Of a stretch of DNA of 58,934 bases, positions 1 to 58,934 are shown piece by piece. The stretch comes from Bacteroidota bacterium (GTDB lineage Bacteria; Bacteroidota; Bacteroidia; Cytophagales; Cyclobacteriaceae): the NCBI GenBank assembly GCA_947470895.1, contig CANIVF010000022.1, forward strand, positions 1 to 58,934, written 5' to 3'. Made by a program: the position numbers and the translations under genes. How positions within the stretch are numbered: the stretch's first letter is position 1; every line of letters starts with the position of its first letter. The notes under the pieces are model-generated. The model had not been told where the DNA came from. It was given only the letters and a program-made list of their open reading frames with translations, and searched no databases.

Positions 1-1363
1 AATATAAGGGCCATAACTCCTGCCGCATTAGGAGAGGCCGCTGACGTCCCGCTGAAACATGTCCAATAGTCATTAGATGTTTGGCCTGCAGAACCTTGCA
101 GATCAGTAGTATAGATGCAACTACCAGGTGCAACTACATCTAAACCTGTCCCATAGTTTGAGGTAGAAACCCTTGTGTTACTTTGATCCAAGGAACCAAC
201 GGCAATAACATTTTGAAGTATTGCGGGATATGCGACTGTTCCAGAAGAATTATTCTGAGTAATGGCAAAAAACACAATCCCTAGACCATTACGCCCAATT
301 GATGTTGCTCTATTTATTTCATCGGTTACTAACTGGTTACTAGCCCCAATTGTTCCCGCGGAGATGTTTACAATGTCCGCGAAATTGTTCACTGTCAACC
401 AATCAATTCCAGCAGCCATAGCTTGGAAATCCAGAGTTTGCCCGCTACCAACTTTTACTGGAACAATTCTCGAATTGTGAGCCACACCTGCTACTCCCAT
501 ACCATTATTTGCAGTAGCCGCAACAATCCCTGCACAGTTTGTACCATGGGCATCAAAGGCCCCTGTGCCAGTGGCATTGCCATTATTTCCACCACCAGTT
601 GCATCAAAACCAGGAAGCAGATTTCCTGCCAAATCAGGATGACTCAATTCCACTCCATTATCAAGTATTGCTACTCGCACGGTGTTACAACCTGCCGTTA
701 CTGCCCATGCGGCAGGCACATTCATGCTATTAAGAGCCCATTGGCTGTTGAAAGCTGGATCATTCGTACCAAAGCCAAAATCAATTTAAAAATTTGGTTC
801 AGCATAACGAAATAAACCGGATTGTGAAGCATCAAATGCTATTTCAATAGAATTTTTCTTTGCGTGCTTTTTGATTGAAACAATATATACTCGCTCATCA
901 TACTCATATCTTTTTTCAATTTTGCAATCATTAGTTTTACAAAAATCTTCTAAAGTAATTATATCGGATGATTTATTTAGGCCAACAATAAATTCATTTG
1001 TTATTGCAGCAACAATATCACCATTCTCAAGATAAGGAGCAATAAATTCAATATTTTCATTTTCTTTAAATTCAGAATGAAGTAATCTCATTTCTGATTT
1101 TGTCATCATTTCACTTGGAGTTACTACATAGAAGTCTTTATATAGTGGAATTGGCTTAAAATGTTTGTTGGTTTTTGCACTGATCAATTCATTTAAATTC
1201 GGTGCTTCTTTAGAAAATTTTACAATGAATTTTTTCAAGGACAAATTATAAGGAATTTTCTTATTCTGATATGCGGAATAAAAATCTTGTGAAAATAAAT
1301 TTGTTGTCAATAGGACAAAAAAATCACCTTTTTCGTCAAGCTACAAAGTTTCTTTGTTTTCAT
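1..1363 (-). pseudogene. Secreted S8 subtilisin-like protease, broken by a frameshift and an in-frame stop
   Basis: Reading the minus strand from an ATG at 1361-1363 gives a Lys-rich start and hydrophobic signal peptide. That frame stops at once unless one base is gained in the A7 run at 1317-1323. The next frame holds a propeptide of about 170 residues ending GLFRYAEPNF, then TAA at 786-788. The same frame continues past the stop into a subtilase catalytic domain: Asp in ILDNG (660-662), His in AHGTNC (546-548) and Ser in GTSAASP (42-44), all intact. The C-terminus runs off the left edge. Subtilases of this kind are exported, and the propeptide is normally cleaved off. The two lesions make this a recent pseudogene or a pair of sequencing errors. 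Programmed -1 slippage on T TTT TTG could repair the first lesion but not the TAA. The ATG overlaps the end of the upstream lipoprotein gene, so the two were probably co-transcribed. Confidence 0.85.
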
Positions 1364-1826
1364 AAGAGATATTTCCAATTGATTGTTTATTAATAAGGAG
1401 GAAGTAATATAATATTGATTCTCCACCACAAAGCACTCCGCCTGATATATCCGTTTTGATATATGTTACTAGATGATATCCATCACATGTCTTAAATAGT
1501 GTTTGACCATTTATTTTTGCACAAGTTGGCCAATAAATTTTACCAGCTAAGAGTGTGTGGTTTTCAAAATTAACCGATGGAGTATCATTAACACATTTGA
1601 CATGGTTTATATAATCGTCTGTTTTGGTAATTATTAAATCTACTGATTTTCCATTTTTAATACTGTCAGCGTTTATTACTCTGCAAGAGTTATTAACTGT
1701 CTCTACATAAAGAGGGATGGTTTCAACGAATAACTCTTCAGTATTTTGACCACAATTATCGCATCCAAAATTTATTAATAGAATCAAACAGGATAAACTT
1801 ATTGAAATCGAAAAAACCTTTAACAT
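1341..1826 (-). CDS. Small putative lipoprotein upstream of the subtilase, function unknown
   Basis: A 161-residue protein with a hydrophobic N-terminus (residues 4-20) and a cysteine in FGCDNC that could be a lipobox Cys, so probably anchored in the envelope. It has about eight cysteines, several of which could form disulphides. I recognise no family. Base composition is AT-rich compared with the housekeeping genes further right. Its stop codon lies inside the likely start of the subtilase gene, which suggests translational coupling. A protease inhibitor, chaperone or partner is possible from position alone; nothing in the sequence proves it. Confidence 0.6.
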   Translation of the reverse strand: MLKVFSISISLSCLILLINFGCDNCGQNTEELFVETIPLYVETVNNSCRVINADSIKNGKSVDLIITKTDDYINHVKCVNDTPSVNFENHTLLAGKIYWPTCAKINGQTLFKTCDGYHLVTYIKTDISGGVLCGGESILYYFLLINKQSIGNISYENKETL

Positions 1827-1893
1827 AAATTTCCAGATTTAATACAATATGAATATAGGCAAAGACAAACTAAGCAGTCAAGTTATTTATAAA

Positions 1894-2829
1894 CTATTTT
1901 AAACTAGCATGTTTTAATTTGGCTCTTTTCCTTGATTTTATAACGAGAAAGGAAAGCCTCATCTGCTTTCCGGCATACTTATGTTTGGGTATTGGAACAT
2001 TCTCATAGACTTCAGGTTCTCCAAACCAGGCATATACTTTCGCCTTCAGCGTGATCATTCCAGAAATATTTCCTTCTGCGTTGGCAGTCCATCGCGATAT
2101 TAGTTCTTCGGCATGTGCTGACAAACCGATCTGCGGTTGTGTTTTTTTGAGGATGATGGGCTTCTGGATATCGTTCCAAATTCTCTGCACGATCTGTCTC
2201 GTGTCGAGCAACTCGTGCGAAAGAGAATCAAACTTGCGCGTGATCTTGTTTTGATTTTTTTCCAGGTAGTTATCAGCAACTTTGCGCAGGTTAACCTGAA
2301 CGAAGGCAATTTTAATGGAGGGCTCCATCTCCCAAACTATTCCTTCTAATGTAGTGGTGGAATTTATTCCCCAACCATCATCCAGATTAATTTTTGATTT
2401 CAGATTTAGAATCACTTCTGCTACAATCGGTTTTTCATTTTGTATGCGAATACCTATGGCTTTCTTCTTAAAGCGAAAGCTGATCCGCAAAGGAACCTTC
2501 GCTGATAGCTCACCGGGCGTCCACGCAAAACGGATTGGGTTGGTGCGCTCCAACTCTAAATAAATACTGTCCTTCTTCTTATCGCCAACGGCAAGCCACT
2601 CCTTAATAAAGACTCCTTTCAATTTCGTGTTGACCATCTTCTCCAGATCCTTCAATTGAAATTCTATCGGGATGCGCATGGTCGACACCGGCACGATCAG
2701 GCTAGAATCGAGCGCAGATCGAATCGGCTCAACCGGGCGAATAGGCTTGCTGAATAAAAAGAACCACACCCCCAATGCCACAGCCATCAGGATGATGAGC
2801 GCCAATACGATCTTTATCCACGTTCTCAT
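1894..2829 (-). CDS. DUF4403 family membrane-anchored protein, probably C-terminally truncated
   Basis: 311 residues with one N-terminal transmembrane helix (about 5-27) followed by a long beta-rich region. The order of segments fits DUF4403: SLIVPVSTMRIPIEF near 43-57, a WGINSTTTLEG stretch near 153-163, then EPSIKIAFVQV and a later KPIIL. DUF4403 proteins are envelope proteins of unknown function and are usually well over 400 residues. Here the end is a short basic tail (KSRKRAKLKHASLK) that does not look like the family. The truncation point borders the AT-rich lipoprotein/subtilase block, so a recombination junction near 1.9 kb is a reasonable inference. Confidence 0.65.
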   Translation of the reverse strand: MRTWIKIVLALIILMAVALGVWFFLFSKPIRPVEPIRSALDSSLIVPVSTMRIPIEFQLKDLEKMVNTKLKGVFIKEWLAVGDKKKDSIYLELERTNPIRFAWTPGELSAKVPLRISFRFKKKAIGIRIQNEKPIVAEVILNLKSKINLDDGWGINSTTTLEGIVWEMEPSIKIAFVQVNLRKVADNYLEKNQNKITRKFDSLSHELLDTRQIVQRIWNDIQKPIILKKTQPQIGLSAHAEELISRWTANAEGNISGMITLKAKVYAWFGEPEVYENVPIPKHKYAGKQMRLSFLVIKSRKRAKLKHASLK

Positions 2830-2871
2830 TTGCCTCTTGTCATAGTTTTATCGGTGCTCCTGTTACCTACA

Positions 2872-2879
2872 TAGTTTTG
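2872..2879 (+). promoter_or_regulatory. Putative Bacteroidota -7 box TAGTTTTG upstream of the amidohydrolase gene
   Basis: The sequence matches the TAnnTTTG consensus. A transcript starting about 7 bases downstream would have a leader of roughly 35 bases before the ATG at 2921. The -33 region is only TTTTA, so the match is partial. Confidence 0.4.
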
Positions 2880-2920
2880 CATTTTGAAAATACTTACTTT
2901 CCGAAACTAATTTCTAATGC

Positions 2921-4498
2921 ATGAGAAAGATATTTCTGATTTTTAGTCTTTTCGTTTCCACCGGGCTAATGGCTCAAGTTGCAAAAGCACCGGAAGTAAA
3001 AGAAGGCGATGGTCCTTATACACAATTAATCATCCGCGGTGTAATGCTGATTGATGGCACCGGTGCACCTCCGGTAGGTCCTGTTGATATTGTAGTAAAA
3101 CAGAATCGCATCGTTAGTATCGCAAGTATTGGGTTGCCTACGCCTGGCATGGTAAACACCTCGAACAGACCTAAGCTCGAGGCCGGTGGCAAAGAACTTA
3201 ACTGCGAAGGAATGTACCTGATGCCCGGCTTTGTAGATATGCACGGACATATCGGTGGCAACCAAGCTCCCTTTGCGGAATATGTGTTCAAGCTTTGGAT
3301 GGCACACGGTGTAACAACCGTGAAAGAACCCGGCTCGGGTAATGGTGTGGATTGGGTGCTCGATCAAAAAGCGAAGAGTGAAAAAAATCTGATTACCGCT
3401 CCGCGTATCAAAGCGTATGTTTCATTTGGTTCAGGTGCTAAAGAACCCATTCGCTCACCAGAGCAAGCACGTGCCTGGGTAAATGAAAATAAAGCGAAGG
3501 GCGCTGATGGAATTAAATTCTTTGGGGCTGCGCCTGACATTATGGAAGCTGCCATTCGTGAAAACAAAAGACTTGGCTTGCGCTCCACCAGCCATCATGC
3601 GCAACTTGGTGTTGCCCGCTGGAATGTGTTTCATTCTGCACGTGCCGGCATGACATCCATGGAGCACTGGTATGGTTTACCCGAAGCGATGTTGGATAAT
3701 AACACCATTCAGGATTATCCTTTATCGTATAACTATTCCAACGAACAACATCGTTTTGAGGAAGCCGGCAAACTTTGGAAACAAGCTGCCGCTCCATTCA
3801 CTCCCAAGTGGAATGCGTTGATGGATTCATTATTGAAATTTGATTTCACACTCGACCCTACCTTCAACATCTATGAAGCATCGCGCGATTTGCATAAGGC
3901 ACGCAGGCACGAGTGGCACGAAGTGTATACGCTTCCCCAGTTGTGGGCATTTTATCAACCCAGTCGCATTGCACACGGATCGTATTGGTTTTCGTGGGGA
4001 ACCGAGCAAGAAGTAGCGTGGAAAGAAAACTACAGGTTGTGGATGACTTTCGTGAATGAATATAAAAATCGCGGTGGGCGGGTAACAGTGGGCACCGACT
4101 CAGGATTTATCTTTCAACTCTATGGATTTGCTTATGTAAGAGAAATGGAATTGTTGCGCGAAGCTGGGTTTCACCCTCTTGAAGTCATTCGCTCGGCTAC
4201 CTTGTTTGGTGCGCAAGCATTGGGTATGGATAAAGAAATTGGTTCTGTTGAAATTGGTAAACTTGCTGATTTCGCGATCACCGATGTAAACCCATTAGAA
4301 AACCTTCAGGCATTGAATGGCATGGGCGCGATTAAACTTATGGACGATAATACCGTGAAGCGCGTAGGTGGCATCAAGTATACCGTGAAAGATGGTATTA
4401 TCTATGATGCTAAAAAGTTATTGGAAGATGTGAAGAAAATAGTTGATCAGGAAAAAGCGAAAGCAGGTTTTGTATTAAAGCAGCCTGGCATGAATTAA
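2921..4498 (+). CDS. Secreted metal-dependent amidohydrolase
   Basis: 525 residues with a clear signal peptide (1-18, cut before Gln19), so it acts outside the cytoplasm. It has the amidohydrolase superfamily layout: a beta-sandwich start ending in MPGFVDMHGH (metal-binding His108 and His110), GIKFFG with Lys199 in the position of the usual carboxylated Lys, SHHAQLG (His225/226), MEHW (His249) and GTDSG (Asp393). The final ADFAITDVNPLENL segment is the returning sandwich strand seen in imidazolonepropionase-like and prolidase-like amidohydrolases. The substrate cannot be told from sequence. The gene is monocistronic, ending in a strong bidirectional terminator shared with the convergent Lys/Glu-rich gene. 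Confidence 0.9.
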   Translation: MRKIFLIFSLFVSTGLMAQVAKAPEVKEGDGPYTQLIIRGVMLIDGTGAPPVGPVDIVVKQNRIVSIASIGLPTPGMVNTSNRPKLEAGGKELNCEGMYLMPGFVDMHGHIGGNQAPFAEYVFKLWMAHGVTTVKEPGSGNGVDWVLDQKAKSEKNLITAPRIKAYVSFGSGAKEPIRSPEQARAWVNENKAKGADGIKFFGAAPDIMEAAIRENKRLGLRSTSHHAQLGVARWNVFHSARAGMTSMEHWYGLPEAMLDNNTIQDYPLSYNYSNEQHRFEEAGKLWKQAAAPFTPKWNALMDSLLKFDFTLDPTFNIYEASRDLHKARRHEWHEVYTLPQLWAFYQPSRIAHGSYWFSWGTEQEVAWKENYRLWMTFVNEYKNRGGRVTVGTDSGFIFQLYGFAYVREMELLREAGFHPLEVIRSATLFGAQALGMDKEIGSVEIGKLADFAITDVNPLENLQALNGMGAIKLMDDNTVKRVGGIKYTVKDGIIYDAKKLLEDVKKIVDQEKAKAGFVLKQPGMN

Positions 4499-4500
4499 AT

Positions 4501-4528
4501 AAAAAGGCCCCGGTAAAGGGGCCTTTTT
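4501..4528. terminator. Bidirectional intrinsic terminator between convergent genes
   Basis: A perfect 11-bp stem, AAAAAGGCCCC / GGGGCCTTTTT, with loop GGTAAA. It gives a T-tract on either strand, and lies between stop codons at 4498 (+) and 4534 (-). Confidence 0.9.
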
Positions 4529-4533
4529 CAACA

Positions 4534-4908
4534 TTAATCTTTTTTCTTCTTGCTGCCTGATTGCTCTTTTTTCTCTTTTGATTTTCCTTCGGTAGCTGAT
4601 TTTTGTTCTTGCTCCTTTCCTGAAACTTTTCCTTTGCCCTTACCTTTATTCTCCTCCCCGCGTTTTGCCTCTTTTTCTCCTTTCTCCTTTGATTCGTGCC
4701 CTTCATGCTCCTTCATATACTTTCCTTCTTTTCCATCTTTTTCTTTCATCTCCTTGCCTTCCTTCTTCTTCTCTGCTTCTTCCTTCTCCTCTCTGGTCTT
4801 CTCTTTCATTTCTTTTTCTTGCTTAGGATCCTGTTCTTGTGCCATCGCCATTCCGGTAAATCCGAACATCAGGGTAATCATCGCTGCTATGCAAATCAAT
4901 TTTTTCAT
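4534..4908 (-). CDS. Small secreted Lys/Glu-rich low-complexity protein
   Basis: 124 residues with a standard signal peptide (1-23, ending AMA|Q). The mature part is almost entirely Lys, Glu, Gly, Asp and Ser, with runs such as KEKTREEKEEAEKKKEG and a His/Glu stretch EHEGHESKEK. It has no hydrophobic core, so it should be disordered or helical and highly charged in the periplasm or outside the cell. The shared terminator and good signal peptide argue that this strand is the real gene; the opposite strand only gives a Phe/Ser-rich mirror frame. No family is recognised. Metal or polyanion binding is conceivable but not shown. Confidence 0.7.
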   Translation of the reverse strand: MKKLICIAAMITLMFGFTGMAMAQEQDPKQEKEMKEKTREEKEEAEKKKEGKEMKEKDGKEGKYMKEHEGHESKEKGEKEAKRGEENKGKGKGKVSGKEQEQKSATEGKSKEKKEQSGSKKKKD

Positions 4909-5018
4909 ACGGGTTTCTTTTTGGTGAGTTGCAAAACTAAAATAATGACCTAAATAAGTTCAATGAGGATCATTAATTAACTTCCTTTATCGTCTAATAA
5001 ACAAAATCACGCTAGACT

Positions 5019-5957
5019 ATGAAGTTTGTTTTCTTAACTCTTTTCTTTCCGGCACTTGGATTGATCACGGCCGCCTGCAGCAGCACGAGCGAAAACATAG
5101 CCGCAGAACCAGAAGTATATTCCCTCCTGGGCGAAGAGTATTTTGCACCTACCGAAGTAAATCCAAAACTAGATAGTAATCTGGCTGTGGCTAGAAAAAT
5201 TTTCGACAAAGATCCATCCGAAGAAAATTATATCTGGCTAGGAAGAAGAACAGCCTACCTCACCCGCTACAACGAAGCCATCAATATTTTTAGTGAGGGC
5301 ATCGATCTATATCCAAACTCGTATCGGCTATATCGCCACCGTGGCCATCGGTATATCTCGCAAAGAAAATTTGATGCAGCCATTGCCGATTTAAAAAAAG
5401 CTGCTGAGCTAATGAAAGACGTACCCTTGGAAATTGAACCAGACGGTCAACCCAACAAATTAAATCAACCGCTCTCCAGCACGCAGTTTAACGTGTGGTA
5501 TCACCTGGGGCTGGCGCATTATCTGAAAAGTGAATACGACCTTGCCGAGGAAGCGTATCTGGAATGCATGAATGTATCCAACAACGATGACCTCATCACC
5601 GCCACGGTAGATTGGCTTTACATGACGTATTGCCGCGAAGGAAAAAAACAAGAAGCCAGAAAACTACTGACCATGATTAACAACACCATGATCATCATCG
5701 AAAATGATTCGTACTTCAACCGACTCAATCTCTATAAGGGTAAGCTGCCGGTGGATTCCGTTTTATCGGTGAATACCTCCAGCGAAGACGCAGATCTCGC
5801 ATTGGCTACACAAGGTTATGGCGTTGGCAATTGGTATCTATACCAGGGCGACAGCAGCCACGCGGTAGAAATTTTTGATCGGGTAATGAATGGCAAACAC
5901 TTTTCTGCCTTTGGATTTATTGCCGCTGAAGCAGACATGGCCAGGCTGAGGAAGTGA
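5019..5957 (+). CDS. TPR-repeat lipoprotein
   Basis: 312 residues. A lipoprotein signal peptide ends at ITAAC|SS (Cys20), so it is likely membrane-anchored in the periplasm or outer membrane. Tetratricopeptide-like helices follow, for example residues about 65-130 (NYIWLGRRTAYLTRYNEAINIF, then YRLYRHRGHRYISQRKFDAAI) and about 165-190 (YHLGLAHYLKSEYDLAEEAY). TPRs mediate protein-protein contacts and there is no catalytic domain. It stands alone on the plus strand, with about 100 bp before the DUF1801 gene. A specific partner cannot be named. Confidence 0.85.
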   Translation: MKFVFLTLFFPALGLITAACSSTSENIAAEPEVYSLLGEEYFAPTEVNPKLDSNLAVARKIFDKDPSEENYIWLGRRTAYLTRYNEAINIFSEGIDLYPNSYRLYRHRGHRYISQRKFDAAIADLKKAAELMKDVPLEIEPDGQPNKLNQPLSSTQFNVWYHLGLAHYLKSEYDLAEEAYLECMNVSNNDDLITATVDWLYMTYCREGKKQEARKLLTMINNTMIIIENDSYFNRLNLYKGKLPVDSVLSVNTSSEDADLALATQGYGVGNWYLYQGDSSHAVEIFDRVMNGKHFSAFGFIAAEADMARLRK

Positions 5958-6059
5958 TACGCACACACATGCTTAAAACATACTGATGAGCAAACCAATC
6001 GGCAAAAGTGAATGCGCATTCATGCCGAATTTCGGCATAGCCATTAAGGTTAACTAAAA

Positions 6060-6431
6060 ATGAAAAACGCACTGGATAATTTCTACTTACAAAAGGAAGA
6101 GCCCATAAAGAGTTTCTTGCTTGCATTGCGCGAAATTATCCTGTCGCACGACCGCGAAATCACCAGCACCTGGAAATACGGAATGCCATTTTTCTGTTAT
6201 AAGGGTAAAATGTTTTGCTATTTGTGGGTTCATAAAAAATACCTTCAACCATACATCGGCATGGTTGAAGGCAAGCACCTTGATCACCCCGATCTGATCA
6301 TTGAAAAAAGAGCGCGCATGAAAATCATGCTATTCGATCCCACTAAAGATCTACCCATCAGAACCATCAAAATGATTTTAAAACAGGCGCTTCATCTCTA
6401 CCAATCAAAAGAAATCAACATCAAAGAATGA
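6060..6431 (+). CDS. DUF1801 (YdhG-like) domain protein
   Basis: 123 residues covering one complete DUF1801 domain. Family features are SHDREITSTWKYGMPFFCYKGKMFCYLW near residues 30-57 and KIMLFDPTKDLP near the end. The fold is that of small cytoplasmic proteins of unknown function found widely in Bacteroidota and Firmicutes. It has no signal peptide. Neighbours give no functional clue. Confidence 0.8.
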   Translation: MKNALDNFYLQKEEPIKSFLLALREIILSHDREITSTWKYGMPFFCYKGKMFCYLWVHKKYLQPYIGMVEGKHLDHPDLIIEKRARMKIMLFDPTKDLPIRTIKMILKQALHLYQSKEINIKE

Positions 6432-6596
6432 ACTCCTGACCGAGGAACTATAAGAAAAGATAAGCTGACAATAAAGCAGCACCATCACACTACCGTATCT
6501 GGAAATGTTGATCACAATCTCTTGGTGATTTGATAATTTACATTTATCAAACCGGCAACGAGCCAAGGGTATCTTTACACCGAAAAAATAAAAATC

Positions 6597-7676
6597 ATGT
6601 TCAAAAAAAATATTCTTCTTATTGGCCTGTTTCTCTTTATCGCTATTGCTGGCGTTGCTCAAAAGCGTGGCAAGCATCCTAAAAATATTATCCTCATGGT
6701 GGGCGATGGCATGGGTGCCGCACAAATTTATGCCGGGCTCACTGGTAATTTTGGCAAACTAGACCTGGAACAATGCACAACGGTTGGCTTTCATAAAAAC
6801 ACGGCCACGGATAATTATGTGACCGACTCTGCCGCTGGCGCCACTGCTTTTGCCTGCGGACAAAAAACCTATAACGGAGCCATTGGTGTAGATGCCAACG
6901 GAAAACCAATACCCACCATTCTTGAAATGGCTGAGCAACATGGTCTTGCAACTGGGCTAGTCGCCACATGCTCGATCACCCACGCAACACCAGCCAGTTT
7001 TATTTCGCACCAATCTTCGCGATCGCTGGACGAAAATATTGCCTTGGATTTTCTGAACACCGATGTGGATGTCTTCATCGGAGGCGGCCGCAAATTTTTT
7101 ACACAACGTAAGGACGGTCTGAATCTCAACGATTCATTAAAAGCAAGAGGCTATCACATTGCCAACTCCATGGCAGAAGTGCAGCAGGTAACCTCGGGTA
7201 AGCTCGCAGCATTTCTGGCCGATGAACATCAGGCCCGGTTTTCAGATGGCCGTGGTGATGAGTTGGTGAAATCCACGGAGGCAGCTATTCAACTTTTGAA
7301 TACCAACAAGAAAGGAATGTTTCTGATGATTGAAGGATCGCAAATCGATTGGGGCGGCCACAATAACAATATGCAATACATCGTTGACGAGATGATTGAC
7401 TTTGATCATGCCATTGGCAAGGTGATTGAATTTGCCCGCAACGATGGCAACACCCTGGTGATCATCACTGCCGATCATGAGACCGGAGGCCTTTCGCTTG
7501 TGGCAGGCAACATCAGCACGGGTGCTGTTGAAGGAAAGTTTACTACCAGCAATCACACAGGGGTGATGATACCCGTATTTGCTTATGGCCCGGGGGCCGA
7601 ACAATTTTCAGGCATCTATCAAAATTCAGATATCTTTCATAAGATGTTCAGCGCGTTTCGTTTTAAGAAAAAATAA
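6597..7676 (+). CDS. phoA: Alkaline phosphatase (PhoA type)
   Basis: 359 residues with a signal peptide (1-21), so periplasmic. All main motifs are present: VGDGMG (zinc/magnesium ligand Asp37), TDSAAGATA with nucleophile Ser78, SITHATPASF (His129, Thr131), MIEGSQIDWGGHNN (Glu246, Asp251, His255), TADHETGG (Asp293, His294) and SNHTG (His320). It hydrolyses phosphomonoesters to release phosphate. It is shorter than the E. coli enzyme, as many Bacteroidota versions are, through missing surface insertions. TATCTTTA at 6570-6577 is a weak -7 box candidate. Confidence 0.93.
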   Translation: MFKKNILLIGLFLFIAIAGVAQKRGKHPKNIILMVGDGMGAAQIYAGLTGNFGKLDLEQCTTVGFHKNTATDNYVTDSAAGATAFACGQKTYNGAIGVDANGKPIPTILEMAEQHGLATGLVATCSITHATPASFISHQSSRSLDENIALDFLNTDVDVFIGGGRKFFTQRKDGLNLNDSLKARGYHIANSMAEVQQVTSGKLAAFLADEHQARFSDGRGDELVKSTEAAIQLLNTNKKGMFLMIEGSQIDWGGHNNNMQYIVDEMIDFDHAIGKVIEFARNDGNTLVIITADHETGGLSLVAGNISTGAVEGKFTTSNHTGVMIPVFAYGPGAEQFSGIYQNSDIFHKMFSAFRFKKK

Positions 7677-7778
7677 TTTTTACCATAATCTACCTTCACC
7701 GTGACTGAGTGTGACAATTTTTTGTAAATTTAAAGGCCACGACATACGGTTGTGGGATTAAGCCAACTATAGACGAAG

Positions 7779-7808
7779 AGCTACCTGTTCATTCAGGTAG
7801 CTTTTTTT
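7779..7808 (+). terminator. Intrinsic terminator about 100 bases downstream of the alkaline phosphatase gene
   Basis: A 9-bp perfect stem, AGCTACCTG / CAGGTAGCT, with a 6-base loop and a T7 tract. The gap from the phoA stop (7676) is about 100 bases and has no reading frame. It may simply be the phosphatase 3' UTR; a short independent RNA is possible. Confidence 0.8.
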
Positions 7809-7872
7809 ATTTCTGATCATTCATTATGAGGGTGGCGCGCACTGCCAATTCCACCACGGTCAATGGCATACT

Positions 7873-9167
7873 TTGTTGACCCTTATGCAGAACAGTAAAA
7901 ATTCTCTGTTCGCCATCATCACCATCCTTATTGGCGGGATGGTCTGTATCGGCTGGCTCGCTAAATTGCTTGTACTCACTTCCATCGTGCCCGATCTGCC
8001 TTCCATGAAATTCAATATCGCGTTGAGTTTTATCCTGTTGGGCACCACCACGTATTTGCTTACCATCGATCAATATCCTCGCCTGCAATTGGTTTTTATT
8101 ACGGTCATTGTAAGCTATTGCACCATTTCGCTCATTCAGGACATCGCAGCGATGGAATTGCATATTGATGAATTATTTGTCAGGCATACTCACGTGCTCA
8201 ATGGCTCGCGGCCTGGCAGAATAGCTCAATCAACCGAAGTGTGCTCGGTCATGATCAGCATTGTGCTACTAGCCATGTGCAAGTCCGTCTTTCATTTGGT
8301 ACACCAAGTAATTATACATTTGGCGGCCCTGATTTCATTTATCGCCATCATTGGTTATTTATTAAATGTACCCCTCCTGTATAATTATTCTTTGTTCACA
8401 TCGATATCAATCCATTCGGCTTTGCTCATCTTCATGAACTCCATCAACATCTCCTTCTTAAACCCCAACATTGGAATGATGAAGTACTTTTCATCGGATA
8501 GAATCGGGAATAAAACCATCTTTCGATTATTTTCCCGGTTGGTGATCGCGGTGGTTGGTTTAAGTGTGGCGGAGTTAGCCTTGCATAAAAAGGGATTGGT
8601 AACCGATGAAGTGGGTTCAGCCCTATTCACCTTATCCTTCATTGTGATTGGGTTTCTGCTCATCTAAATCAAGGCACCTATATTGAACCGTATTGACAAA
8701 AAGCGCACGCAGGCAGAAGATGCATTAGAGAAGGTAAATGAAAACCTGGAAGTGATCATTCGTGAGCGAACTTAAAAAACTGGCCGAGCGCAAGCAATTG
8801 TTAAAAAATATTTTTGACCATACCGATGGTTTGATCTTAGTGAAAGGATTAGATGGTGTATACACCATGGGCATCAGGGCCTTGCTCAACACGTTTAATG
8901 AAACTCTGGAAAACCTGAATAAGAAAACGGTACATGAAATATTTGATGGTGAATTGGCCGCCAACTGGTGAAGGCAGATCAGGAAGTAGTGGAAACGGGC
9001 AATTCTATCACGTACGAATTAAAAACTTCCTCCGCCCGGGTGAGGTCTACTTCAGCACTAATAAATTTGCGATGCTTGATAGTAAGAATAACGTTACTTT
9101 TATTGCATCGCTATTTCAGGACGGGACACATTCGTCATAACTGATAGAGAATATCGGAAACAGTAGA
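7873..9167 (+). pseudogene. Decayed sensor histidine kinase: membrane sensor plus PAS, kinase domain gone
   Basis: The first part (7873-8667) encodes about 264 residues with seven or eight hydrophobic helices and a PGRIAQSTEVC turn typical of membrane sensor domains before PAS kinases. TAA at 8665-8667 is in frame with the following coiled coil (LNRIDKKRTQAEDALEKVNE and IIRERT). The frame then shifts near 8760 to ELKKLAERKQ and the start of a PAS domain (FDHTDGLILVKGLDGVY). It shifts again near 8968 (VKADQEVVETGNSITYEL), near 9040 (EVYFSTNKFAMLDSKNNV) and near 9135 (VITDREYRKQ). No HisKA or ATPase domain follows. At least one nonsense change and four frame changes show a dead gene. It normally would sense a signal at the membrane and phosphorylate a response regulator. 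Confidence 0.82.
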
Positions 9168-9169
9168 TG

Positions 9170-9205
9170 AAAAAAATCGCCTGACCTTTTAAAGTGATCA
9201 GGCGA
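9170..9205 (-). terminator. Terminator of the molybdenum hydroxylase operon
   Basis: On the minus strand, CGCCTGA / TCAGGCG pair around a 13-base loop and are followed by A and then a T6 tract. It starts about 10 bases after the stop codon at 9213. Confidence 0.85.
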
Positions 9206-9212
9206 ATGATGT

Positions 9213-11462
9213 TTAACCGATGGTAATATCTTCGGCTAAGAATGGTTGCTGATAATATCGTTTACCTTTTGCCTTGTATAGGGCATTGGCCAATGCAGCA
9301 AAAACGGGAGGAAACAAAGGCTCACCCAGGCCAGAAGGATCTTTTTCGTTTTTCAAGAAATGTACTTCTATAGATCGGGGGGCTTCCTTCTGCCTGATCA
9401 TTCGATATTTATCAAAGTTATTTTTCTGAGGCACTCCTTCTACAAACGTCATCTCACCAAAAAATGCATTGCCGATTCCATCAACAATGGCACCTTCACC
9501 CATGTTTATAGCAGCATCAGGGTTAACAACAATACCACAGTCTACCGCAGCAAACACTTTCTTCACCACCGGCTTATTATTCGTAATCTCCAGATCGATA
9601 ACTTCCGCTACATACGTGTTATGACAGAAATAAGCAGACACTCCGCGGTGCACATTAGGTTGTGGCTCGCTCCACTGCGATTTTTCTTTCACGAGTTTTA
9701 ATACACCGGCATATCGATCCGGATCATAATCATTTTTCTCACCTACGGGTTTTGTTTTCGAGCGTTCCAATAGTTCCAGACGAAACTCAATAGGATCTTT
9801 GCCAGCCAGCTCGGCTAATTCGTCTAAAAAAGATTGCTCTGCACCGGCAATGAAATTGGATCCCGGAGCACGGAAAGCGCCAATCGTAATATTACTATCC
9901 AATGACCATCCTTCGGCTAGATAATTATCCACAGCGCCAGCCGGAAAGCGCATAGCATGCACGGCATGTTCCGGAATACCACCACCTTTCACGTGAAAGG
10001 CGATCAGATTATTTTCTTTATCTAACGCAGCGCGATACGTTGCCGTGTAGGTAGGACGATAGATACCATAAGTCATATCATCTTCACGGGTGTACACCAT
10101 CTTAATGGGTGCTTTCACTTTTTGAGAAATAACCGCAGCCTCCACCATGTGATGGCCGTAGGCACGCAAACCAAAACCACCACCCATGCGTGCCAGCTTG
10201 ATATGAATGTTTTCTTTTGGAATACCAATACGGGCAGCAATGGTATTGCGTATAAACTCAGGTGCCTGAATAGGTCCGTACAGTTCCGCTTTATCAGCAG
10301 TAACATGTGCAAAACAGTTCACCGGCTCCATCGTATTATGAGCCAGGTATGGAGCTGAATAGGTGCGCTCAAGAATTTTAGCCGCACGCTTAAATGCAGC
10401 TTCAGGATCTCCATCTTTTCGAAGTATGCTTGCTTTCTTCTTCGACATCTCATCCATCAAGGTCTTATGCGTCATCGTACTCTCCAGACCTCCCGGAATT
10501 ACTTCAGTCTTCTTACCACCCCATCCATTAACCACTACCTGTTGATCCGCCTTTTTCTCCCACTCAATCTTCAATGCTTTCTTCGCATTCATTACTTCCC
10601 AGGTAGAATTTCCCACTACAGCTACCAACTCGGTAAATGTGGTAGTGTCAAAACCATTTCGCTCATAGTCATCAGCCAATGTTTTAAAAATAAATACATC
10701 CTTAATGCCGGGCATTGAACGTGCAGCACTATCGTCCACGGATTTTACTTTCAGTCCAAATGCCGGAGGATGGGCAATCATAGCAACCAACATTCCCTCC
10801 TGCTTATAATCGATACCAAACAAAGGTTTGCCTGATACGATGTCGGTTCCATCCACATTCTTTTTGGAAGAGCCTATGATTTTAAAATCTTTAATCTCTT
10901 TTAATGCTACCTCTTCGGGCACAGCAAGCCTGGCTGCAAGTGAAGCCACCTCGCCATAGCCTGCCGTTTTACCGCTGGCTTTGTGATGAAGCATTCCCGC
11001 CTCAGTGGTAATTTCTGCGGCAGGCACACTCCATTGTTGAGCTGCAGCATTCACCAGCATTTGTCGCGCGGTGGCGCCTGCTGCGCGAAGGGGCTTCCAG
11101 GCAAGCAGGATGCCCATACTGCCACCTGTAAATTGTCGGTTGAATCGCTCAGGATAAAAGTCAGCTTGTTCAACCGTTACTTTTTTCCAGTCCACATCCA
11201 ATTCATCGGCAAGGATCATGGGCATGGACGTTTTCACATTCGAGCCGAATTCAGGATTAGGAGACATGAGTGTGATGGCTCCATTGTCACCAATTTTAAT
11301 ATAGCTGTTCAACTCAAACCATTCTTTAGGAAGCGCCAAAGCTTCTTCTGTTGTAGGCGTACAACCGGCCAGCCAGCTAAAGCTGAGCATCATGCCACCA
11401 CCTGCCAGTGCAGAAGCTTTCAAAAATGATCTTCGGTTAATATTCGTTTTTATGATTGTCAT
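9213..11462 (-). CDS. Molybdopterin-binding subunit of a xanthine dehydrogenase-family enzyme (IorB-like)
   Basis: About 749 residues from the chosen ATG at 11460-11462. A longer frame to 11537 would overlap the upstream gene and delay the signal. The start gives a twin-arginine signal (NINRRSFLKASALAGGG), so the folded enzyme is exported by Tat. The rest is the molybdenum cofactor domain of aldehyde oxidase/isoquinoline 1-oxidoreductase beta type: GGSMGILLAW, APYLAHNTMEPVNCFAH, RMGGGFGLRAYGHH, GAFRAPGSNFIAGAEQSFLDELA and a GLGEPLFPPV end, near the usual active-site GxGE. It would hydroxylate an aromatic heterocycle or aldehyde together with the [2Fe-2S] subunit encoded just upstream. No cytochrome or XdhC-type maturation gene is visible nearby. 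The substrate is unknown. Confidence 0.9.
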   Translation of the reverse strand: MTIIKTNINRRSFLKASALAGGGMMLSFSWLAGCTPTTEEALALPKEWFELNSYIKIGDNGAITLMSPNPEFGSNVKTSMPMILADELDVDWKKVTVEQADFYPERFNRQFTGGSMGILLAWKPLRAAGATARQMLVNAAAQQWSVPAAEITTEAGMLHHKASGKTAGYGEVASLAARLAVPEEVALKEIKDFKIIGSSKKNVDGTDIVSGKPLFGIDYKQEGMLVAMIAHPPAFGLKVKSVDDSAARSMPGIKDVFIFKTLADDYERNGFDTTTFTELVAVVGNSTWEVMNAKKALKIEWEKKADQQVVVNGWGGKKTEVIPGGLESTMTHKTLMDEMSKKKASILRKDGDPEAAFKRAAKILERTYSAPYLAHNTMEPVNCFAHVTADKAELYGPIQAPEFIRNTIAARIGIPKENIHIKLARMGGGFGLRAYGHHMVEAAVISQKVKAPIKMVYTREDDMTYGIYRPTYTATYRAALDKENNLIAFHVKGGGIPEHAVHAMRFPAGAVDNYLAEGWSLDSNITIGAFRAPGSNFIAGAEQSFLDELAELAGKDPIEFRLELLERSKTKPVGEKNDYDPDRYAGVLKLVKEKSQWSEPQPNVHRGVSAYFCHNTYVAEVIDLEITNNKPVVKKVFAAVDCGIVVNPDAAINMGEGAIVDGIGNAFFGEMTFVEGVPQKNNFDKYRMIRQKEAPRSIEVHFLKNEKDPSGLGEPLFPPVFAALANALYKAKGKRYYQQPFLAEDITIG

Positions 11463-11481
11463 GGAATTCGAGTTAAGGTGA

Positions 11482-11940
11482 TTATGATTTAGCCGCTGCT
11501 GTTTTAACTGCCGCTTTAATCCGCAGGTATGTGCCACAACGACAAAGGTTACCGTTCATGGCGGTTTCAATTTCTTCATCGCTTGGATTAGGATGCTCCT
11601 TGAGAAATGCCGCAGCCGTCATGATCTGTCCAGCTTGGCAATAGCCACATTGAGGCACATCGTGTTCGAGCCATGCTTGCTGCACGGGATGATCAGCGCT
11701 CTCCGATAGTCCTTCAATGGTGGTGATCGACTTTTCTCCGATTACCGAAACCGGCAACTGGCACGAGCGCACAGCAACGCCATCAAGATGAATGGTGCAG
11801 GCACCACATTGAGCGATACCACATCCATACTTGGTACCTACCAGATTCAAATGATCACGTAATACCCAAAGCACCGGGGTGTTGGGGTCCACGTCTACTA
11901 TTTGCTTTTTGCCGTTTACGTTCAGGTTTAGTGCTGCCAT
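11482..11940 (-). CDS. [2Fe-2S] subunit of a xanthine dehydrogenase-family enzyme (IorA-like)
   Basis: 152 residues, the normal length. The N-terminal ferredoxin-type cluster uses Cys40, Cys45, Cys48 and Cys60 ([11 protein letters not shown]). The C-terminal helical cluster uses Cys98, Cys101, Cys133 and Cys135 ([17 protein letters not shown]). It passes electrons from the molybdenum centre of the downstream-encoded large subunit to an acceptor. It has no signal of its own, so it is presumably carried out with the Tat-signalled partner. The gap to the large-subunit start is about 20 bases, indicating one operon. Confidence 0.93.
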
Positions 11941-12122
11941 GGTGGTTAAATTATTTTCCGAGTGACTGATTTAAGAATCGAAGATAGAAATTGAATTCAA
12001 ACAATCCGTTAGGAAAATCAAAGATCTGGTTTTTGATTCTGTAAACGGCAACATTTCATAAACCGCAGTAAGGGTCAGAGCGTTCATACAGCTGATGTAA
12101 AAGAAAATTCAAACTGCCTATT

Positions 12123-12973
12123 TTACTTTGTTATTTGTTGGAGTCGGTCCGGAGCGCACTTCTGCAGAATGTTCTGGTAAAACTGATTTTCATGATGAAA
12201 GGGTTGTCGGCTTTCTTTGTGAGCGTTGTTTTCCTGTTTAACAAATAGCGTATCCAATGGTGAAAAGACAACTTTTTTGTCCATCATCACCACATGTAAA
12301 TAAACCATCGTGGTTTGGATAAAGGAGTGCCCGAGTAATTTTTTTATCGATATAATATCCAATCCCTGCTATAATAAATGGGTTGCATACGTGTGCCGGA
12401 GTGTAGCTCTTAATCTCATTAATCATTACTGAGCCCATAGGAACATATCGATCCTTCTTTCCTTTACTTTTGCCGGATGTGGATCATATTCCGTTCAAAA
12501 TCAACATCCTGAATTTTAAGCTTTAGCATTTCCTGACAGCGCAAACCGCATGCATAAAGCATGGCAATCACCACCCTATGCTTAAAAAGTATGGGCGCTT
12601 GCAATAATTTTTGTGCCTCCGCTTTACTTAATACTACCGGCAACTTTAGATTATTCTTCAGCGCAGGAAGTTTAATAGCCCGGTCTGGCAACCCCACTAC
12701 CCGAAACAAAAAGCGCAAGCCATACACCGTATGCTTGAAGAATGACTCTGCTGCACCTTTCTTTTTCAACCTGTACAGATAGTCTTCAATCTGATCATGC
12801 GTAAGTTTTGTAGGCAGCAATTGGTAATGGAGGGAAACGTGAGCCACGCAGCGCATGTAACTATTTAACGTACTCATACTTTTGCCCGTGATCAGGATTC
12901 TTTTTTCCAACTGAAGGCAAAGCTTTTGAAAACCCGCAAGCTCTTGACAGGCGCGTTGAACAATGGTGTGCAT
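12123..12973 (-). pseudogene. Degenerate tyrosine recombinase (IS91-associated / XerD-like integrase)
   Basis: Three minus-strand frames join into one integrase. 12464-12973 holds the SAM-like N-terminal domain and the first catalytic Arg region (YACGLRCQEMLKLKI). After a frame change near 12470 comes GKSKGKKDRYVPMGS. After another near 12360 comes IKKLLGHSFIQTTMVYLHV and FSPLDTLF, the typical end of this group. The stretch that should hold the HxLRHSFAT box is missing, so there is a deletion as well as frameshifts. It once catalysed site-specific DNA strand exchange and cannot be active now. It sits beside a 251-bp mini-element and other debris. The 180 bases left of it (11941-12122) hold nothing I recognise. 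Confidence 0.85.
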
Positions 12974-13067
12974 AGATTAAAATTTGAAGGTTGATGAAAT
13001 CAAGCGCGTTGGTCAAGACCACTTAAAACGATCAGACGGTTAACAAAATATCCTATCAGTCGTCAAG

Positions 13068-13318
13068 TGGATATTCCGGTGTAATTGACCACATGATTCC
13101 GGAGCAAAGCGACCACTAAAAGTCAAGTCATTATCTGAGTTAAAAAATGTTGGCCATCGAAAGTGATTTAGAAAAGGCGCAGAGTTAGCCTATTCAATCA
13201 ACTGTTCAGGTCAACCGATCTCAATACATTTTTAACTCAAATCAGGTGGTCACTTTGCTCCGGAATCAAGTGGTCACATTCAAACGGAAATCAGTGGTCA
13301 CATTATCCGGAATCTCCA
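13068..13318. mobile_element. 251-bp mini-element with IS21-like iterated terminal repeats (MITE-like)
   Basis: The ends are inverted: TGGATATTCCGG at 13068 and CCGGAATCTCCA ending at 13318 (TG...CA termini). The left end has two tandem units of about 24 bp of the form GATTCCGG-N8-GACCAC. The right end has three in inverted orientation. Inside them both ends carry TGAGTTAAAAA(A)TGT. Nothing between them is long enough to be a transposase. The left end closely matches the element end at 58789, so both belong to one family. Iterated transposase-binding repeats at both tips are typical of IS21. No clear target duplication is visible. Confidence 0.75.
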
Positions 13319-14298
13319 GTTGGTGTATAGATTGAAATATCTGTCTCCACAAAATCCGACTTTATTAGGGGTATCCTAGAAATCGATTTTGGATTAGTCA
13401 AAACGACTAATGTACTGTCATTGTAGTATGAAATGAATCTATTTGAGCTTTTGTTGTACATAATTCCATCAAATACTTTATTTATCTTATCTGGCTCCTT
13501 CAGCTTATATATTTTATTTTCGTTATAGTCTAATAAATAAGGTTGCAGTTTATTGACTGCTTGAGGTGGTGTATAAACGAGTTCTCCCCAAGGGAGTGAT
13601 GCTATTCGATTCGCTTTTGCAATTATTCTAAAAAATTCATCAGTTCTGATTCCTAATTCGTACCAATTTTTTGATTTTAGGTTCAATTCATAAACTGAAA
13701 TAGGCGGTTTGTCATTAACATCCCTTTTAATTCCTTCATCGAAATATTCTCCAGTAACATAAAAGATTTTTCCAGTTTGTTGGTCGTAATGAATTCCGTG
13801 GTCATCAACATTAAAATTTATCCTTTTATTTAGAGGTGCAACTTCCCATCCTCGTGAAGATTGTCTGTAGTACCTTAAATCCCCATTAAAATGCCAAAAG
13901 CCATAACCACCGAGTGAGTATATAGTATCGTTATTTGAAAATACATAAGCAGCATTATTATATCCTTCGTAAATGGTTGAATCAATTCGTGTAAAAATTA
14001 CTGTATCAGATATCAAAGAAATATGATAGACTTTACCTGTTGAGGAAATATTTGTGAATAATCCATTTCTATTTTTAATTAAATTATCCCTTCCTTGCAT
14101 CCAGTTATGATTGATAGCCTCGCTTGGCAAAAAGATTGGGCCATAATTGTGATACCATCTGTTTACAATTTCACCATTAAAAGTTGAGTCTTTAAGCATT
14201 TCCTTTAGCATCCAAATATCATTGGGTTGTTGGGCTATTGCGACAAAGTTAGCTGTGTGAATTAAAAGAATCGGTAATAGCCTGAATAGCATCTTCAT
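13303..14298 (-). CDS. Secreted protein of unknown function, C-terminus replaced by the mini-element
   Basis: 331 residues with a signal peptide (1-22, ...FVAIA|QQ). The body has beta-propeller/kelch-like features (YSLGGYGFWHFNGDLRYY, then a DDHGIHYDQQTGKIFYVTGEY blade) as found in extracytoplasmic domains of some Bacteroidota regulators. The last five codons or so (GDSG) lie inside the 251-bp element, whose end is at 13318. The natural C-terminus, possibly a transmembrane segment and regulator domain, has been lost. The gene is AT-rich like its neighbour. It may still be expressed as a shortened secreted protein. Confidence 0.6.
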   Translation of the reverse strand: MKMLFRLLPILLIHTANFVAIAQQPNDIWMLKEMLKDSTFNGEIVNRWYHNYGPIFLPSEAINHNWMQGRDNLIKNRNGLFTNISSTGKVYHISLISDTVIFTRIDSTIYEGYNNAAYVFSNNDTIYSLGGYGFWHFNGDLRYYRQSSRGWEVAPLNKRINFNVDDHGIHYDQQTGKIFYVTGEYFDEGIKRDVNDKPPISVYELNLKSKNWYELGIRTDEFFRIIAKANRIASLPWGELVYTPPQAVNKLQPYLLDYNENKIYKLKEPDKINKVFDGIMYNKSSNRFISYYNDSTLVVLTNPKSISRIPLIKSDFVETDISIYTPTGDSG

Positions 14299-14469
14299 TT
14301 ATGGATTTATAATTAGTGGTAAATCATTAGGATGCGTTGCAATATTCTAAAGATGAAGGATAATTTATTTGTTACCAACATTTTAAGGCAGAGTAAATGC
14401 AATTCTGTAGGAAATTTATCTAAGCGAGTATTAAGTTGGTTCTATAAAAGTAAAATTCATTGAATGCTC

Positions 14470-14500
14470 AAAAAAAAAGCTACCGTTGAAGGGTAGCTTT
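14470..14500 (-). terminator. Terminator of the FISUMP lipoprotein gene
   Basis: On the minus strand, AAAGCTACC and GGTAGCTTT form a 9-bp stem with a 7-base loop followed by a T-run. It lies about 20 bases after the stop codon at 14520. Confidence 0.85.
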
Positions 14501-14519
14501 CTGTCTGATTGCTGAAGAA

Positions 14520-16382
14520 TTAGTCTTTGATGCATCGTACGGAAAAACCAGATTGGAAAGGATTGCCAGAATCATTGCTAATGCTTAATTGAGTGAGATT
14601 GTATTGTAGGAATCTGTTATAGGCCCAGTTATTAATGCTAATATTTTGGGTTGAAGTCCACCAATAACCAACTTGGCCTTCTGTTATAAAATTGCCTGTA
14701 TCCGCAAGCCTCACACCCGCTGGTAATCCTGAAAACCCGCTTTCATTTGTTGCTCCTGTGTTGGGACTTTGCCAATAAGTTGTTCCTGTAGATTTCATTT
14801 TTCCACCGGCAACACTTGTACCACCTAAATAAGTTGACAATGCGGACCAATCTGAATTACTTGGCATATGCCAACCGGAAGGGCAAAGACTACGACTATC
14901 AGTTACAGCATACCAATTGTATAATTTGCCATAGGTAATATTTTTAGTAGCATCATTATTATAATAAGAGTATGCTCCAGTTGTTAGGGCTGTCCAGGTA
15001 TTGTTATCTGTTACATTGGGTATAGCATCACCATTTAGGTATTTCGATACTTTTAAATTTTCTTTCATCCAAATCTGTGTTCCTATTACAACAGCACTAT
15101 AGATATTTCCATCAATATCCACAACACCTAATGTTGTAATGGTGATTTCATTACCGTAAGAAGTTCCAACTGAATTAGAGGCGTAAGCCCGGACATAGTA
15201 GGTTGTAATTGGTGAGAGGTTACTTAAAGTGCTTGAAAAACTTCCTGAACCAATTCCGTCTGTAGTTTTACTATTTGCAATAGATGGGTTGGGTGAAGTA
15301 CTCCAACAAACACCACGAGCCGTAATATCGGCACCACCATTATCAGTAATATTACCCCCACTCGTTGCAGAAACACTGGTAAGTAAACTTATGGCTGTTG
15401 TCGTTAAAGTTGGTGGTGAGAGAGTGGTAAAATTTACCTCATTACCATATGAAGTTCCAATTGAATTAGTGGCATAAGCTCTAACATAATACTTCGTTCC
15501 ATTAGCTAACCCACTTATGCTACTATTGAAACTGCCTTTACCATTTCCATCAACCGTATTACTATTTACTATGGTCGGGTTTGGTGAAGTACTCCAGCAG
15601 ACTCCACGTACTGTAATGTTAGCACCACCGTCATCCGTGATATTGCCTCCACTCGTTGCAGAAACGCTGGTAAGTAAACTTATGGCTGTCGTTGTCAATG
15701 TAGGCGTTGAAAGAGTGATGAAGTTTACTTCATTACCATATGAAGTTCCAATAGAGTTAGTGGCATAAGCTCTTACATAGTACTTCGTTCCATTAGTTAA
15801 CCCAACGATACTACTGCTAAAACTGCCCTTACCACTTCCATCGGTAGTCTTACTATTGGCTATTGTAGGATTTGGTGAAGTACTCCAACAAACACCACGA
15901 GCAGTAATGTCAACTCCACCGTCATCTGTAATATTACCTCCACTCGTTGCAGAAACACCCGTAATTGCAGTTACATTTGTCGTGGTTACACTTCCTAATA
16001 CGCCTAATGTTTTAAAACTCACTTCTAACCCATAGGATGTTCCTACAGAATTTGTAGCATATGCACGAACAAAGTAGGTTGTGGCCGATGTGAGGTTGGT
16101 AAGATTAGAAGTGAATGTACCAATCCCACTTCCGCTTATTGCTTTATTATTACTTACAGTTGGATTTGATGTCGTGCCATAAACTATCCCTCGTTCAGTC
16201 ACATCAGAATTTCCATCTGATGTAATCTGCCCATCAACGTTAGCAGAATTTGAAGTTATTGCTGAAACTGTTCCTGTTACCGCAGTTGGTGCAATAGTCG
16301 GCTCATCCTCCTTACAGCTATAAATAAAAACGATATTCAAAAGAATAATTAAGCTAAAAAGTGGTTTACATAGATTTTTCAT
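14520..16382 (-). CDS. Lipoprotein with four fibronectin-like repeats and a FISUMP domain
   Basis: 620 residues. A lipoprotein signal peptide ends at IYSC|KED (Cys23). Next is a diverged repeat (about 35-125), then three nearly identical 97-residue repeats, each with SVSATSGGNITD, RGVCWSTSPNP and KYYVRAYATNSIGTSYGNE (the last slightly changed). The C-terminal ~190 residues form a FISUMP (Fibrobacter succinogenes major paralogous) domain: DIDGNIYSAVVIGTQIWMKENL, YGKLYNWYAV, LCPSGWHMPSNSDW, GFSGLPAGVR, WWTST and the final SGFSVRCIKD. Such proteins sit on the cell surface; the domain's ligand or activity is not known to me. It is probably accessory. Confidence 0.9.
   Translation of the reverse strand: MKNLCKPLFSLIILLNIVFIYSCKEDEPTIAPTAVTGTVSAITSNSANVDGQITSDGNSDVTERGIVYGTTSNPTVSNNKAISGSGIGTFTSNLTNLTSATTYFVRAYATNSVGTSYGLEVSFKTLGVLGSVTTTNVTAITGVSATSGGNITDDGGVDITARGVCWSTSPNPTIANSKTTDGSGKGSFSSSIVGLTNGTKYYVRAYATNSIGTSYGNEVNFITLSTPTLTTTAISLLTSVSATSGGNITDDGGANITVRGVCWSTSPNPTIVNSNTVDGNGKGSFNSSISGLANGTKYYVRAYATNSIGTSYGNEVNFTTLSPPTLTTTAISLLTSVSATSGGNITDNGGADITARGVCWSTSPNPSIANSKTTDGIGSGSFSSTLSNLSPITTYYVRAYASNSVGTSYGNEITITTLGVVDIDGNIYSAVVIGTQIWMKENLKVSKYLNGDAIPNVTDNNTWTALTTGAYSYYNNDATKNITYGKLYNWYAVTDSRSLCPSGWHMPSNSDWSALSTYLGGTSVAGGKMKSTGTTYWQSPNTGATNESGFSGLPAGVRLADTGNFITEGQVGYWWTSTQNISINNWAYNRFLQYNLTQLSISNDSGNPFQSGFSVRCIKD
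15128..16000. repeat. Three tandem 291-bp coding repeats inside the FISUMP lipoprotein gene
   Basis: The same motif (CTCCAAC/CTCCAGC opening the GVCWS codons) recurs at 15301, 15592 and 15883, exactly 291 bases or 97 codons apart. The period is a multiple of three, so copy-number change by recombination would keep the frame. Confidence 0.85.
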
Positions 16383-16880
16383 ATCGGATTTAGTTAAATG
16401 ATTTATTGGATTCCAAAGTACTCCTCGTTATAACGAAGGCCTACTGTAACTGAATGAAATAGCTATTTTCAGCTATTTTCAATTAAAGCTTAGCGACATA
16501 TTCCGTTCATAAGGGAGCTCTGAAAGATGGCTGTGAATCACCTTTCCGAAGGGTGAACATTACCTATAATTCAAATCTGAGGGTAAAGCCATTGGTTAAA
16601 AGGTGTTCCAAAGAGAGGGTTTTCATCCTTTTAGCTTATGGGGCAGCTTTCGTTTATAGGAATACTATGGAATAGAGATGCAATACCCTTTAGGAAAGAT
16701 GACCCTCTCTTATAAATCAAATTAGAGGGTAAAGCCATTCATTATAAGTGTTCCCTATTGAACCAAAAGATGACCAAAGAAAGTACAGACATTTTATATG
16801 GTATGATTTCATACCAAAATATGGTATGAAAACGACTTTCTAAAAATTTATTAATTGATTATCAATTAGTTATGATATAC

Positions 16881-16902
16881 TTCGAATCCCTCTTCCTCTG
16901 CC
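16881..16902 (+). other. tRNA 3'-end-like fragment, possible attachment site remnant
   Basis: TTCGAAT, CCCTC, TTCCTCT and G follow in order: a T-loop, the 3' half of a T-stem, the 3' half of an acceptor stem and a discriminator base, as in a tRNA-Ser-like 3' end. The upstream bases do not form the rest of a tRNA. A terminator hairpin follows at once, as after many real tRNA genes. Integrative elements often displace exactly such a fragment. The intact tRNA is not in the window. Confidence 0.45.
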
Positions 16903-16905
16903 TGA

Positions 16906-16946
16906 ATAGAAGTAACTGATTGATTTTCAGTTACTTCTATTTTTTT
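16906..16946 (+). terminator. Strong intrinsic terminator after the tRNA-like fragment
   Basis: A 13-bp perfect stem, ATAGAAGTAACTG / CAGTTACTTCTAT, with loop ATTGATTTT and a T-tract through 16946. No plus-strand gene lies within 500 bases upstream, so the RNA it would end is unknown. Confidence 0.8.
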
Positions 16947-17030
16947 ATAGGAGTTCCATACCACATACCATACCAATTTTAGGGCTTTTGTGATTATATC
17001 AGTGGCATGGGATTAATTAACGCCAATTCA

Positions 17031-19700
17031 TCACGAATGCAGCGTCACGGTAAGTTTTTGGTTCACGGTCATGTTCACATCGGCACTTAACTGAATCATG
17101 CAGTTGCTGCCACTTTGTGAAAACGTTGCTTCTAGTCGTTTGCCATTCAGCATGGCTACTACTTTAGAAATAGTGGTTGATGTTTCAACGCTAAATGTCC
17201 TTATTCTTAGTTTGCCATACTTCAGATGTAATTCAGCATTCAGCGCATCAGCCTGTTTTGCCTGACTAAATGAACCCCAGCCTTCAGCCGAAACAAATGG
17301 CGCTTTGAAGTTTTCAGCATTTATTTTAGGGGCAAAGCGCATATACCCTTGTGGCCCATGATACTCAAATCCACTGGCTGTGATAAACGTTCCATAGCTG
17401 GCCATGGCTCTTGCATAATGATCGCTGCACTCAATTTCATTAAATGGATTTCGCTTTGTCGCATGATAGCGATCGTGAATCATTCTTGTAAGCACCAGCG
17501 CTTCATCAATCATTCCCTCGGCCATCATGTGCGAAGCTACCTGATGTTCAAAGCCACTCATGCACTCATGAAAATATCCTAGTTGCCAGGTAACATTATC
17601 ACCGTATGGTTTTTCTTCGTTTGCTGGATTGGAGTTCATGATCAGGCCGCCTTCACCCGCCAATGCATAAGGTCTGCCTCCGGTATGCTCTTTTATATAT
17701 GGGCCAACATCAGGAGTAAAATTATATTTCCAAAGACTCTTAAGTGCTGATATAGTTTTATCCTTTTCCAACACTCGTCCAAGTCCTACCTGATGCGCCC
17801 AGCTCTGTCCATATACCTGATCGATGTGGCACGTGTTATACGATCCTAATCGCCCTCTGCCCTTCTCAGCATCTGGGCTATGAATAAAGTACTCGCCATT
17901 AAATAACTTTTCCTCCATGTTCTTTTTACCCAGCTCAAAATACTTATGGCATTTAGCAGCAAACTCCATATCACTCATTTCCTCTGCCATCTTCTCTCCT
18001 GCCTTTACTGCCGCTATACACAATCCAACAATCCACGAAATTTCCCCATCCCACATGGCATCTAATGTATTCTCAACGGGAGTATCCTCCATGCCATCTC
18101 CATTTTTATCCAACGACATTAAGAACATGATGGTCATTTTTATTTTAGACCAGTGATCTTTCAAAAAACGATCATCGGCACTCATCTGATGTTCTCTGTA
18201 AAACCGAAGGATGGTTCCGGCTTGTCCATCTACAGCTGGGCGTTTGTCAGCCTCACAGCGATACCACATACTGCCATCATGCTGTAAGGACAAACCCAGA
18301 TCAATTCTCTCCCTCACTTCTTTTTCAAAACCTGGAAATATACGCCCCGAGGCCTGTGCGTATTGCCACACATGCGTGCATGTGCCTGGGCAGCAGCCCA
18401 CTCCTTCCCACATATAGTGCCGGCCGCTTTCCATACGATGGGAGGTTGTAGTAGCGAGACAAGAAATGTTTAAAAATGTTCTCTCCAAAAACCACCAGGG
18501 TAAGGTGGAATCATAAAATGTTTCTTTCCATAATCGACTTTCAGAATATAGTTTCTGATAATTCAATCGTACGTAATCAATTACCTCTGCAGCTGATTTA
18601 AATAGTGTGTTATAAAAATGACCTGTGTCCGGAATGGCTTTGAATGATAGATTTGGAAAGTGCCAGCTTAAGATAAAATCTGCGCTGGATGCAGACCTCG
18701 ACTTTACCTTCAATCTAGCCACAACACTGCCTATCAATTTTTTATCAATACCCGTACTGATTTGTTTTTTGCTATCCGAGTTAAAAAGTGTTTCCGAAAC
18801 TTCAGGTTCAACAGAAGTATTGATAAGCGCTCCCTTCGTCATAGAACAAATCGCCATCGTTCCGTAGTTTGATAATTTCATCAAATCCGGATTACTGGTC
18901 TTACTCTTTACCGAAGAAAGTAAGATTTCATTTCCATTCTTTGTAGTGGATGTATTGATTCTCTCAAGGTCTGTATCGGTACTGCCAATGCAGGTTTTAT
19001 TTTCAAGCCAACCAGCAATGTTAACTTCCAGGTTGCGGCTTGATTTATTATTGACCTTGAGTGAATAAATCGTTGCTGGCAACCCTGAATTCTTTTCGTC
19101 AAGCGCAATGAAAGGAGAAAAGATTTCAGCTGTAATTTCTAACTCCAATTGTTTATCCACATAAGTAATGGTTGCGATTGGATACGTGGCTTCAAAGATG
19201 ATATCGTCCCAATCACTTGACTCCATTTTTTTTATTACCGAAGCATTTTTCGTCTTTATCTGAAAAGCAAAACCCTGATCTACCGGGCGAATGTTTTTTG
19301 CTGGTGCTATGTATGCAGAACCATCTCGGGATCTCACTTTAGCTGCGTGTGTCGTTACTCCCTCCCAATTCACTTCTTTAGGATCTATTCCTTCCCGATT
19401 GTCGTTGAATATATCCCATAACCAAAGTCGGCCGTCTCCACCCAGATAAAGTGTACCCGTATTAATGCCACCCACAGGCATCCCTAAATATTGCAATTCA
19501 TTTTTACTTTTAAAATACCGGGTAGGATTACCTCGTTGATAAAGTGATTTCACCCATTGAGGGTCCAACTTTTTGTCTATCGGAATTTGATAACCTCCTA
19601 CTTCACCGGGCATGAATGGACCCGCGATGGACGGAATACGGGAAGCATAAAATCCCGCTGCAAAAACACCCGCTGTTTTTAAAAAATTTCTACGTTCCAT
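17031..19700 (-). CDS. Tat-exported GH116-family glycoside hydrolase (GBA2-like)
   Basis: 889 residues. The N-terminus has a twin-arginine signal (MERRNFLKTAGVFAAGFYA). The N-terminal beta-domain contains LGMPVGGINTGTLYLGGDGRLWLWDIFN (about 71-98), typical of GH116 and its neighbours. The C-terminal (alpha/alpha)6 barrel includes YMWEGVGCCPGTCTHVWQYAQ (about 425-446) and VENTLDAMWDGEISWIVGL (about 540-558), the region of the acidic catalytic residues. GH116 enzymes cleave beta-glucosides, beta-xylosides or glucosylceramide-like substrates; which applies here is not clear. It stands alone with no SusCD pair nearby. Confidence 0.85.
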   Translation of the reverse strand: MERRNFLKTAGVFAAGFYASRIPSIAGPFMPGEVGGYQIPIDKKLDPQWVKSLYQRGNPTRYFKSKNELQYLGMPVGGINTGTLYLGGDGRLWLWDIFNDNREGIDPKEVNWEGVTTHAAKVRSRDGSAYIAPAKNIRPVDQGFAFQIKTKNASVIKKMESSDWDDIIFEATYPIATITYVDKQLELEITAEIFSPFIALDEKNSGLPATIYSLKVNNKSSRNLEVNIAGWLENKTCIGSTDTDLERINTSTTKNGNEILLSSVKSKTSNPDLMKLSNYGTMAICSMTKGALINTSVEPEVSETLFNSDSKKQISTGIDKKLIGSVVARLKVKSRSASSADFILSWHFPNLSFKAIPDTGHFYNTLFKSAAEVIDYVRLNYQKLYSESRLWKETFYDSTLPWWFLERTFLNISCLATTTSHRMESGRHYMWEGVGCCPGTCTHVWQYAQASGRIFPGFEKEVRERIDLGLSLQHDGSMWYRCEADKRPAVDGQAGTILRFYREHQMSADDRFLKDHWSKIKMTIMFLMSLDKNGDGMEDTPVENTLDAMWDGEISWIVGLCIAAVKAGEKMAEEMSDMEFAAKCHKYFELGKKNMEEKLFNGEYFIHSPDAEKGRGRLGSYNTCHIDQVYGQSWAHQVGLGRVLEKDKTISALKSLWKYNFTPDVGPYIKEHTGGRPYALAGEGGLIMNSNPANEEKPYGDNVTWQLGYFHECMSGFEHQVASHMMAEGMIDEALVLTRMIHDRYHATKRNPFNEIECSDHYARAMASYGTFITASGFEYHGPQGYMRFAPKINAENFKAPFVSAEGWGSFSQAKQADALNAELHLKYGKLRIRTFSVETSTTISKVVAMLNGKRLEATFSQSGSNCMIQLSADVNMTVNQKLTVTLHS

Positions 19701-19837
19701 AAATCTAAAACGATTATGATTAGTGAATTTTAGGATACTGAAATGCCGCGATCATACAACATACCGCTGTCTGAATATACAACTATTATTATATTTCAAT
19801 AAAAAATGATCATCCAGACCTTTTCGATTCTCCTAGA

Positions 19838-20836
19838 CTATTTCAATCCGCGTTCTGATTTTATCTTCTTTAAATCGAGATTATATCGAACTGCCTGAAG
19901 CTTGCGGCCATAATGAAGACTAGCATTCACTTCGTAACCAAAGAGCAATACCAGGGTAAGTAAATCCATCCAAACCATCAAGGCAATAAGCGCCCCGATA
20001 GAGCCATATATTTTATTGTAGGCACCGAAATTGGTGATGTAATAAGAAAATCCATAGGAGATACCCAAGCCAGCAAAGGTTGCAAGGACCGAACCAATAG
20101 AAAAGAAAGTCCAACTATAATGAACGGACGGTCCAAAATAATAAATGCATGAAATGACAATAAAGAACAAAATGAAAATCACCAAGAATCGCAAAGCGAA
20201 CAAAAAGTATAGCGTATAGTCATCCAGGTTGATATCAAATTTCTGTGCATTCACAGCGAGGTGATCTATGGCAATTTGCCCAACCACCAAAAGTGCCACG
20301 GCTACAAAAAGCGCTATTGAGAGTATGCCCGTTAGCGCAAATGCTGTGATGCGCATTCGAAGCAAACCTCTTTTTTCTATCGTACGATAACAGGAATTAA
20401 ATGCACGCATTAAAGCTAACATACCATTTGTGGCGAGATAAACGGCAAAAATAAATCCGAATGTGAGTAAACTCCCTCGCTGATTTTTGATAATATCTTC
20501 AATGGTACTGGATACTTCTCCAAACATACTCGCTGGCAACAGCGAGCGCATGAACTCCATGATATTTTGCTGGCTTATTGCTGGAAAGTACGCTGTGAGA
20601 TAGGGTATCAGTGTGAAAAAAAATATGATCGTTGGGAAAATTGCCAAAATAAAATTGAAGGCAACTCCATTGGAGCGATCTAGTATTTCATCTTCTTCAA
20701 CGTTATGTAAAAATATCTTGATGAATTTATAAAGTGTTAATCCACCATATCGCTTGAACTTAATTTTTTTAAGCCAGCTTCTTCCTGCCCGGGCCTTAGT
20801 GTATTGAAGAATGCGCTTGCGGGTAACGTACTTCAT
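19838..20836 (-). CDS. yihY: YihY/BrkB family inner-membrane protein
   Basis: 332 residues with six hydrophobic helices. Family marks are DRSNGVAFNFILAIFPTIIFFF (about 54-75), the YLATNGMLALMRAFN turn and the final YGSIGALIALMVWMDLLTLVLLFGYEVNA. The function of the family is unsettled; some members were once called RNase BN wrongly. Its start overlaps the thioesterase stop by four bases (ATGA). It is therefore the last gene of the mltG-thioesterase-yihY operon. Confidence 0.9.
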   Translation of the reverse strand: MKYVTRKRILQYTKARAGRSWLKKIKFKRYGGLTLYKFIKIFLHNVEEDEILDRSNGVAFNFILAIFPTIIFFFTLIPYLTAYFPAISQQNIMEFMRSLLPASMFGEVSSTIEDIIKNQRGSLLTFGFIFAVYLATNGMLALMRAFNSCYRTIEKRGLLRMRITAFALTGILSIALFVAVALLVVGQIAIDHLAVNAQKFDINLDDYTLYFLFALRFLVIFILFFIVISCIYYFGPSVHYSWTFFSIGSVLATFAGLGISYGFSYYITNFGAYNKIYGSIGALIALMVWMDLLTLVLLFGYEVNASLHYGRKLQAVRYNLDLKKIKSERGLK

Positions 20837-21243
20837 CCGAAATAAGGTTTCAATACATTTTGAAAAACTTGTGGCGGCCTACTTGGTCTTCCAGTCTTCT
20901 TATCAACGAAGGCTAATGTAGTTTCACCTTGATGAATCAACCTACCCTCGCCATTGAAAATATCATACTCAAATTTTATTCTCACACCAGGCTTATCGCG
21001 AATAGTCGTCATTACCCTTAGGTGATCATCATACAACGCAGCACTCAGAAATTTTGATTTATTTTCCAGCACGGGCATCATGACACCCATATCTTCCAGC
21101 TCCTTATAGGTAAGCCCGAGTTTTCGTAAACTCTCTACCCTGCCTACTTCATAATACATCGCGTAGTTGCCATAGTAGACATAACCCATTTGGTCTGTCT
21201 CGCCATAGCGCACACGAATAAACGTTTCAGACGTATACATCAA
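20833..21243 (-). CDS. Acyl-CoA thioesterase, hot-dog fold (YbgC/4HBT type)
   Basis: 136 residues, one complete 4-hydroxybenzoyl-CoA thioesterase domain. RYGETDQMGYVYYGNYAMYYE (about 12-32) carries the catalytic Asp17 of the YbgC group, with YYGNY after it. The enzyme is cytosolic and hydrolyses acyl-CoA or acyl-ACP; the chain preference is unknown. It overlaps mltG upstream and yihY downstream by four bases each, so the three are co-translated. Confidence 0.9.
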   Translation of the reverse strand: MMYTSETFIRVRYGETDQMGYVYYGNYAMYYEVGRVESLRKLGLTYKELEDMGVMMPVLENKSKFLSAALYDDHLRVMTTIRDKPGVRIKFEYDIFNGEGRLIHQGETTLAFVDKKTGRPSRPPQVFQNVLKPYFG

Positions 21244-22310
21244 TTCTTTTTTTGACCACTCTTTATCAAAGCCTCACCTATCTTAATCTCAATAGTTAAC
21301 GCTTTTTGATATTTGCGTGCGTTCCTGTTATGCTCATCGAGTGTTGTTGCAAAATTGTGACGGCCCGAAAAATCTTCCTTCGCACACATGTAAATATACG
21401 TGTGCTTTTGATAATTGAGCACGGCATCGATGGTAGCAATCTGTGGCATGTTGATCGGACCAGGAGGCAATCCCGCTTTTTTGTACGTGTTATAAGGTGA
21501 ATCAATCGCTTTATGTTCGTTAAGAACTCGCTTTATGGTGAAGTCACCAGCCGCAAAAACCAATGTAGGATCGGCTTGTAATGGAATGCCTTTCTTAAGG
21601 CGATTGATATATAATCCCGCAATAATGGGAGCTTCATCCGACTTTACGCTTTCTGCCTGAACAATGGAAGCAAGTGTGGATACTTCTTTAGGGTTTAGAC
21701 CCAATGCCTTTGCTTTTGCCTGCCTTTCTTCATTCCAAAATCGTTTATATTCCGAAAGCATCCGAGTAACAAGTTCATCGGGAAGTACATTATAATATAC
21801 TTCGTAGGTATTAGGCAAAAACATACCGATCAAATTCTCTCTATTAAATCCTTCATCATTGGAAGAAATGAAATCATCGATCGCATCATTAAATTCAGAA
21901 GGAGAAACTCCAATGTTTTTTGTGATCTTGGCTGGTAGCTCGTCAATAAGACGCACATTTGTAAACGTCACTTTTACGGCCTGCCTGTTTCCTGATTGTA
22001 GTATGCGGATTGCATCTATATTGGTCATATTTCTACGCAGCGCATATCTTCCCGATATTATGTTTTCGTCATAGTTATACAAGCGAGCCAGGAAACTAAA
22101 TGAGACCATGTCGTTCACAAAATTTCCCTTACCCAAATCCTCCTGTACTTTGCGAAAAGTAGTTCCCGAGTGGATCGTAAATACTCGGTCATCCCTGTCT
22201 ATCAGGATATTTGGCGTATAGAAAATCTGGTAGCCATAAAAAATAAACGTGATCGTAAGAGTCGACAGGATCAGGAAAAATGCAAGCTTCTTTTTAGGAA
22301 CTTCGGCCAT
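21240..22310 (-). CDS. mltG: Endolytic murein transglycosylase MltG
   Basis: 356 residues with an N-terminal transmembrane helix (about 9-28) and then the periplasmic YceG domain. The catalytic Glu lies in STLASIVQAESVKSDEAPII (about 211-230), followed by LYINRLKKGIPLQADPTL, SPYNTYKKAGLPPGPI and CAKEDFSGRHNFATTLDEHNRN. It cuts nascent glycan strands and so sets their length. Length and all motifs are normal. It is the first gene of a three-gene minus-strand operon. Confidence 0.95.
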   Translation of the reverse strand: MAEVPKKKLAFFLILSTLTITFIFYGYQIFYTPNILIDRDDRVFTIHSGTTFRKVQEDLGKGNFVNDMVSFSFLARLYNYDENIISGRYALRRNMTNIDAIRILQSGNRQAVKVTFTNVRLIDELPAKITKNIGVSPSEFNDAIDDFISSNDEGFNRENLIGMFLPNTYEVYYNVLPDELVTRMLSEYKRFWNEERQAKAKALGLNPKEVSTLASIVQAESVKSDEAPIIAGLYINRLKKGIPLQADPTLVFAAGDFTIKRVLNEHKAIDSPYNTYKKAGLPPGPINMPQIATIDAVLNYQKHTYIYMCAKEDFSGRHNFATTLDEHNRNARKYQKALTIEIKIGEALIKSGQKKN

Positions 22311-22409
22311 AGTAAAAAATTAAAGGTTCAAATTTACTAAAATGAACGAAGACAACTGCGATAACTATTAATTGAGTTAACTTGCTCACGCTTACTAGTT
22401 TTATAATGC

Positions 22410-23033
22410 ATGCCTGCTGAGTTTTTATCCATCCACCCAGTTACGCCAGAACCTAGAAAAATAGCCCGCGCTGTAGAATTATTACGCGAAGGTGCCATCA
22501 TCGTGTATCCAACCGATACTATTTACGGAATTGGATGTGATCTGATGAATCGAAGATCAGTAGAGCGGCTTTGCCATATCATGGAAATAAAACCTCAAAA
22601 ACTGAATCTCTCCTTCATCTGCAGCGATCTCAGTCATATCTCAAAATATGTCAAGCGCATCGACACACCTGAATTTAAAATTCTGCGAAAGTTATTGCCC
22701 GGTGCCTTCACTTTTATCTTTGAATCAAGTAGTCATGTGCCTAAAATTCTCGATGTCAACAAAAAAACCGTAGGCATTCGTATTCCCAATCACCCAATAC
22801 CGCTGGAAATTGTAAAACTTCTTGACAACCCCTTGATTACTTCATCGATAAAAGATGATGATAACATCAAAGAATACACGACCGACCCTGAAGAAATCTA
22901 TGAAGACTTTAAACACAAAGTAGATCTGGTTATTGATGGTGGCACGGGTGGCAACATTCCTTCCACAATTGTCGACTTTACAGGTGGTGAACCCGTTGTA
23001 ACACGACAAGGGCTTGGGCAATTTGAATGGTAA
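22410..23033 (+). CDS. tsaC: L-threonylcarbamoyladenylate synthase (TsaC/Sua5/YrdC)
   Basis: 207 residues. The YrdC fold is shown by [22 protein letters not shown] (about 23-44), [28 protein letters not shown] and [11 protein letters not shown]. It makes threonylcarbamoyl-AMP from Thr, bicarbonate and ATP for the t6A37 modification of tRNAs. It reads divergently from mltG. It carries no Sua5 C-terminal domain, so it is the short form. Confidence 0.92.
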
Positions 23034-23105
23034 CACGATTTCAAATCCTGAATTTAAAATTTCATTTGAGCAGAGTTCTTAATTTTAAATCTGAAATCTG
23101 AAATT

Positions 23106-23726
23106 TTGAATTTACTCATTGATCTCCATTATCTGCCATCACTGGAATATTTCTGTGCACTGCAAGGCTACGAAACCATTGAATTGGAAAAGTGCGAGCA
23201 TTATGTGAAGCAAAGCTATCGCAACCGATGTTATATCAATACCGCACAAGGTGTTGAAATGCTGATCGTTCCGCTCACAGCCAAACATGGAAAAACAGTA
23301 ATCAAAGACGTTCGCATTGACCACAGTAAAAAATGGCAAAACAATCACTGGAGAACAATCGAGTCTGCATACAGAAAAGCACCCTATTTCGAGTACTATT
23401 CGGATGATTTAAGAACGATTTTGTATCGTGATCACGATTTTCTGTTCGACCTGAATTTAGAATTGCTGTCATTCTGTCTTAAGTCCATCCGTTTTGCTCC
23501 AACACGCTCGGTAAGTGTGTCGTACCAAAAAGAACCACCTGCGACTATTTTTGATCTGAGATCGCTGATAAATCCAAAGAAATCGGTTTCAGAGCGTAAC
23601 TTGTACAAACCAGTGTCATACTATCAGGTTTTTGGCAGTGGTTTTGTAGAAAATTTAAGCCTGATTGATTTACTGTTTTGTGAAGGACCAAGGGCTGCTT
23701 CCCTTATCCTCGCTTCACGGATATAA
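23106..23726 (+). CDS. WbqC-like family protein
   Basis: 206 residues with a TTG start, since no ATG lies at the right place. The family opening LLIDLHYLPSLEYFCAL begins at residue 3, so the short start is right. Other marks are KQSYRNRCYINTAQGVEMLIVPL and KDVRIDHSKKWQNNHWRTIESAYRKAPYFEYY. WbqC proteins are linked with glycan assembly in some strains; a precise reaction is not established. It follows tsaC by about 70 AT-rich bases. Confidence 0.88.
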   Translation: MNLLIDLHYLPSLEYFCALQGYETIELEKCEHYVKQSYRNRCYINTAQGVEMLIVPLTAKHGKTVIKDVRIDHSKKWQNNHWRTIESAYRKAPYFEYYSDDLRTILYRDHDFLFDLNLELLSFCLKSIRFAPTRSVSVSYQKEPPATIFDLRSLINPKKSVSERNLYKPVSYYQVFGSGFVENLSLIDLLFCEGPRAASLILASRI

Positions 23727-23854
23727 GATCTGAACAAATACAATCTTAAACTTGTTTTTTTGAGGGATTGGAAGATATGCACTCGTGGATTTTATCCTCT
23801 TCAAGCCTTTTGAATAATCACGCTTAAAACTTTACATTTACATTACTCATTACT

Positions 23855-26410
23855 ATGGCAAATATGGAAGCAAAATTTTCTAACCGCGTGAAAGAAGTAA
23901 TTTCTCTAAGTCGGGAAGAAGCACTACGATTAGGACATGATTATATCGGCACTGAGCATCTGTTATTGGGGATGATTCGCGAGGGTGAAGGTGTTGCTGT
24001 GGGTGTGCTGAAAAAACTAGGAGTCCCATTGGATGAACTTCGCTCAGAGATTGAGAAAGTTTCTAAAGGCACGGCCACACACGAAATAAAAAACCTTGCT
24101 AATATTCCATTAACCAGAGCATCCGAAAAGGTTTTAAAGATCACCTATCTGGAAGCCAAAATATTTAAAGCACAATTGATTGGTACCGAGCATTTATTGC
24201 TTTCTATTTTACGCGACCCGGATAACCTGGGCACTCAAATATTAAACAAGTTTGATGTGGCTTATGATGTAGTGAAAGAAATGCTGGAATACCAAAACGA
24301 TCAACCTACATCGGCTTCTGATACTGACGATCCGGATGATGATTCATCTAAAATGTTTGGAAGTGGTGCAAACCCAAGTGGGCCCGGCAAAGAAAAGAAA
24401 GGCACCGAAAAATCACGTACTCCTGTGCTTGATAATTTTGGTCGCGATCTTACTAAACTTGCAGAAGACAATAAACTCGACCCTATCGTAGGACGCGAAA
24501 AAGAAATTGAACGTGTCGCTCAGATTCTTAGTCGCAGAAAGAAAAACAATCCTATTCTTATTGGTGAACCCGGTGTTGGTAAAACTGCTATCGCTGAAGG
24601 TCTCGCGCTTCGCATCGTTCAGAAAAAAGTATCACGCGTTCTTTTTGGCAAGCGCGTGGTGACACTGGATCTGGCTTCATTGGTTGCTGGCACCAAATAC
24701 CGTGGCCAGTTTGAAGAGCGCATGAAGGCCGTGATGAATGAATTGGAAAAATCTCCAGACGTTATTTTGTTCATCGATGAATTACATACCATTGTCGGTG
24801 CTGGTGGCGCTTCCGGATCGCTGGATGCATCCAACATGTTTAAACCTGCGCTTGCCCGCGGAGAAATACAATGCATTGGAGCTACTACGCTGGACGAGTA
24901 TCGTCAATACATTGAAAAAGACGGAGCGCTTGCACGCAGATTCCAAATGGTGTTGGTCGATTCGACTTCGGTTGATGAAACCATTCAGATTCTGGAAAAC
25001 ATCAAGGAGAAATATGAAGATCACCACCATGTAAGCTACACCAAAGAAGCGTTGGCAGCTTGTGTGAAATTATCGGACCGCTACATCAGCGATCGATTCC
25101 TTCCAGATAAAGCGATTGATGTGATGGACGAAGCTGGAGCGCGCGTGCACATCAACAACATTCATGTGCCTGAAGAAATTGTAAAATTCGAAGAGGCTAT
25201 TGAAGACGTGAAGAAAGAAAAAAATCGCGTGGTGAAAAGCCAGAAGTATGAAGAGGCCGCACAACTTCGTGATAAAGAGAAGAAGCTTATAGAACAACTT
25301 GATCTTGCAAAAGCCCGCTGGGAAGAAAAGACAAGAACTGAAAAATATACGGTTACTGAAGACAATGTAGCTGATGTGGTGGGTATGATGACCGGCATTC
25401 CGGCTAATCGTATTGCACAAAAGGAAAGCAATAAGCTTTTGGGAATGGCCGAACAACTCAGCGGTAAAGTCATAGGTCAGGAAGAAGCCATCAAGAAATT
25501 AACCAGAGCGATTCAGCGCACACGCGTGGGTTTGAAAGATCCAAAGAAACCAATTGGTTCTTTCATTTTCTTAGGACCCACCGGTGTAGGTAAAACAGAA
25601 TTAGCCAAAGTATTGGCCTACTACCTCTTCGATAAAGAAGACACGCTGGTGCGGATGGACATGAGTGAATACATGGAGAAATTCTCCGTATCACGTTTAG
25701 TAGGTGCGCCTCCCGGATATGTAGGTTATGAAGAAGGCGGTCAGCTTACTGAAAAAGTAAGACGCAAACCGTACTCCGTTGTATTGCTGGATGAAATTGA
25801 AAAAGCTCACCCGGATGTGTTCAACATACTTTTGCAGGTGTTGGATGATGGAATTCTTACCGATGGCTTAGGCCGCAGAGTGGATTTCAGAAACACAATC
25901 ATCATCATGACTTCAAATATTGGAGTGCGCGATTTGAAAGACTTTGGTGCTGGAATTGGTTTTACTACCAAGGCAAAACGTGAGAACGAAGAAGAGGTGA
26001 TGAAGTCAACCATTCAAAGCGCTTTGAAACGTGCGTTCAGTCCTGAGTTCCTTAACCGCCTAGATGATGTCATTGTGTTCAACTCATTGAAACGTGAGGA
26101 CATTCATAAGATTATTGACATCACTCTTGGAAAACTTTTTGCACGCATCACTACATTGGGATACAATGTAGAGTTGACTGATAAAGCAAAAGACTTCCTG
26201 GCTGAAAAAGGTTATGACCAGCAGTTTGGAGCTCGTCCTTTGAACAGGGCCATCCAAAAATACCTGGAAGACCCAGTGGCGGAAGAAATTCTGAAGGGTG
26301 AAATTCCAGAAGGAGGAATCATTATGGCCGACTATGAAGGCACGGGTGATCTGCTCACCATCAAAACAAAAAAACCGAAAGCTTCTTCAAAAGAAAAGAA
26401 AAGCGAATAA
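23855..26410 (+). CDS. clpC: ATP-dependent Clp protease ATP-binding subunit ClpC
   Basis: 851 residues. Two Clp-N repeats (about 1-145, [16 protein letters not shown]) are followed by the first AAA+ module with Walker A GEPGVGKT near 238. A UVR-like coiled segment ([22 protein letters not shown], about 455-476) marks it as ClpC rather than ClpA or ClpB. The second AAA+ module has GPTGVGKT near 574, and the C-terminal D2-small domain ends in a Lys-rich tail. It unfolds substrates for ClpP. No clpP or mcsB lies next to it. It ends in a strong terminator. Confidence 0.96.
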
Positions 26411-26429
26411 GTAAAATTTTAAAAACATG

Positions 26430-26453
26430 AAGGCGGGGAAACCCGCCTTTTTT
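26430..26453 (+). terminator. clpC terminator
   Basis: An 8-bp GC-rich stem, AAGGCGGG / CCCGCCTT, with a GAAA tetraloop and T6 tract, 20 bases after the clpC stop. It also faces the end of the convergent vWA gene. Confidence 0.9.
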
Positions 26454-26483
26454 ATTTCATTGAGCTAAAGACACGATTGAAAA

Positions 26484-28559
26484 TTAATAACCTCCCTGGT
26501 ATTTTCGTATAAACCACTCAGCAGAAATCAAGCTGAGAATAAGAAAGAATAACCACTTAAGATTAATTAGTTGATTAAAGGATTCTTCAGAATGAATAAG
26601 ACTTGCCGCTTTGGTCTTTTCAAGATCACTGGTTAACAAGGAGAATTCATTTGAATTATAAAACTTTCCGCCTGATTCACTGGAGAGCTTTTGAAGCAAA
26701 CCAAAATCAGCAGTGAGGTTTTGTGCTTCAATATTTTGTGCCTTCACTAAAAACTGACCGTTTACTTCTTCCGTCTTTTCATTTAACATGGTCGATGCTT
26801 TAAATCGATAGACCCCTTCTTTCAATCCTCCTATTCGATAGCGGGATCCTCCGGGGCTTGTCGTGTAACTATAATTGATCACTGCACCTTGATCATCACG
26901 CACTTGTAGTTGAATGGTGTTTCCATATATCAACTCAAACAAATCATTATATACCTGACTCTCGATTACAATCGGTTCTGAATCAGAAAACTCATTTTGT
27001 AACGGGAAACTGCGGAACTTACGCTTGTCTTCTTGTGTACTTAAATATTGAATGAGTTTTGAAAACAACTCATCAAATATTTCTGTGTTGCCATGATCCG
27101 CAAACTCATTGAGACGCCACCGCCAGAGACCTTCTCCGATTATCACGGCTATTTTCTTTTCACCTTCTTCCCAACTCATTAACAAAGGCCGGTCAGTAGT
27201 TACGCTGCCGATTTGCTGATAGAGCAGAACTTTAGCTTTTTGCGGATAAGTAAATTTTCCAAACGGAACTTGCACGGGCGGATAGCGTGAGAAAATTCCA
27301 TTACTGTTTTCTGAAAAATGAAAATCACGGAAGTCACTATTCACCACCGGAGTTATCTGATCCCATTGTCCGCGGTATTCAAATTGAATGGGAATTTGAT
27401 AAGCCGGCAACTGTCGTAAATTCGTTTGACTTCCAATCATCAACAGCATAGAAGATGAACTTTTGGAAAGCACGTTATAAAGAGGCAACGTTCTGCCAGT
27501 CACATCCATAACCTGATGAAAAATTATAAGCTCAGCAGCAGCAGACTTGAGGTATTCAGCATCGGCATTCGCTACACCCGGAATATGAACAATAAACTCA
27601 TAGTTTGAATTTTTTTCCACGACAGCTCTTAATGCTTTGATATCAGGATGAGGGGCTGGTGCTATTAATACAATTTTCTTTTTACCATCAACCACTTCAA
27701 TGAAAATGCTCAAGGCATTATTTCTCTTGTTTCTTTCCTGATCCAGTGGCTTAACCGAAATGTCGTAGCGTTGAATTCCTTTTTCAGAAGCATCCAATTG
27801 AAAATCAAAATCGATTAATGACTTCGTGCCTGTGTTTCGTTTTTCGTTACCTAACACCTTACCAGCCTTAATCACGCTCACTGAAACATCCTGATTCTCG
27901 ATGCCTTGCATCAACACCTGAGCTTTCAATGGAAATTTGTTTCCCTGATAGGCTACTTTATTAAAGGCAACATTCTTTAAGATTAAATCAACGCGCTCCG
28001 TAGTATCACCTAGGCCTACAGTATAAACCGGCACCCGCACAGGAGTATAAAGTGGTGATGCACCAGAATTATAAATACCATCAGATAACAGTACAACTCC
28101 AGCTAGATTCCTTCCTTCAAATTCATTGACAATATTTTGAATACCACGATTAAGATCTGACGTTTGACCGTTTGCCTTTACGATGGTCAAATCATTTCCA
28201 GCAAGGTCTTTCCATTTTACTTCATAACCTGAATTCTCTATGGCCTCCTTTGCTTCACTCAAAGTTGCTGTGAGTTTTGCCTGACCTACGGAGTCTATCA
28301 CTTCTCCCACAGAAGTGGATGAATCGATTAAAAATATCCACGTAGGTTTTTCATATTCATTGGTGATCAGTTTGAGAATAGGGCCTAACAAAAGGAATGC
28401 AAGAAAAGAAACGAGGACAGCTCGCAGCATAAATAAAATCCGGTTTGTTCTTTTGCTCCATGTGTACCTGGCTCGATAAAGAATAAGCGCATAGCCAACG
28501 CCAACTGCAACACACAGTAAAAGAAAATAAGGAGAATGTTCAAATAAAAGTCGCTGCAT
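26484..28559 (-). CDS. Membrane protein with a von Willebrand factor A-type domain (Bat-like)
   Basis: 691 residues. Two transmembrane helices at the N-terminus (about 11-29 and 40-66) are followed at once by a vWA MIDAS motif IDSSTS (Asp79, Ser81, Ser83) and VVLLSDG later. A large periplasmic region of beta-type domains leads to a last helix near 665-683. It is a surface or periplasmic protein that probably binds a partner through a metal site. It is the last gene of a four-gene operon (threonine aldolase, DUF3667, rarA, this), nine bases after rarA. It is separate from the MoxR/DUF58 cluster at 41-48 kb, to which similar proteins often belong. Confidence 0.75.
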   Translation of the reverse strand: MQRLLFEHSPYFLLLCVAVGVGYALILYRARYTWSKRTNRILFMLRAVLVSFLAFLLLGPILKLITNEYEKPTWIFLIDSSTSVGEVIDSVGQAKLTATLSEAKEAIENSGYEVKWKDLAGNDLTIVKANGQTSDLNRGIQNIVNEFEGRNLAGVVLLSDGIYNSGASPLYTPVRVPVYTVGLGDTTERVDLILKNVAFNKVAYQGNKFPLKAQVLMQGIENQDVSVSVIKAGKVLGNEKRNTGTKSLIDFDFQLDASEKGIQRYDISVKPLDQERNKRNNALSIFIEVVDGKKKIVLIAPAPHPDIKALRAVVEKNSNYEFIVHIPGVANADAEYLKSAAAELIIFHQVMDVTGRTLPLYNVLSKSSSSMLLMIGSQTNLRQLPAYQIPIQFEYRGQWDQITPVVNSDFRDFHFSENSNGIFSRYPPVQVPFGKFTYPQKAKVLLYQQIGSVTTDRPLLMSWEEGEKKIAVIIGEGLWRWRLNEFADHGNTEIFDELFSKLIQYLSTQEDKRKFRSFPLQNEFSDSEPIVIESQVYNDLFELIYGNTIQLQVRDDQGAVINYSYTTSPGGSRYRIGGLKEGVYRFKASTMLNEKTEEVNGQFLVKAQNIEAQNLTADFGLLQKLSSESGGKFYNSNEFSLLTSDLEKTKAASLIHSEESFNQLINLKWLFFLILSLISAEWFIRKYQGGY

Positions 28560-28568
28560 TTATTTCAG

Positions 28569-29828
28569 TCAGTAATTATACTTCTTATCCCACAATTTTT
28601 TCAGGTAATTTCTCAATTCCTCCTCGCGGGCATTTTTGCCGGGCTCGTAGAATTTAGTTTCCTTGATCTGATCCGGTAGAAATTCCATCGCCACAAAGTT
28701 ATTACGGAAGTCATGGGCATATTGATATCCCTTTCCGTAGTCAAGGTCTTTCATCAGTTTGGTTGGCGCATTACGCACCGCCAACGGCACGGGGAGATCA
28801 CCGGTTTCATTCACCATAGCCAATGCTTTTTCAATGGCCATATAGCTCGCATTGCTCTTGGAGGAAGTGGCCAGATAAATGGCACACTGGGAAAGAATAA
28901 TCCGCGCCTCTGGATAACCTATTACATTCACTGCCTGAAATGCAGTAGTCGCCATGACCAAAGCGGTTGGGTTTGCATTGCCGATATCTTCCGATGCCAG
29001 GATCACCATTCTGCGGGCAATAAATTTCACATCTTCTCCTCCTTCGATCATGCGCGCCAAATAATACACTGCTGCATTCGGATCACTGCCGCGAATTGAT
29101 TTTATGAATGCTGATATAATATCGTAATGCTGTTCTCCACTTTTATCATAAATAGCGATGTGCTTTTGAGCAACATTCATCACGAATTCGTCCGTGATTT
29201 CATCAGCCGCAGATTCGCTGATTATTTCGAGCAGGTTTAAAAGCTTTCGTGCATCACCACCTGAAATATTGATCAGGGCCTGATATTCTTTGATGTTGAT
29301 CTTTCTCTTTTTTAACTCCACATCTTTTGAGAGCGCATGCCCAATCAGTTTAATGAGGTCTGCTTCCGTTAGTGCTTTGAGGGTATACACTTGACATCGT
29401 GAAAGCAATGCTGAGTTAACTTCAAAGGAAGGGTTTTCGGTGGTTGCTCCAATTAAGGTAATCACTCCTTTTTCTACAGCACCGAGCAGCGCATCTTGTT
29501 GTGATTTGTTGAAGCGATGAATTTCATCAATGAATAAAATCACCCTGCTTGCCCGCCTTGCCTGGTCGATAACATCGCGTACATCCTTCACACCAGCACT
29601 TACTGCGCTCAGCATGTAAAAGGGTCGCTTCACTTCGTTGGCAATGATATTGGCGATCGTAGTTTTTCCTACCCCCGGAGGTCCCCATAAAATCATAGAA
29701 GGCACATTGCCTGTTAGAATTGCTTTGCGGATGATTCCGTTTTCACCAACCAGATGCTCCTGACCAATCAGGTCCTCAAGTTTCGAAGGCCTTAAGCGTT
29801 CAGCTAATGGAGCATTGGTTTCAAACAT
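28569..29828 (-). CDS. rarA: Replication-associated recombination protein A (RarA/MgsA AAA+ ATPase)
   Basis: 419 residues of normal length. Walker A is [15 protein letters not shown] (about 46-60) and Walker B/sensor is [45 protein letters not shown] and [22 protein letters not shown] belong to the clamp-loader-like body and tetramerisation domain. It acts at stalled replication forks. It lies three bases from the DUF3667 gene and nine from the vWA gene. Confidence 0.95.
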
Positions 29829-29831
29829 GAT

Positions 29832-30968
29832 TTATAGATACATTAGAATTGCCAACATACTTCCGGTAATACCGATCATGAGACAAACAAAAAAAGCAAA
29901 CAAAAAAATACTATACTTAAGAATAGTTTTGCGCCAGCTTTGCTGGTACATACGTTTCATCCCCAGGGGCAAATAAACCAGCGCCCAGATGACCATCGCG
30001 GAAGTAAGTAATCCACCAACAAAAGGGATATAATCGAACAACAAATAGAACGAAGCTGCGAGATAAAAGAAATTGTAGTAATAGATTGAGAAAACTAAAT
30101 GTTCCGAATAGTAATAATCTCTGCGAACATAAAGCAACTTTAATAGTAGCGCAAAAATCGGCAATAAATAAAACAACACTTTCGAAAAGTTTTCGAGAAA
30201 TGCTTTCTTAAAATCATCGGTAAACCGATTCCCTGCATCATCACCCTGATATCGTTGATTTAACTCAATGCCACGAATATGTAATTTTTTCATGAGCCAT
30301 CCATGACGCTCTGATGCAGGAAGGGCCTGCTGAGCTGAGTCATATTCCTTGATGGATTTATATTCTGAATCCATCAAGCTAATGCCGTTCTTTTTTTTCT
30401 TTGCGTTAATTTTCTTCTCGGGTCCCAGCGAGTTTATGATATCTGTTGTGTCAGCGGCCAACGATGTATTATAGATGGAATCTGCTTTTGAAGAATCTAT
30501 ACCTGACTCATTGAGTTCTTCCTTTATTTGCTTCATCCCCTCCCTAAATTCTTTCTTGTCTTCTTGAATTAATACCCTGTTCTTCTTTTTGTCTTCTATA
30601 TCCGGTAATGAGAAAAGAAGCAGGAAGAAAATAAAACTAATAAAGACGTAAGCGCGGGCCGGGTGGTAGTCGCTCTCTCTTTTTCCGGCTGTGTATTCTA
30701 CTGGTAAAAATCCTGGCTTAAATAACAGGAACTTAATGGTACGAAAGAATTTTGATTCGAAACTGTAAAATGAGCCAATGAAGTTTTCAATTAACTCACC
30801 CATGGTTTGCCTTCTCGGTAGATCTTTTTGTCCACAGTGGTGGCAATAGGTGTATACCAACTTCTCACCACAGTTTAAACAAAATTCATTATTCAGTTTT
30901 TTGTCTGTGCCTTGCTCAGCGTCTACCATACTTTCCGCTAACGGAAAAGATTTTCCTAAATCTTCCAT
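29832..30968 (-). CDS. DUF3667 family membrane protein with an N-terminal zinc-ribbon
   Basis: 378 residues. The zinc ribbon is CLNCGEKLVYTYCHHCGQ (about 31-48, four Cys), the hallmark of DUF3667. A conserved amphipathic part (GELIENFIGSFYSFESKFFRTIKFLLFKPGFLPVEY) and four or more C-terminal transmembrane helices follow. A long charged Lys/Glu loop separates them (about 125-215). The function is unknown. It is co-transcribed with threonine aldolase upstream and rarA downstream, with three-base gaps on both sides. Confidence 0.88.
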   Translation of the reverse strand: MEDLGKSFPLAESMVDAEQGTDKKLNNEFCLNCGEKLVYTYCHHCGQKDLPRRQTMGELIENFIGSFYSFESKFFRTIKFLLFKPGFLPVEYTAGKRESDYHPARAYVFISFIFFLLLFSLPDIEDKKKNRVLIQEDKKEFREGMKQIKEELNESGIDSSKADSIYNTSLAADTTDIINSLGPEKKINAKKKKNGISLMDSEYKSIKEYDSAQQALPASERHGWLMKKLHIRGIELNQRYQGDDAGNRFTDDFKKAFLENFSKVLFYLLPIFALLLKLLYVRRDYYYSEHLVFSIYYYNFFYLAASFYLLFDYIPFVGGLLTSAMVIWALVYLPLGMKRMYQQSWRKTILKYSIFLFAFFVCLMIGITGSMLAILMYL

Positions 30969-30971
30969 AAA

Positions 30972-31997
30972 TCAGAAGGATATTTTTTTGATTACGTCTA
31001 CTGTTTTTTCCAGCATGCGATCATCAAAATCAAGATGTGTGACTAATCGGATTTCCTGCGCTCCGAATTTAATGGCTTTAATATCATGTTCGGATAATTT
31101 TGCTAGTGCCTGCTCAGGAGTTACTTTGTCAATCACGGAAAAAATAACAATGTTGGTATCTACCGGCATAATGGACTTTACCCAGTTTGCATTACTCAAT
31201 GCTTTTTCAAGTTTAGCAGCCCGAACGTGATCGTCTTTCAATCGCGCGATGTTGTTATTTAATGCATAGATGCCAGCAGCTGCCAGAAATCCCGCTTGCC
31301 TCATGCCTCCACCAAATGCTTTACGCATGCGCCTTGCTTTGGGCTCTACTTCTCTTTTGCAAGCTAACACTGAACCAACTGGTGCACCCAATCCTTTGGA
31401 AAGACAAATCGAAATTGAATCAAAATATTTTCCGTAATCAACAGCTTTGTCACCTGTTTCAGTCAAGGCATTAAAGAAACGCGCTCCATCCAAATGCATA
31501 TTCAATCCTTTTGATCGGGCAAACTCGCTGATTACTGCAATATCTTTCAAATAATAAAAACTCCCTGCTTCGCGCACCACGGTATTCTCTAACGACACTA
31601 CGGAAGAAACGGGCTGATGCACATCTTGGGTGTTGTTGACATTAGCCCCTACTTCTTCAACAGAAAGTCTTCCGCGACTACCATCCAGCAAACGCACGCT
31701 GGCCAAACTATTTCCAGCAACCCCTCCACCTTCATATTTATATATATGTGATCCTTTGTAGCAGATCACTTCATCATAAGGCTGCGTAAGAATTTTTATA
31801 CCGATCTGGTTCGTCATCGTTCCTGACGGGCAAAAAATTGCGGCATCCATGCCCAGCATCGAAGCACATTTATGTTCCAACTCTTTTACAGACGGATCTT
31901 CTCCGAATACGTCATCGCCTACTTCGGCCGTCATCATGGCTTCGAGCATGCCTTTGGTCGGCTTGGTCACGGTATCACTTCTTAAATCAACAATCAT
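30972..31997 (-). CDS. ltaE: Low-specificity L-threonine aldolase (PLP-dependent)
   Basis: 341 residues. Fold type I PLP enzyme with the aldolase opening DLRSDTVTKPTKGML (4-18), GDDVFGEDPSVKELE, FCPSGTMTNQIGI (about 56-68), HLDGARFFNAL and the PLP-binding Lys in ISICLSKGLGAPVGS (about residue 200). It cleaves threonine or allo-threonine to glycine and acetaldehyde. It is the first gene of the operon that ends with the vWA protein. Confidence 0.93.
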   Translation of the reverse strand: MIVDLRSDTVTKPTKGMLEAMMTAEVGDDVFGEDPSVKELEHKCASMLGMDAAIFCPSGTMTNQIGIKILTQPYDEVICYKGSHIYKYEGGGVAGNSLASVRLLDGSRGRLSVEEVGANVNNTQDVHQPVSSVVSLENTVVREAGSFYYLKDIAVISEFARSKGLNMHLDGARFFNALTETGDKAVDYGKYFDSISICLSKGLGAPVGSVLACKREVEPKARRMRKAFGGGMRQAGFLAAAGIYALNNNIARLKDDHVRAAKLEKALSNANWVKSIMPVDTNIVIFSVIDKVTPEQALAKLSEHDIKAIKFGAQEIRLVTHLDFDDRMLEKTVDVIKKISF

Positions 31998-32060
31998 GGT
32001 ATTATCCTTAAAATCCGAAATTACAAAAAGAGGCGTTGTGTAGGATTAAATTATATGTCA

Positions 32061-32092
32061 TTTGGTTTTTCGGTCAGATCGGCCTACTTTTG
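32061..32092 (+). promoter_or_regulatory. Promoter of the initiator tRNA gene
   Basis: TTTG at 32061-32064, 20 bases, then TACTTTTG at 32085-32092, a full match to the Bacteroidota -33/-7 consensus. The expected start site (about 32099) lies just before the tRNA at 32104. Confidence 0.8.
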
Positions 32093-32103
32093 TGCCTCTA
32101 AAT

Positions 32104-32176
<73 letters not shown>

Positions 32177-32181
32177 CAAGG

Positions 32182-32210
32182 AAAAAGCGACTATAGTAGT
32201 CGCTTTTTTT
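32182..32210 (+). terminator. tRNA-fMet terminator
   Basis: A 12-bp perfect stem, AAAAAGCGACTA / TAGTCGCTTTTT, with a 3-base loop and a T7 tract, six bases after the tRNA. Confidence 0.92.
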
Positions 32211-32245
32211 ATTTTAAGGCTGTCCATCTTCTCTTAGCTTTCTGC

Positions 32246-33616
32246 ATGAAATCTATTTTTTACATCACCTTCATCCTGATTTCTTTATTTCCACAGAGCA
32301 ACCTTGCCCAAAATTCAAAATCCTTAAACGCTCAGCTTCAGGCCTATGAAGTAAAATTCAAGAATCTGATGGCCACGCGCGGGCTTTCCTACATTGAAGG
32401 AAAAGTAAATCAGAAAAAAATCGAAGATGTGGTCAGCCAGTATAGTGAAGATCTCCATGGCGACCCTCAACCCGGATTCGCACTTTTATTCTATCACTTT
32501 GAAAATGATACGCTTTACCATTGGCTGTTTAATCACAATACGCTGGAAGCAACAGCCATCACGCTATTAAAGGTTGACTCCCTAATTGCCATGGAAAACA
32601 CACTCAAGTTTTCATTGGCGATAGATGAAAAACTTAATGCTAGTCGTAGTGTGTTTAAAAACGAAAATAAAAAGTACCGGTTACGCACTTATCAAAGCGT
32701 GCCGATCATTAGCAAAATACTTTTACCTCCTGCCATCAGCGAAAAACTTATTGGTAAAAAGTACCTCATCATTTTGCCCATATTGAATCTCTCAAGTTTT
32801 CCATTCGCCCTATTAAAGCCATGGGGAGAGGAGAAAGGAATGCTGATCGATTCCATGTCGTATTCCTTTGCTCACAACTTCACCCAGTTTTTTCAGTCAG
32901 TAGAAGATAATGCCATGAGCTATGACCAGAATTACAAGTTGAAGAATGGGACATTTCAATTTAATCTGACTAAACCTATTATTTGTGGTAATCCTTCCTT
33001 CACGGATCGGTGCACGGATCAATTAAAAGCATTGCCGGGTGCAGAAAAAGAAGCCACTGAAGTTGGTAGATTTCTGAATGCCCCCGTGCTAACCGGAACG
33101 GCTGCCCGTAAAGATTCCGTAACGGCCAGGATGATCACATCAAATTTTATTTATTTATCCACCCACGGTTGGGCCGATCCGGAATCTCCGCTTGATAGTA
33201 GTTTTATCGCTTTATATCAACCAGACGGATGTGGATTCATCACTCCACGAGAAATACAATCGATAACACTTAAGAATAAGCCCATCGTGATTTTAAGTGC
33301 TTGCCAAACTGGGTTAGGAATGATTCATGAAGCCGGTATTGTTGGGCTGGCACGGGGGTTTTTAAAAGCGGGAGCACAATCTGTGTTGATGAGTTTATGG
33401 GATGTGAATGATGCTGAAACTGAAAAACTGATGAATCTGTTTGTGCAGGAGTTGCAAGTGCCCCATCCTTTTTTTCCTTCCGAACATTGGCGACAAGCCG
33501 TGCTTAAGTATAAAAGCAATGGAAAGAAGGATGCCATCAATTGGTCGGCATTTCAGAATTTTGGTGTTCCATATCGGTTGATAGGACCGGCAGGTCTTTT
33601 GCCAGTGGAAAATTGA
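32246..33616 (+). CDS. Secreted stand-alone CHAT-domain protease
   Basis: 456 residues with a signal peptide (1-21, SNLA|QN), so exported. The C-terminal half is a complete CHAT (caspase HetF associated with TPR) domain. It has the LIILPILNLSSFPFALL entry strand, catalytic His in LSTHGWAD (about 306), catalytic Cys in ILSACQTG (about 352) and GIVGLARGFLKAGAQSVLMSLWDVND. The first ~170 residues are helical but lack clear TPR repeats, unlike most CHAT proteins. CHAT proteases cleave proteins after specific residues, often when activated by a partner. No partner or substrate gene is adjacent; era follows after about 55 bases. Confidence 0.88.
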   Translation: MKSIFYITFILISLFPQSNLAQNSKSLNAQLQAYEVKFKNLMATRGLSYIEGKVNQKKIEDVVSQYSEDLHGDPQPGFALLFYHFENDTLYHWLFNHNTLEATAITLLKVDSLIAMENTLKFSLAIDEKLNASRSVFKNENKKYRLRTYQSVPIISKILLPPAISEKLIGKKYLIILPILNLSSFPFALLKPWGEEKGMLIDSMSYSFAHNFTQFFQSVEDNAMSYDQNYKLKNGTFQFNLTKPIICGNPSFTDRCTDQLKALPGAEKEATEVGRFLNAPVLTGTAARKDSVTARMITSNFIYLSTHGWADPESPLDSSFIALYQPDGCGFITPREIQSITLKNKPIVILSACQTGLGMIHEAGIVGLARGFLKAGAQSVLMSLWDVNDAETEKLMNLFVQELQVPHPFFPSEHWRQAVLKYKSNGKKDAINWSAFQNFGVPYRLIGPAGLLPVEN

Positions 33617-33671
33617 AGATTGAATAGCGATCAGGAAGGCTTAACTTTGATTTTTACATGAATCAATTAAA

Positions 33672-34553
33672 GTGTCCACACCCCACAAATCCGGTTTCGT
33701 CAGTATCGTAGGCAAGCCCAACGTGGGTAAGAGCAGCCTCATCAATAAACTGGTGGGCGAAAATCTTTCCATCATCACCGCCAAGGCGCAAACTACGCGG
33801 CATCGCATTATGGGTATTTTGAATGGTGAGAATTTTCAGATTGTCTACTCCGATACCCCAGGCATTCTCGAACCCAAGTACGAATTGCAGCAGGCCATGA
33901 TGGGCTATGTAAAAGTATCATTGGAAGATGCCGATCTTATTTTGTTGATTGTGGAGTTGGGAGAAAAGTATGATGATCAGCTTTTCGAAATTTTCAAAAC
34001 CGTGCAAACACCAATCCTATTGGTGATTAATAAAATTGATCTGGCCAAAGGATCCCAGGTGAATGACAAAATTGAGTATTGGAAAACACTGATCAATGCT
34101 AAAGAAATCATTCCTGTTTCTGCCAAAGACGGCACCAACCTGGATCAGCTTTTTACTTCGATTCAAAACTATTTACCCGAGCATCCCGGTTATTATCCAA
34201 AAGATAATTTCACCGATCGGAGTGAACGGTTCTTTGCCTCCGAAATCATTCGCGAAAAAATCTTTTTGAATTACGATCAGGAGATACCATACAGCTCGGA
34301 AGTAGGTATTGAAACCTTTAAAGAAGAAGACGCCATCATTCGCATACGCGCTACGATTTATGTAGAGCGCGATTCACAGAAAGGCATCCTCATCGGCAAA
34401 GGTGGAAGTTCATTAAAGAAAGTTGGCTCCGAAGCCCGCATCGATTTAGAAAAGTTTTTCGGCAAGAAAATCTTTCTGGAAACCCACGTGAAAGTGGCTG
34501 ACAACTGGCGAAAGCAGACACTCAAACTAAAGCACTTCGGCTATACTGAATAA
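33672..34553 (+). CDS. era: GTPase Era
   Basis: 293 residues from a GTG start. G1 is GKPNVGKS, G2 region KAQTTRH, G3 DTPG, G4 NKID and G5 SAKDG, followed by a C-terminal KH domain (GILIGKGGSSLKKVG, about 237-251). It binds the 3' end of 16S rRNA and helps 30S maturation. It lies just upstream of the second ribosome-assembly GTPase gene, der. Confidence 0.96.
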   Translation: MSTPHKSGFVSIVGKPNVGKSSLINKLVGENLSIITAKAQTTRHRIMGILNGENFQIVYSDTPGILEPKYELQQAMMGYVKVSLEDADLILLIVELGEKYDDQLFEIFKTVQTPILLVINKIDLAKGSQVNDKIEYWKTLINAKEIIPVSAKDGTNLDQLFTSIQNYLPEHPGYYPKDNFTDRSERFFASEIIREKIFLNYDQEIPYSSEVGIETFKEEDAIIRIRATIYVERDSQKGILIGKGGSSLKKVGSEARIDLEKFFGKKIFLETHVKVADNWRKQTLKLKHFGYTE

Positions 34554-34663
34554 GGGTTCACTCTTTCCGGGGACGGAGATTCAATTTTTAAATAGGATTA
34601 TAATCATCAACTTTGCGCTTTGATTTCGGGCCTTAAGGCCTTTTAGACACTGATTCATAAGTA

Positions 34664-35971
34664 ATGGCGAATATTGTAGCAATTGTTGGGAGACCCAACG
34701 TAGGCAAGTCTACGTTTTTCAACCGATTAGTAGAACAGCGACAAGCAATCATGGACGACATGCCCGGTGTAACCCGAGACCGTCACTATGGCTATGCTGA
34801 ATGGATTGGAAAGTATTTTACCGTAATCGACACTGGCGGTTACGTGACCGGATCGGACGACAAGTTTGAATCGCAAATCCGCACCCAGGTTGAAATGGCT
34901 CTCGATGAATGCACAGCCGTCATCTTTATGGTGGATTGCAAAGACGGTCTTACAGGCTACGACAAGGAATTTGCCAACATCATTCGCAGATCAAAAAAGC
35001 CAGTATTTATTGCAGCCAACAAAGCAGACACTCCCAACAAGGCAGATCAGGCCAACGAATTCTATGAATTAGGTATGGGCGATGTCTTTGCTGTATCGGC
35101 CGAAAATGGTTCCGGAACCGGAGAATTGCTTGATGAATTAGTGAAAATATTTCCTTCTGAAGGTGTTGAAGATCCGGACGCTGGAATACCAAAAATTGCC
35201 ATTGTAGGCAGACCGAACGTAGGTAAATCCTCGTTTTTGAATATACTTTTAGGGAAAGAAAGAAGCATTGTTACCGATGAGGCTGGCACCACCCGCGATG
35301 CCATTCACTCACGCTATAAAATGTATGGCAATGATTTCATTTTGATCGACACTGCCGGAATCAGAAAGAAAACCAAGGTAACTGATGACGTGGAGTTTTA
35401 TTCTGTGCTGCGCTCTTTGCGTGCATTAGAAGAAAGTGATGTGTGTATTGTTATCGTGGATGCCGAGCGTGGCTTGGAGTCGCAAGACGTGAATATCATC
35501 GGCCTGGCCCAAAAGCAAAACAAAGGCATCGTAATAATGGTGAATAAGTGGGATCTGATCGAAAAAGACACCAAGACAGCAGATACATTTAAAAAAGACA
35601 TCTTAGAAAAAATTGCTCCGATTACGTATATACCAGTGATTTTTGCATCGGTGCTTACCAAACAGCGCATTTTTCAGGTGATTGAAAAAGCTGTTGAAGT
35701 TTACAATAACAAGACTAAGCGAGTGCCTACTTCTAAACTGAATGATGCGCTCCTCCCTGAAATTGTTCACTATCCGCCAGCAGCAACCAAGGGTAAGCAC
35801 ATTCAGATCAAATACATCACGCAAGTGCCAGGAAAATCGCCAGCCTTTGCGTTCTTCTGCAATCTTCCCCAATATATTCAGGAGAGCTACATGCGCTTTT
35901 TAGAAAACCGATTGAGAGAAAACTTTGATTTTGAAGGGGTGCCGATCCGTTTATTTTTCCGTAAAAAATAA
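34664..35971 (+). CDS. der: GTPase Der (EngA), tandem GTP-binding domains
   Basis: 435 residues. The first G domain has GRPNVGKS (about 8-15), DTGG and NKAD. The second has GRPNVGKS again near 184 with DTAG and NKWD. A KH-like C-terminal domain ends FEGVPIRLFFRKK, the usual Der end. It is needed for 50S assembly. Spacing of about 110 bases from era leaves open whether they share a transcript. Confidence 0.97.
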   Translation: MANIVAIVGRPNVGKSTFFNRLVEQRQAIMDDMPGVTRDRHYGYAEWIGKYFTVIDTGGYVTGSDDKFESQIRTQVEMALDECTAVIFMVDCKDGLTGYDKEFANIIRRSKKPVFIAANKADTPNKADQANEFYELGMGDVFAVSAENGSGTGELLDELVKIFPSEGVEDPDAGIPKIAIVGRPNVGKSSFLNILLGKERSIVTDEAGTTRDAIHSRYKMYGNDFILIDTAGIRKKTKVTDDVEFYSVLRSLRALEESDVCIVIVDAERGLESQDVNIIGLAQKQNKGIVIMVNKWDLIEKDTKTADTFKKDILEKIAPITYIPVIFASVLTKQRIFQVIEKAVEVYNNKTKRVPTSKLNDALLPEIVHYPPAATKGKHIQIKYITQVPGKSPAFAFFCNLPQYIQESYMRFLENRLRENFDFEGVPIRLFFRKK

Positions 35972-36084
35972 TTCGCAAACGGTAGCAATAAATTAATTTC
36001 TCACGAACCCATCAAAACAGGCTGGTTTCTCTAATTAATTTCTAATTTTTTTGACTAAAATAGCCGCAATTTAGACTGAGTTCC

Positions 36085-36092
36085 TATCTTTG
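36085..36092 (+). promoter_or_regulatory. Putative -7 box TATCTTTG upstream of the small lipoprotein gene
   Basis: A full match to TAnnTTTG, about 28 bases before the ATG at 36120. I see no good TTTG at the -33 position. Confidence 0.5.
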
Positions 36093-36119
36093 AGGCCAAA
36101 TTCAAATAACCTGTAAACT

Positions 36120-36326
36120 ATGAAAAAATTTATCGCATCCCTTATCGTTTGTGGCTTTGCTGTAGCAATGGTTGCATGTGGTGGTAACAAAGAAGAAATT
36201 GCTGCTAAAGCTAAGGCTGATTCTACAAGAGTTGCTGACTCTACCGCTGCTGTTGAAGCTGCTGCTGCCGCAGCCGCTGCTGTTGCTGATACTACTGCTG
36301 TTGATTCAGCTGCTGTAGTAAAGTAA
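36120..36326 (+). CDS. Small Ala-rich lipoprotein
   Basis: 68 residues. The lipobox MVAC|GG (Cys20) follows a clean signal peptide. The mature peptide is about 48 residues, Ala-rich with regular Asp-Ser/Asp-Thr pairs and a run of eight Ala, probably helical. It resembles abundant small lipoproteins of Bacteroidota in style, though I cannot assign a family. It has its own promoter box and a strong terminator, which fits high independent expression. Confidence 0.8.
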   Translation: MKKFIASLIVCGFAVAMVACGGNKEEIAAKAKADSTRVADSTAAVEAAAAAAAAVADTTAVDSAAVVK

Positions 36327-36352
36327 TCGATCTTTAAAAGATTGACCCAAAG

Positions 36353-36379
36353 AGGCTTTAGATATCTAAAGCCTTTTTT
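36353..36379 (+). terminator. Terminator of the small lipoprotein gene
   Basis: AGGCTTTA and TAAAGCCT pair around GATATC (itself palindromic), followed by T6. It ends about 12 bases before the next start codon. Confidence 0.88.
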
Positions 36380-36390
36380 ATTTTGCGCCT

Positions 36391-37017
36391 GTGTTACACG
36401 AGTCGAAAATTCAAGAAATACTTCATAAGCATATACCGCAAGTTGCCTATTCCTACTGCTTGCACTTGTGGAAAAATCACCCTTTTGATTTTAAGCTGCG
36501 AAAAAGAAGAATATCAAAAGCGGGCGATTTTTCCTGCCACCATGGTCGGGTGCCTCGTATTACCATCAATCACGATTTATCTTCCATTGAATTTCTGCTC
36601 ACCTATGTGCATGAAGTTGCCCATCTCTATGTGCATCTGCAGCATGGTTTTCGTGTGGAAGCACATGGCGAAGAATGGAAAAAATCATTTCAGCAGCTTT
36701 TGAATCCCTTACTGTCTGAACATATTTTTCCAGAACCTGTATTAAGTTGTTTGAAAGAGCACATGATTAATCCGAAAGCATCTACCTATTCTGATTCAAC
36801 GCTTACTAAACTACTTCGTGGCCTCGATCCGCGCGCAGCGAAAACAACATTACTCTCCGATCTTCCGGAAGGAAGCGTCTTTGATTTGCACGGACGATGG
36901 TTTAAAAAAGGCAAACTCAGGCGCACCCGTGTGTTGTGCCAGGAGGTGAAATCAAAAAGGCAATACCTCGTGCCTGCCGATGCGCCCGTTGGAAGCGCCC
37001 AGCTTTCATTGCTTTAA
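36391..37017 (+). CDS. SprT-like zinc metallopeptidase-domain protein
   Basis: 208 residues from a GTG start. The zinc site is HEVAH (His74, Glu75, His78) with a likely third ligand His92 in EAHGEEWK, as in SprT/Spartan proteins. It has no signal peptide, so cytoplasmic. Eukaryotic relatives cleave DNA-protein crosslinks; the bacterial role is not settled. The gene is convergent with the next one and their ends overlap by four bases. Confidence 0.88.
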   Translation: MLHESKIQEILHKHIPQVAYSYCLHLWKNHPFDFKLRKRRISKAGDFSCHHGRVPRITINHDLSSIEFLLTYVHEVAHLYVHLQHGFRVEAHGEEWKKSFQQLLNPLLSEHIFPEPVLSCLKEHMINPKASTYSDSTLTKLLRGLDPRAAKTTLLSDLPEGSVFDLHGRWFKKGKLRRTRVLCQEVKSKRQYLVPADAPVGSAQLSLL

Positions 37018-37580
37018 TTTAATCTTCGCTGGATAAGTTTATCCACCAACTCATAAAACCGAAGTGGATGCAGTGTGCGCCACTGATCAATCTGCAACGT
37101 GCCACCCATATTGATGTACATATCAATGCGGTATTTTCTAAATTCCTGTTGGATAAACTCTGGAAAGTTTACGGCTGCAATCCAGCCTTCTTCTACTTCT
37201 TCAAACCACTCTTCATAATACAAATCATCAGAGCCGTGAAAATTGAAAACGTTTTCACCAATCAAGATAAACTTATTAATGCCCTCGTGTGTAAGTAGCT
37301 CGAGGAAATCACGCTTCAACGTCATGATGTCATTATATAAGGTGTCATTCCACTCACCAATAAATTCAATAACGACAAATCCTACTTCGTAATCGACATA
37401 GTGGGTTTTGAGATAAAGTGTTTCAGAACCAAACGAATCCCATGCAGGATCAATGTAGTATCCATAGATGGCTTCGGAGTACAAATCAAAGTTATACTCC
37501 TTACCATAAAACGGAGATTGTGTATCCTCCGAAGAATCATAATACTTCAGCCAACCGGCATATGGCTCAATCAGGTGCAT
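37014..37580 (-). CDS. Conserved hypothetical protein, acidic
   Basis: 188 residues, rich in Asp, Glu, Tyr and Trp, with no signal peptide or membrane helix. Regular hydrophobic strands (VGFVVIEFIGEW, KFILIGENVFNF) suggest a folded cytosolic protein. I recognise no named domain. It overlaps the SprT-like gene by four bases tail to tail, and lies about 60 bases downstream of murQ on the same strand. Confidence 0.7.
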   Translation of the reverse strand: MHLIEPYAGWLKYYDSSEDTQSPFYGKEYNFDLYSEAIYGYYIDPAWDSFGSETLYLKTHYVDYEVGFVVIEFIGEWNDTLYNDIMTLKRDFLELLTHEGINKFILIGENVFNFHGSDDLYYEEWFEEVEEGWIAAVNFPEFIQQEFRKYRIDMYINMGGTLQIDQWRTLHPLRFYELVDKLIQRRLN

Positions 37581-37638
37581 ATGTTATTCTCAGTTTGGAT
37601 TTAAGTAGGCAAAATACAATAGGAAATAAAACAGCTTT

Positions 37639-38442
37639 TTACTTCTTCTTACTATCAACGGCAGCGCGCACGTTTCCATACTTCATGAGGAGTTGTACAG
37701 CTTCGGGGTGATCAATTTTTAATTCGTCCATGATCATTTTTACTCCGCGATCGATCAATTTATCATTGGTGAGTTGCATGTCTACCATTTTATTGCCACG
37801 CACACGACCTAACTTGATCATGGTGGCGGTAGAGATCATGTTCAAGACTAATTTCTGTGCTGTGCCTGCTTTCATACGTGTGCTGCCAGTGACAAACTCT
37901 GGCCCCACCACTACCTCTACGGGATAATCTACTTGTTTGGCCAACTCACTTCCATTGTTGCATGTGATACATCCGGTGATAATTCCATGCTTTCTTGCTT
38001 CTTTAACTCCGCCAATCACATACGGTGTTCTTCCTGATGCCGCAATACCAATCAAAACATCGTTGGAAGTAATCTGATGAGTTGATAAATCAATCCAAGC
38101 CTGGTTAGGATCATCTTCCGCATGTTCTACCGCCACGCGAATGGCTTTGTCTCCTCCGGAAATAATCCCAATTACCCTGCCATGAGGTATACCATACGTG
38201 GGTGGAATTTCGGAAGCATCGACCACTCCTAATCGACCACTGGTGCCAGAGCCAATATAAAATAGCCTGCCTCTGGATTGCATTTTTTCTACAATGGCGT
38301 TGACGAGCAATTCAATTTCAGGAATTACTTTTTCGATGGCATGCGGAACAGTCTTATCTTCGTTGTTGATATTGACAAGAAGCTCATTTACGCTCATCTT
38401 TTCAAGATGGCTATAATGCGAAGGCGATTCGGTAGTGCTCAC
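37639..38442 (-). CDS. murQ: N-acetylmuramic acid 6-phosphate etherase
   Basis: 267 residues, a little shorter than the ~300 of E. coli. SIS-domain motifs are GRLFYIGSGTSGRLGVVDASE (about 58-78), EIPPTYG, GGVKEARKHGIITGCITCNN and VGPEFVTGSTRMKAGTAQK with NM after it, the MurQ signature. It splits the lactyl ether of MurNAc-6-P to give GlcNAc-6-P and D-lactate. It is paired with the kinase gene upstream (5-base gap), forming a wall-sugar recycling unit. Confidence 0.95.
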   Translation of the reverse strand: MSTTESPSHYSHLEKMSVNELLVNINNEDKTVPHAIEKVIPEIELLVNAIVEKMQSRGRLFYIGSGTSGRLGVVDASEIPPTYGIPHGRVIGIISGGDKAIRVAVEHAEDDPNQAWIDLSTHQITSNDVLIGIAASGRTPYVIGGVKEARKHGIITGCITCNNGSELAKQVDYPVEVVVGPEFVTGSTRMKAGTAQKLVLNMISTATMIKLGRVRGNKMVDMQLTNDKLIDRGVKMIMDELKIDHPEAVQLLMKYGNVRAAVDSKKK

Positions 38443-38447
38443 CGCTA

Positions 38448-39290
38448 TTAAAGATCTTTTTGATGATATAAGGTAAGGCCTGCAATAGGACCCTCTAAAA
38501 TGTTTTTTACAGTAATGCCTTTGTCATTGGCTACCTGGCGTAAAATATCGCTGAAGTAAAACCCGATGGAGCCTACAAAATGGACTTTCGTGTTTTTATA
38601 GTCCTCATACTTCATCACGTTGTTCTGATAGAAGTCTGCGAAGCTGTTGTAAATGAGCTTATAACAATACGGTTCATCAATGTGCTGAAATATAAATTTG
38701 CAAAAGCTGGCCAGAAATGCTCCGGGTTTTTCACCCTGATATACTTTTTCAAGCACTTCTTCGCGGTTGAATGGAAACCGCTGATAAAACTGATCCGCCA
38801 GTTTCTCTGGCATCTCCTTGCGGAAATAATCGAAGATAAATTTCTTGCCGATAAACGTACCCGATCCTTCATCGGCCAAAATCCAACCAAGGTTTGCTAC
38901 GTTATCGATGATCTCCACACCATCATATAGGCAGGAATTAGATCCTGTACCTAAAATACAAGCGATCCCTTTTTCTTGTCCACACAAGGCGCGCCCTGCG
39001 GCCAGCAAATCCCAACCTATTTCGATATGCGCCTTAGGCCAATACTTTGCGAAAGCATCTTGAATGGTGATTACATTTTTTTCTGAGGAAACACCGGTAC
39101 CATAGAAGAAAATTTTATCAACTGGCTCTTCAATTTTTGGAACCAGGTGCTCTTCAACAATATTAGTTAAATGGTCTAAGGGTTGATAATAAGGATTGAA
39201 ACCCGGGCTGTGTGCCTGACCAATAGTGCCGTCTTTTTTTAAAAACCTCCAATCAATTTTGGAACCTCCGCTGTCTGCGATAATAATCAT
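38448..39290 (-). CDS. BadF/BadG-type ATPase, probable amino-sugar (GlcNAc/MurNAc) kinase
   Basis: 280 residues of actin-like ATPase fold. The phosphate-1 loop is IADSGGSKIDWRF (about 3-15), phosphate-2/adenosine motifs are ILGTGSNSCLYDG and LADEGSGTFIGK, and the late HFVGSIGFYF is the adenosine loop. Relatives phosphorylate GlcNAc or both GlcNAc and MurNAc. With murQ next to it, MurNAc to MurNAc-6-P is the natural inference. Cytoplasmic. Confidence 0.85.
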   Translation of the reverse strand: MIIIADSGGSKIDWRFLKKDGTIGQAHSPGFNPYYQPLDHLTNIVEEHLVPKIEEPVDKIFFYGTGVSSEKNVITIQDAFAKYWPKAHIEIGWDLLAAGRALCGQEKGIACILGTGSNSCLYDGVEIIDNVANLGWILADEGSGTFIGKKFIFDYFRKEMPEKLADQFYQRFPFNREEVLEKVYQGEKPGAFLASFCKFIFQHIDEPYCYKLIYNSFADFYQNNVMKYEDYKNTKVHFVGSIGFYFSDILRQVANDKGITVKNILEGPIAGLTLYHQKDL

Positions 39291-39344
39291 GATAGTTTGT
39301 ACAATTTGTGGATGACGTTGTAATTTAATTAAAACTGATTGGTG

Positions 39345-39584
39345 TTACTTGAGTATCCCGATTATTTTAAATTTATCGAATACTTTTTCGGTATGGGGCG
39401 CATCTTTCAATTCATCGATCAGGTCTTGCCCGGCCCAATGTTCGTAGTGTTTCCCTTTAAGCCACAGACAGGAAGAAGTTACATCATATACATTGCCCAG
39501 AAAGGCAATCCATACCTGATCCTTATCCTCTCCATTGCGCAGAGCAAGTTGTGCCCTTGTAATTGGAAGCAATTCTTCCATCAA
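39345..39584 (-). CDS. Small cytochrome b5-like heme-binding domain protein
   Basis: 79 residues, the size of one cytochrome b5/steroid-binding domain: ITRAQLALRNGEDKDQVWIAFLGNVYDV then HYEHWAGQDL (His49 a likely heme ligand) and DAPHTEKVFDKFKIIGIL (His64 region). Such short soluble domains bind heme or sterol-like ligands; one ligand position differs from classic b5 HPGG. Its start overlaps the RDD gene stop by four bases (ATGA), so it is translated with it. It ends about 50 bases downstream of the kinase gene start region on the same strand. Confidence 0.75.
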   Translation of the reverse strand: MMEELLPITRAQLALRNGEDKDQVWIAFLGNVYDVTSSCLWLKGKHYEHWAGQDLIDELKDAPHTEKVFDKFKIIGILK

Positions 39585-40291
39585 CGGGAAGTGAGATGAT
39601 TAAAATCTTTGATCAGCACGTAAAGAAATTTAATCGGAGGCAAATCGGTTTGGATACCCAATTGTGCCTTGATCTTCTCTACCACCGCGAGCATCGGCTT
39701 TGGATTGCTTTGGTCACGATTTACTTCCAGCGCACGTTGTATAATCTCAATGTCATTTTCACTCAACTGAATTGCCTGGCTAAATGTAGGCTCGTAAGCA
39801 ACTTCGGCAGGAACAAAAATTTCATTAGTGGTAATTTCCTTTTGCTCGGTAAGTTTGATCACGGAGGTACCTGCCACTAAATCGCCCAAGCGCTGCCCCT
39901 TGCCACCTGCGGTTATTAAAATTACCGCTATGGCTCCGCTTAAAATTCCGAAATCAATCAATGCAAAAATCCACCGCAGTATATAATCACCTATGGTAGC
40001 CGGTGTTCCGTTCAACCGGATCACTTTCATGTTTAATACTCTTTTGCCTGGCGTTTGGCCATTCATAAATATTTCAAACAGCACAGAAAGCAGTAACCAT
40101 GGCAGACCAATCATTAAAATCCATACCCACTCATTCTCTACATCCATTTTGTAAAGAAATATTCCGGCAGCTACCGCATAAATGATTTTAATAAGCTGAT
40201 CGAGCAGGTGGGCCATAATGCGGTCGCCCACGCTGGCTACTGGATAGTGAATGAATACGTTTTGAGTAGTGCGTACCTGAATTGTTTGCAT
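39581..40291 (-). CDS. RDD family membrane protein
   Basis: 236 residues. The RDD domain has about three transmembrane helices (30-52, 57-75, 105-130), with SVGDRIMAHLLDQLIKI for the first Arg/Asp helix and GQTPGKRVLNMKVIR after it. A cytosolic tail of about 80 residues follows. RDD proteins are thought to move ions or small solutes; the substrate is unknown. In Bacteroidota it often stands with the SpoIIM/MoxR/DUF58 cluster, which here starts 1.4 kb to the right on the opposite strand, with an M19 dipeptidase between. Confidence 0.88.
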   Translation of the reverse strand: MQTIQVRTTQNVFIHYPVASVGDRIMAHLLDQLIKIIYAVAAGIFLYKMDVENEWVWILMIGLPWLLLSVLFEIFMNGQTPGKRVLNMKVIRLNGTPATIGDYILRWIFALIDFGILSGAIAVILITAGGKGQRLGDLVAGTSVIKLTEQKEITTNEIFVPAEVAYEPTFSQAIQLSENDIEIIQRALEVNRDQSNPKPMLAVVEKIKAQLGIQTDLPPIKFLYVLIKDFNHLTSR

Positions 40292-40391
40292 GGATGTGCC
40301 GCTTTTCCTGATTAATTGCCAATTCTAAAAAGCAAAAGTAATGGATATTGTTTAATGCATTACCTTTAAGCACAAACCTAAATAATTTCCT

Positions 40392-41639
40392 ATGAGATTG
40401 ATTACGCCACTGCTGATATTAAGTGCCGCCTTTCTTTTTAGCTGCTCAGAAAAAAATCCATTAGTCGAGACCATGACCGATGAGCAACTTCGGAGCTATG
40501 CGGATGAATTGGCTCACAAATATATTATTGCCGATGGCCACGTGGATCTTCCTTACCGGTTGAAGTTGAAGAACTTCCGTATCGAGCGTGAATACATGGC
40601 TATTCCTGTATCGACCACAGAAGGGGATTTTGATTATGAGCGCGCAAAAAAAGGCGGTTTAGATGCTCCGTTTATGTCGATCTATATTCCATCCTCATAT
40701 CAACTGCAGCCCGATCATGGTAAGGTCTTTGCTGATTCTTTAATCAACATGGTGCGATCCATCTCTGAGCAAATTCCAGATAAATTTGCATTGGCCAATT
40801 CACCCTCCGAAGTGGAAGCTAATTTCAAAGCCGGAAAAATTTCTTTGCCTATGGGTATGGAAAACGGAGCGCCAATTGGTAACGATTTATCCAATCTGAA
40901 ATACTTTTTTGATCGTGGAATTCGGTATATAACCCTCACCCATAGCAAGGATAACCAAATCTGCGATTCATCAGGAGATACCACTCGCACCTGGAATGGT
41001 CTTAGTCCATTTGGCAAAGACGTTGTTGCCGAAATGAATAAGCTTGGCATTATGGTAGATATTTCTCACGTAGATGACAGTACCTTTTATCAGGTGATGA
41101 AAATAACGAAAGCGCCATGCATTGCATCACACTCATCATGCCGGGCTTTTGCTCCCACCGTAAGAAGAGACATGACAGATGATATGATTAAAAAACTGGG
41201 TGAAAATAACGGGGTGATGCTAATTAATTTTTACAATGCCTTTCTGGATTCAGCGGTAGTAAAACAAAATCAGGTTAACCGTGAAAAACTCCGAGCCTTG
41301 CTTGACGAAAAAGGTCTCACGTACGAAAACCCAGCGGCCAAGCCTATTATTGATCAGTTTGGCAAGGATAATCCATCGCTCAATTCTGACGTGGAAATGG
41401 TAGCCAACCACATTGATCATGTAGTAAAGCTTGCCGGCATTGATCATGTGGGTTTTGGATCGGATTATGATGGTGTTGATGGACATCTTCCCACAGGATT
41501 GGAAGATGTTTCGAAATACCCCAACCTGATCTATACACTTCTTAAAAGAGGTTACAACGAGGAGGACATCGAAAAAATCTGTTACAAGAATCTTTGGCGT
41601 GTTTGGAACACCGTTGAACAAGTGGCTAAAGGAAATTAA
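40392..41639 (+). CDS. Membrane dipeptidase, M19 family, lipoprotein
   Basis: 415 residues. A lipobox LFSC (Cys18) gives an envelope lipoprotein. Zinc-binding motifs are DGHVDLP (His50, Asp52), MGMENGAPI (metal-bridging Glu), VDISHVDD and ASHSSCRAF. A GFGSDYDGVDG motif near the C-terminus completes the amidohydrolase-like barrel. M19 enzymes cut dipeptides, including D-amino-acid-containing ones, and so may feed on wall peptides. Spacing to the next gene is about 75 bases and includes a hairpin. Confidence 0.93.
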   Translation: MRLITPLLILSAAFLFSCSEKNPLVETMTDEQLRSYADELAHKYIIADGHVDLPYRLKLKNFRIEREYMAIPVSTTEGDFDYERAKKGGLDAPFMSIYIPSSYQLQPDHGKVFADSLINMVRSISEQIPDKFALANSPSEVEANFKAGKISLPMGMENGAPIGNDLSNLKYFFDRGIRYITLTHSKDNQICDSSGDTTRTWNGLSPFGKDVVAEMNKLGIMVDISHVDDSTFYQVMKITKAPCIASHSSCRAFAPTVRRDMTDDMIKKLGENNGVMLINFYNAFLDSAVVKQNQVNREKLRALLDEKGLTYENPAAKPIIDQFGKDNPSLNSDVEMVANHIDHVVKLAGIDHVGFGSDYDGVDGHLPTGLEDVSKYPNLIYTLLKRGYNEEDIEKICYKNLWRVWNTVEQVAKGN

Positions 41640-41666
41640 AATATTAAACGCCATCATCGAAACGGG

Positions 41667-41703
41667 AGTTGGAAGAAAAAGGGTTAAGTCCTATCTTCCA
41701 ACT
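41667..41703. other. Perfect 10-bp hairpin between the dipeptidase and SpoIIM genes
   Basis: AGTTGGAAGA and TCTTCCAACT pair around a 17-base loop. There is no good T-tract, so it may be a weak terminator or an RNA processing site. Confidence 0.55.
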
Positions 41704-41714
41704 TCGTTTCTAGT

Positions 41715-42674
41715 ATGAGAGAATCTGCATTCGTTAAGCAAAATAAAGCCCGATGGGAGGAATTTGAACGGGTTGTGAAAAAACAAAATGCGGCTCCTCC
41801 GGATAAGCTGGCAGAACTTTTCATACAAATCACTGACGACCTCTCCTTCTCAAGAACACAATACCCCGAAAGTCGCGCTACGCAATACCTTAATTCGCTG
41901 GCGAGTAAAGTTCACGGGGAGATTTATAAAAACAAAAAAGAAGAAAAGAACCGATTTATTTTATTCTGGAAAGAGGAACTACCCGCTGTGATGTATGGTG
42001 TGCAAAAACAATTATTCTACGCCTTCATTATTTTCGTGATTGCCGGAATAATAGGTGCAGTGTCAACAGCACATGACGATACCTTCGTCCGGTTGATTTT
42101 AGGTGACGGCTATGTTCACATGACATTGGAGAATATAAAATATGGCAATCCTACCAAGGTCTATTCGTCAGGCAATGAAATGAATATGTTTTTTATGATC
42201 ACCCTGAATAATATCATGGTGTCGCTCAAGGTCTTTGTGTTTGGTGTTTTTTTCTCCTTAGGCACCGGTTTGTTTTTATTTTATAATGCGCTCATGGTTG
42301 GAACCTTCATGATGTTCTTTTACAGCGAAAGTCAATTATCGCAAGCACTGCCTGTGATTCTTCTACATGGCACCATAGAGCTTTCTTCTATTGTGATTGC
42401 CGCAGCTGCTGGTTTTGTGATGGGCAATAGCCTCCTTTTTCCCGGAACATATTCACGCCTCACGTCTTTTAAAATGGGAGCCATGAAGGGTTTAAAAATT
42501 GTAACAGGACTTATTCCCTTCTTTATCATAGCCGGTTTTATTGAATCATTTATTACCCGCTATGCTTTTATGCACTGGAGCCTCAAGACAGCAATCATCG
42601 GGTTTTCTGCTTTTTTTATTGTCTATTATTTTGTTCTGTACCCAATTCAGCTAAAACGCAATGGAAGAATTTAA
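41715..42674 (+). CDS. Stage II sporulation protein M (SpoIIM) family membrane protein
   Basis: 319 residues. A charged N-terminal part of about 90 residues precedes about five transmembrane helices. Family features are NNIMVSLKVFVFGVFFSLGTGLFLFYNALMVG and HGTIELSSIVIAAAAGFVMGNSLLFPG. Despite its name it occurs in non-sporulating bacteria, next to MoxR and DUF58 genes. It overlaps the next gene by 14 bases. It is the first gene of a six-gene cluster. Confidence 0.9.
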   Translation: MRESAFVKQNKARWEEFERVVKKQNAAPPDKLAELFIQITDDLSFSRTQYPESRATQYLNSLASKVHGEIYKNKKEEKNRFILFWKEELPAVMYGVQKQLFYAFIIFVIAGIIGAVSTAHDDTFVRLILGDGYVHMTLENIKYGNPTKVYSSGNEMNMFFMITLNNIMVSLKVFVFGVFFSLGTGLFLFYNALMVGTFMMFFYSESQLSQALPVILLHGTIELSSIVIAAAAGFVMGNSLLFPGTYSRLTSFKMGAMKGLKIVTGLIPFFIIAGFIESFITRYAFMHWSLKTAIIGFSAFFIVYYFVLYPIQLKRNGRI

Positions 42675-43647
42675 AGCGATTGAATTTCAACGAAGTCGTG
42701 ACTTTAGCCGAAAACTAAACGCCACGTTTGAATTTATCCGGCAGAATTTCAAACCACTTGGCAAGAGTATATTGTATATCTCAGGCCCACCGGTATTAGT
42801 AGGAAGCGTAATTGCCGGATCCTTTATGGGCGAGTTTATGAATCTTAGTCTTTCTACTCAAGGTAATCCGGAGGCGCTCTCGAGTTATTTTCTAACAGTT
42901 AGTTTTTGGGCACAATTACTTCTCATGTTTGTGTTCCTTACAGTCAGCTTTGTAGTGGCTATAGCCACTATTAATTGTTACCTTATTATCTATGATCAGA
43001 AAAAAGCAAATCAAATTGAAGTCAGTGATGTTTGGGATAGAGTTCGAGGTGCTTTCTGGCCTTATTTGGGTTCTTCCATACTTTTTTTCATTCTGTTTAT
43101 CATCGCCTACATCATTCTTCTTATTCCCATTTTTATACTAGCCAATATTTCAACTGTTCTGGTTGTGTTTGGGGTAATGTTCGTTATCGGAGGAATCATT
43201 TTTTTACTTTTCAGTTCTTCCTTATCATTTTTTATTCAATTGTATGAAAAGAAGAGTTTCATCGATGCTGTTGTGAGATCATTCAAACTGATTAATAATG
43301 GAAAATGGTGGAGCACATTTGGACTGATCATGGTGTTGTACCTGATTATGATGACTGTCTCGTATGTTTTCATTATACCCTATTACGCAGTTCTGTTCAC
43401 AAACACACTTCACTCGGTCTCCACGGGCACCCAAGTGGAGCCTTCATCAAGTTGGAAAATCTGGACCATTGCTTGCTTCACGCTCTACTATATGGCCCAA
43501 ATGATCATGTATGCTTTACCTAATGTGGGTATCGCCTTTCAATATTTTAACCTGGTAGAATTAAAAGAAGCAAAGGGGTTGATGAATCAGATAGAAAATC
43601 TCGGCCAATCATCCACGCCAGACAATCGTCCGGAGGAACATTTTTGA
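42661..43647 (+). CDS. Polytopic membrane protein of the MoxR/DUF58 cluster
   Basis: 328 residues with five or six transmembrane segments (about 37-60, 80-105, 140-160, 165-190, 220-245, 275-295). It is rich in Ile, Phe and Leu, and I recognise no named domain beyond a general membrane-protein character. Its start lies inside the SpoIIM gene end, so the two are coupled. Position suggests it works in the envelope together with SpoIIM and DUF4129 proteins. Confidence 0.7.
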   Translation: MEEFKAIEFQRSRDFSRKLNATFEFIRQNFKPLGKSILYISGPPVLVGSVIAGSFMGEFMNLSLSTQGNPEALSSYFLTVSFWAQLLLMFVFLTVSFVVAIATINCYLIIYDQKKANQIEVSDVWDRVRGAFWPYLGSSILFFILFIIAYIILLIPIFILANISTVLVVFGVMFVIGGIIFLLFSSSLSFFIQLYEKKSFIDAVVRSFKLINNGKWWSTFGLIMVLYLIMMTVSYVFIIPYYAVLFTNTLHSVSTGTQVEPSSSWKIWTIACFTLYYMAQMIMYALPNVGIAFQYFNLVELKEAKGLMNQIENLGQSSTPDNRPEEHF

Positions 43648-43669
43648 AAAAGCTTAAGCAATTCATACG

Positions 43670-44428
43670 TTGAAATTCATTTTTCTCATAGTCTTTATTG
43701 TATTGTCGATCTGTGGCTATTCGAAGGAATCATCCTCTTTGGTCAACATGGATACAACTGAATTTGAAATTCAAAATGAAGACAAGGGATTTGAAGGCGT
43801 TAACGATACGTTGAAAATAGTCACCCGATCATTTTCAAGTGCTGAGGTCGATCAACTCAAAGCAGATCCTGATCTAAATTATAAACAACCTCCCACCGTT
43901 GCTGAAAGTTTATGGGATCGTTTCAAACAATGGATAGGGTGGTTTTTAGAAAGCCTTTTCAAAAATGCCACCACTACGGATATTGGACGTGTGATTATGT
44001 ATACTCTTGCTGGTGGTGTTTTAATGGTGGTGATCATGATGCTCTTAAAAGTGAATGCTTTTAAGGTGTTTTACTCAGGAGTCGACCAAGCCAAACAAAC
44101 CTATCAGGTATTTCATGAGAATATTCACGAAATGAATTTTGAAAAACTAATTCAGGATACTGCAGAAAAAAAAGAATTCCGTTTGGCCACTAGACTGATT
44201 TTTCTACACGCACTGAAACTCTTAGCAGATAAACATCTTATTGATTTCAATCCTGGTAAAACAAATCATGATTATGTTGAAGAACTTAAAATCTCGGATT
44301 TAAAAATAGGACTTAACGAATTGAGTTTCTACTTTGATTATGCGTGGTATGGAAATTTTACCATCAACGATACTCAATTTCAAAAGATAACAAATACGTT
44401 CTCCGAATGGAGGACTAAAATGGGATAG
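43670..44428 (+). CDS. DUF4129 domain protein
   Basis: 252 residues from a TTG start; no ATG is available near the signal peptide (FIFLIVFIVLSICGYS, 3-18). There is a short periplasmic part, a transmembrane helix at about 104-126, then a cytosolic DUF4129 tail (FRLATRLIFLHALKLLADKHLIDFNPGKTNHDYVEEL and FDYAWYGNFTINDTQFQKI). The family always accompanies DUF58/MoxR genes. The stop codon abuts the next start codon directly. Confidence 0.82.
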   Translation: MKFIFLIVFIVLSICGYSKESSSLVNMDTTEFEIQNEDKGFEGVNDTLKIVTRSFSSAEVDQLKADPDLNYKQPPTVAESLWDRFKQWIGWFLESLFKNATTTDIGRVIMYTLAGGVLMVVIMMLLKVNAFKVFYSGVDQAKQTYQVFHENIHEMNFEKLIQDTAEKKEFRLATRLIFLHALKLLADKHLIDFNPGKTNHDYVEELKISDLKIGLNELSFYFDYAWYGNFTINDTQFQKITNTFSEWRTKMG

Positions 44429-45616
44429 ATGACCAAAGACTGGAAATATATAGTTTATATAAGCTTGCTGGGTTTCCTCCTTGCCTTTGTGTTATTGTCC
44501 AAAAATAAAGAGTATGATTGGAGCATTAATTTCTCACATACGTCCAAATCCCCCTATGGCACTTATGCATTAAGATCGCTTCTGCCAAATCAATTTAAAA
44601 ATCAAAAAATTACAAATTCATATAAGACTATTTATGAATTAAAAGATTCCTTGAATTCAAATGAAAATATCATCATCATCTGCTCCCGCTTTTCACCTGA
44701 TCAGGAAGACACAAAAGTTCTTTTAACGATGATTGAGAACGGTGGCACTATTTTTATTTCCTCCTCAGAGTTCTCGGGTACATTTGCCGACACCCTTGGG
44801 TTGGCTAGTGGCGATTCGTTCTTTCAAGGAAAAAATTCATTCCAGCAAAGCGATTCAGCCTCATTACGCTTCGTGATTCCGACAACAGACTCTACTCAAT
44901 CTTTTTTTTATAAAAGAGCAAATGTTCACAATTACATTCGCAAAATTGATTCGGTGAGTGCTTCAGTCATTGCTAGAAATGATTTCAATCAACCGGTAAC
45001 GGTACGCATAAAAAAGGGAAAAGGAATGCTCATCCTCAACTGCACGCCAATCATCTTTACGAACATCTATCTTTTAGCAAATCAAAATCATGATTTTGCA
45101 GCCACTACATTGTCTTATTTGCCCAAGAAAAATACGTACAGAACCGAGTTCTATCACGTAGGAAGAATGGAAGCCTCATCACCGTTGCGTTTTATCCTTA
45201 CCAATGAGCCTTTAGGTTGGGCCTATTATATTACAATCATCACGCTCTTACTTTTCATGATCTTTGAGGCCAAGCGCAAGCAACGTATTATACCAGTCAT
45301 TAAACCATTGGCAAACACGACCCTTGAGTTTGTTGCAACCATCGGTAATTTATATTATCAGCGTGGCGATCATAAAAATATTGCTGACAAGAAAATTCAA
45401 TTTTTCTTTGATTACATCCATGCACATTACTTTATGTCCACTACCCAGCGTGACAAAGGTTTTATCTCCACACTATCAAAAAAATCAGGTAATGGTGAAC
45501 AAACTGTGAGATCATTGATAGAAGTAATCAATACGATCCATACGCATGAGAAGATCAGAAAAGAAGAATTGACAACATTGAATGCATTACTAGAGAAATT
45601 TTACAAGAAGAAATAA
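44429..45616 (+). CDS. DUF4350 domain membrane protein
   Basis: 395 residues. A transmembrane helix at 8-25 leads to a periplasmic Rossmann-like domain (NENIIIICSRFSPDQEDTKVLLTMIENGGTIFISSSEF). A second helix is near 262-280 (WAYYITIITLLLFMIFEAKRK), followed by a cytosolic tail of about 110 residues. DUF4350 proteins belong to the MoxR cluster and their exact role is unknown. The gap to the moxR gene is only 12 bases. Confidence 0.82.
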   Translation: MTKDWKYIVYISLLGFLLAFVLLSKNKEYDWSINFSHTSKSPYGTYALRSLLPNQFKNQKITNSYKTIYELKDSLNSNENIIIICSRFSPDQEDTKVLLTMIENGGTIFISSSEFSGTFADTLGLASGDSFFQGKNSFQQSDSASLRFVIPTTDSTQSFFYKRANVHNYIRKIDSVSASVIARNDFNQPVTVRIKKGKGMLILNCTPIIFTNIYLLANQNHDFAATTLSYLPKKNTYRTEFYHVGRMEASSPLRFILTNEPLGWAYYITIITLLLFMIFEAKRKQRIIPVIKPLANTTLEFVATIGNLYYQRGDHKNIADKKIQFFFDYIHAHYFMSTTQRDKGFISTLSKKSGNGEQTVRSLIEVINTIHTHEKIRKEELTTLNALLEKFYKKK

Positions 45617-45628
45617 ATAACAAAGAAT

Positions 45629-46606
45629 ATGGATGTGCCTATTTTTCAAAACCGTGTCGACCTCACTGCGCTGAGTGAACAGGTAAAAAAAATCAAAGAG
45701 GAAATCGGCAAGGTTATCGTGGGTCAGGAAACGATGGTGGAGTTGTTAATCACTGCGATCCTGGCCGATGGTCACGTATTGATCGAAGGAGTGCCAGGGG
45801 TAGCCAAGACGCTTACCGCTAAACTCATATCAAAAATAATTTCAGCCGACTTTTCAAGAATTCAGTTCACTCCCGATCTGATGCCCTCAGATGTATTGGG
45901 CACGTCAGTCTTCAATCTCAAAACTTCCGAGTTTGATTTCAGGCCCGGTCCGATATTTTCCAACATCATTCTGATTGATGAAATCAACCGCGCTCCAGCA
46001 AAAACACAAGCTGCACTTTTTGAAGTGATGGAAGAGCGTCAGGTAACGGTCGATGGCAAAACTCACAAAATGAAAACGCCCTACATTGTGCTGGCTACCC
46101 AGAATCCAATCGAACATGAAGGCACCTATCGATTGCCTGAAGCGCAGCTCGATCGCTTTCTTTTTAAGGTGATGGCGAGCTATCCATCGCTCGATGAAGA
46201 AATTGATATTATCAATCGACATCATCACCGCAAGGGGCTTCAAGCAGTTGCGGAGGTAACTGCAATTCTCAGTGCACATCAAATTATCCAATTCAGACAA
46301 TTTGTTCAAAATGTACATCTTGAAGATAATCTGATCAAATACATTGCACAGATTATTCAAGAGACAAGAAATAATTCCATGTTGTTTCTCGGAGCATCAC
46401 CGCGTGCTTCCATTGCCATCTTAAATAGCGCTAAAGCCTACGCCATGATCAGCGGGCGGGACTTCGTAAATCCTGAAGACATTAAGTTTGTGGCCTTGCC
46501 TGTTTTGCGCCATCGCATTATTCTAAGTCCGGAAAAAGAAATGGAGGGCGTAACCGCTGATGAAGTCGTGAAGCAGATTGTCGATAAAGTAGAAGTGCCG
46601 CGCTGA
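45629..46606 (+). CDS. MoxR family AAA+ ATPase
   Basis: 325 residues. Walker A-like IEGVPGVAKTLTAKLI (about 53-68, with Val-Ala-Lys as in MoxR), Walker B ILIDEINRAPAKTQAALFEVMEE, sensor LATQNPIEHEGTYRLPEAQLDRFLF and the C-terminal ASPRASIAILNSAKAYA helix. MoxR ATPases act as chaperones that help insert cofactors or switch partner vWA/DUF58 proteins. It overlaps the DUF58 start by one base. Confidence 0.95.
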   Translation: MDVPIFQNRVDLTALSEQVKKIKEEIGKVIVGQETMVELLITAILADGHVLIEGVPGVAKTLTAKLISKIISADFSRIQFTPDLMPSDVLGTSVFNLKTSEFDFRPGPIFSNIILIDEINRAPAKTQAALFEVMEERQVTVDGKTHKMKTPYIVLATQNPIEHEGTYRLPEAQLDRFLFKVMASYPSLDEEIDIINRHHHRKGLQAVAEVTAILSAHQIIQFRQFVQNVHLEDNLIKYIAQIIQETRNNSMLFLGASPRASIAILNSAKAYAMISGRDFVNPEDIKFVALPVLRHRIILSPEKEMEGVTADEVVKQIVDKVEVPR

Positions 46607-47937
46607 TGAAAATTGTGCGCGACTTATTTTTGAATAATTGCCTATTTGCACTGGCAGGAGTTATTGTGGCCACCTTTATCATCACATTTGTATTGGGGGG
46701 TGGTTATTTTATTCCTAAAACTCTGTTTTTCATCTTCCTAAGCACACAGGTTACCGATTTGATTTTGCTGTTTCGCGTAAAGCGTGGACTATCCGGCAAG
46801 CGTATTTTAGCGGATAAACTCTCAAACGGAGATAACAATGAGATTTCTATTTATCTCGAAAACTTCTACATCTTCGAAACTGAGTTACGCGTTTTTGATG
46901 AAATCCCTCATCAGTTTCAACGTAGGGATTTAGAATTTAAATTTGAATTAAAAGGAGGAGAAAGTAAAGTCATTAAGTATCATTTGCGTCCGGTGAAGCG
47001 TGGGGAGTATTCCTTTGGTGCTGTCAATGTTTTGCTCAGTTCACCACTAAAACTCTTTTCAAGGCGATTCCGATTCTCTGCCGATAAACTCGTTCCCGTG
47101 TATCCTTCGTATATTCAAATGCGCAAGTATGAATTGATGGCCATCAGCCATCGCCTCACCGATACTGGCATAAAGAAAATCAGACGTATTGGACAAAATC
47201 AAGAGTTTGAATTAATTAAAGAATATGTAGCCGGAGATGATTTCCGTACAGTAAACTGGAAAGCCACTGCACGCAAATCGCGATTAATGATAAATCAATT
47301 TCAGGATGAACGATCGCAGCAAGTATATTCATTAATTGATAAAGGTCGCGTGATGCAGTTGCCATTTAATGGGATGAGCTTGCTTGATTATGCCATCAAT
47401 GCAACATTGGTGATATCCAACATTGCCATTAAAAAATCAGATAAAGCAGGTGTGATTACTTTTCAGGATCGGATTGGAAGTATGCTGCCTGCGGCAAGAT
47501 TGAATAATCAAATGGCGACCATTCAGGAAGTTTTATACAATCAAAAGACGGCATTTCTGGAAACTGATTTTTCTGTTCTTTATTCAAGAATACGAAGGTC
47601 CATTTCACAACGAAGTCTGCTCTTGCTATTCACCAACTTCGAAAGCATCCATGGCTTGCACCGTCAGTTGCCCTATCTGATTAACCTTGCACGAACCCAT
47701 TTATTGGTTGTGATTTTTTTTGAAAACACCGAGTTAACGGAAATGATTGATCAGCCAGCTGAAAATCTAAAAGGAATCTATTATAAAGCCATCGCAGAAC
47801 GCTTTAGCTACGAGAAGAAGCTCATCGCCAAAGAACTCCAAAAGCATGGAATTCAATCCATTCTTACACCACCCGATAAACTAACCATCAATACAATCAA
47901 TAAATACCTGGAGTTGAAAGCCAGAAACCTGATTTAG
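46606..47937 (+). CDS. DUF58 domain protein
   Basis: 443 residues. Two close transmembrane helices (about 13-60) are followed by a beta-domain and the DUF58 region with IRRIGQNQEFELIKEYVAGDDFRTVNWKATARK (about 187-219), SLIDKGRVM and a vWA-like fold after it. It is the usual partner of the upstream MoxR ATPase. It ends the cluster; about 90 bases follow before the large metallopeptidase gene. The cluster's job in envelope stress or assembly is inferred from other bacteria. Confidence 0.93.
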   Translation: MKIVRDLFLNNCLFALAGVIVATFIITFVLGGGYFIPKTLFFIFLSTQVTDLILLFRVKRGLSGKRILADKLSNGDNNEISIYLENFYIFETELRVFDEIPHQFQRRDLEFKFELKGGESKVIKYHLRPVKRGEYSFGAVNVLLSSPLKLFSRRFRFSADKLVPVYPSYIQMRKYELMAISHRLTDTGIKKIRRIGQNQEFELIKEYVAGDDFRTVNWKATARKSRLMINQFQDERSQQVYSLIDKGRVMQLPFNGMSLLDYAINATLVISNIAIKKSDKAGVITFQDRIGSMLPAARLNNQMATIQEVLYNQKTAFLETDFSVLYSRIRRSISQRSLLLLFTNFESIHGLHRQLPYLINLARTHLLVVIFFENTELTEMIDQPAENLKGIYYKAIAERFSYEKKLIAKELQKHGIQSILTPPDKLTINTINKYLELKARNLI

Positions 47938-48029
47938 TCGCGGCTTTTTGGGGTTTTCTTTTTGTGCTTTAAAAGCTATCGGAAAAAATTCTATTTCTTG
48001 CTATTTTTAAGATTCTAAACTCCGAATTT

Positions 48030-51000
48030 ATGCGCAAGCTACTTGTGATGTTGGCCTTTGGTTTTATACTGCCACTTTCTTTAAAAGCGCAGTGGAGAGA
48101 ACCGGTTCCAGCTGTGAAATCATTGATTTCAAAACATGATATTATTTGCTATGGCAAACAGGAGGATCAGAATAGTGTGGTGCCCGCCCCACTTTCCTAT
48201 CGACAATGGAAACAGAATAAGAATTCCAGAACCAAAACAGCAACGTTTGATGTTACCTACGATGGATTTTCTGAAGAAGCAAAAATTGCATTTCAGGAAG
48301 CTGTAGATATTTGGTCAACGTTAATTGAATCAGATATTCCTATCAGGATATCGGCTAACTGGCGAATTATTGAAGATGCGTCAGGGTCTTTAAATACTAT
48401 TTTAGGAGGTGCAAATCCGGGAACCTACTATCGAAATTTTGATGGGGCGCAACAAATGCAAACATGGTATCCCGTAGCCCTTGCTGAAAAAATGGCAAAA
48501 AAAGAACTAAATGCACCTGAAGAGATTGATATTTTTGCGCAATTCAATAGCGCATATCCTAAATGGTATTTGGGTACAGATGGTGTCCCTCAACCCGGAA
48601 GAACTGACTTTGTTTCTGTCGTTCTTCACGAGATTGGTCACGGATTGGGTATAACAAAAGGTTATGATGTAAATGGCAGCAATGGTGAGGTCTCTAGTTT
48701 TTTTTCTCCATTTCACGTTGTTTACGACCATTTTATAGAAAACATATTGGATGCAAATCTGGTGAGAAGTTTCATTCCACCCTCCTCCGAACTAAAGACT
48801 GAATTAACAAGTAATGGATTATTTTTTCGTACTCCACAATTAGCAAAAGTGTCTGTCAATAACGATAGCAGAGCAATACTCTTCGCTCCTGCTCAATATC
48901 AATCTGGTTCTAGTATAGCTCACCTCGATGAAGGGATTTATGATGGTACCATAAACGCATTAATGACACCACAGATCGGAACCGCTGAAGTTCTCCATGA
49001 CCCGGGACCTATCGTAATGAAAATGTTAGCCGATATGGGTTGGGTACACATGCAACTAAAGCATGCTCCTTTAAAAAACGTTGAGGATGTAATTAATCCC
49101 AAAGAGGTAAAAGTAGTTATATCTTCTGACAACATGAATGGCTATGACTATAATCCGAATGAGGTAAAACTGAATTATTCGACAGATGGGCTAACGTTCA
49201 CCAGTATTCCGATGACGGCCAATGCAAATGAATTCTCTGCGACTATTCCCTCTGTTGGAACAGCGGCTACGTATGGATATTACGTATCGGTCAAAGATAA
49301 TCTCAATAGAACTATTTACAAGCCTGGCGTATATGCAGAAGATGGAAAAGCTCCGGTAAATTTCTATTTTACGTTTGAGGCCGGACCCGACTCAAAGTCA
49401 CCATCTATAAATCACACACCAAAACCCTTCATTCTTGACACTGATACCGAACTTTTCATCGAAGCAATCATTTCAGATAACATCGGCATATTTTCAGTCT
49501 CTTTAGAATATCAAATAAATGGAGTAGATCAAACACCAATTTATCTTGGATTAAAACCAGATACAGATTCTAGTTATACCGTAAGTGTTCCTTTGCCTGA
49601 TTTACAAAACGGTGATAAAATAAAATATAGGATTAGAGCTACTGATAATTCAATCGCCCAGAATGAAGCGGCTAAACCATCTGCTTTGGGATTTTATCAG
49701 ATAAATATAGTTGGGTTGGCACCCACACAGGATTCATACAGCAATACTTTCAACACGCTTACAGAAGATTTTTTTGGCGATGATGTTTTTAGTATAGCTA
49801 CTCCTTCTGGCTTTGCGAATGGTGCCGTTCATACTTCGCACCCTTACCCCAATGGAACCGGAATAGATTTTACGAGTAGTTATGTATATCAACTAAAAGT
49901 TCCTATTCGATTAAAATCAAATAATGCAACCTTGAAGTTTGATGAAATCGTGTTGGTGGAGCCTGGTGCTACTGGATCTCAATATGGTGACTCAGACTTC
50001 TTTGATTATGTCGTTGTTGAAGGATCGAAAGATGGGGGTGTTAATTGGAAAATCTTGGTTGATGGTTATGACTCGCGGGATAACGCAGCTTGGCTTACAA
50101 AATTCAACAGCAGCAATGACGGTGCCACCCAACCGAACTCCACTGGAGCCGGTGATCCTTCTCTGTTTAAACAAAAAGTTATTGACATGATCGGCAATGG
50201 TAATTTTTTGCCTGAGGATGAAATTGTAATTCGTTTCAGACTCTTAGCCGATCAACTCGTTCACGGATGGGGTTGGGCAATTGATAACATGAAAATTCAG
50301 ATCGATGATACTCCTCCTACAATTCTTCACAATCATTTAGATTTTTTTAATCTTTCAACACCAACACTAGTAATCACAACCAAAGTTTCAGATAATTCAG
50401 GAATAAGCAATCTTTATGTTGATTATAAAATCAAGACTGGTTCGGTAATTACCGAAGAGTTACCCGTAAGTGCGAACATCGATCAGTATACACTTAATCT
50501 GACTATTGATGGCTTGGTTTCTGGTGAATTAGTGGAATACCGAATCCGATGTAAAGACTCTGCAGGTAACGAAGGAATTCTTCCTTCGGATGGATACTTT
50601 AGCGCACCGGCCATAACTATTGGAGCACCAGCTACTCAGTATAATTCGGATTTCAATTCTACTAACACAGACTTCGTAGGTAATTTTTTCTCCATCACAC
50701 AACCAACGGGTTTTGCTAATGTCGCTATCCATAGCACACACCCTTATCCAAATGGATTTGGATTAACTAACAATACCTCCACCTATCAATACATACTTAA
50801 AAAGCCCATAACAATTAGTTCAACTAATCCATACATGATCTTTGACGAGATTGGCTTAGTTGAATATTTTGGAAGCAATGTGAAAGATTTGATTGTGGTT
50901 GAAGGATCAAAGGATAATGGAACAACCTGGCAAACATTTTTAGATCCATACTCTGCATTAAGCGACAACAATTGGAGAAGTGCCTTCGACAACAAATCTA

Positions 51001-51449
51001 ACGGCACTTCACCACTGTTTAAATCACGATTAATTAACCTAACCTCATCAGGAAAGTTCGTAGCGGGAGATAATGTATTAATTCGATTCAGACTTACAGC
51101 TGACGCTGCCACTAATGGATGGGGCTGGTCCATTGATAACCTGAGTATTCAAGGGCCAATTACGGGAATTGAAAGGCAAAAAGAATCAATACTTTCGATG
51201 TACCCTAATCCGGTGACAAATGGGGTTCTTACTGTAGAATTAGGGAGAAATGAATCAGGCTCATCAGCTGCTATTCAGATTGTTAATGCTCAAGGTCAAA
51301 CCATGATTACGGATCAGGCAGCACTTGTTCAAGACATCAATAAAAAGGAATATACTGTGAGCAACTGGTCGGAAGGAATGTACTTCTTACTTGTAGACTT
51401 TGGTGATGGAAATAAGCTGACCAAGAAATTTATCAAATCGAGTAGATAA
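48030..51449 (+). CDS. Large type IX-secreted metallopeptidase-like protein
   Basis: 1139 residues with a signal peptide (1-20, SLKA|QW). The N-terminal ~330 residues form a metzincin-like domain with LHEIGHGLGITKG (His200, Glu201, His204). Position 210, where the third zinc His normally stands, is Lys, so the third ligand must be elsewhere or activity may be lost. Two Ig-like/jelly-roll pairs follow: segments around 570-760 and 870-1045 are clear duplicates (SGFANGAVHTSHPYPNG and TGFANVAIHSTHPYPNG). The last ~85 residues (SMYPNPVTNGVLTVEL onward) form a type A type IX sorting domain. It should be exported to the cell surface or medium. It stands alone after the DUF58 gene. Confidence 0.88.
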   Translation: MRKLLVMLAFGFILPLSLKAQWREPVPAVKSLISKHDIICYGKQEDQNSVVPAPLSYRQWKQNKNSRTKTATFDVTYDGFSEEAKIAFQEAVDIWSTLIESDIPIRISANWRIIEDASGSLNTILGGANPGTYYRNFDGAQQMQTWYPVALAEKMAKKELNAPEEIDIFAQFNSAYPKWYLGTDGVPQPGRTDFVSVVLHEIGHGLGITKGYDVNGSNGEVSSFFSPFHVVYDHFIENILDANLVRSFIPPSSELKTELTSNGLFFRTPQLAKVSVNNDSRAILFAPAQYQSGSSIAHLDEGIYDGTINALMTPQIGTAEVLHDPGPIVMKMLADMGWVHMQLKHAPLKNVEDVINPKEVKVVISSDNMNGYDYNPNEVKLNYSTDGLTFTSIPMTANANEFSATIPSVGTAATYGYYVSVKDNLNRTIYKPGVYAEDGKAPVNFYFTFEAGPDSKSPSINHTPKPFILDTDTELFIEAIISDNIGIFSVSLEYQINGVDQTPIYLGLKPDTDSSYTVSVPLPDLQNGDKIKYRIRATDNSIAQNEAAKPSALGFYQINIVGLAPTQDSYSNTFNTLTEDFFGDDVFSIATPSGFANGAVHTSHPYPNGTGIDFTSSYVYQLKVPIRLKSNNATLKFDEIVLVEPGATGSQYGDSDFFDYVVVEGSKDGGVNWKILVDGYDSRDNAAWLTKFNSSNDGATQPNSTGAGDPSLFKQKVIDMIGNGNFLPEDEIVIRFRLLADQLVHGWGWAIDNMKIQIDDTPPTILHNHLDFFNLSTPTLVITTKVSDNSGISNLYVDYKIKTGSVITEELPVSANIDQYTLNLTIDGLVSGELVEYRIRCKDSAGNEGILPSDGYFSAPAITIGAPATQYNSDFNSTNTDFVGNFFSITQPTGFANVAIHSTHPYPNGFGLTNNTSTYQYILKKPITISSTNPYMIFDEIGLVEYFGSNVKDLIVVEGSKDNGTTWQTFLDPYSALSDNNWRSAFDNKSNGTSPLFKSRLINLTSSGKFVAGDNVLIRFRLTADAATNGWGWSIDNLSIQGPITGIERQKESILSMYPNPVTNGVLTVELGRNESGSSAAIQIVNAQGQTMITDQAALVQDINKKEYTVSNWSEGMYFLLVDFGDGNKLTKKFIKSSR

Positions 51450-51453
51450 AAAA

Positions 51454-51488
51454 ATCCAGAGAACGCTTATCGCAAGAGTTCTCTGGAT
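51454..51488 (-). terminator. Terminator overlapping the end of the acyl-CoA dehydrogenase gene
   Basis: ATCCAGAGAAC and GTTCTCTGGAT pair as an 11-bp stem. On the minus strand it is followed by a T7 tract. Its 5' arm and loop contain the last codons and stop of the acyl-CoA dehydrogenase. It also faces the plus-strand metallopeptidase stop (51449). Confidence 0.85.
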
Positions 51489-52603
51489 ATAACCATCTTC
51501 TGAATCTCGGTTGTGCCTTCATAAATTTGAGTGATCTTGGCATCGCGCATCAATCGCTCAACATGAAATTCTTTAACATAGCCATAGCCGCCATGAATCT
51601 GCACGGCCTCAGAAGTAACTTCTTGTGCTATTTGCGATGCAAATAATTTTGCCATTGCTGCTGCTTTCACAAAGTCTTTTTTTCCATCCTTTAGCAATGC
51701 TGCCTGCCAAATGAGCAGCCGAGCAGCATCTATTTTAGTAGCCATATCAGCCAGTTTGAACTGAATGACTTGGTGCTCAGCTAAATGTTTTCCAAATGCT
51801 TTTCTCTCCTTCGAATATTTTAACGATAACTCATAAGCGCCCGATGCAATTCCTAAAGCCTGAGCAGCTATACCGATACGCCCACCGTTCAGTGTGGACA
51901 TGGCGAAAGTGAATCCGAAACCGTCATCACCTATTCTATTTTTCTTCGGCACCTTCACATCGGTAAACATCAACGAATGTGTATCGGATCCTCGTATACC
52001 CATTTTATCTTCCTTCTTACCAACTACAAATCCTTCCATACCTCGTTCTACAATCAGTGCATTAATTCCCTTATGGCGTTTCGCGGAATCTGTTTGCGCG
52101 ATAACGATATAGGTACTCGCGGTATTTCCATTCGTAATCCAGTTCTTGGTACCGTTCAATAAATAGTAATCACCTTTATCCTCTGCCGTAGTTCGCTGAC
52201 TCGTTGCGTCAGAGCCCGCCTCGGGTTCCGACAAACAGAATGCCCCAATGCCATGTGTGGCAAGGGGTTTCAAATACTTTTCTTTTTGTTCTTCATTTCC
52301 AAATCGTTCAAGGCCCCAGCATACTAATGAATTGTTAACCGACATACAGACTGATGCTGAAGCATCTACCTTAGATATCTCCTCCATGGCAAGCACATAA
52401 GAGATGGTATCCATTCCTCCGCCATCGTATTTTGGATCAACCATCATTCCAAGGAATCCGAGTTCACCCATCTTCTTAACTTGTTCAACCGGAAATTTCT
52501 GATGGGTATCCCTTTCGATTACACCCGGTAATAATTCTGTCTGCGCAAAATCTCTTGCGGCTTCCTGCACCGCTAACTGTTCTTCGTTTAATTCAAAATT
52601 CAT
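51467..52603 (-). CDS. Acyl-CoA dehydrogenase
   Basis: 378 residues of standard length. FAD and substrate motifs are GIGAFCLSEPEAGSDATSQRT (about 122-142), WITNGNTASTYIV and the C-terminal IQIHGGYGYVKEFHVERLMRDAKITQIYEGTTEIQ type segment with the catalytic Glu in YEGTTE. It forms a trans-2-enoyl-CoA in fatty acid or branched amino acid breakdown; short-chain specificity is likely but not certain. Single gene. Confidence 0.95.
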   Translation of the reverse strand: MNFELNEEQLAVQEAARDFAQTELLPGVIERDTHQKFPVEQVKKMGELGFLGMMVDPKYDGGGMDTISYVLAMEEISKVDASASVCMSVNNSLVCWGLERFGNEEQKEKYLKPLATHGIGAFCLSEPEAGSDATSQRTTAEDKGDYYLLNGTKNWITNGNTASTYIVIAQTDSAKRHKGINALIVERGMEGFVVGKKEDKMGIRGSDTHSLMFTDVKVPKKNRIGDDGFGFTFAMSTLNGGRIGIAAQALGIASGAYELSLKYSKERKAFGKHLAEHQVIQFKLADMATKIDAARLLIWQAALLKDGKKDFVKAAAMAKLFASQIAQEVTSEAVQIHGGYGYVKEFHVERLMRDAKITQIYEGTTEIQKMVISRELLR

Positions 52604-52630
52604 AACTGTAAAAGTTATTTACAATATAAC

Positions 52631-52662
52631 AAAAAAAGAGGCCTGAAGTTGCCTTCAGGCCT
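52631..52662 (-). terminator. Terminator of the panC to YugP operon
   Basis: AGGCCTGAAG and CTTCAGGCCT form a perfect 10-bp stem with loop TTGC/GCAA. On the minus strand a short C then T7 tract follows. It lies about 40 bases after the YugP stop. Confidence 0.9.
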
Positions 52663-52700
52663 GCAAAGTAAATTTCTCTACTTGACAATAATATCTTGAA

Positions 52701-53399
52701 TTAGTCTCTGTCAACGCCCAAGTACATCATCACATAATAGATAAGTGTTGTAATGGCACCAATAGCAGCAACTACGTAAGTCATAGCCGCCCATTTCAAA
52801 GCATCCTTTGCCATATCATGCTCTTGACGGGTTACAATTCCTCTTGACTCAACCCAGGCAAGCGCGCGTCTGCTAGCGTCAAATTCGACAGGGAGAGTGA
52901 TCACGGCAAACAATGCAAATACGCCATAACATACAATCATAATTAAGATTGCTGTGCCCCATGGCAAAATACTTTGGGCAAAAAATCCACCGAATACCAT
53001 CGCCATAAAAATAAAATTCAATACGCTTGCGCTGATATTTTGAATCGGAACCATAGCTGAACGAAGTTGAAGCATGCTATAAGCTGTCGCATGTTGCACA
53101 GCATGCCCACACTCGTGAGATGCTACCGCTGTTGCAGCAGCATTGCGACCATGATATACGTCATGACTTAAATTCACGGTTTTATTGGCAGGATTATAAT
53201 GATCTGTCAATTGGCCTTCCACACAAACCACCTGCACATCTCTGATTCCATTGTCCGCTAGCATAAGCCTGGCTATTTCTGCACCTGTTAAATCCTTGGC
53301 TAAATGAGTTTGTGAATACTCTTTGAATTTGCTTTTCATTCTTGCACTTACTAACCATCCGATTAGGATAAAGAATAAACCTATAAATAAAGCACCCAT
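52701..53399 (-). CDS. Putative membrane zinc metallopeptidase (YugP family)
   Basis: 232 residues. An N-terminal helix, then ASHECGHAVQHATAYSML (HExxH-like HECGH, about 93-110), then three transmembrane helices. The family marks are DNGIRDVQVVCVEGQLTDHYNPANKTVNLS and the ASRRALAWVES turn. Inner-membrane protein of unknown substrate. It is 13 bases from the rfaE2-like gene and ends the operon. Confidence 0.88.
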   Translation of the reverse strand: MGALFIGLFFILIGWLVSARMKSKFKEYSQTHLAKDLTGAEIARLMLADNGIRDVQVVCVEGQLTDHYNPANKTVNLSHDVYHGRNAAATAVASHECGHAVQHATAYSMLQLRSAMVPIQNISASVLNFIFMAMVFGGFFAQSILPWGTAILIMIVCYGVFALFAVITLPVEFDASRRALAWVESRGIVTRQEHDMAKDALKWAAMTYVVAAIGAITTLIYYVMMYLGVDRD

Positions 53400-53412
53400 A
53401 GTTATTTTGTTT

Positions 53413-53907
53413 TTAAGTTCTTTTTATCTTTTGAACAATGCGGGAAGTAGAATATCCTGGAACAAATTCGATAGTTTTTACTACCCCGCCATACTTTTTT
53501 ACAACATCTGCGCCAACAATATTATCTGCCAAATAGTCACTTCCCTTAACCAAAATATTGGGCAAAAGTTCCGTAATCAAATTTAACGGTGTGTCTTCAT
53601 TAAAGAAAACTACCAGGTCAATAAACTGCATAGCAGCCAATACCCGAGCTCTAGAATTTTGATCCTGAAGCGGTCTTTCAGGGCCTTTGAACCGGCTTAC
53701 GGAGTCATCCGAATTTAAACCGATCACCAGTTTATCACCCAGCATTCTGGCTTTTTCCAGATAATCGACATGGCCAAGATGAATAAGGTCAAAGCAACCA
53801 TTGGTGAATACCACCCGCTTACCGGCAAGCTGCCAATCTATTACTTTGGCTTTGGCTTGCTCAAGTGCTACTAATTTTCGTGCGCTCTCTTCCATCGTAT
53901 TATCCAA
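53413..53907 (-). CDS. rfaE2: D-glycero-beta-D-manno-heptose 1-phosphate adenylyltransferase
   Basis: 164 residues, the stand-alone cytidylyltransferase-type domain: VFTNGCFDLIHLGHVDYLEKAR (about 33-54, HxGH signature), GLNSDDSVSRFKGPERPLQ and a later ERPLQDQNSRARVLAAM. It adds AMP to heptose-1-P for ADP-heptose in LPS core. The kinase half (RfaE1) is not nearby. A start at the fifth codon (Met at 53895) would reduce the 37-base overlap with the upstream flippase gene; either start keeps the domain complete. Confidence 0.93.
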   Translation of the reverse strand: MDNTMEESARKLVALEQAKAKVIDWQLAGKRVVFTNGCFDLIHLGHVDYLEKARMLGDKLVIGLNSDDSVSRFKGPERPLQDQNSRARVLAAMQFIDLVVFFNEDTPLNLITELLPNILVKGSDYLADNIVGADVVKKYGGVVKTIEFVPGYSTSRIVQKIKRT

Positions 53908-54872
53908 TAACTGATGATTAAAGATAGTACTCCTCCCAAAATCGTAATCAAAGTTTGCCAGCCATGAAATATAAAAACAAAAGCTATCGCATCGGCCTGC
54001 TGCAAATTATATAATGCTACAAGCCCCATAGGCACCAGCGTATGGTAGGAGCCCGCACCGCCCGGCAGCGGAACTGCCATAGCAATTGAACCAATGGCAA
54101 ACAATGTTAACACCGCACTTACACCAAGTTCTTGTGTTTCCGTAAAGGCTTTAAGAACCAGATAACTCATAAAGAAGTAAAGCGCCCAGATAGCAATCGA
54201 ATAAAAAATAAAAAGTCCCTTATTCTTCAGTTGAAACACAGCAAGAAGGCCTTCTTTAAATCCGCTCAGTACTTTTCTAAATTTTTCGTTTTTCCGAAGT
54301 AGAAATATCATCAATACAAAACCGGCAAGGCCAACCGGAATCAAAATTGCCCATGGAGAAATGGATGATCCTGAACGGGAAGGCAATTCAAGTGAATCAA
54401 TGAATGCTTTTAGCTTTACCCACTCCACAAAAAATGACATGGCTATTAATGTTATCAGGCAGATCACATCTATAATACGCTCTACTACCACTGTTCCGAA
54501 AGAAACTTCTACTGGAGTCTTTTCCAGTTTGTACAAATTGTAACACCTTGATAATTCTCCACCACGGGGCACGGCAAGATTCACTAGATAACCAATCATC
54601 AAAGAAAGAAAACTTCCGCTGAGGGATATCTGATTACCTGTTGGCTTCAACAGCATTCTCCAGCGCTCGGCCCTAAGAACATGGCTGATCATAACGGTGA
54701 CAGCCATGAGCAAAAGATAAACTTTATTTGATTTTTTCCAGGCCTTCCAGAGAAAGTCTGTTTTGTTTTCGCCATCAGCCACTTGAAGTCCTCGTAAGGA
54801 AAGCCACAATAATCCAACAGTAAGCACTATGAGTAACAGATATTGCAAGACTGATTTTAACCTACTATTCAA
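53871..54872 (-). CDS. Lysylphosphatidylglycerol synthase TM-region family protein (UPF0104)
   Basis: 333 residues with about eight transmembrane helices. RAERWRMLLKP and SLMIGYLVNLAVPRGGELSRCYNL, then PLPGGAGSYHTLVPMGLVALY are standard family motifs. Members are flippase-like and the lipid moved is unknown here. It has no synthase domain. It overlaps the rfaE2 start and is 20 bases from panD, in one operon. Confidence 0.9.
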   Translation of the reverse strand: MNSRLKSVLQYLLLIVLTVGLLWLSLRGLQVADGENKTDFLWKAWKKSNKVYLLLMAVTVMISHVLRAERWRMLLKPTGNQISLSGSFLSLMIGYLVNLAVPRGGELSRCYNLYKLEKTPVEVSFGTVVVERIIDVICLITLIAMSFFVEWVKLKAFIDSLELPSRSGSSISPWAILIPVGLAGFVLMIFLLRKNEKFRKVLSGFKEGLLAVFQLKNKGLFIFYSIAIWALYFFMSYLVLKAFTETQELGVSAVLTLFAIGSIAMAVPLPGGAGSYHTLVPMGLVALYNLQQADAIAFVFIFHGWQTLITILGGVLSLIISYWIIRWKRAHEN

Positions 54873-54892
54873 TGTTTAGGATTTTAAAAGAT

Positions 54893-55240
54893 TCAACTTA
54901 ACAGATTATCAGAATTCGGAAAAATAATCCGTGGTTTAAAATTCTTAGCCTCTTCAAATTCTAGGGAAGCATATGAAATAATAATGACCACGTCTCCTAC
55001 TTGCGCTTTCCTTGCAGCCGGACCGTTCAGGCAAATTGTTCCGGTGTTTCGTTCACCGCGAATGGCGTAGGTTTCTAATCGCTCACCATTGTTAATGTTT
55101 ACTACCTGCACCTTTTCACCTTCAATGATGTTGGCTGCTTCCAGCAACGCCTCATCAATGGTGATGCTTCCCACGTAGTGCAATTCGGCTTGTGTAATTT
55201 TTGCACGATGTATCTTAGACTTTAAAACCTCAATCCTCAT
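54893..55240 (-). CDS. panD: Aspartate 1-decarboxylase
   Basis: 115 residues. The self-cleavage site is HYVGSIT (Gly24-Ser25), which yields the pyruvoyl group. Other marks are [43 protein letters not shown]. It makes beta-alanine for pantothenate. It overlaps panC by four bases (ATGA). Confidence 0.96.
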
Positions 55241-56079
55241 TCGTTCAACAATAAATTATCAATCAACCTCACTTCACCCACATGCCCTGCAATTAAAAGT
55301 ATCGCATTGGTTTTAACGCTTTCTGTCTGTACAAAGTTTGTTGCCTCTGCTAATTCGAGATATTCAAGACTTACGCCTGGTTTTGATTCACAATATTTTT
55401 TCACCTCCTCTTTGATCAAAGACAAAGAAAGCCCTTGTTCTAAAAGTTTCTTAGCCAGCTGTAACGATTGATAGAAGACCAGAGCATTCTGTCGTTGTTC
55501 ATCACTGAGGCGCCTATTGCGGGAAGACATGGCCAAACCATCTTTTTCCCTTTGAATAGGAACGCATCGCAGTTGCACATTGAATTTTAGCTCCTGAACC
55601 AGGTTTTCTACAATTTTGAATTGCTGAAAATCCTTTTGGCCAAAATAGGCTATGTGGGGCTGAACAATATTAAACAACTTCGATACCACCTTAGCTACTC
55701 CACTAAAATGTCCTGGTCTGAATTTTCCCTCCATAATTTGTTCAAGGGATCCGAAATCAAACGCGATTATCGAATTCTCAGGGTAAATCTCATCATTTGA
55801 TGGATGGAAAAGAACATCACAGCCTACCAATTTCAACATATCGATGTCCCTCTCTATGGTTCTTGGATACTTGGCTAAATCATCCGGGTTATTAAACTGG
55901 GTTGGGTTTACGTAAATACTACATACTGTTATAGTATTCTCTTTACGCGATTCCTTGATTAGGGCAAGATGCCCTTCATGAAGAGCCCCCATAGTGGGCA
56001 CAAAACCAACCGATTTTACAACCGATTTTTTTTGGTCTAAAAAGGCCCTTAGAGGTCCAATTTGTGAGAAAATATCCAT
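55237..56079 (-). CDS. panC: Pantoate--beta-alanine ligase
   Basis: 280 residues from the chosen ATG at 56077-56079. An in-frame ATG 12 codons upstream (56115) lies before the predicted transcription start at about 56096, so the later one is preferred; it also fits the family N-terminus. [14 protein letters not shown] (HxGH), [34 protein letters not shown] and MSSRNRRLS are intact. It joins pantoate and beta-alanine with ATP. panD follows with four-base overlap. Confidence 0.95.
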
Positions 56080-56101
56080 TTCAGGGCTTTTTTCGGGGTT
56101 G

Positions 56102-56129
56102 CAAATATAGTCCATATATCGGAAGGCAA
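56102..56129 (-). promoter_or_regulatory. panC promoter (TATATTTG with upstream TTG)
   Basis: On the minus strand TATATTTG (56109-56102) lies 17 bases after TTG (56129-56127). The start site expected near 56096 lies between the two possible panC ATGs. Confidence 0.6.
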
Positions 56130-56130
56130 G

Positions 56131-56161
56131 TTGAAGAAGGGGTAAAAATTCAGTACTTTTG
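56131..56161 (+). promoter_or_regulatory. Promoter of the glycogen-synthase-like gene
   Basis: TTG at 56131-56133, 20 bases, then TACTTTTG at 56154-56161. A start site near 56168 supports the ATG at 56198 over an upstream TTG. It is divergent from the panC promoter, with the boxes only about 20 bases apart. Confidence 0.75.
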
Positions 56162-56197
56162 GGGCTCGGTTTTCTGTCCGAATTAAAAAATCAAGAT

Positions 56198-57001
56198 ATG
56201 TCCAAGATTCGTATTCTTTATGTTGCCAGTGAGATCAACCCTTTTTTGCAAACCACCGAGGTATCCGATTTCGTAAGAAAATTACCTCAGGCGATGCAGG
56301 AGAGAGGAATGGAGATACGTATTCTCGTGCCCAGGTTCGGATTGATTAACGAGAGAAAAAATCGTTTACATGAAGTTGTTCGTCTTTCGGGTATCAACAT
56401 TGCAGTAGGTGACGAAGAGAAACCCTTGATCATAAAGGTAGCTTCCATACCCAATGCCAAATTACAAGTCTATTTCATTGATAATGAAGACTATTTCCAT
56501 CGTAAATCGGTATTTCACGATAAGGAAAATAAGTTTTACGAAGATAATGACGAGCGTGCCATCTTCTTCTGCAAAGGAGTTATAGAAACCGTGCGTAAAC
56601 TTGGCTGGGCGCCCGATATCGTTCATTGCAATGATTGGATTACCAGCTTCATCCCATTGTACCTGAAAACCACGTATAAGAACGATCCGTTATTTAAAAA
56701 CACAAAGACCGTTTTCACCATTTATGACAACAGCTTTAGCCACAAATTTAAAGGTGACCTTATGGGCAAGGTTCGGATGATGGACATTGAAGATAATATG
56801 TTGGGACATTTAAAAACTGCAGATTACGAAGGCTTTATTAAATTAGGGGCCCAATTCTCCGATGTTGTTTTAATGGCTGGGGACAATAAAAAGTTAGAAG
56901 GATTAGTTAAGAAGCTTAAAGAGACGAAAATTGAAACCATCGAAAAAGACGACAACTATACTGAATCGTTTTACAACCTTTATACCGACCTGGTTGGCTA
57001 A
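56198..57001 (+). CDS. Short glycogen/starch synthase-like protein (GT5 N-terminal half)
   Basis: 267 residues. The opening KIRILYVASEINPF and later FCKGVIETVRKLGWAPDIVHCNDWITSFIPLYLKT and VFTIYDNSF match the N-terminal Rossmann half of GT5 glycogen synthase. The usual KTGGLADV ADP-glucose loop is replaced by LQTTEVSDFV, and the whole C-terminal half is absent. Catalysis as a synthase is therefore unlikely; a regulatory or other glycosyl-binding role is possible. Such short proteins between panC and DUF4270/glmS recur in Cytophagales (from memory). Coupled to the next gene. Confidence 0.8.
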   Translation: MSKIRILYVASEINPFLQTTEVSDFVRKLPQAMQERGMEIRILVPRFGLINERKNRLHEVVRLSGINIAVGDEEKPLIIKVASIPNAKLQVYFIDNEDYFHRKSVFHDKENKFYEDNDERAIFFCKGVIETVRKLGWAPDIVHCNDWITSFIPLYLKTTYKNDPLFKNTKTVFTIYDNSFSHKFKGDLMGKVRMMDIEDNMLGHLKTADYEGFIKLGAQFSDVVLMAGDNKKLEGLVKKLKETKIETIEKDDNYTESFYNLYTDLVG

Positions 57002-58388
57002 GGCTACCACGCTGCTTTCTGTTTTATTTTTTTTAGTTGCCTGCGAAGAGGATGTGAACACTTTGGGCTTCAAAAGCGGGCAAAACAAGTTTAAAGTTTA
57101 CTATGCTGAGATCCCACTTGAGCCAAGTGTTCTTTTGATGGATTCTCTGCGTACAACAAACCTTAGCGGAGAGACAACCAGACTATTAGCAGGTAGTTAT
57201 GCAGATCCTGTTTTTGGATTGATAAATGCGCAGGCCATGATGCAGTTTAAATCGGCCAACATAACCACTCCCATTACTTCTACATCTGAATTTGATTCTA
57301 TTGTATTTCAAATTCGTTTTGATTTTTATCAATATGGGAGTACTAGCCAAACGTCACAATCCTTTGCTATTCACGAAATCATGGAAGAATTAGACTATAA
57401 AAAGGATTACTTTTTCAATTCAGATGTTCAGGTTGACCCGAACCCACTCGGTGATACTTCGGTTTATGTAAACTATGAATTTTTCAAAAAAGAATTTGAA
57501 GATACGGATACTGACTCCGTTATAACACTAAAGGTGAAACTTAGAGACAGTTTTGGCCAACGGCTTTTTGATGCCGCTGACATAGAGGATGTGAACTATA
57601 CCGATTTTGATTTGTTCAAAACTAATTTTAAAGGGTTAGCCATCATTCCCCAACAATCTGATAAAATTGTTGGCTTTAACCCAAGCGACTTAAATAGCGC
57701 TCTCTTTCTTTATTACCATGAAGGCAATGTCAAAAAAACGATTTCATTCAATTTATCCTTCACACAGGGATATTATCAAAGCATCGCGTTTACGAAAATT
57801 TTAAATGATCGGTCATCGACAGAATTATCTGGCCTTACTCAATTCAATAGTGATTTTGATCCCGGACCTAAACGATACATTCAGGGTGGTACATCGATAA
57901 TTACAAAGCTTGATCTTTCGAAATACTATGAATACATCGATACTATACCTAACCTGATGATCAATTCCGCTGAATTAGAAATCTCAGCTGTAGAAACGGC
58001 ATCCAATTTCAAAGTTCCTAAATCACTAACGGTATCCATGCTTCGCTCAAATAACCGTTTCAAAACAATTAAAAATGATCAAGATTCATTAGACTTCATT
58101 AATTTCAATGGAAAAGTTGCTATCGGAGATCAATTGAAATTTTTTATTGCCAAGGATGAAGGAGCTACTTTTTCAATGGACTATTCCTCTACAACTAATA
58201 TTTATAACGGATTTCCAACTCTGTTTTTTCAGAAACTTTATAATTTAAAGTCTGAACAACGTTTTCCTTTTTGGGCATTACGCCCAGGAGATCCACAACC
58301 TGGTAAATCAGTTGACCGTTTAGTGTTTCCAAAAGATAAACTCAAACTTAAAATTTATTATACCAGATCAACGTTAGATAACCAATAA
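56994..58388 (+). CDS. DUF4270 family lipoprotein
   Basis: 464 residues from a TTG at 56994 that overlaps the preceding stop by eight bases. This start gives a proper lipoprotein signal, AKATTLLSVLFFLVAC|EED (Cys at about 18). A longer frame to 56931 lacks a better signal, so the start is a judgement. The mature part matches DUF4270: LLMDSLRTTNLSGETTRLLAGSYADPVFG and GKLKI-type C-terminal strands with LDLSKYYEYI. It is an envelope protein of unknown function, largely limited to Bacteroidota, next to glmS. Confidence 0.85.
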   Translation: MAKATTLLSVLFFLVACEEDVNTLGFKSGQNKFKVYYAEIPLEPSVLLMDSLRTTNLSGETTRLLAGSYADPVFGLINAQAMMQFKSANITTPITSTSEFDSIVFQIRFDFYQYGSTSQTSQSFAIHEIMEELDYKKDYFFNSDVQVDPNPLGDTSVYVNYEFFKKEFEDTDTDSVITLKVKLRDSFGQRLFDAADIEDVNYTDFDLFKTNFKGLAIIPQQSDKIVGFNPSDLNSALFLYYHEGNVKKTISFNLSFTQGYYQSIAFTKILNDRSSTELSGLTQFNSDFDPGPKRYIQGGTSIITKLDLSKYYEYIDTIPNLMINSAELEISAVETASNFKVPKSLTVSMLRSNNRFKTIKNDQDSLDFINFNGKVAIGDQLKFFIAKDEGATFSMDYSSTTNIYNGFPTLFFQKLYNLKSEQRFPFWALRPGDPQPGKSVDRLVFPKDKLKLKIYYTRSTLDNQ

Positions 58389-58391
58389 CCT

Positions 58392-58788
58392 ATGTGTGGA
58401 ATAGTTGCGTACGTGGGCCCTCGTCAAGCTCATGAAGTAATCATCAAAGGTCTCAAACGATTAGAGTATCGTGGTTATGATAGCACAGGCATTGCGTTAT
58501 TAAACGGTGGCCTCAATATTTATAAAAAGAAAGGAAAAGTCTCCGAGTTGGAATCCTTTTTAAAAGGTCAGACATTAGATAGTCACATCGGTATGGGGCA
58601 CACACGTTGGGCCACCCATGGCGAACCTAATGATGAAAATGCTCACCCCCATTATTCTGCCACAAAAAAACTAGCCATTATTCATAATGGTATTATCGAA
58701 AATTATTCATCCTTAAAACAGGATCTTTTAAGGAAGGGGCATACTTTTCTGAGTGAAACAGACACTGAAGTTTTTATTCATTTCATAG
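58392..58788 (+). pseudogene. glmS: glmS, 5' part only, interrupted by an IS21-like element
   Basis: About 132 codons of the glutamine amidotransferase (Ntn) domain: MCGIVAYVG with catalytic Cys2, KRLEYRGYDSTGIAL, MGHTRWATHGEPNDENAHPH and SETDTEVFIHFI. The full enzyme is about 610 residues. After FIHFI the reading frame enters TGGATATTCC, the end of the element, and stops at 58817. The isomerase half is missing from the window. GlmS makes glucosamine-6-P for wall and LPS and is usually essential without exogenous amino sugars. The gene follows the DUF4270 gene directly, as the native locus would. Confidence 0.9.
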
Positions 58789-58934
58789 TGGATATTCCGG
58801 TTAACGTGACCACTTGATTCCGGAGCCAAGTGACCACCAAAAGTTAAGTCGTTAGTTGAGTTAAAAAATGTATTGATTTTTCGGTTGATCACAGCCTGGT
58901 TTTAGTTTTCGTATTCGGTTAGTTCTTCTGCTAA
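58789..58934 (-). mobile_element. IS21-like insertion sequence, one end, running off the window
   Basis: The end starts TGGATATTCCGG at 58789 and has two ~24-bp units with GATTCCGG...GTGACCAC, then TTGAGTTAAAAAATGTATTGA, matching the left end of the 251-bp mini-element at 13068. On the minus strand a reading frame ends at 58902-58904, so the transposase-side genes point towards this end. The rest lies beyond the window. Confidence 0.75.
58902..58934 (-). CDS. C-terminal tip of an IS-encoded protein (probably IstB-like)
   Basis: Only the last ten residues (LAEELTEYEN, then TAA) are present. Position just inside an IS21-like end, where the helper ATPase istB usually stops, suggests its identity. 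Sequence alone is too short to prove it. Confidence 0.4.
   Translation of the reverse strand, partial: LAEELTEYEN

Follow-up and report, generated by a model that had tools for sequence, protein, structure and literature searches.

In the analyzed window (the entire contig C22, 58,934 bases, of the genome here called G000), the gene glmS is broken after codon 132 and continues directly into the left end of an IS21-family element, which is repeated elsewhere in the same draft genome; no other glmS was observed in the assembled sequence, genes of the amino-sugar salvage type are present, and a second member of the genus was found to be glmS-less. The reading towards which we lean is that an IS21-family element destroyed glmS in a real and recent loss, and that the cell tolerates this, as Akkermansia does, by importing and salvaging GlcNAc. 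The features of the window are as follows.

57006..58388, plus strand: DUF4270 gene, immediately 5' of glmS (PF14092, E 1e-22)
58392..58788, plus strand: glmS remnant, codons 1–132 (start of the glutaminase domain) and the first base of codon 133
58392..58817, plus strand: open frame of 141 residues, 132 from GlmS and 9 from the junction and IS
58789..58934, minus strand: IS21-family left end, 146 bp, reaching the contig end, identical on five contig ends
37639..38442, minus strand: murQ, N-acetylmuramic acid 6-phosphate etherase (TIGR00274, 314 bits, cut-off 302)
38448..39290, minus strand: MurNAc/GlcNAc kinase-like protein, adjoining murQ (matches to PDB 8ow9 and 8oqk)
13068..13318, plus strand: mini-element of 251 bp, MITE-like, with both ends of the IS kind (sequence matches to the IS ends)

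The frame that opens with an ATG at 58392 exhibits no internal stop in its 132 glmS codons and aligns with positions 1–132 of TIGR01135 (E 4.5e-60), with Pfam GATase_6 also matched. In the glmS profile search of the whole genome the same frame covers positions 1–134 at 203 bits, and it lies below the 418.05 bits, spanning both the glutaminase and isomerase parts, that were taken to mark a full-length GlmS; by its sequence it is a GlmS remnant and no GlmS. The break falls at 58788/58789, from where the frame reads TGGATATTCC up to a stop at 58817; in all 18 compared relatives HFI is followed by EDI with no break. The preliminary description had placed an interruption by an IS21-like element after codon ~132, with only the glutaminase start left at the locus, and both statements were borne out, the former by the junction, the repeated end and a related element with IS21 genes in the genus genome G015, and the latter by codons 1–132 being readable here with the 3' half not found in the assembly. 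The pN/pS of the remnant against 19 relatives (median 0.085) is close to that among the relatives (0.096, 171 pairs), and the remnant still looks constrained, which, with synonymous sites near saturation, means that no decay is visible.

The 146-base left end recurs with 100% identity on four further contigs (C89, C46, C115 and C127), again at a contig end, with each of the five copies beside a different flank, and the right end, TGGAGATTCC, was detected on four contig ends (C126, C41, C67 and C6); each of these nine contigs carries 145–148 element bases and then ends. As assemblers usually stop at repeats, the terminus of C22 is presumably not a biological end. The junction does lie close to a contig end and within a repeat, as would be expected of an assembly chimera that wrongly joined glmS to an IS end, but such a chimera is very improbable, since the five left-end contigs share 146–148 identical IS bases, all beginning at one same base, two other copies display matching target duplications (CAATTAG, 7 bp, for C89/C41; CCGTG, 5 bp, for C115/C126), and on contig C67 what is apparently the opposite flank of the locus runs into the IS right end. 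When random flanks were used in 20 pairings, at least one match of at least 5 bp was seen in 3.5% of trials and of at least 7 bp in 0.2%. The ends for which no partner was found by duplication are C22, C46 and C127 on the left and C67 and C6 on the right. The five left ends, four right ends and two duplications together represent an IS21-type repeat, with conserved ends and target duplication. A PMT_2-type glycosyltransferase gene (start of C115 and end of C126) is apparently split by the same IS, with the 5-bp CCGTG duplication.

The IS end was searched in 62 genomes of the genus (apparently Cyclobacteriaceae), and matches at 1e-20 were obtained in three of them (G000, G015 and G036). The element of G015 (2.62 kb) contains both ends (83% and 86% identity to the G000 ends) and encodes an IS21-family transposase (NF033546, 244 bits, cut-off 160) and IstB (NF038214, 252 bits, cut-off 200), and on the strength of this element the IS21 assignment is taken to be right; compared with it by eye, positions 58902–58934 of the window resemble, on the minus strand, the final istB codons. 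The likeness to the IS21 family thus consists in the istA/istB pair of the G015 relative and in the conserved repeated ends and the 5- and 7-bp duplications of G000, whereas the G000 element departs from it in being known from its ends alone and in showing no duplication between C22 and any of the four right ends. The IS body was not found when the G000 assembly was searched with the G015 element, which matched a 153-bp piece on C73, stretches of 65–66% identity on C167 and C160, and otherwise the ends and the mini-elements. The start of C73 (C73:1-322) harbors a 52-codon IstA piece, 92% identical to the G015 copy and fused to other sequence within a single open frame, and appears to be a rearranged or truncated IS copy. 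Copies related to the 251-bp mini-element of the window were also observed near C58:11034 and C11:28478; the mini-element is related to the IS kind of the glmS event and is no part of that event.

Contigs C22 and C67 are probably two sides of a single ancestral locus, as judged from the gene order (a cut gene weakly similar to a 3HCDH-like one, the Rid-family gene and gltX). C67 contains the IS right end, about 80 residues of a cut gene, a Rid-family gene, glnS and gltX, in that order. The cut gene, truncated at its N-terminus by the IS right end, with the IS oriented as on C22, gave no family hit in the profile search and aligns weakly (about 75 residues, score 65–66) with a 3HCDH-like gene, which adjoins glmS in G032 and lies near glmS in G013. 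This alignment worked for L011, L025 and L112, of which L025 and L112 are from one genome, while L008 scored 21 against a wrong neighbor and L015 gave none, the neighbors of both having been seen by eye. Among the 18 relatives, inspection by eye located a 3HCDH-like gene 3' of glmS in four (L008, L011, L015 and L025); the other 14 have no such gene within the viewed stretch, and the order 3' of glmS varies in the genus. The segment missing between C22 and C67 is 1.93 kb long when measured on G032; on G013, where an extra gene is present, it is 2.5 kb. It comprises glmS codons 133–611 (479 codons, the isomerase part) and a portion of the next gene. As no target duplication joins C22 and C67, a single simple insertion does not account for the arrangement, and we infer that the middle piece was either removed in an IS-associated deletion or, after two insertions, lies on a short contig missing from the assembly; in both cases continuous glmS is gone from the locus. 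The idea that glmS simply runs off C22 onto another contig was rejected for the assembled sequence, as no 3' half was found in it and C67, the apparent continuation of the locus, starts past the missing part.

The draft of G000 spans 167 contigs totaling 4,922,601 bases, and its completeness and contamination are given as 100 and 0.27, respectively. The TIGR01135 profile search of these 4.92 Mb of assembled sequence revealed no second glmS and no 3' half; six matches were obtained, none over the cut-off, which are the glmS fragment, two class-II amidotransferase-like frames and three SIS-type regions, one of them the window murQ. The same profile recovered a glmS over the cut-off in all 14 control genomes and also detects 3' fragments down to 182 and 143 profile positions (G029 and G043, respectively). 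The second glmS that had been offered as one explanation is thus not in the assembled genome, a copy on a short contig missing from it being conceivable, and a contig continuing glmS directly from FIHFI, which had been named as one observation that would speak against the interruption, was looked for with the result that the assembled G000 contains no 3' half.

It is unlikely, though to be taken seriously, that the cells hold an intact glmS that is missing from the assembly, either as a second copy on a short contig or as an uninterrupted allele in a subpopulation. The G000 contigs are apparently numbered from long to short, their lengths falling from 4,324 bases for C161 to 3,353 for C167, the shortest contig seen; contigs below about 3.3 kb seem to be absent from the sequence, and an intact glmS could fit in one of these. 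The body of the element (2.62 kb for the G015 copy) is likewise not in the assembly despite five left ends that imply several copies, and some repeat-bounded sequence is therefore certainly missing. However, C22 crosses glmS into the IS and ends only where the IS turns repetitive, like the four other left-end contigs, and by assembler logic the contig should have broken sooner if the 5' end had an identical second copy or if an uninterrupted allele were about as common, so that the continuity of C22 argues against a similarly abundant intact allele, not against a minor one. The absence of glmS is also possible in the genus, as G016 shows. Moreover, two protein searches gave, among the best 120 matches listed in each, no protein with its first 132 residues identical to the window GlmS, the best match listed having 94.7% identity, which is weak evidence since the database is clustered at 90%.

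Of the 60 genus genomes that were searched for glmS, NagA and NagB, 53 pass the glmS cut-off, and seven (G000, G010, G016, G029, G043, G047 and G060) fall below it. G029, G043 and G047 contain glmS fragments in assemblies of 510 to 810 contigs, and G010 and G060 reach a completeness of 81% and 78%, respectively; the absences in these five may be ordinary gaps. G004, G044, G048 and G053 are likewise partial, yet over the cut-off. In the 44 good genomes (completeness of 90% or more, contamination of 5% or less), a glmS match was obtained in 42, the two without any being G000 and G016. The G016 assembly is 95% complete in 10 contigs, and on its unbroken 620,567-bp contig G016:C2 the DUF4270, Rid-family, gltX and TIGR00266 genes stand in a row with glmS absent between them; about 85 bases separate the DUF4270 gene (PF14092, E 7.6e-19), which marks the locus, from the Rid-family start, and the 3HCDH-like gene is absent there too. 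This congener has apparently lost glmS outright. In a tree of the glycogen-synthase-like neighbor from 14 of 15 selected genomes, G000 pairs with G022 (91/94, not starred), and the placement of G016 is not settled by it, so that the independence of the G000 and G016 losses rests mainly on their differing form.

The check for nagA, nagB and a GlcNAc transporter that the preliminary description had recommended returned NagA-, NagB- and NagP-like homologues in G000, those on C17 scoring under the curated cut-offs. The C17 cluster includes a NagA-like gene (214 bits, cut-off 225.65), a NagP-like transporter (376 bits, cut-off 625), a NagX-like protein (299 bits, cut-off 480) and a NagB-family protein (134 bits, cut-off 236.9). 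The NagA-like protein has no Pfam hit at 1e-3 and aligns over most of its length with solved GlcNAc-6-phosphate deacetylases (best E 7.5e-42), and the NagB-family protein aligns with solved deaminases (best E 6.4e-30). G016 contains genes of the NagA, NagP, NagX and NagB types within about 11 kb, with NagA at 251 bits, over the cut-off. G020 carries the arrangement of G000 too, as recognized by model for NagA and by eye for the other genes, and at the same time has an intact glmS; the cluster may therefore predate glmS loss. A NagA scan of named genomes gave 14 loci from 43 pattern matches, and Algoriphagus sp. CAU 1675 carries a 61% NagA; a scan with the DUF4270 protein yielded 26 pattern matches, none of them leading to a relative.

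In the window itself, the predicted murQ product would make GlcNAc-6-P, and the adjoining kinase-like protein, for which no NCBIfam or Pfam family was obtained at E 1e-3, has as its two best PDB matches 1zxo and 1zbs, entries with no named function, and also matches 8ow9, 'Putative novel MurNAc kinase' (E 1.5e-60), and 8oqk, 'N-acetylglucosamine kinase' (E 1.2e-54). Neither murQ nor a kinase of this type was found in the four compared stretches of G016, which are a small part of that genome. An AnmK gene is located on C80 of G000, and murA passes its cut-off in all five genomes examined for it, including G000 and G016; as judged by murA alone, the wall pathway from UDP-GlcNAc is retained in G000. 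The dependence on imported or recycled amino sugars that had been suggested for this lineage thus gains indirect backing from the Nag-like cluster, murQ, the kinase-like gene, AnmK and murA, and from the similar cluster of the glmS-less G016, the auxotrophy itself, like the functions of the salvage genes, being a prediction.

NagB-family matches number three in G000 (C80, over the cut-off with 250 bits; C17; and C61, with a stop inside) and three in G016, and they would permit a different outcome of glmS loss, in which a NagB-family enzyme, working in reverse, forms glucosamine-6-phosphate de novo from fructose-6-phosphate and ammonium. We consider this improbable, since NagB is over the cut-off in 44 of the 60 genomes, 41 of these 44 also passing the glmS cut-off, and does not mark the losers, and since the NagB of Akkermansia is reported not to work in this direction under physiological conditions (PMC5902328). 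Two of the matches, C61:9721-10452 in G000 and G016:C1:523638-524369, cross a stop codon and are either pseudogenes or matches reaching beyond the frame end. The match on C80 of G000 (L126:4076-6004) is a 643-residue NagB-like protein adjoining AnmK, whose C-terminal part shows a very weak BshB-type deacetylase match (E 9e-5, with no stretch passing alone); if this part deacetylates amino sugars, it could replace NagA.

NagA exceeds 200 bits in 7 of the 60 genomes (G000, G005, G016, G020, G022, G033 and G047), the next-best genome scoring below 36 bits. By this line, which was set after the scores were seen for a pattern spotted post hoc, NagA is present in 2 of 2 good genomes without glmS versus 3 of 42 with it (p 0.011), and in 3 of 7 versus 4 of 53 among all 60 (p 0.029). 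By the curated cut-off of 225.65, at which G000 drops out and significance is lost, the values are 1 of 2 versus 2 of 42 in the good genomes (p 0.13) and 2 of 7 versus 2 of 53 in all 60 (p 0.063). The association rests on two good glmS-less genomes, and the NagA carriers G000 and G022 are close kin. NagB was also tried as a predictor of glmS loss and was rejected on the counts given above.

A natural absence of GlmS with an amino-sugar requirement has precedents. In PMC5902328, glmS is called essential in peptidoglycan-forming bacteria, E. coli glmS mutants are stated to require supplied GlcNAc, and Akkermansia muciniphila is described as naturally lacking GlmS and needing GlcNAc or GalNAc, as shown by growth. 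A. muciniphila and G000 have in common the absence of GlmS, the presence of NagB and the use of an outside amino sugar (predicted for G000), whereas in A. muciniphila the gene is wholly absent and in G000 an IS-broken remnant is left while genus relatives keep glmS. Tannerella forsythia is reported to be without glmS, glmU, murA and murB and to depend on external MurNAc (PMC5790795); it shares with G000 a murQ beside a sugar kinase gene and an external amino-sugar dependence (again predicted for G000), and differs in lacking the front of the pathway, G000 keeping murA. Among the matches listed from the open-licence literature, no report of glmS loss in Cyclobacteriaceae was found. The loss of glmS with amino-sugar dependence is already known, and the new part is the occurrence of an IS-broken remnant and a clean loss in one genus, along with a gene cluster that may accompany the loss.

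Under the favored reading, that of a real loss of glmS by the IS21-family element, the IS left end would stand after codon 132 and the right end, in the same orientation, about 1.9 kb onward in the ancestral order, inside a gene resembling the 3-hydroxyacyl-CoA-dehydrogenase-like neighbor of glmS, with the 479 missing codons either deleted, leaving one IS copy, or stranded between two IS copies. GlcNAc would then be imported by the NagP-like transporter, phosphorylated by the window kinase and deacetylated by the NagA-like enzyme to glucosamine-6-phosphate, which would enter the retained wall pathway, and MurQ and AnmK would recycle the cell's own wall. As recycling alone gives no net supply for growth, the lineage should need an external amino sugar.

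For the genus as a whole, we put forward tentatively, and with somewhat less than even confidence, that a nagA import and deacetylation cluster makes glmS dispensable and that glmS has been lost repeatedly by different routes, by clean deletion in G016 and by an IS21-family element here. If so, the genus would represent a natural series from glmS-only species, through those with both glmS and nagA (such as G020), to nagA-only species living on amino sugars from the walls of other microbes or from chitin. The finding also illustrates how a real gene loss can be concealed where a contig of a fragmented genome ends. Intact, broken and cleanly lost glmS in one genus, together with a candidate gene set, would offer a test of when an essential gene becomes dispensable, and such a genus would lead one to expect these species to have a concealed need for amino sugars that their neighbors release.
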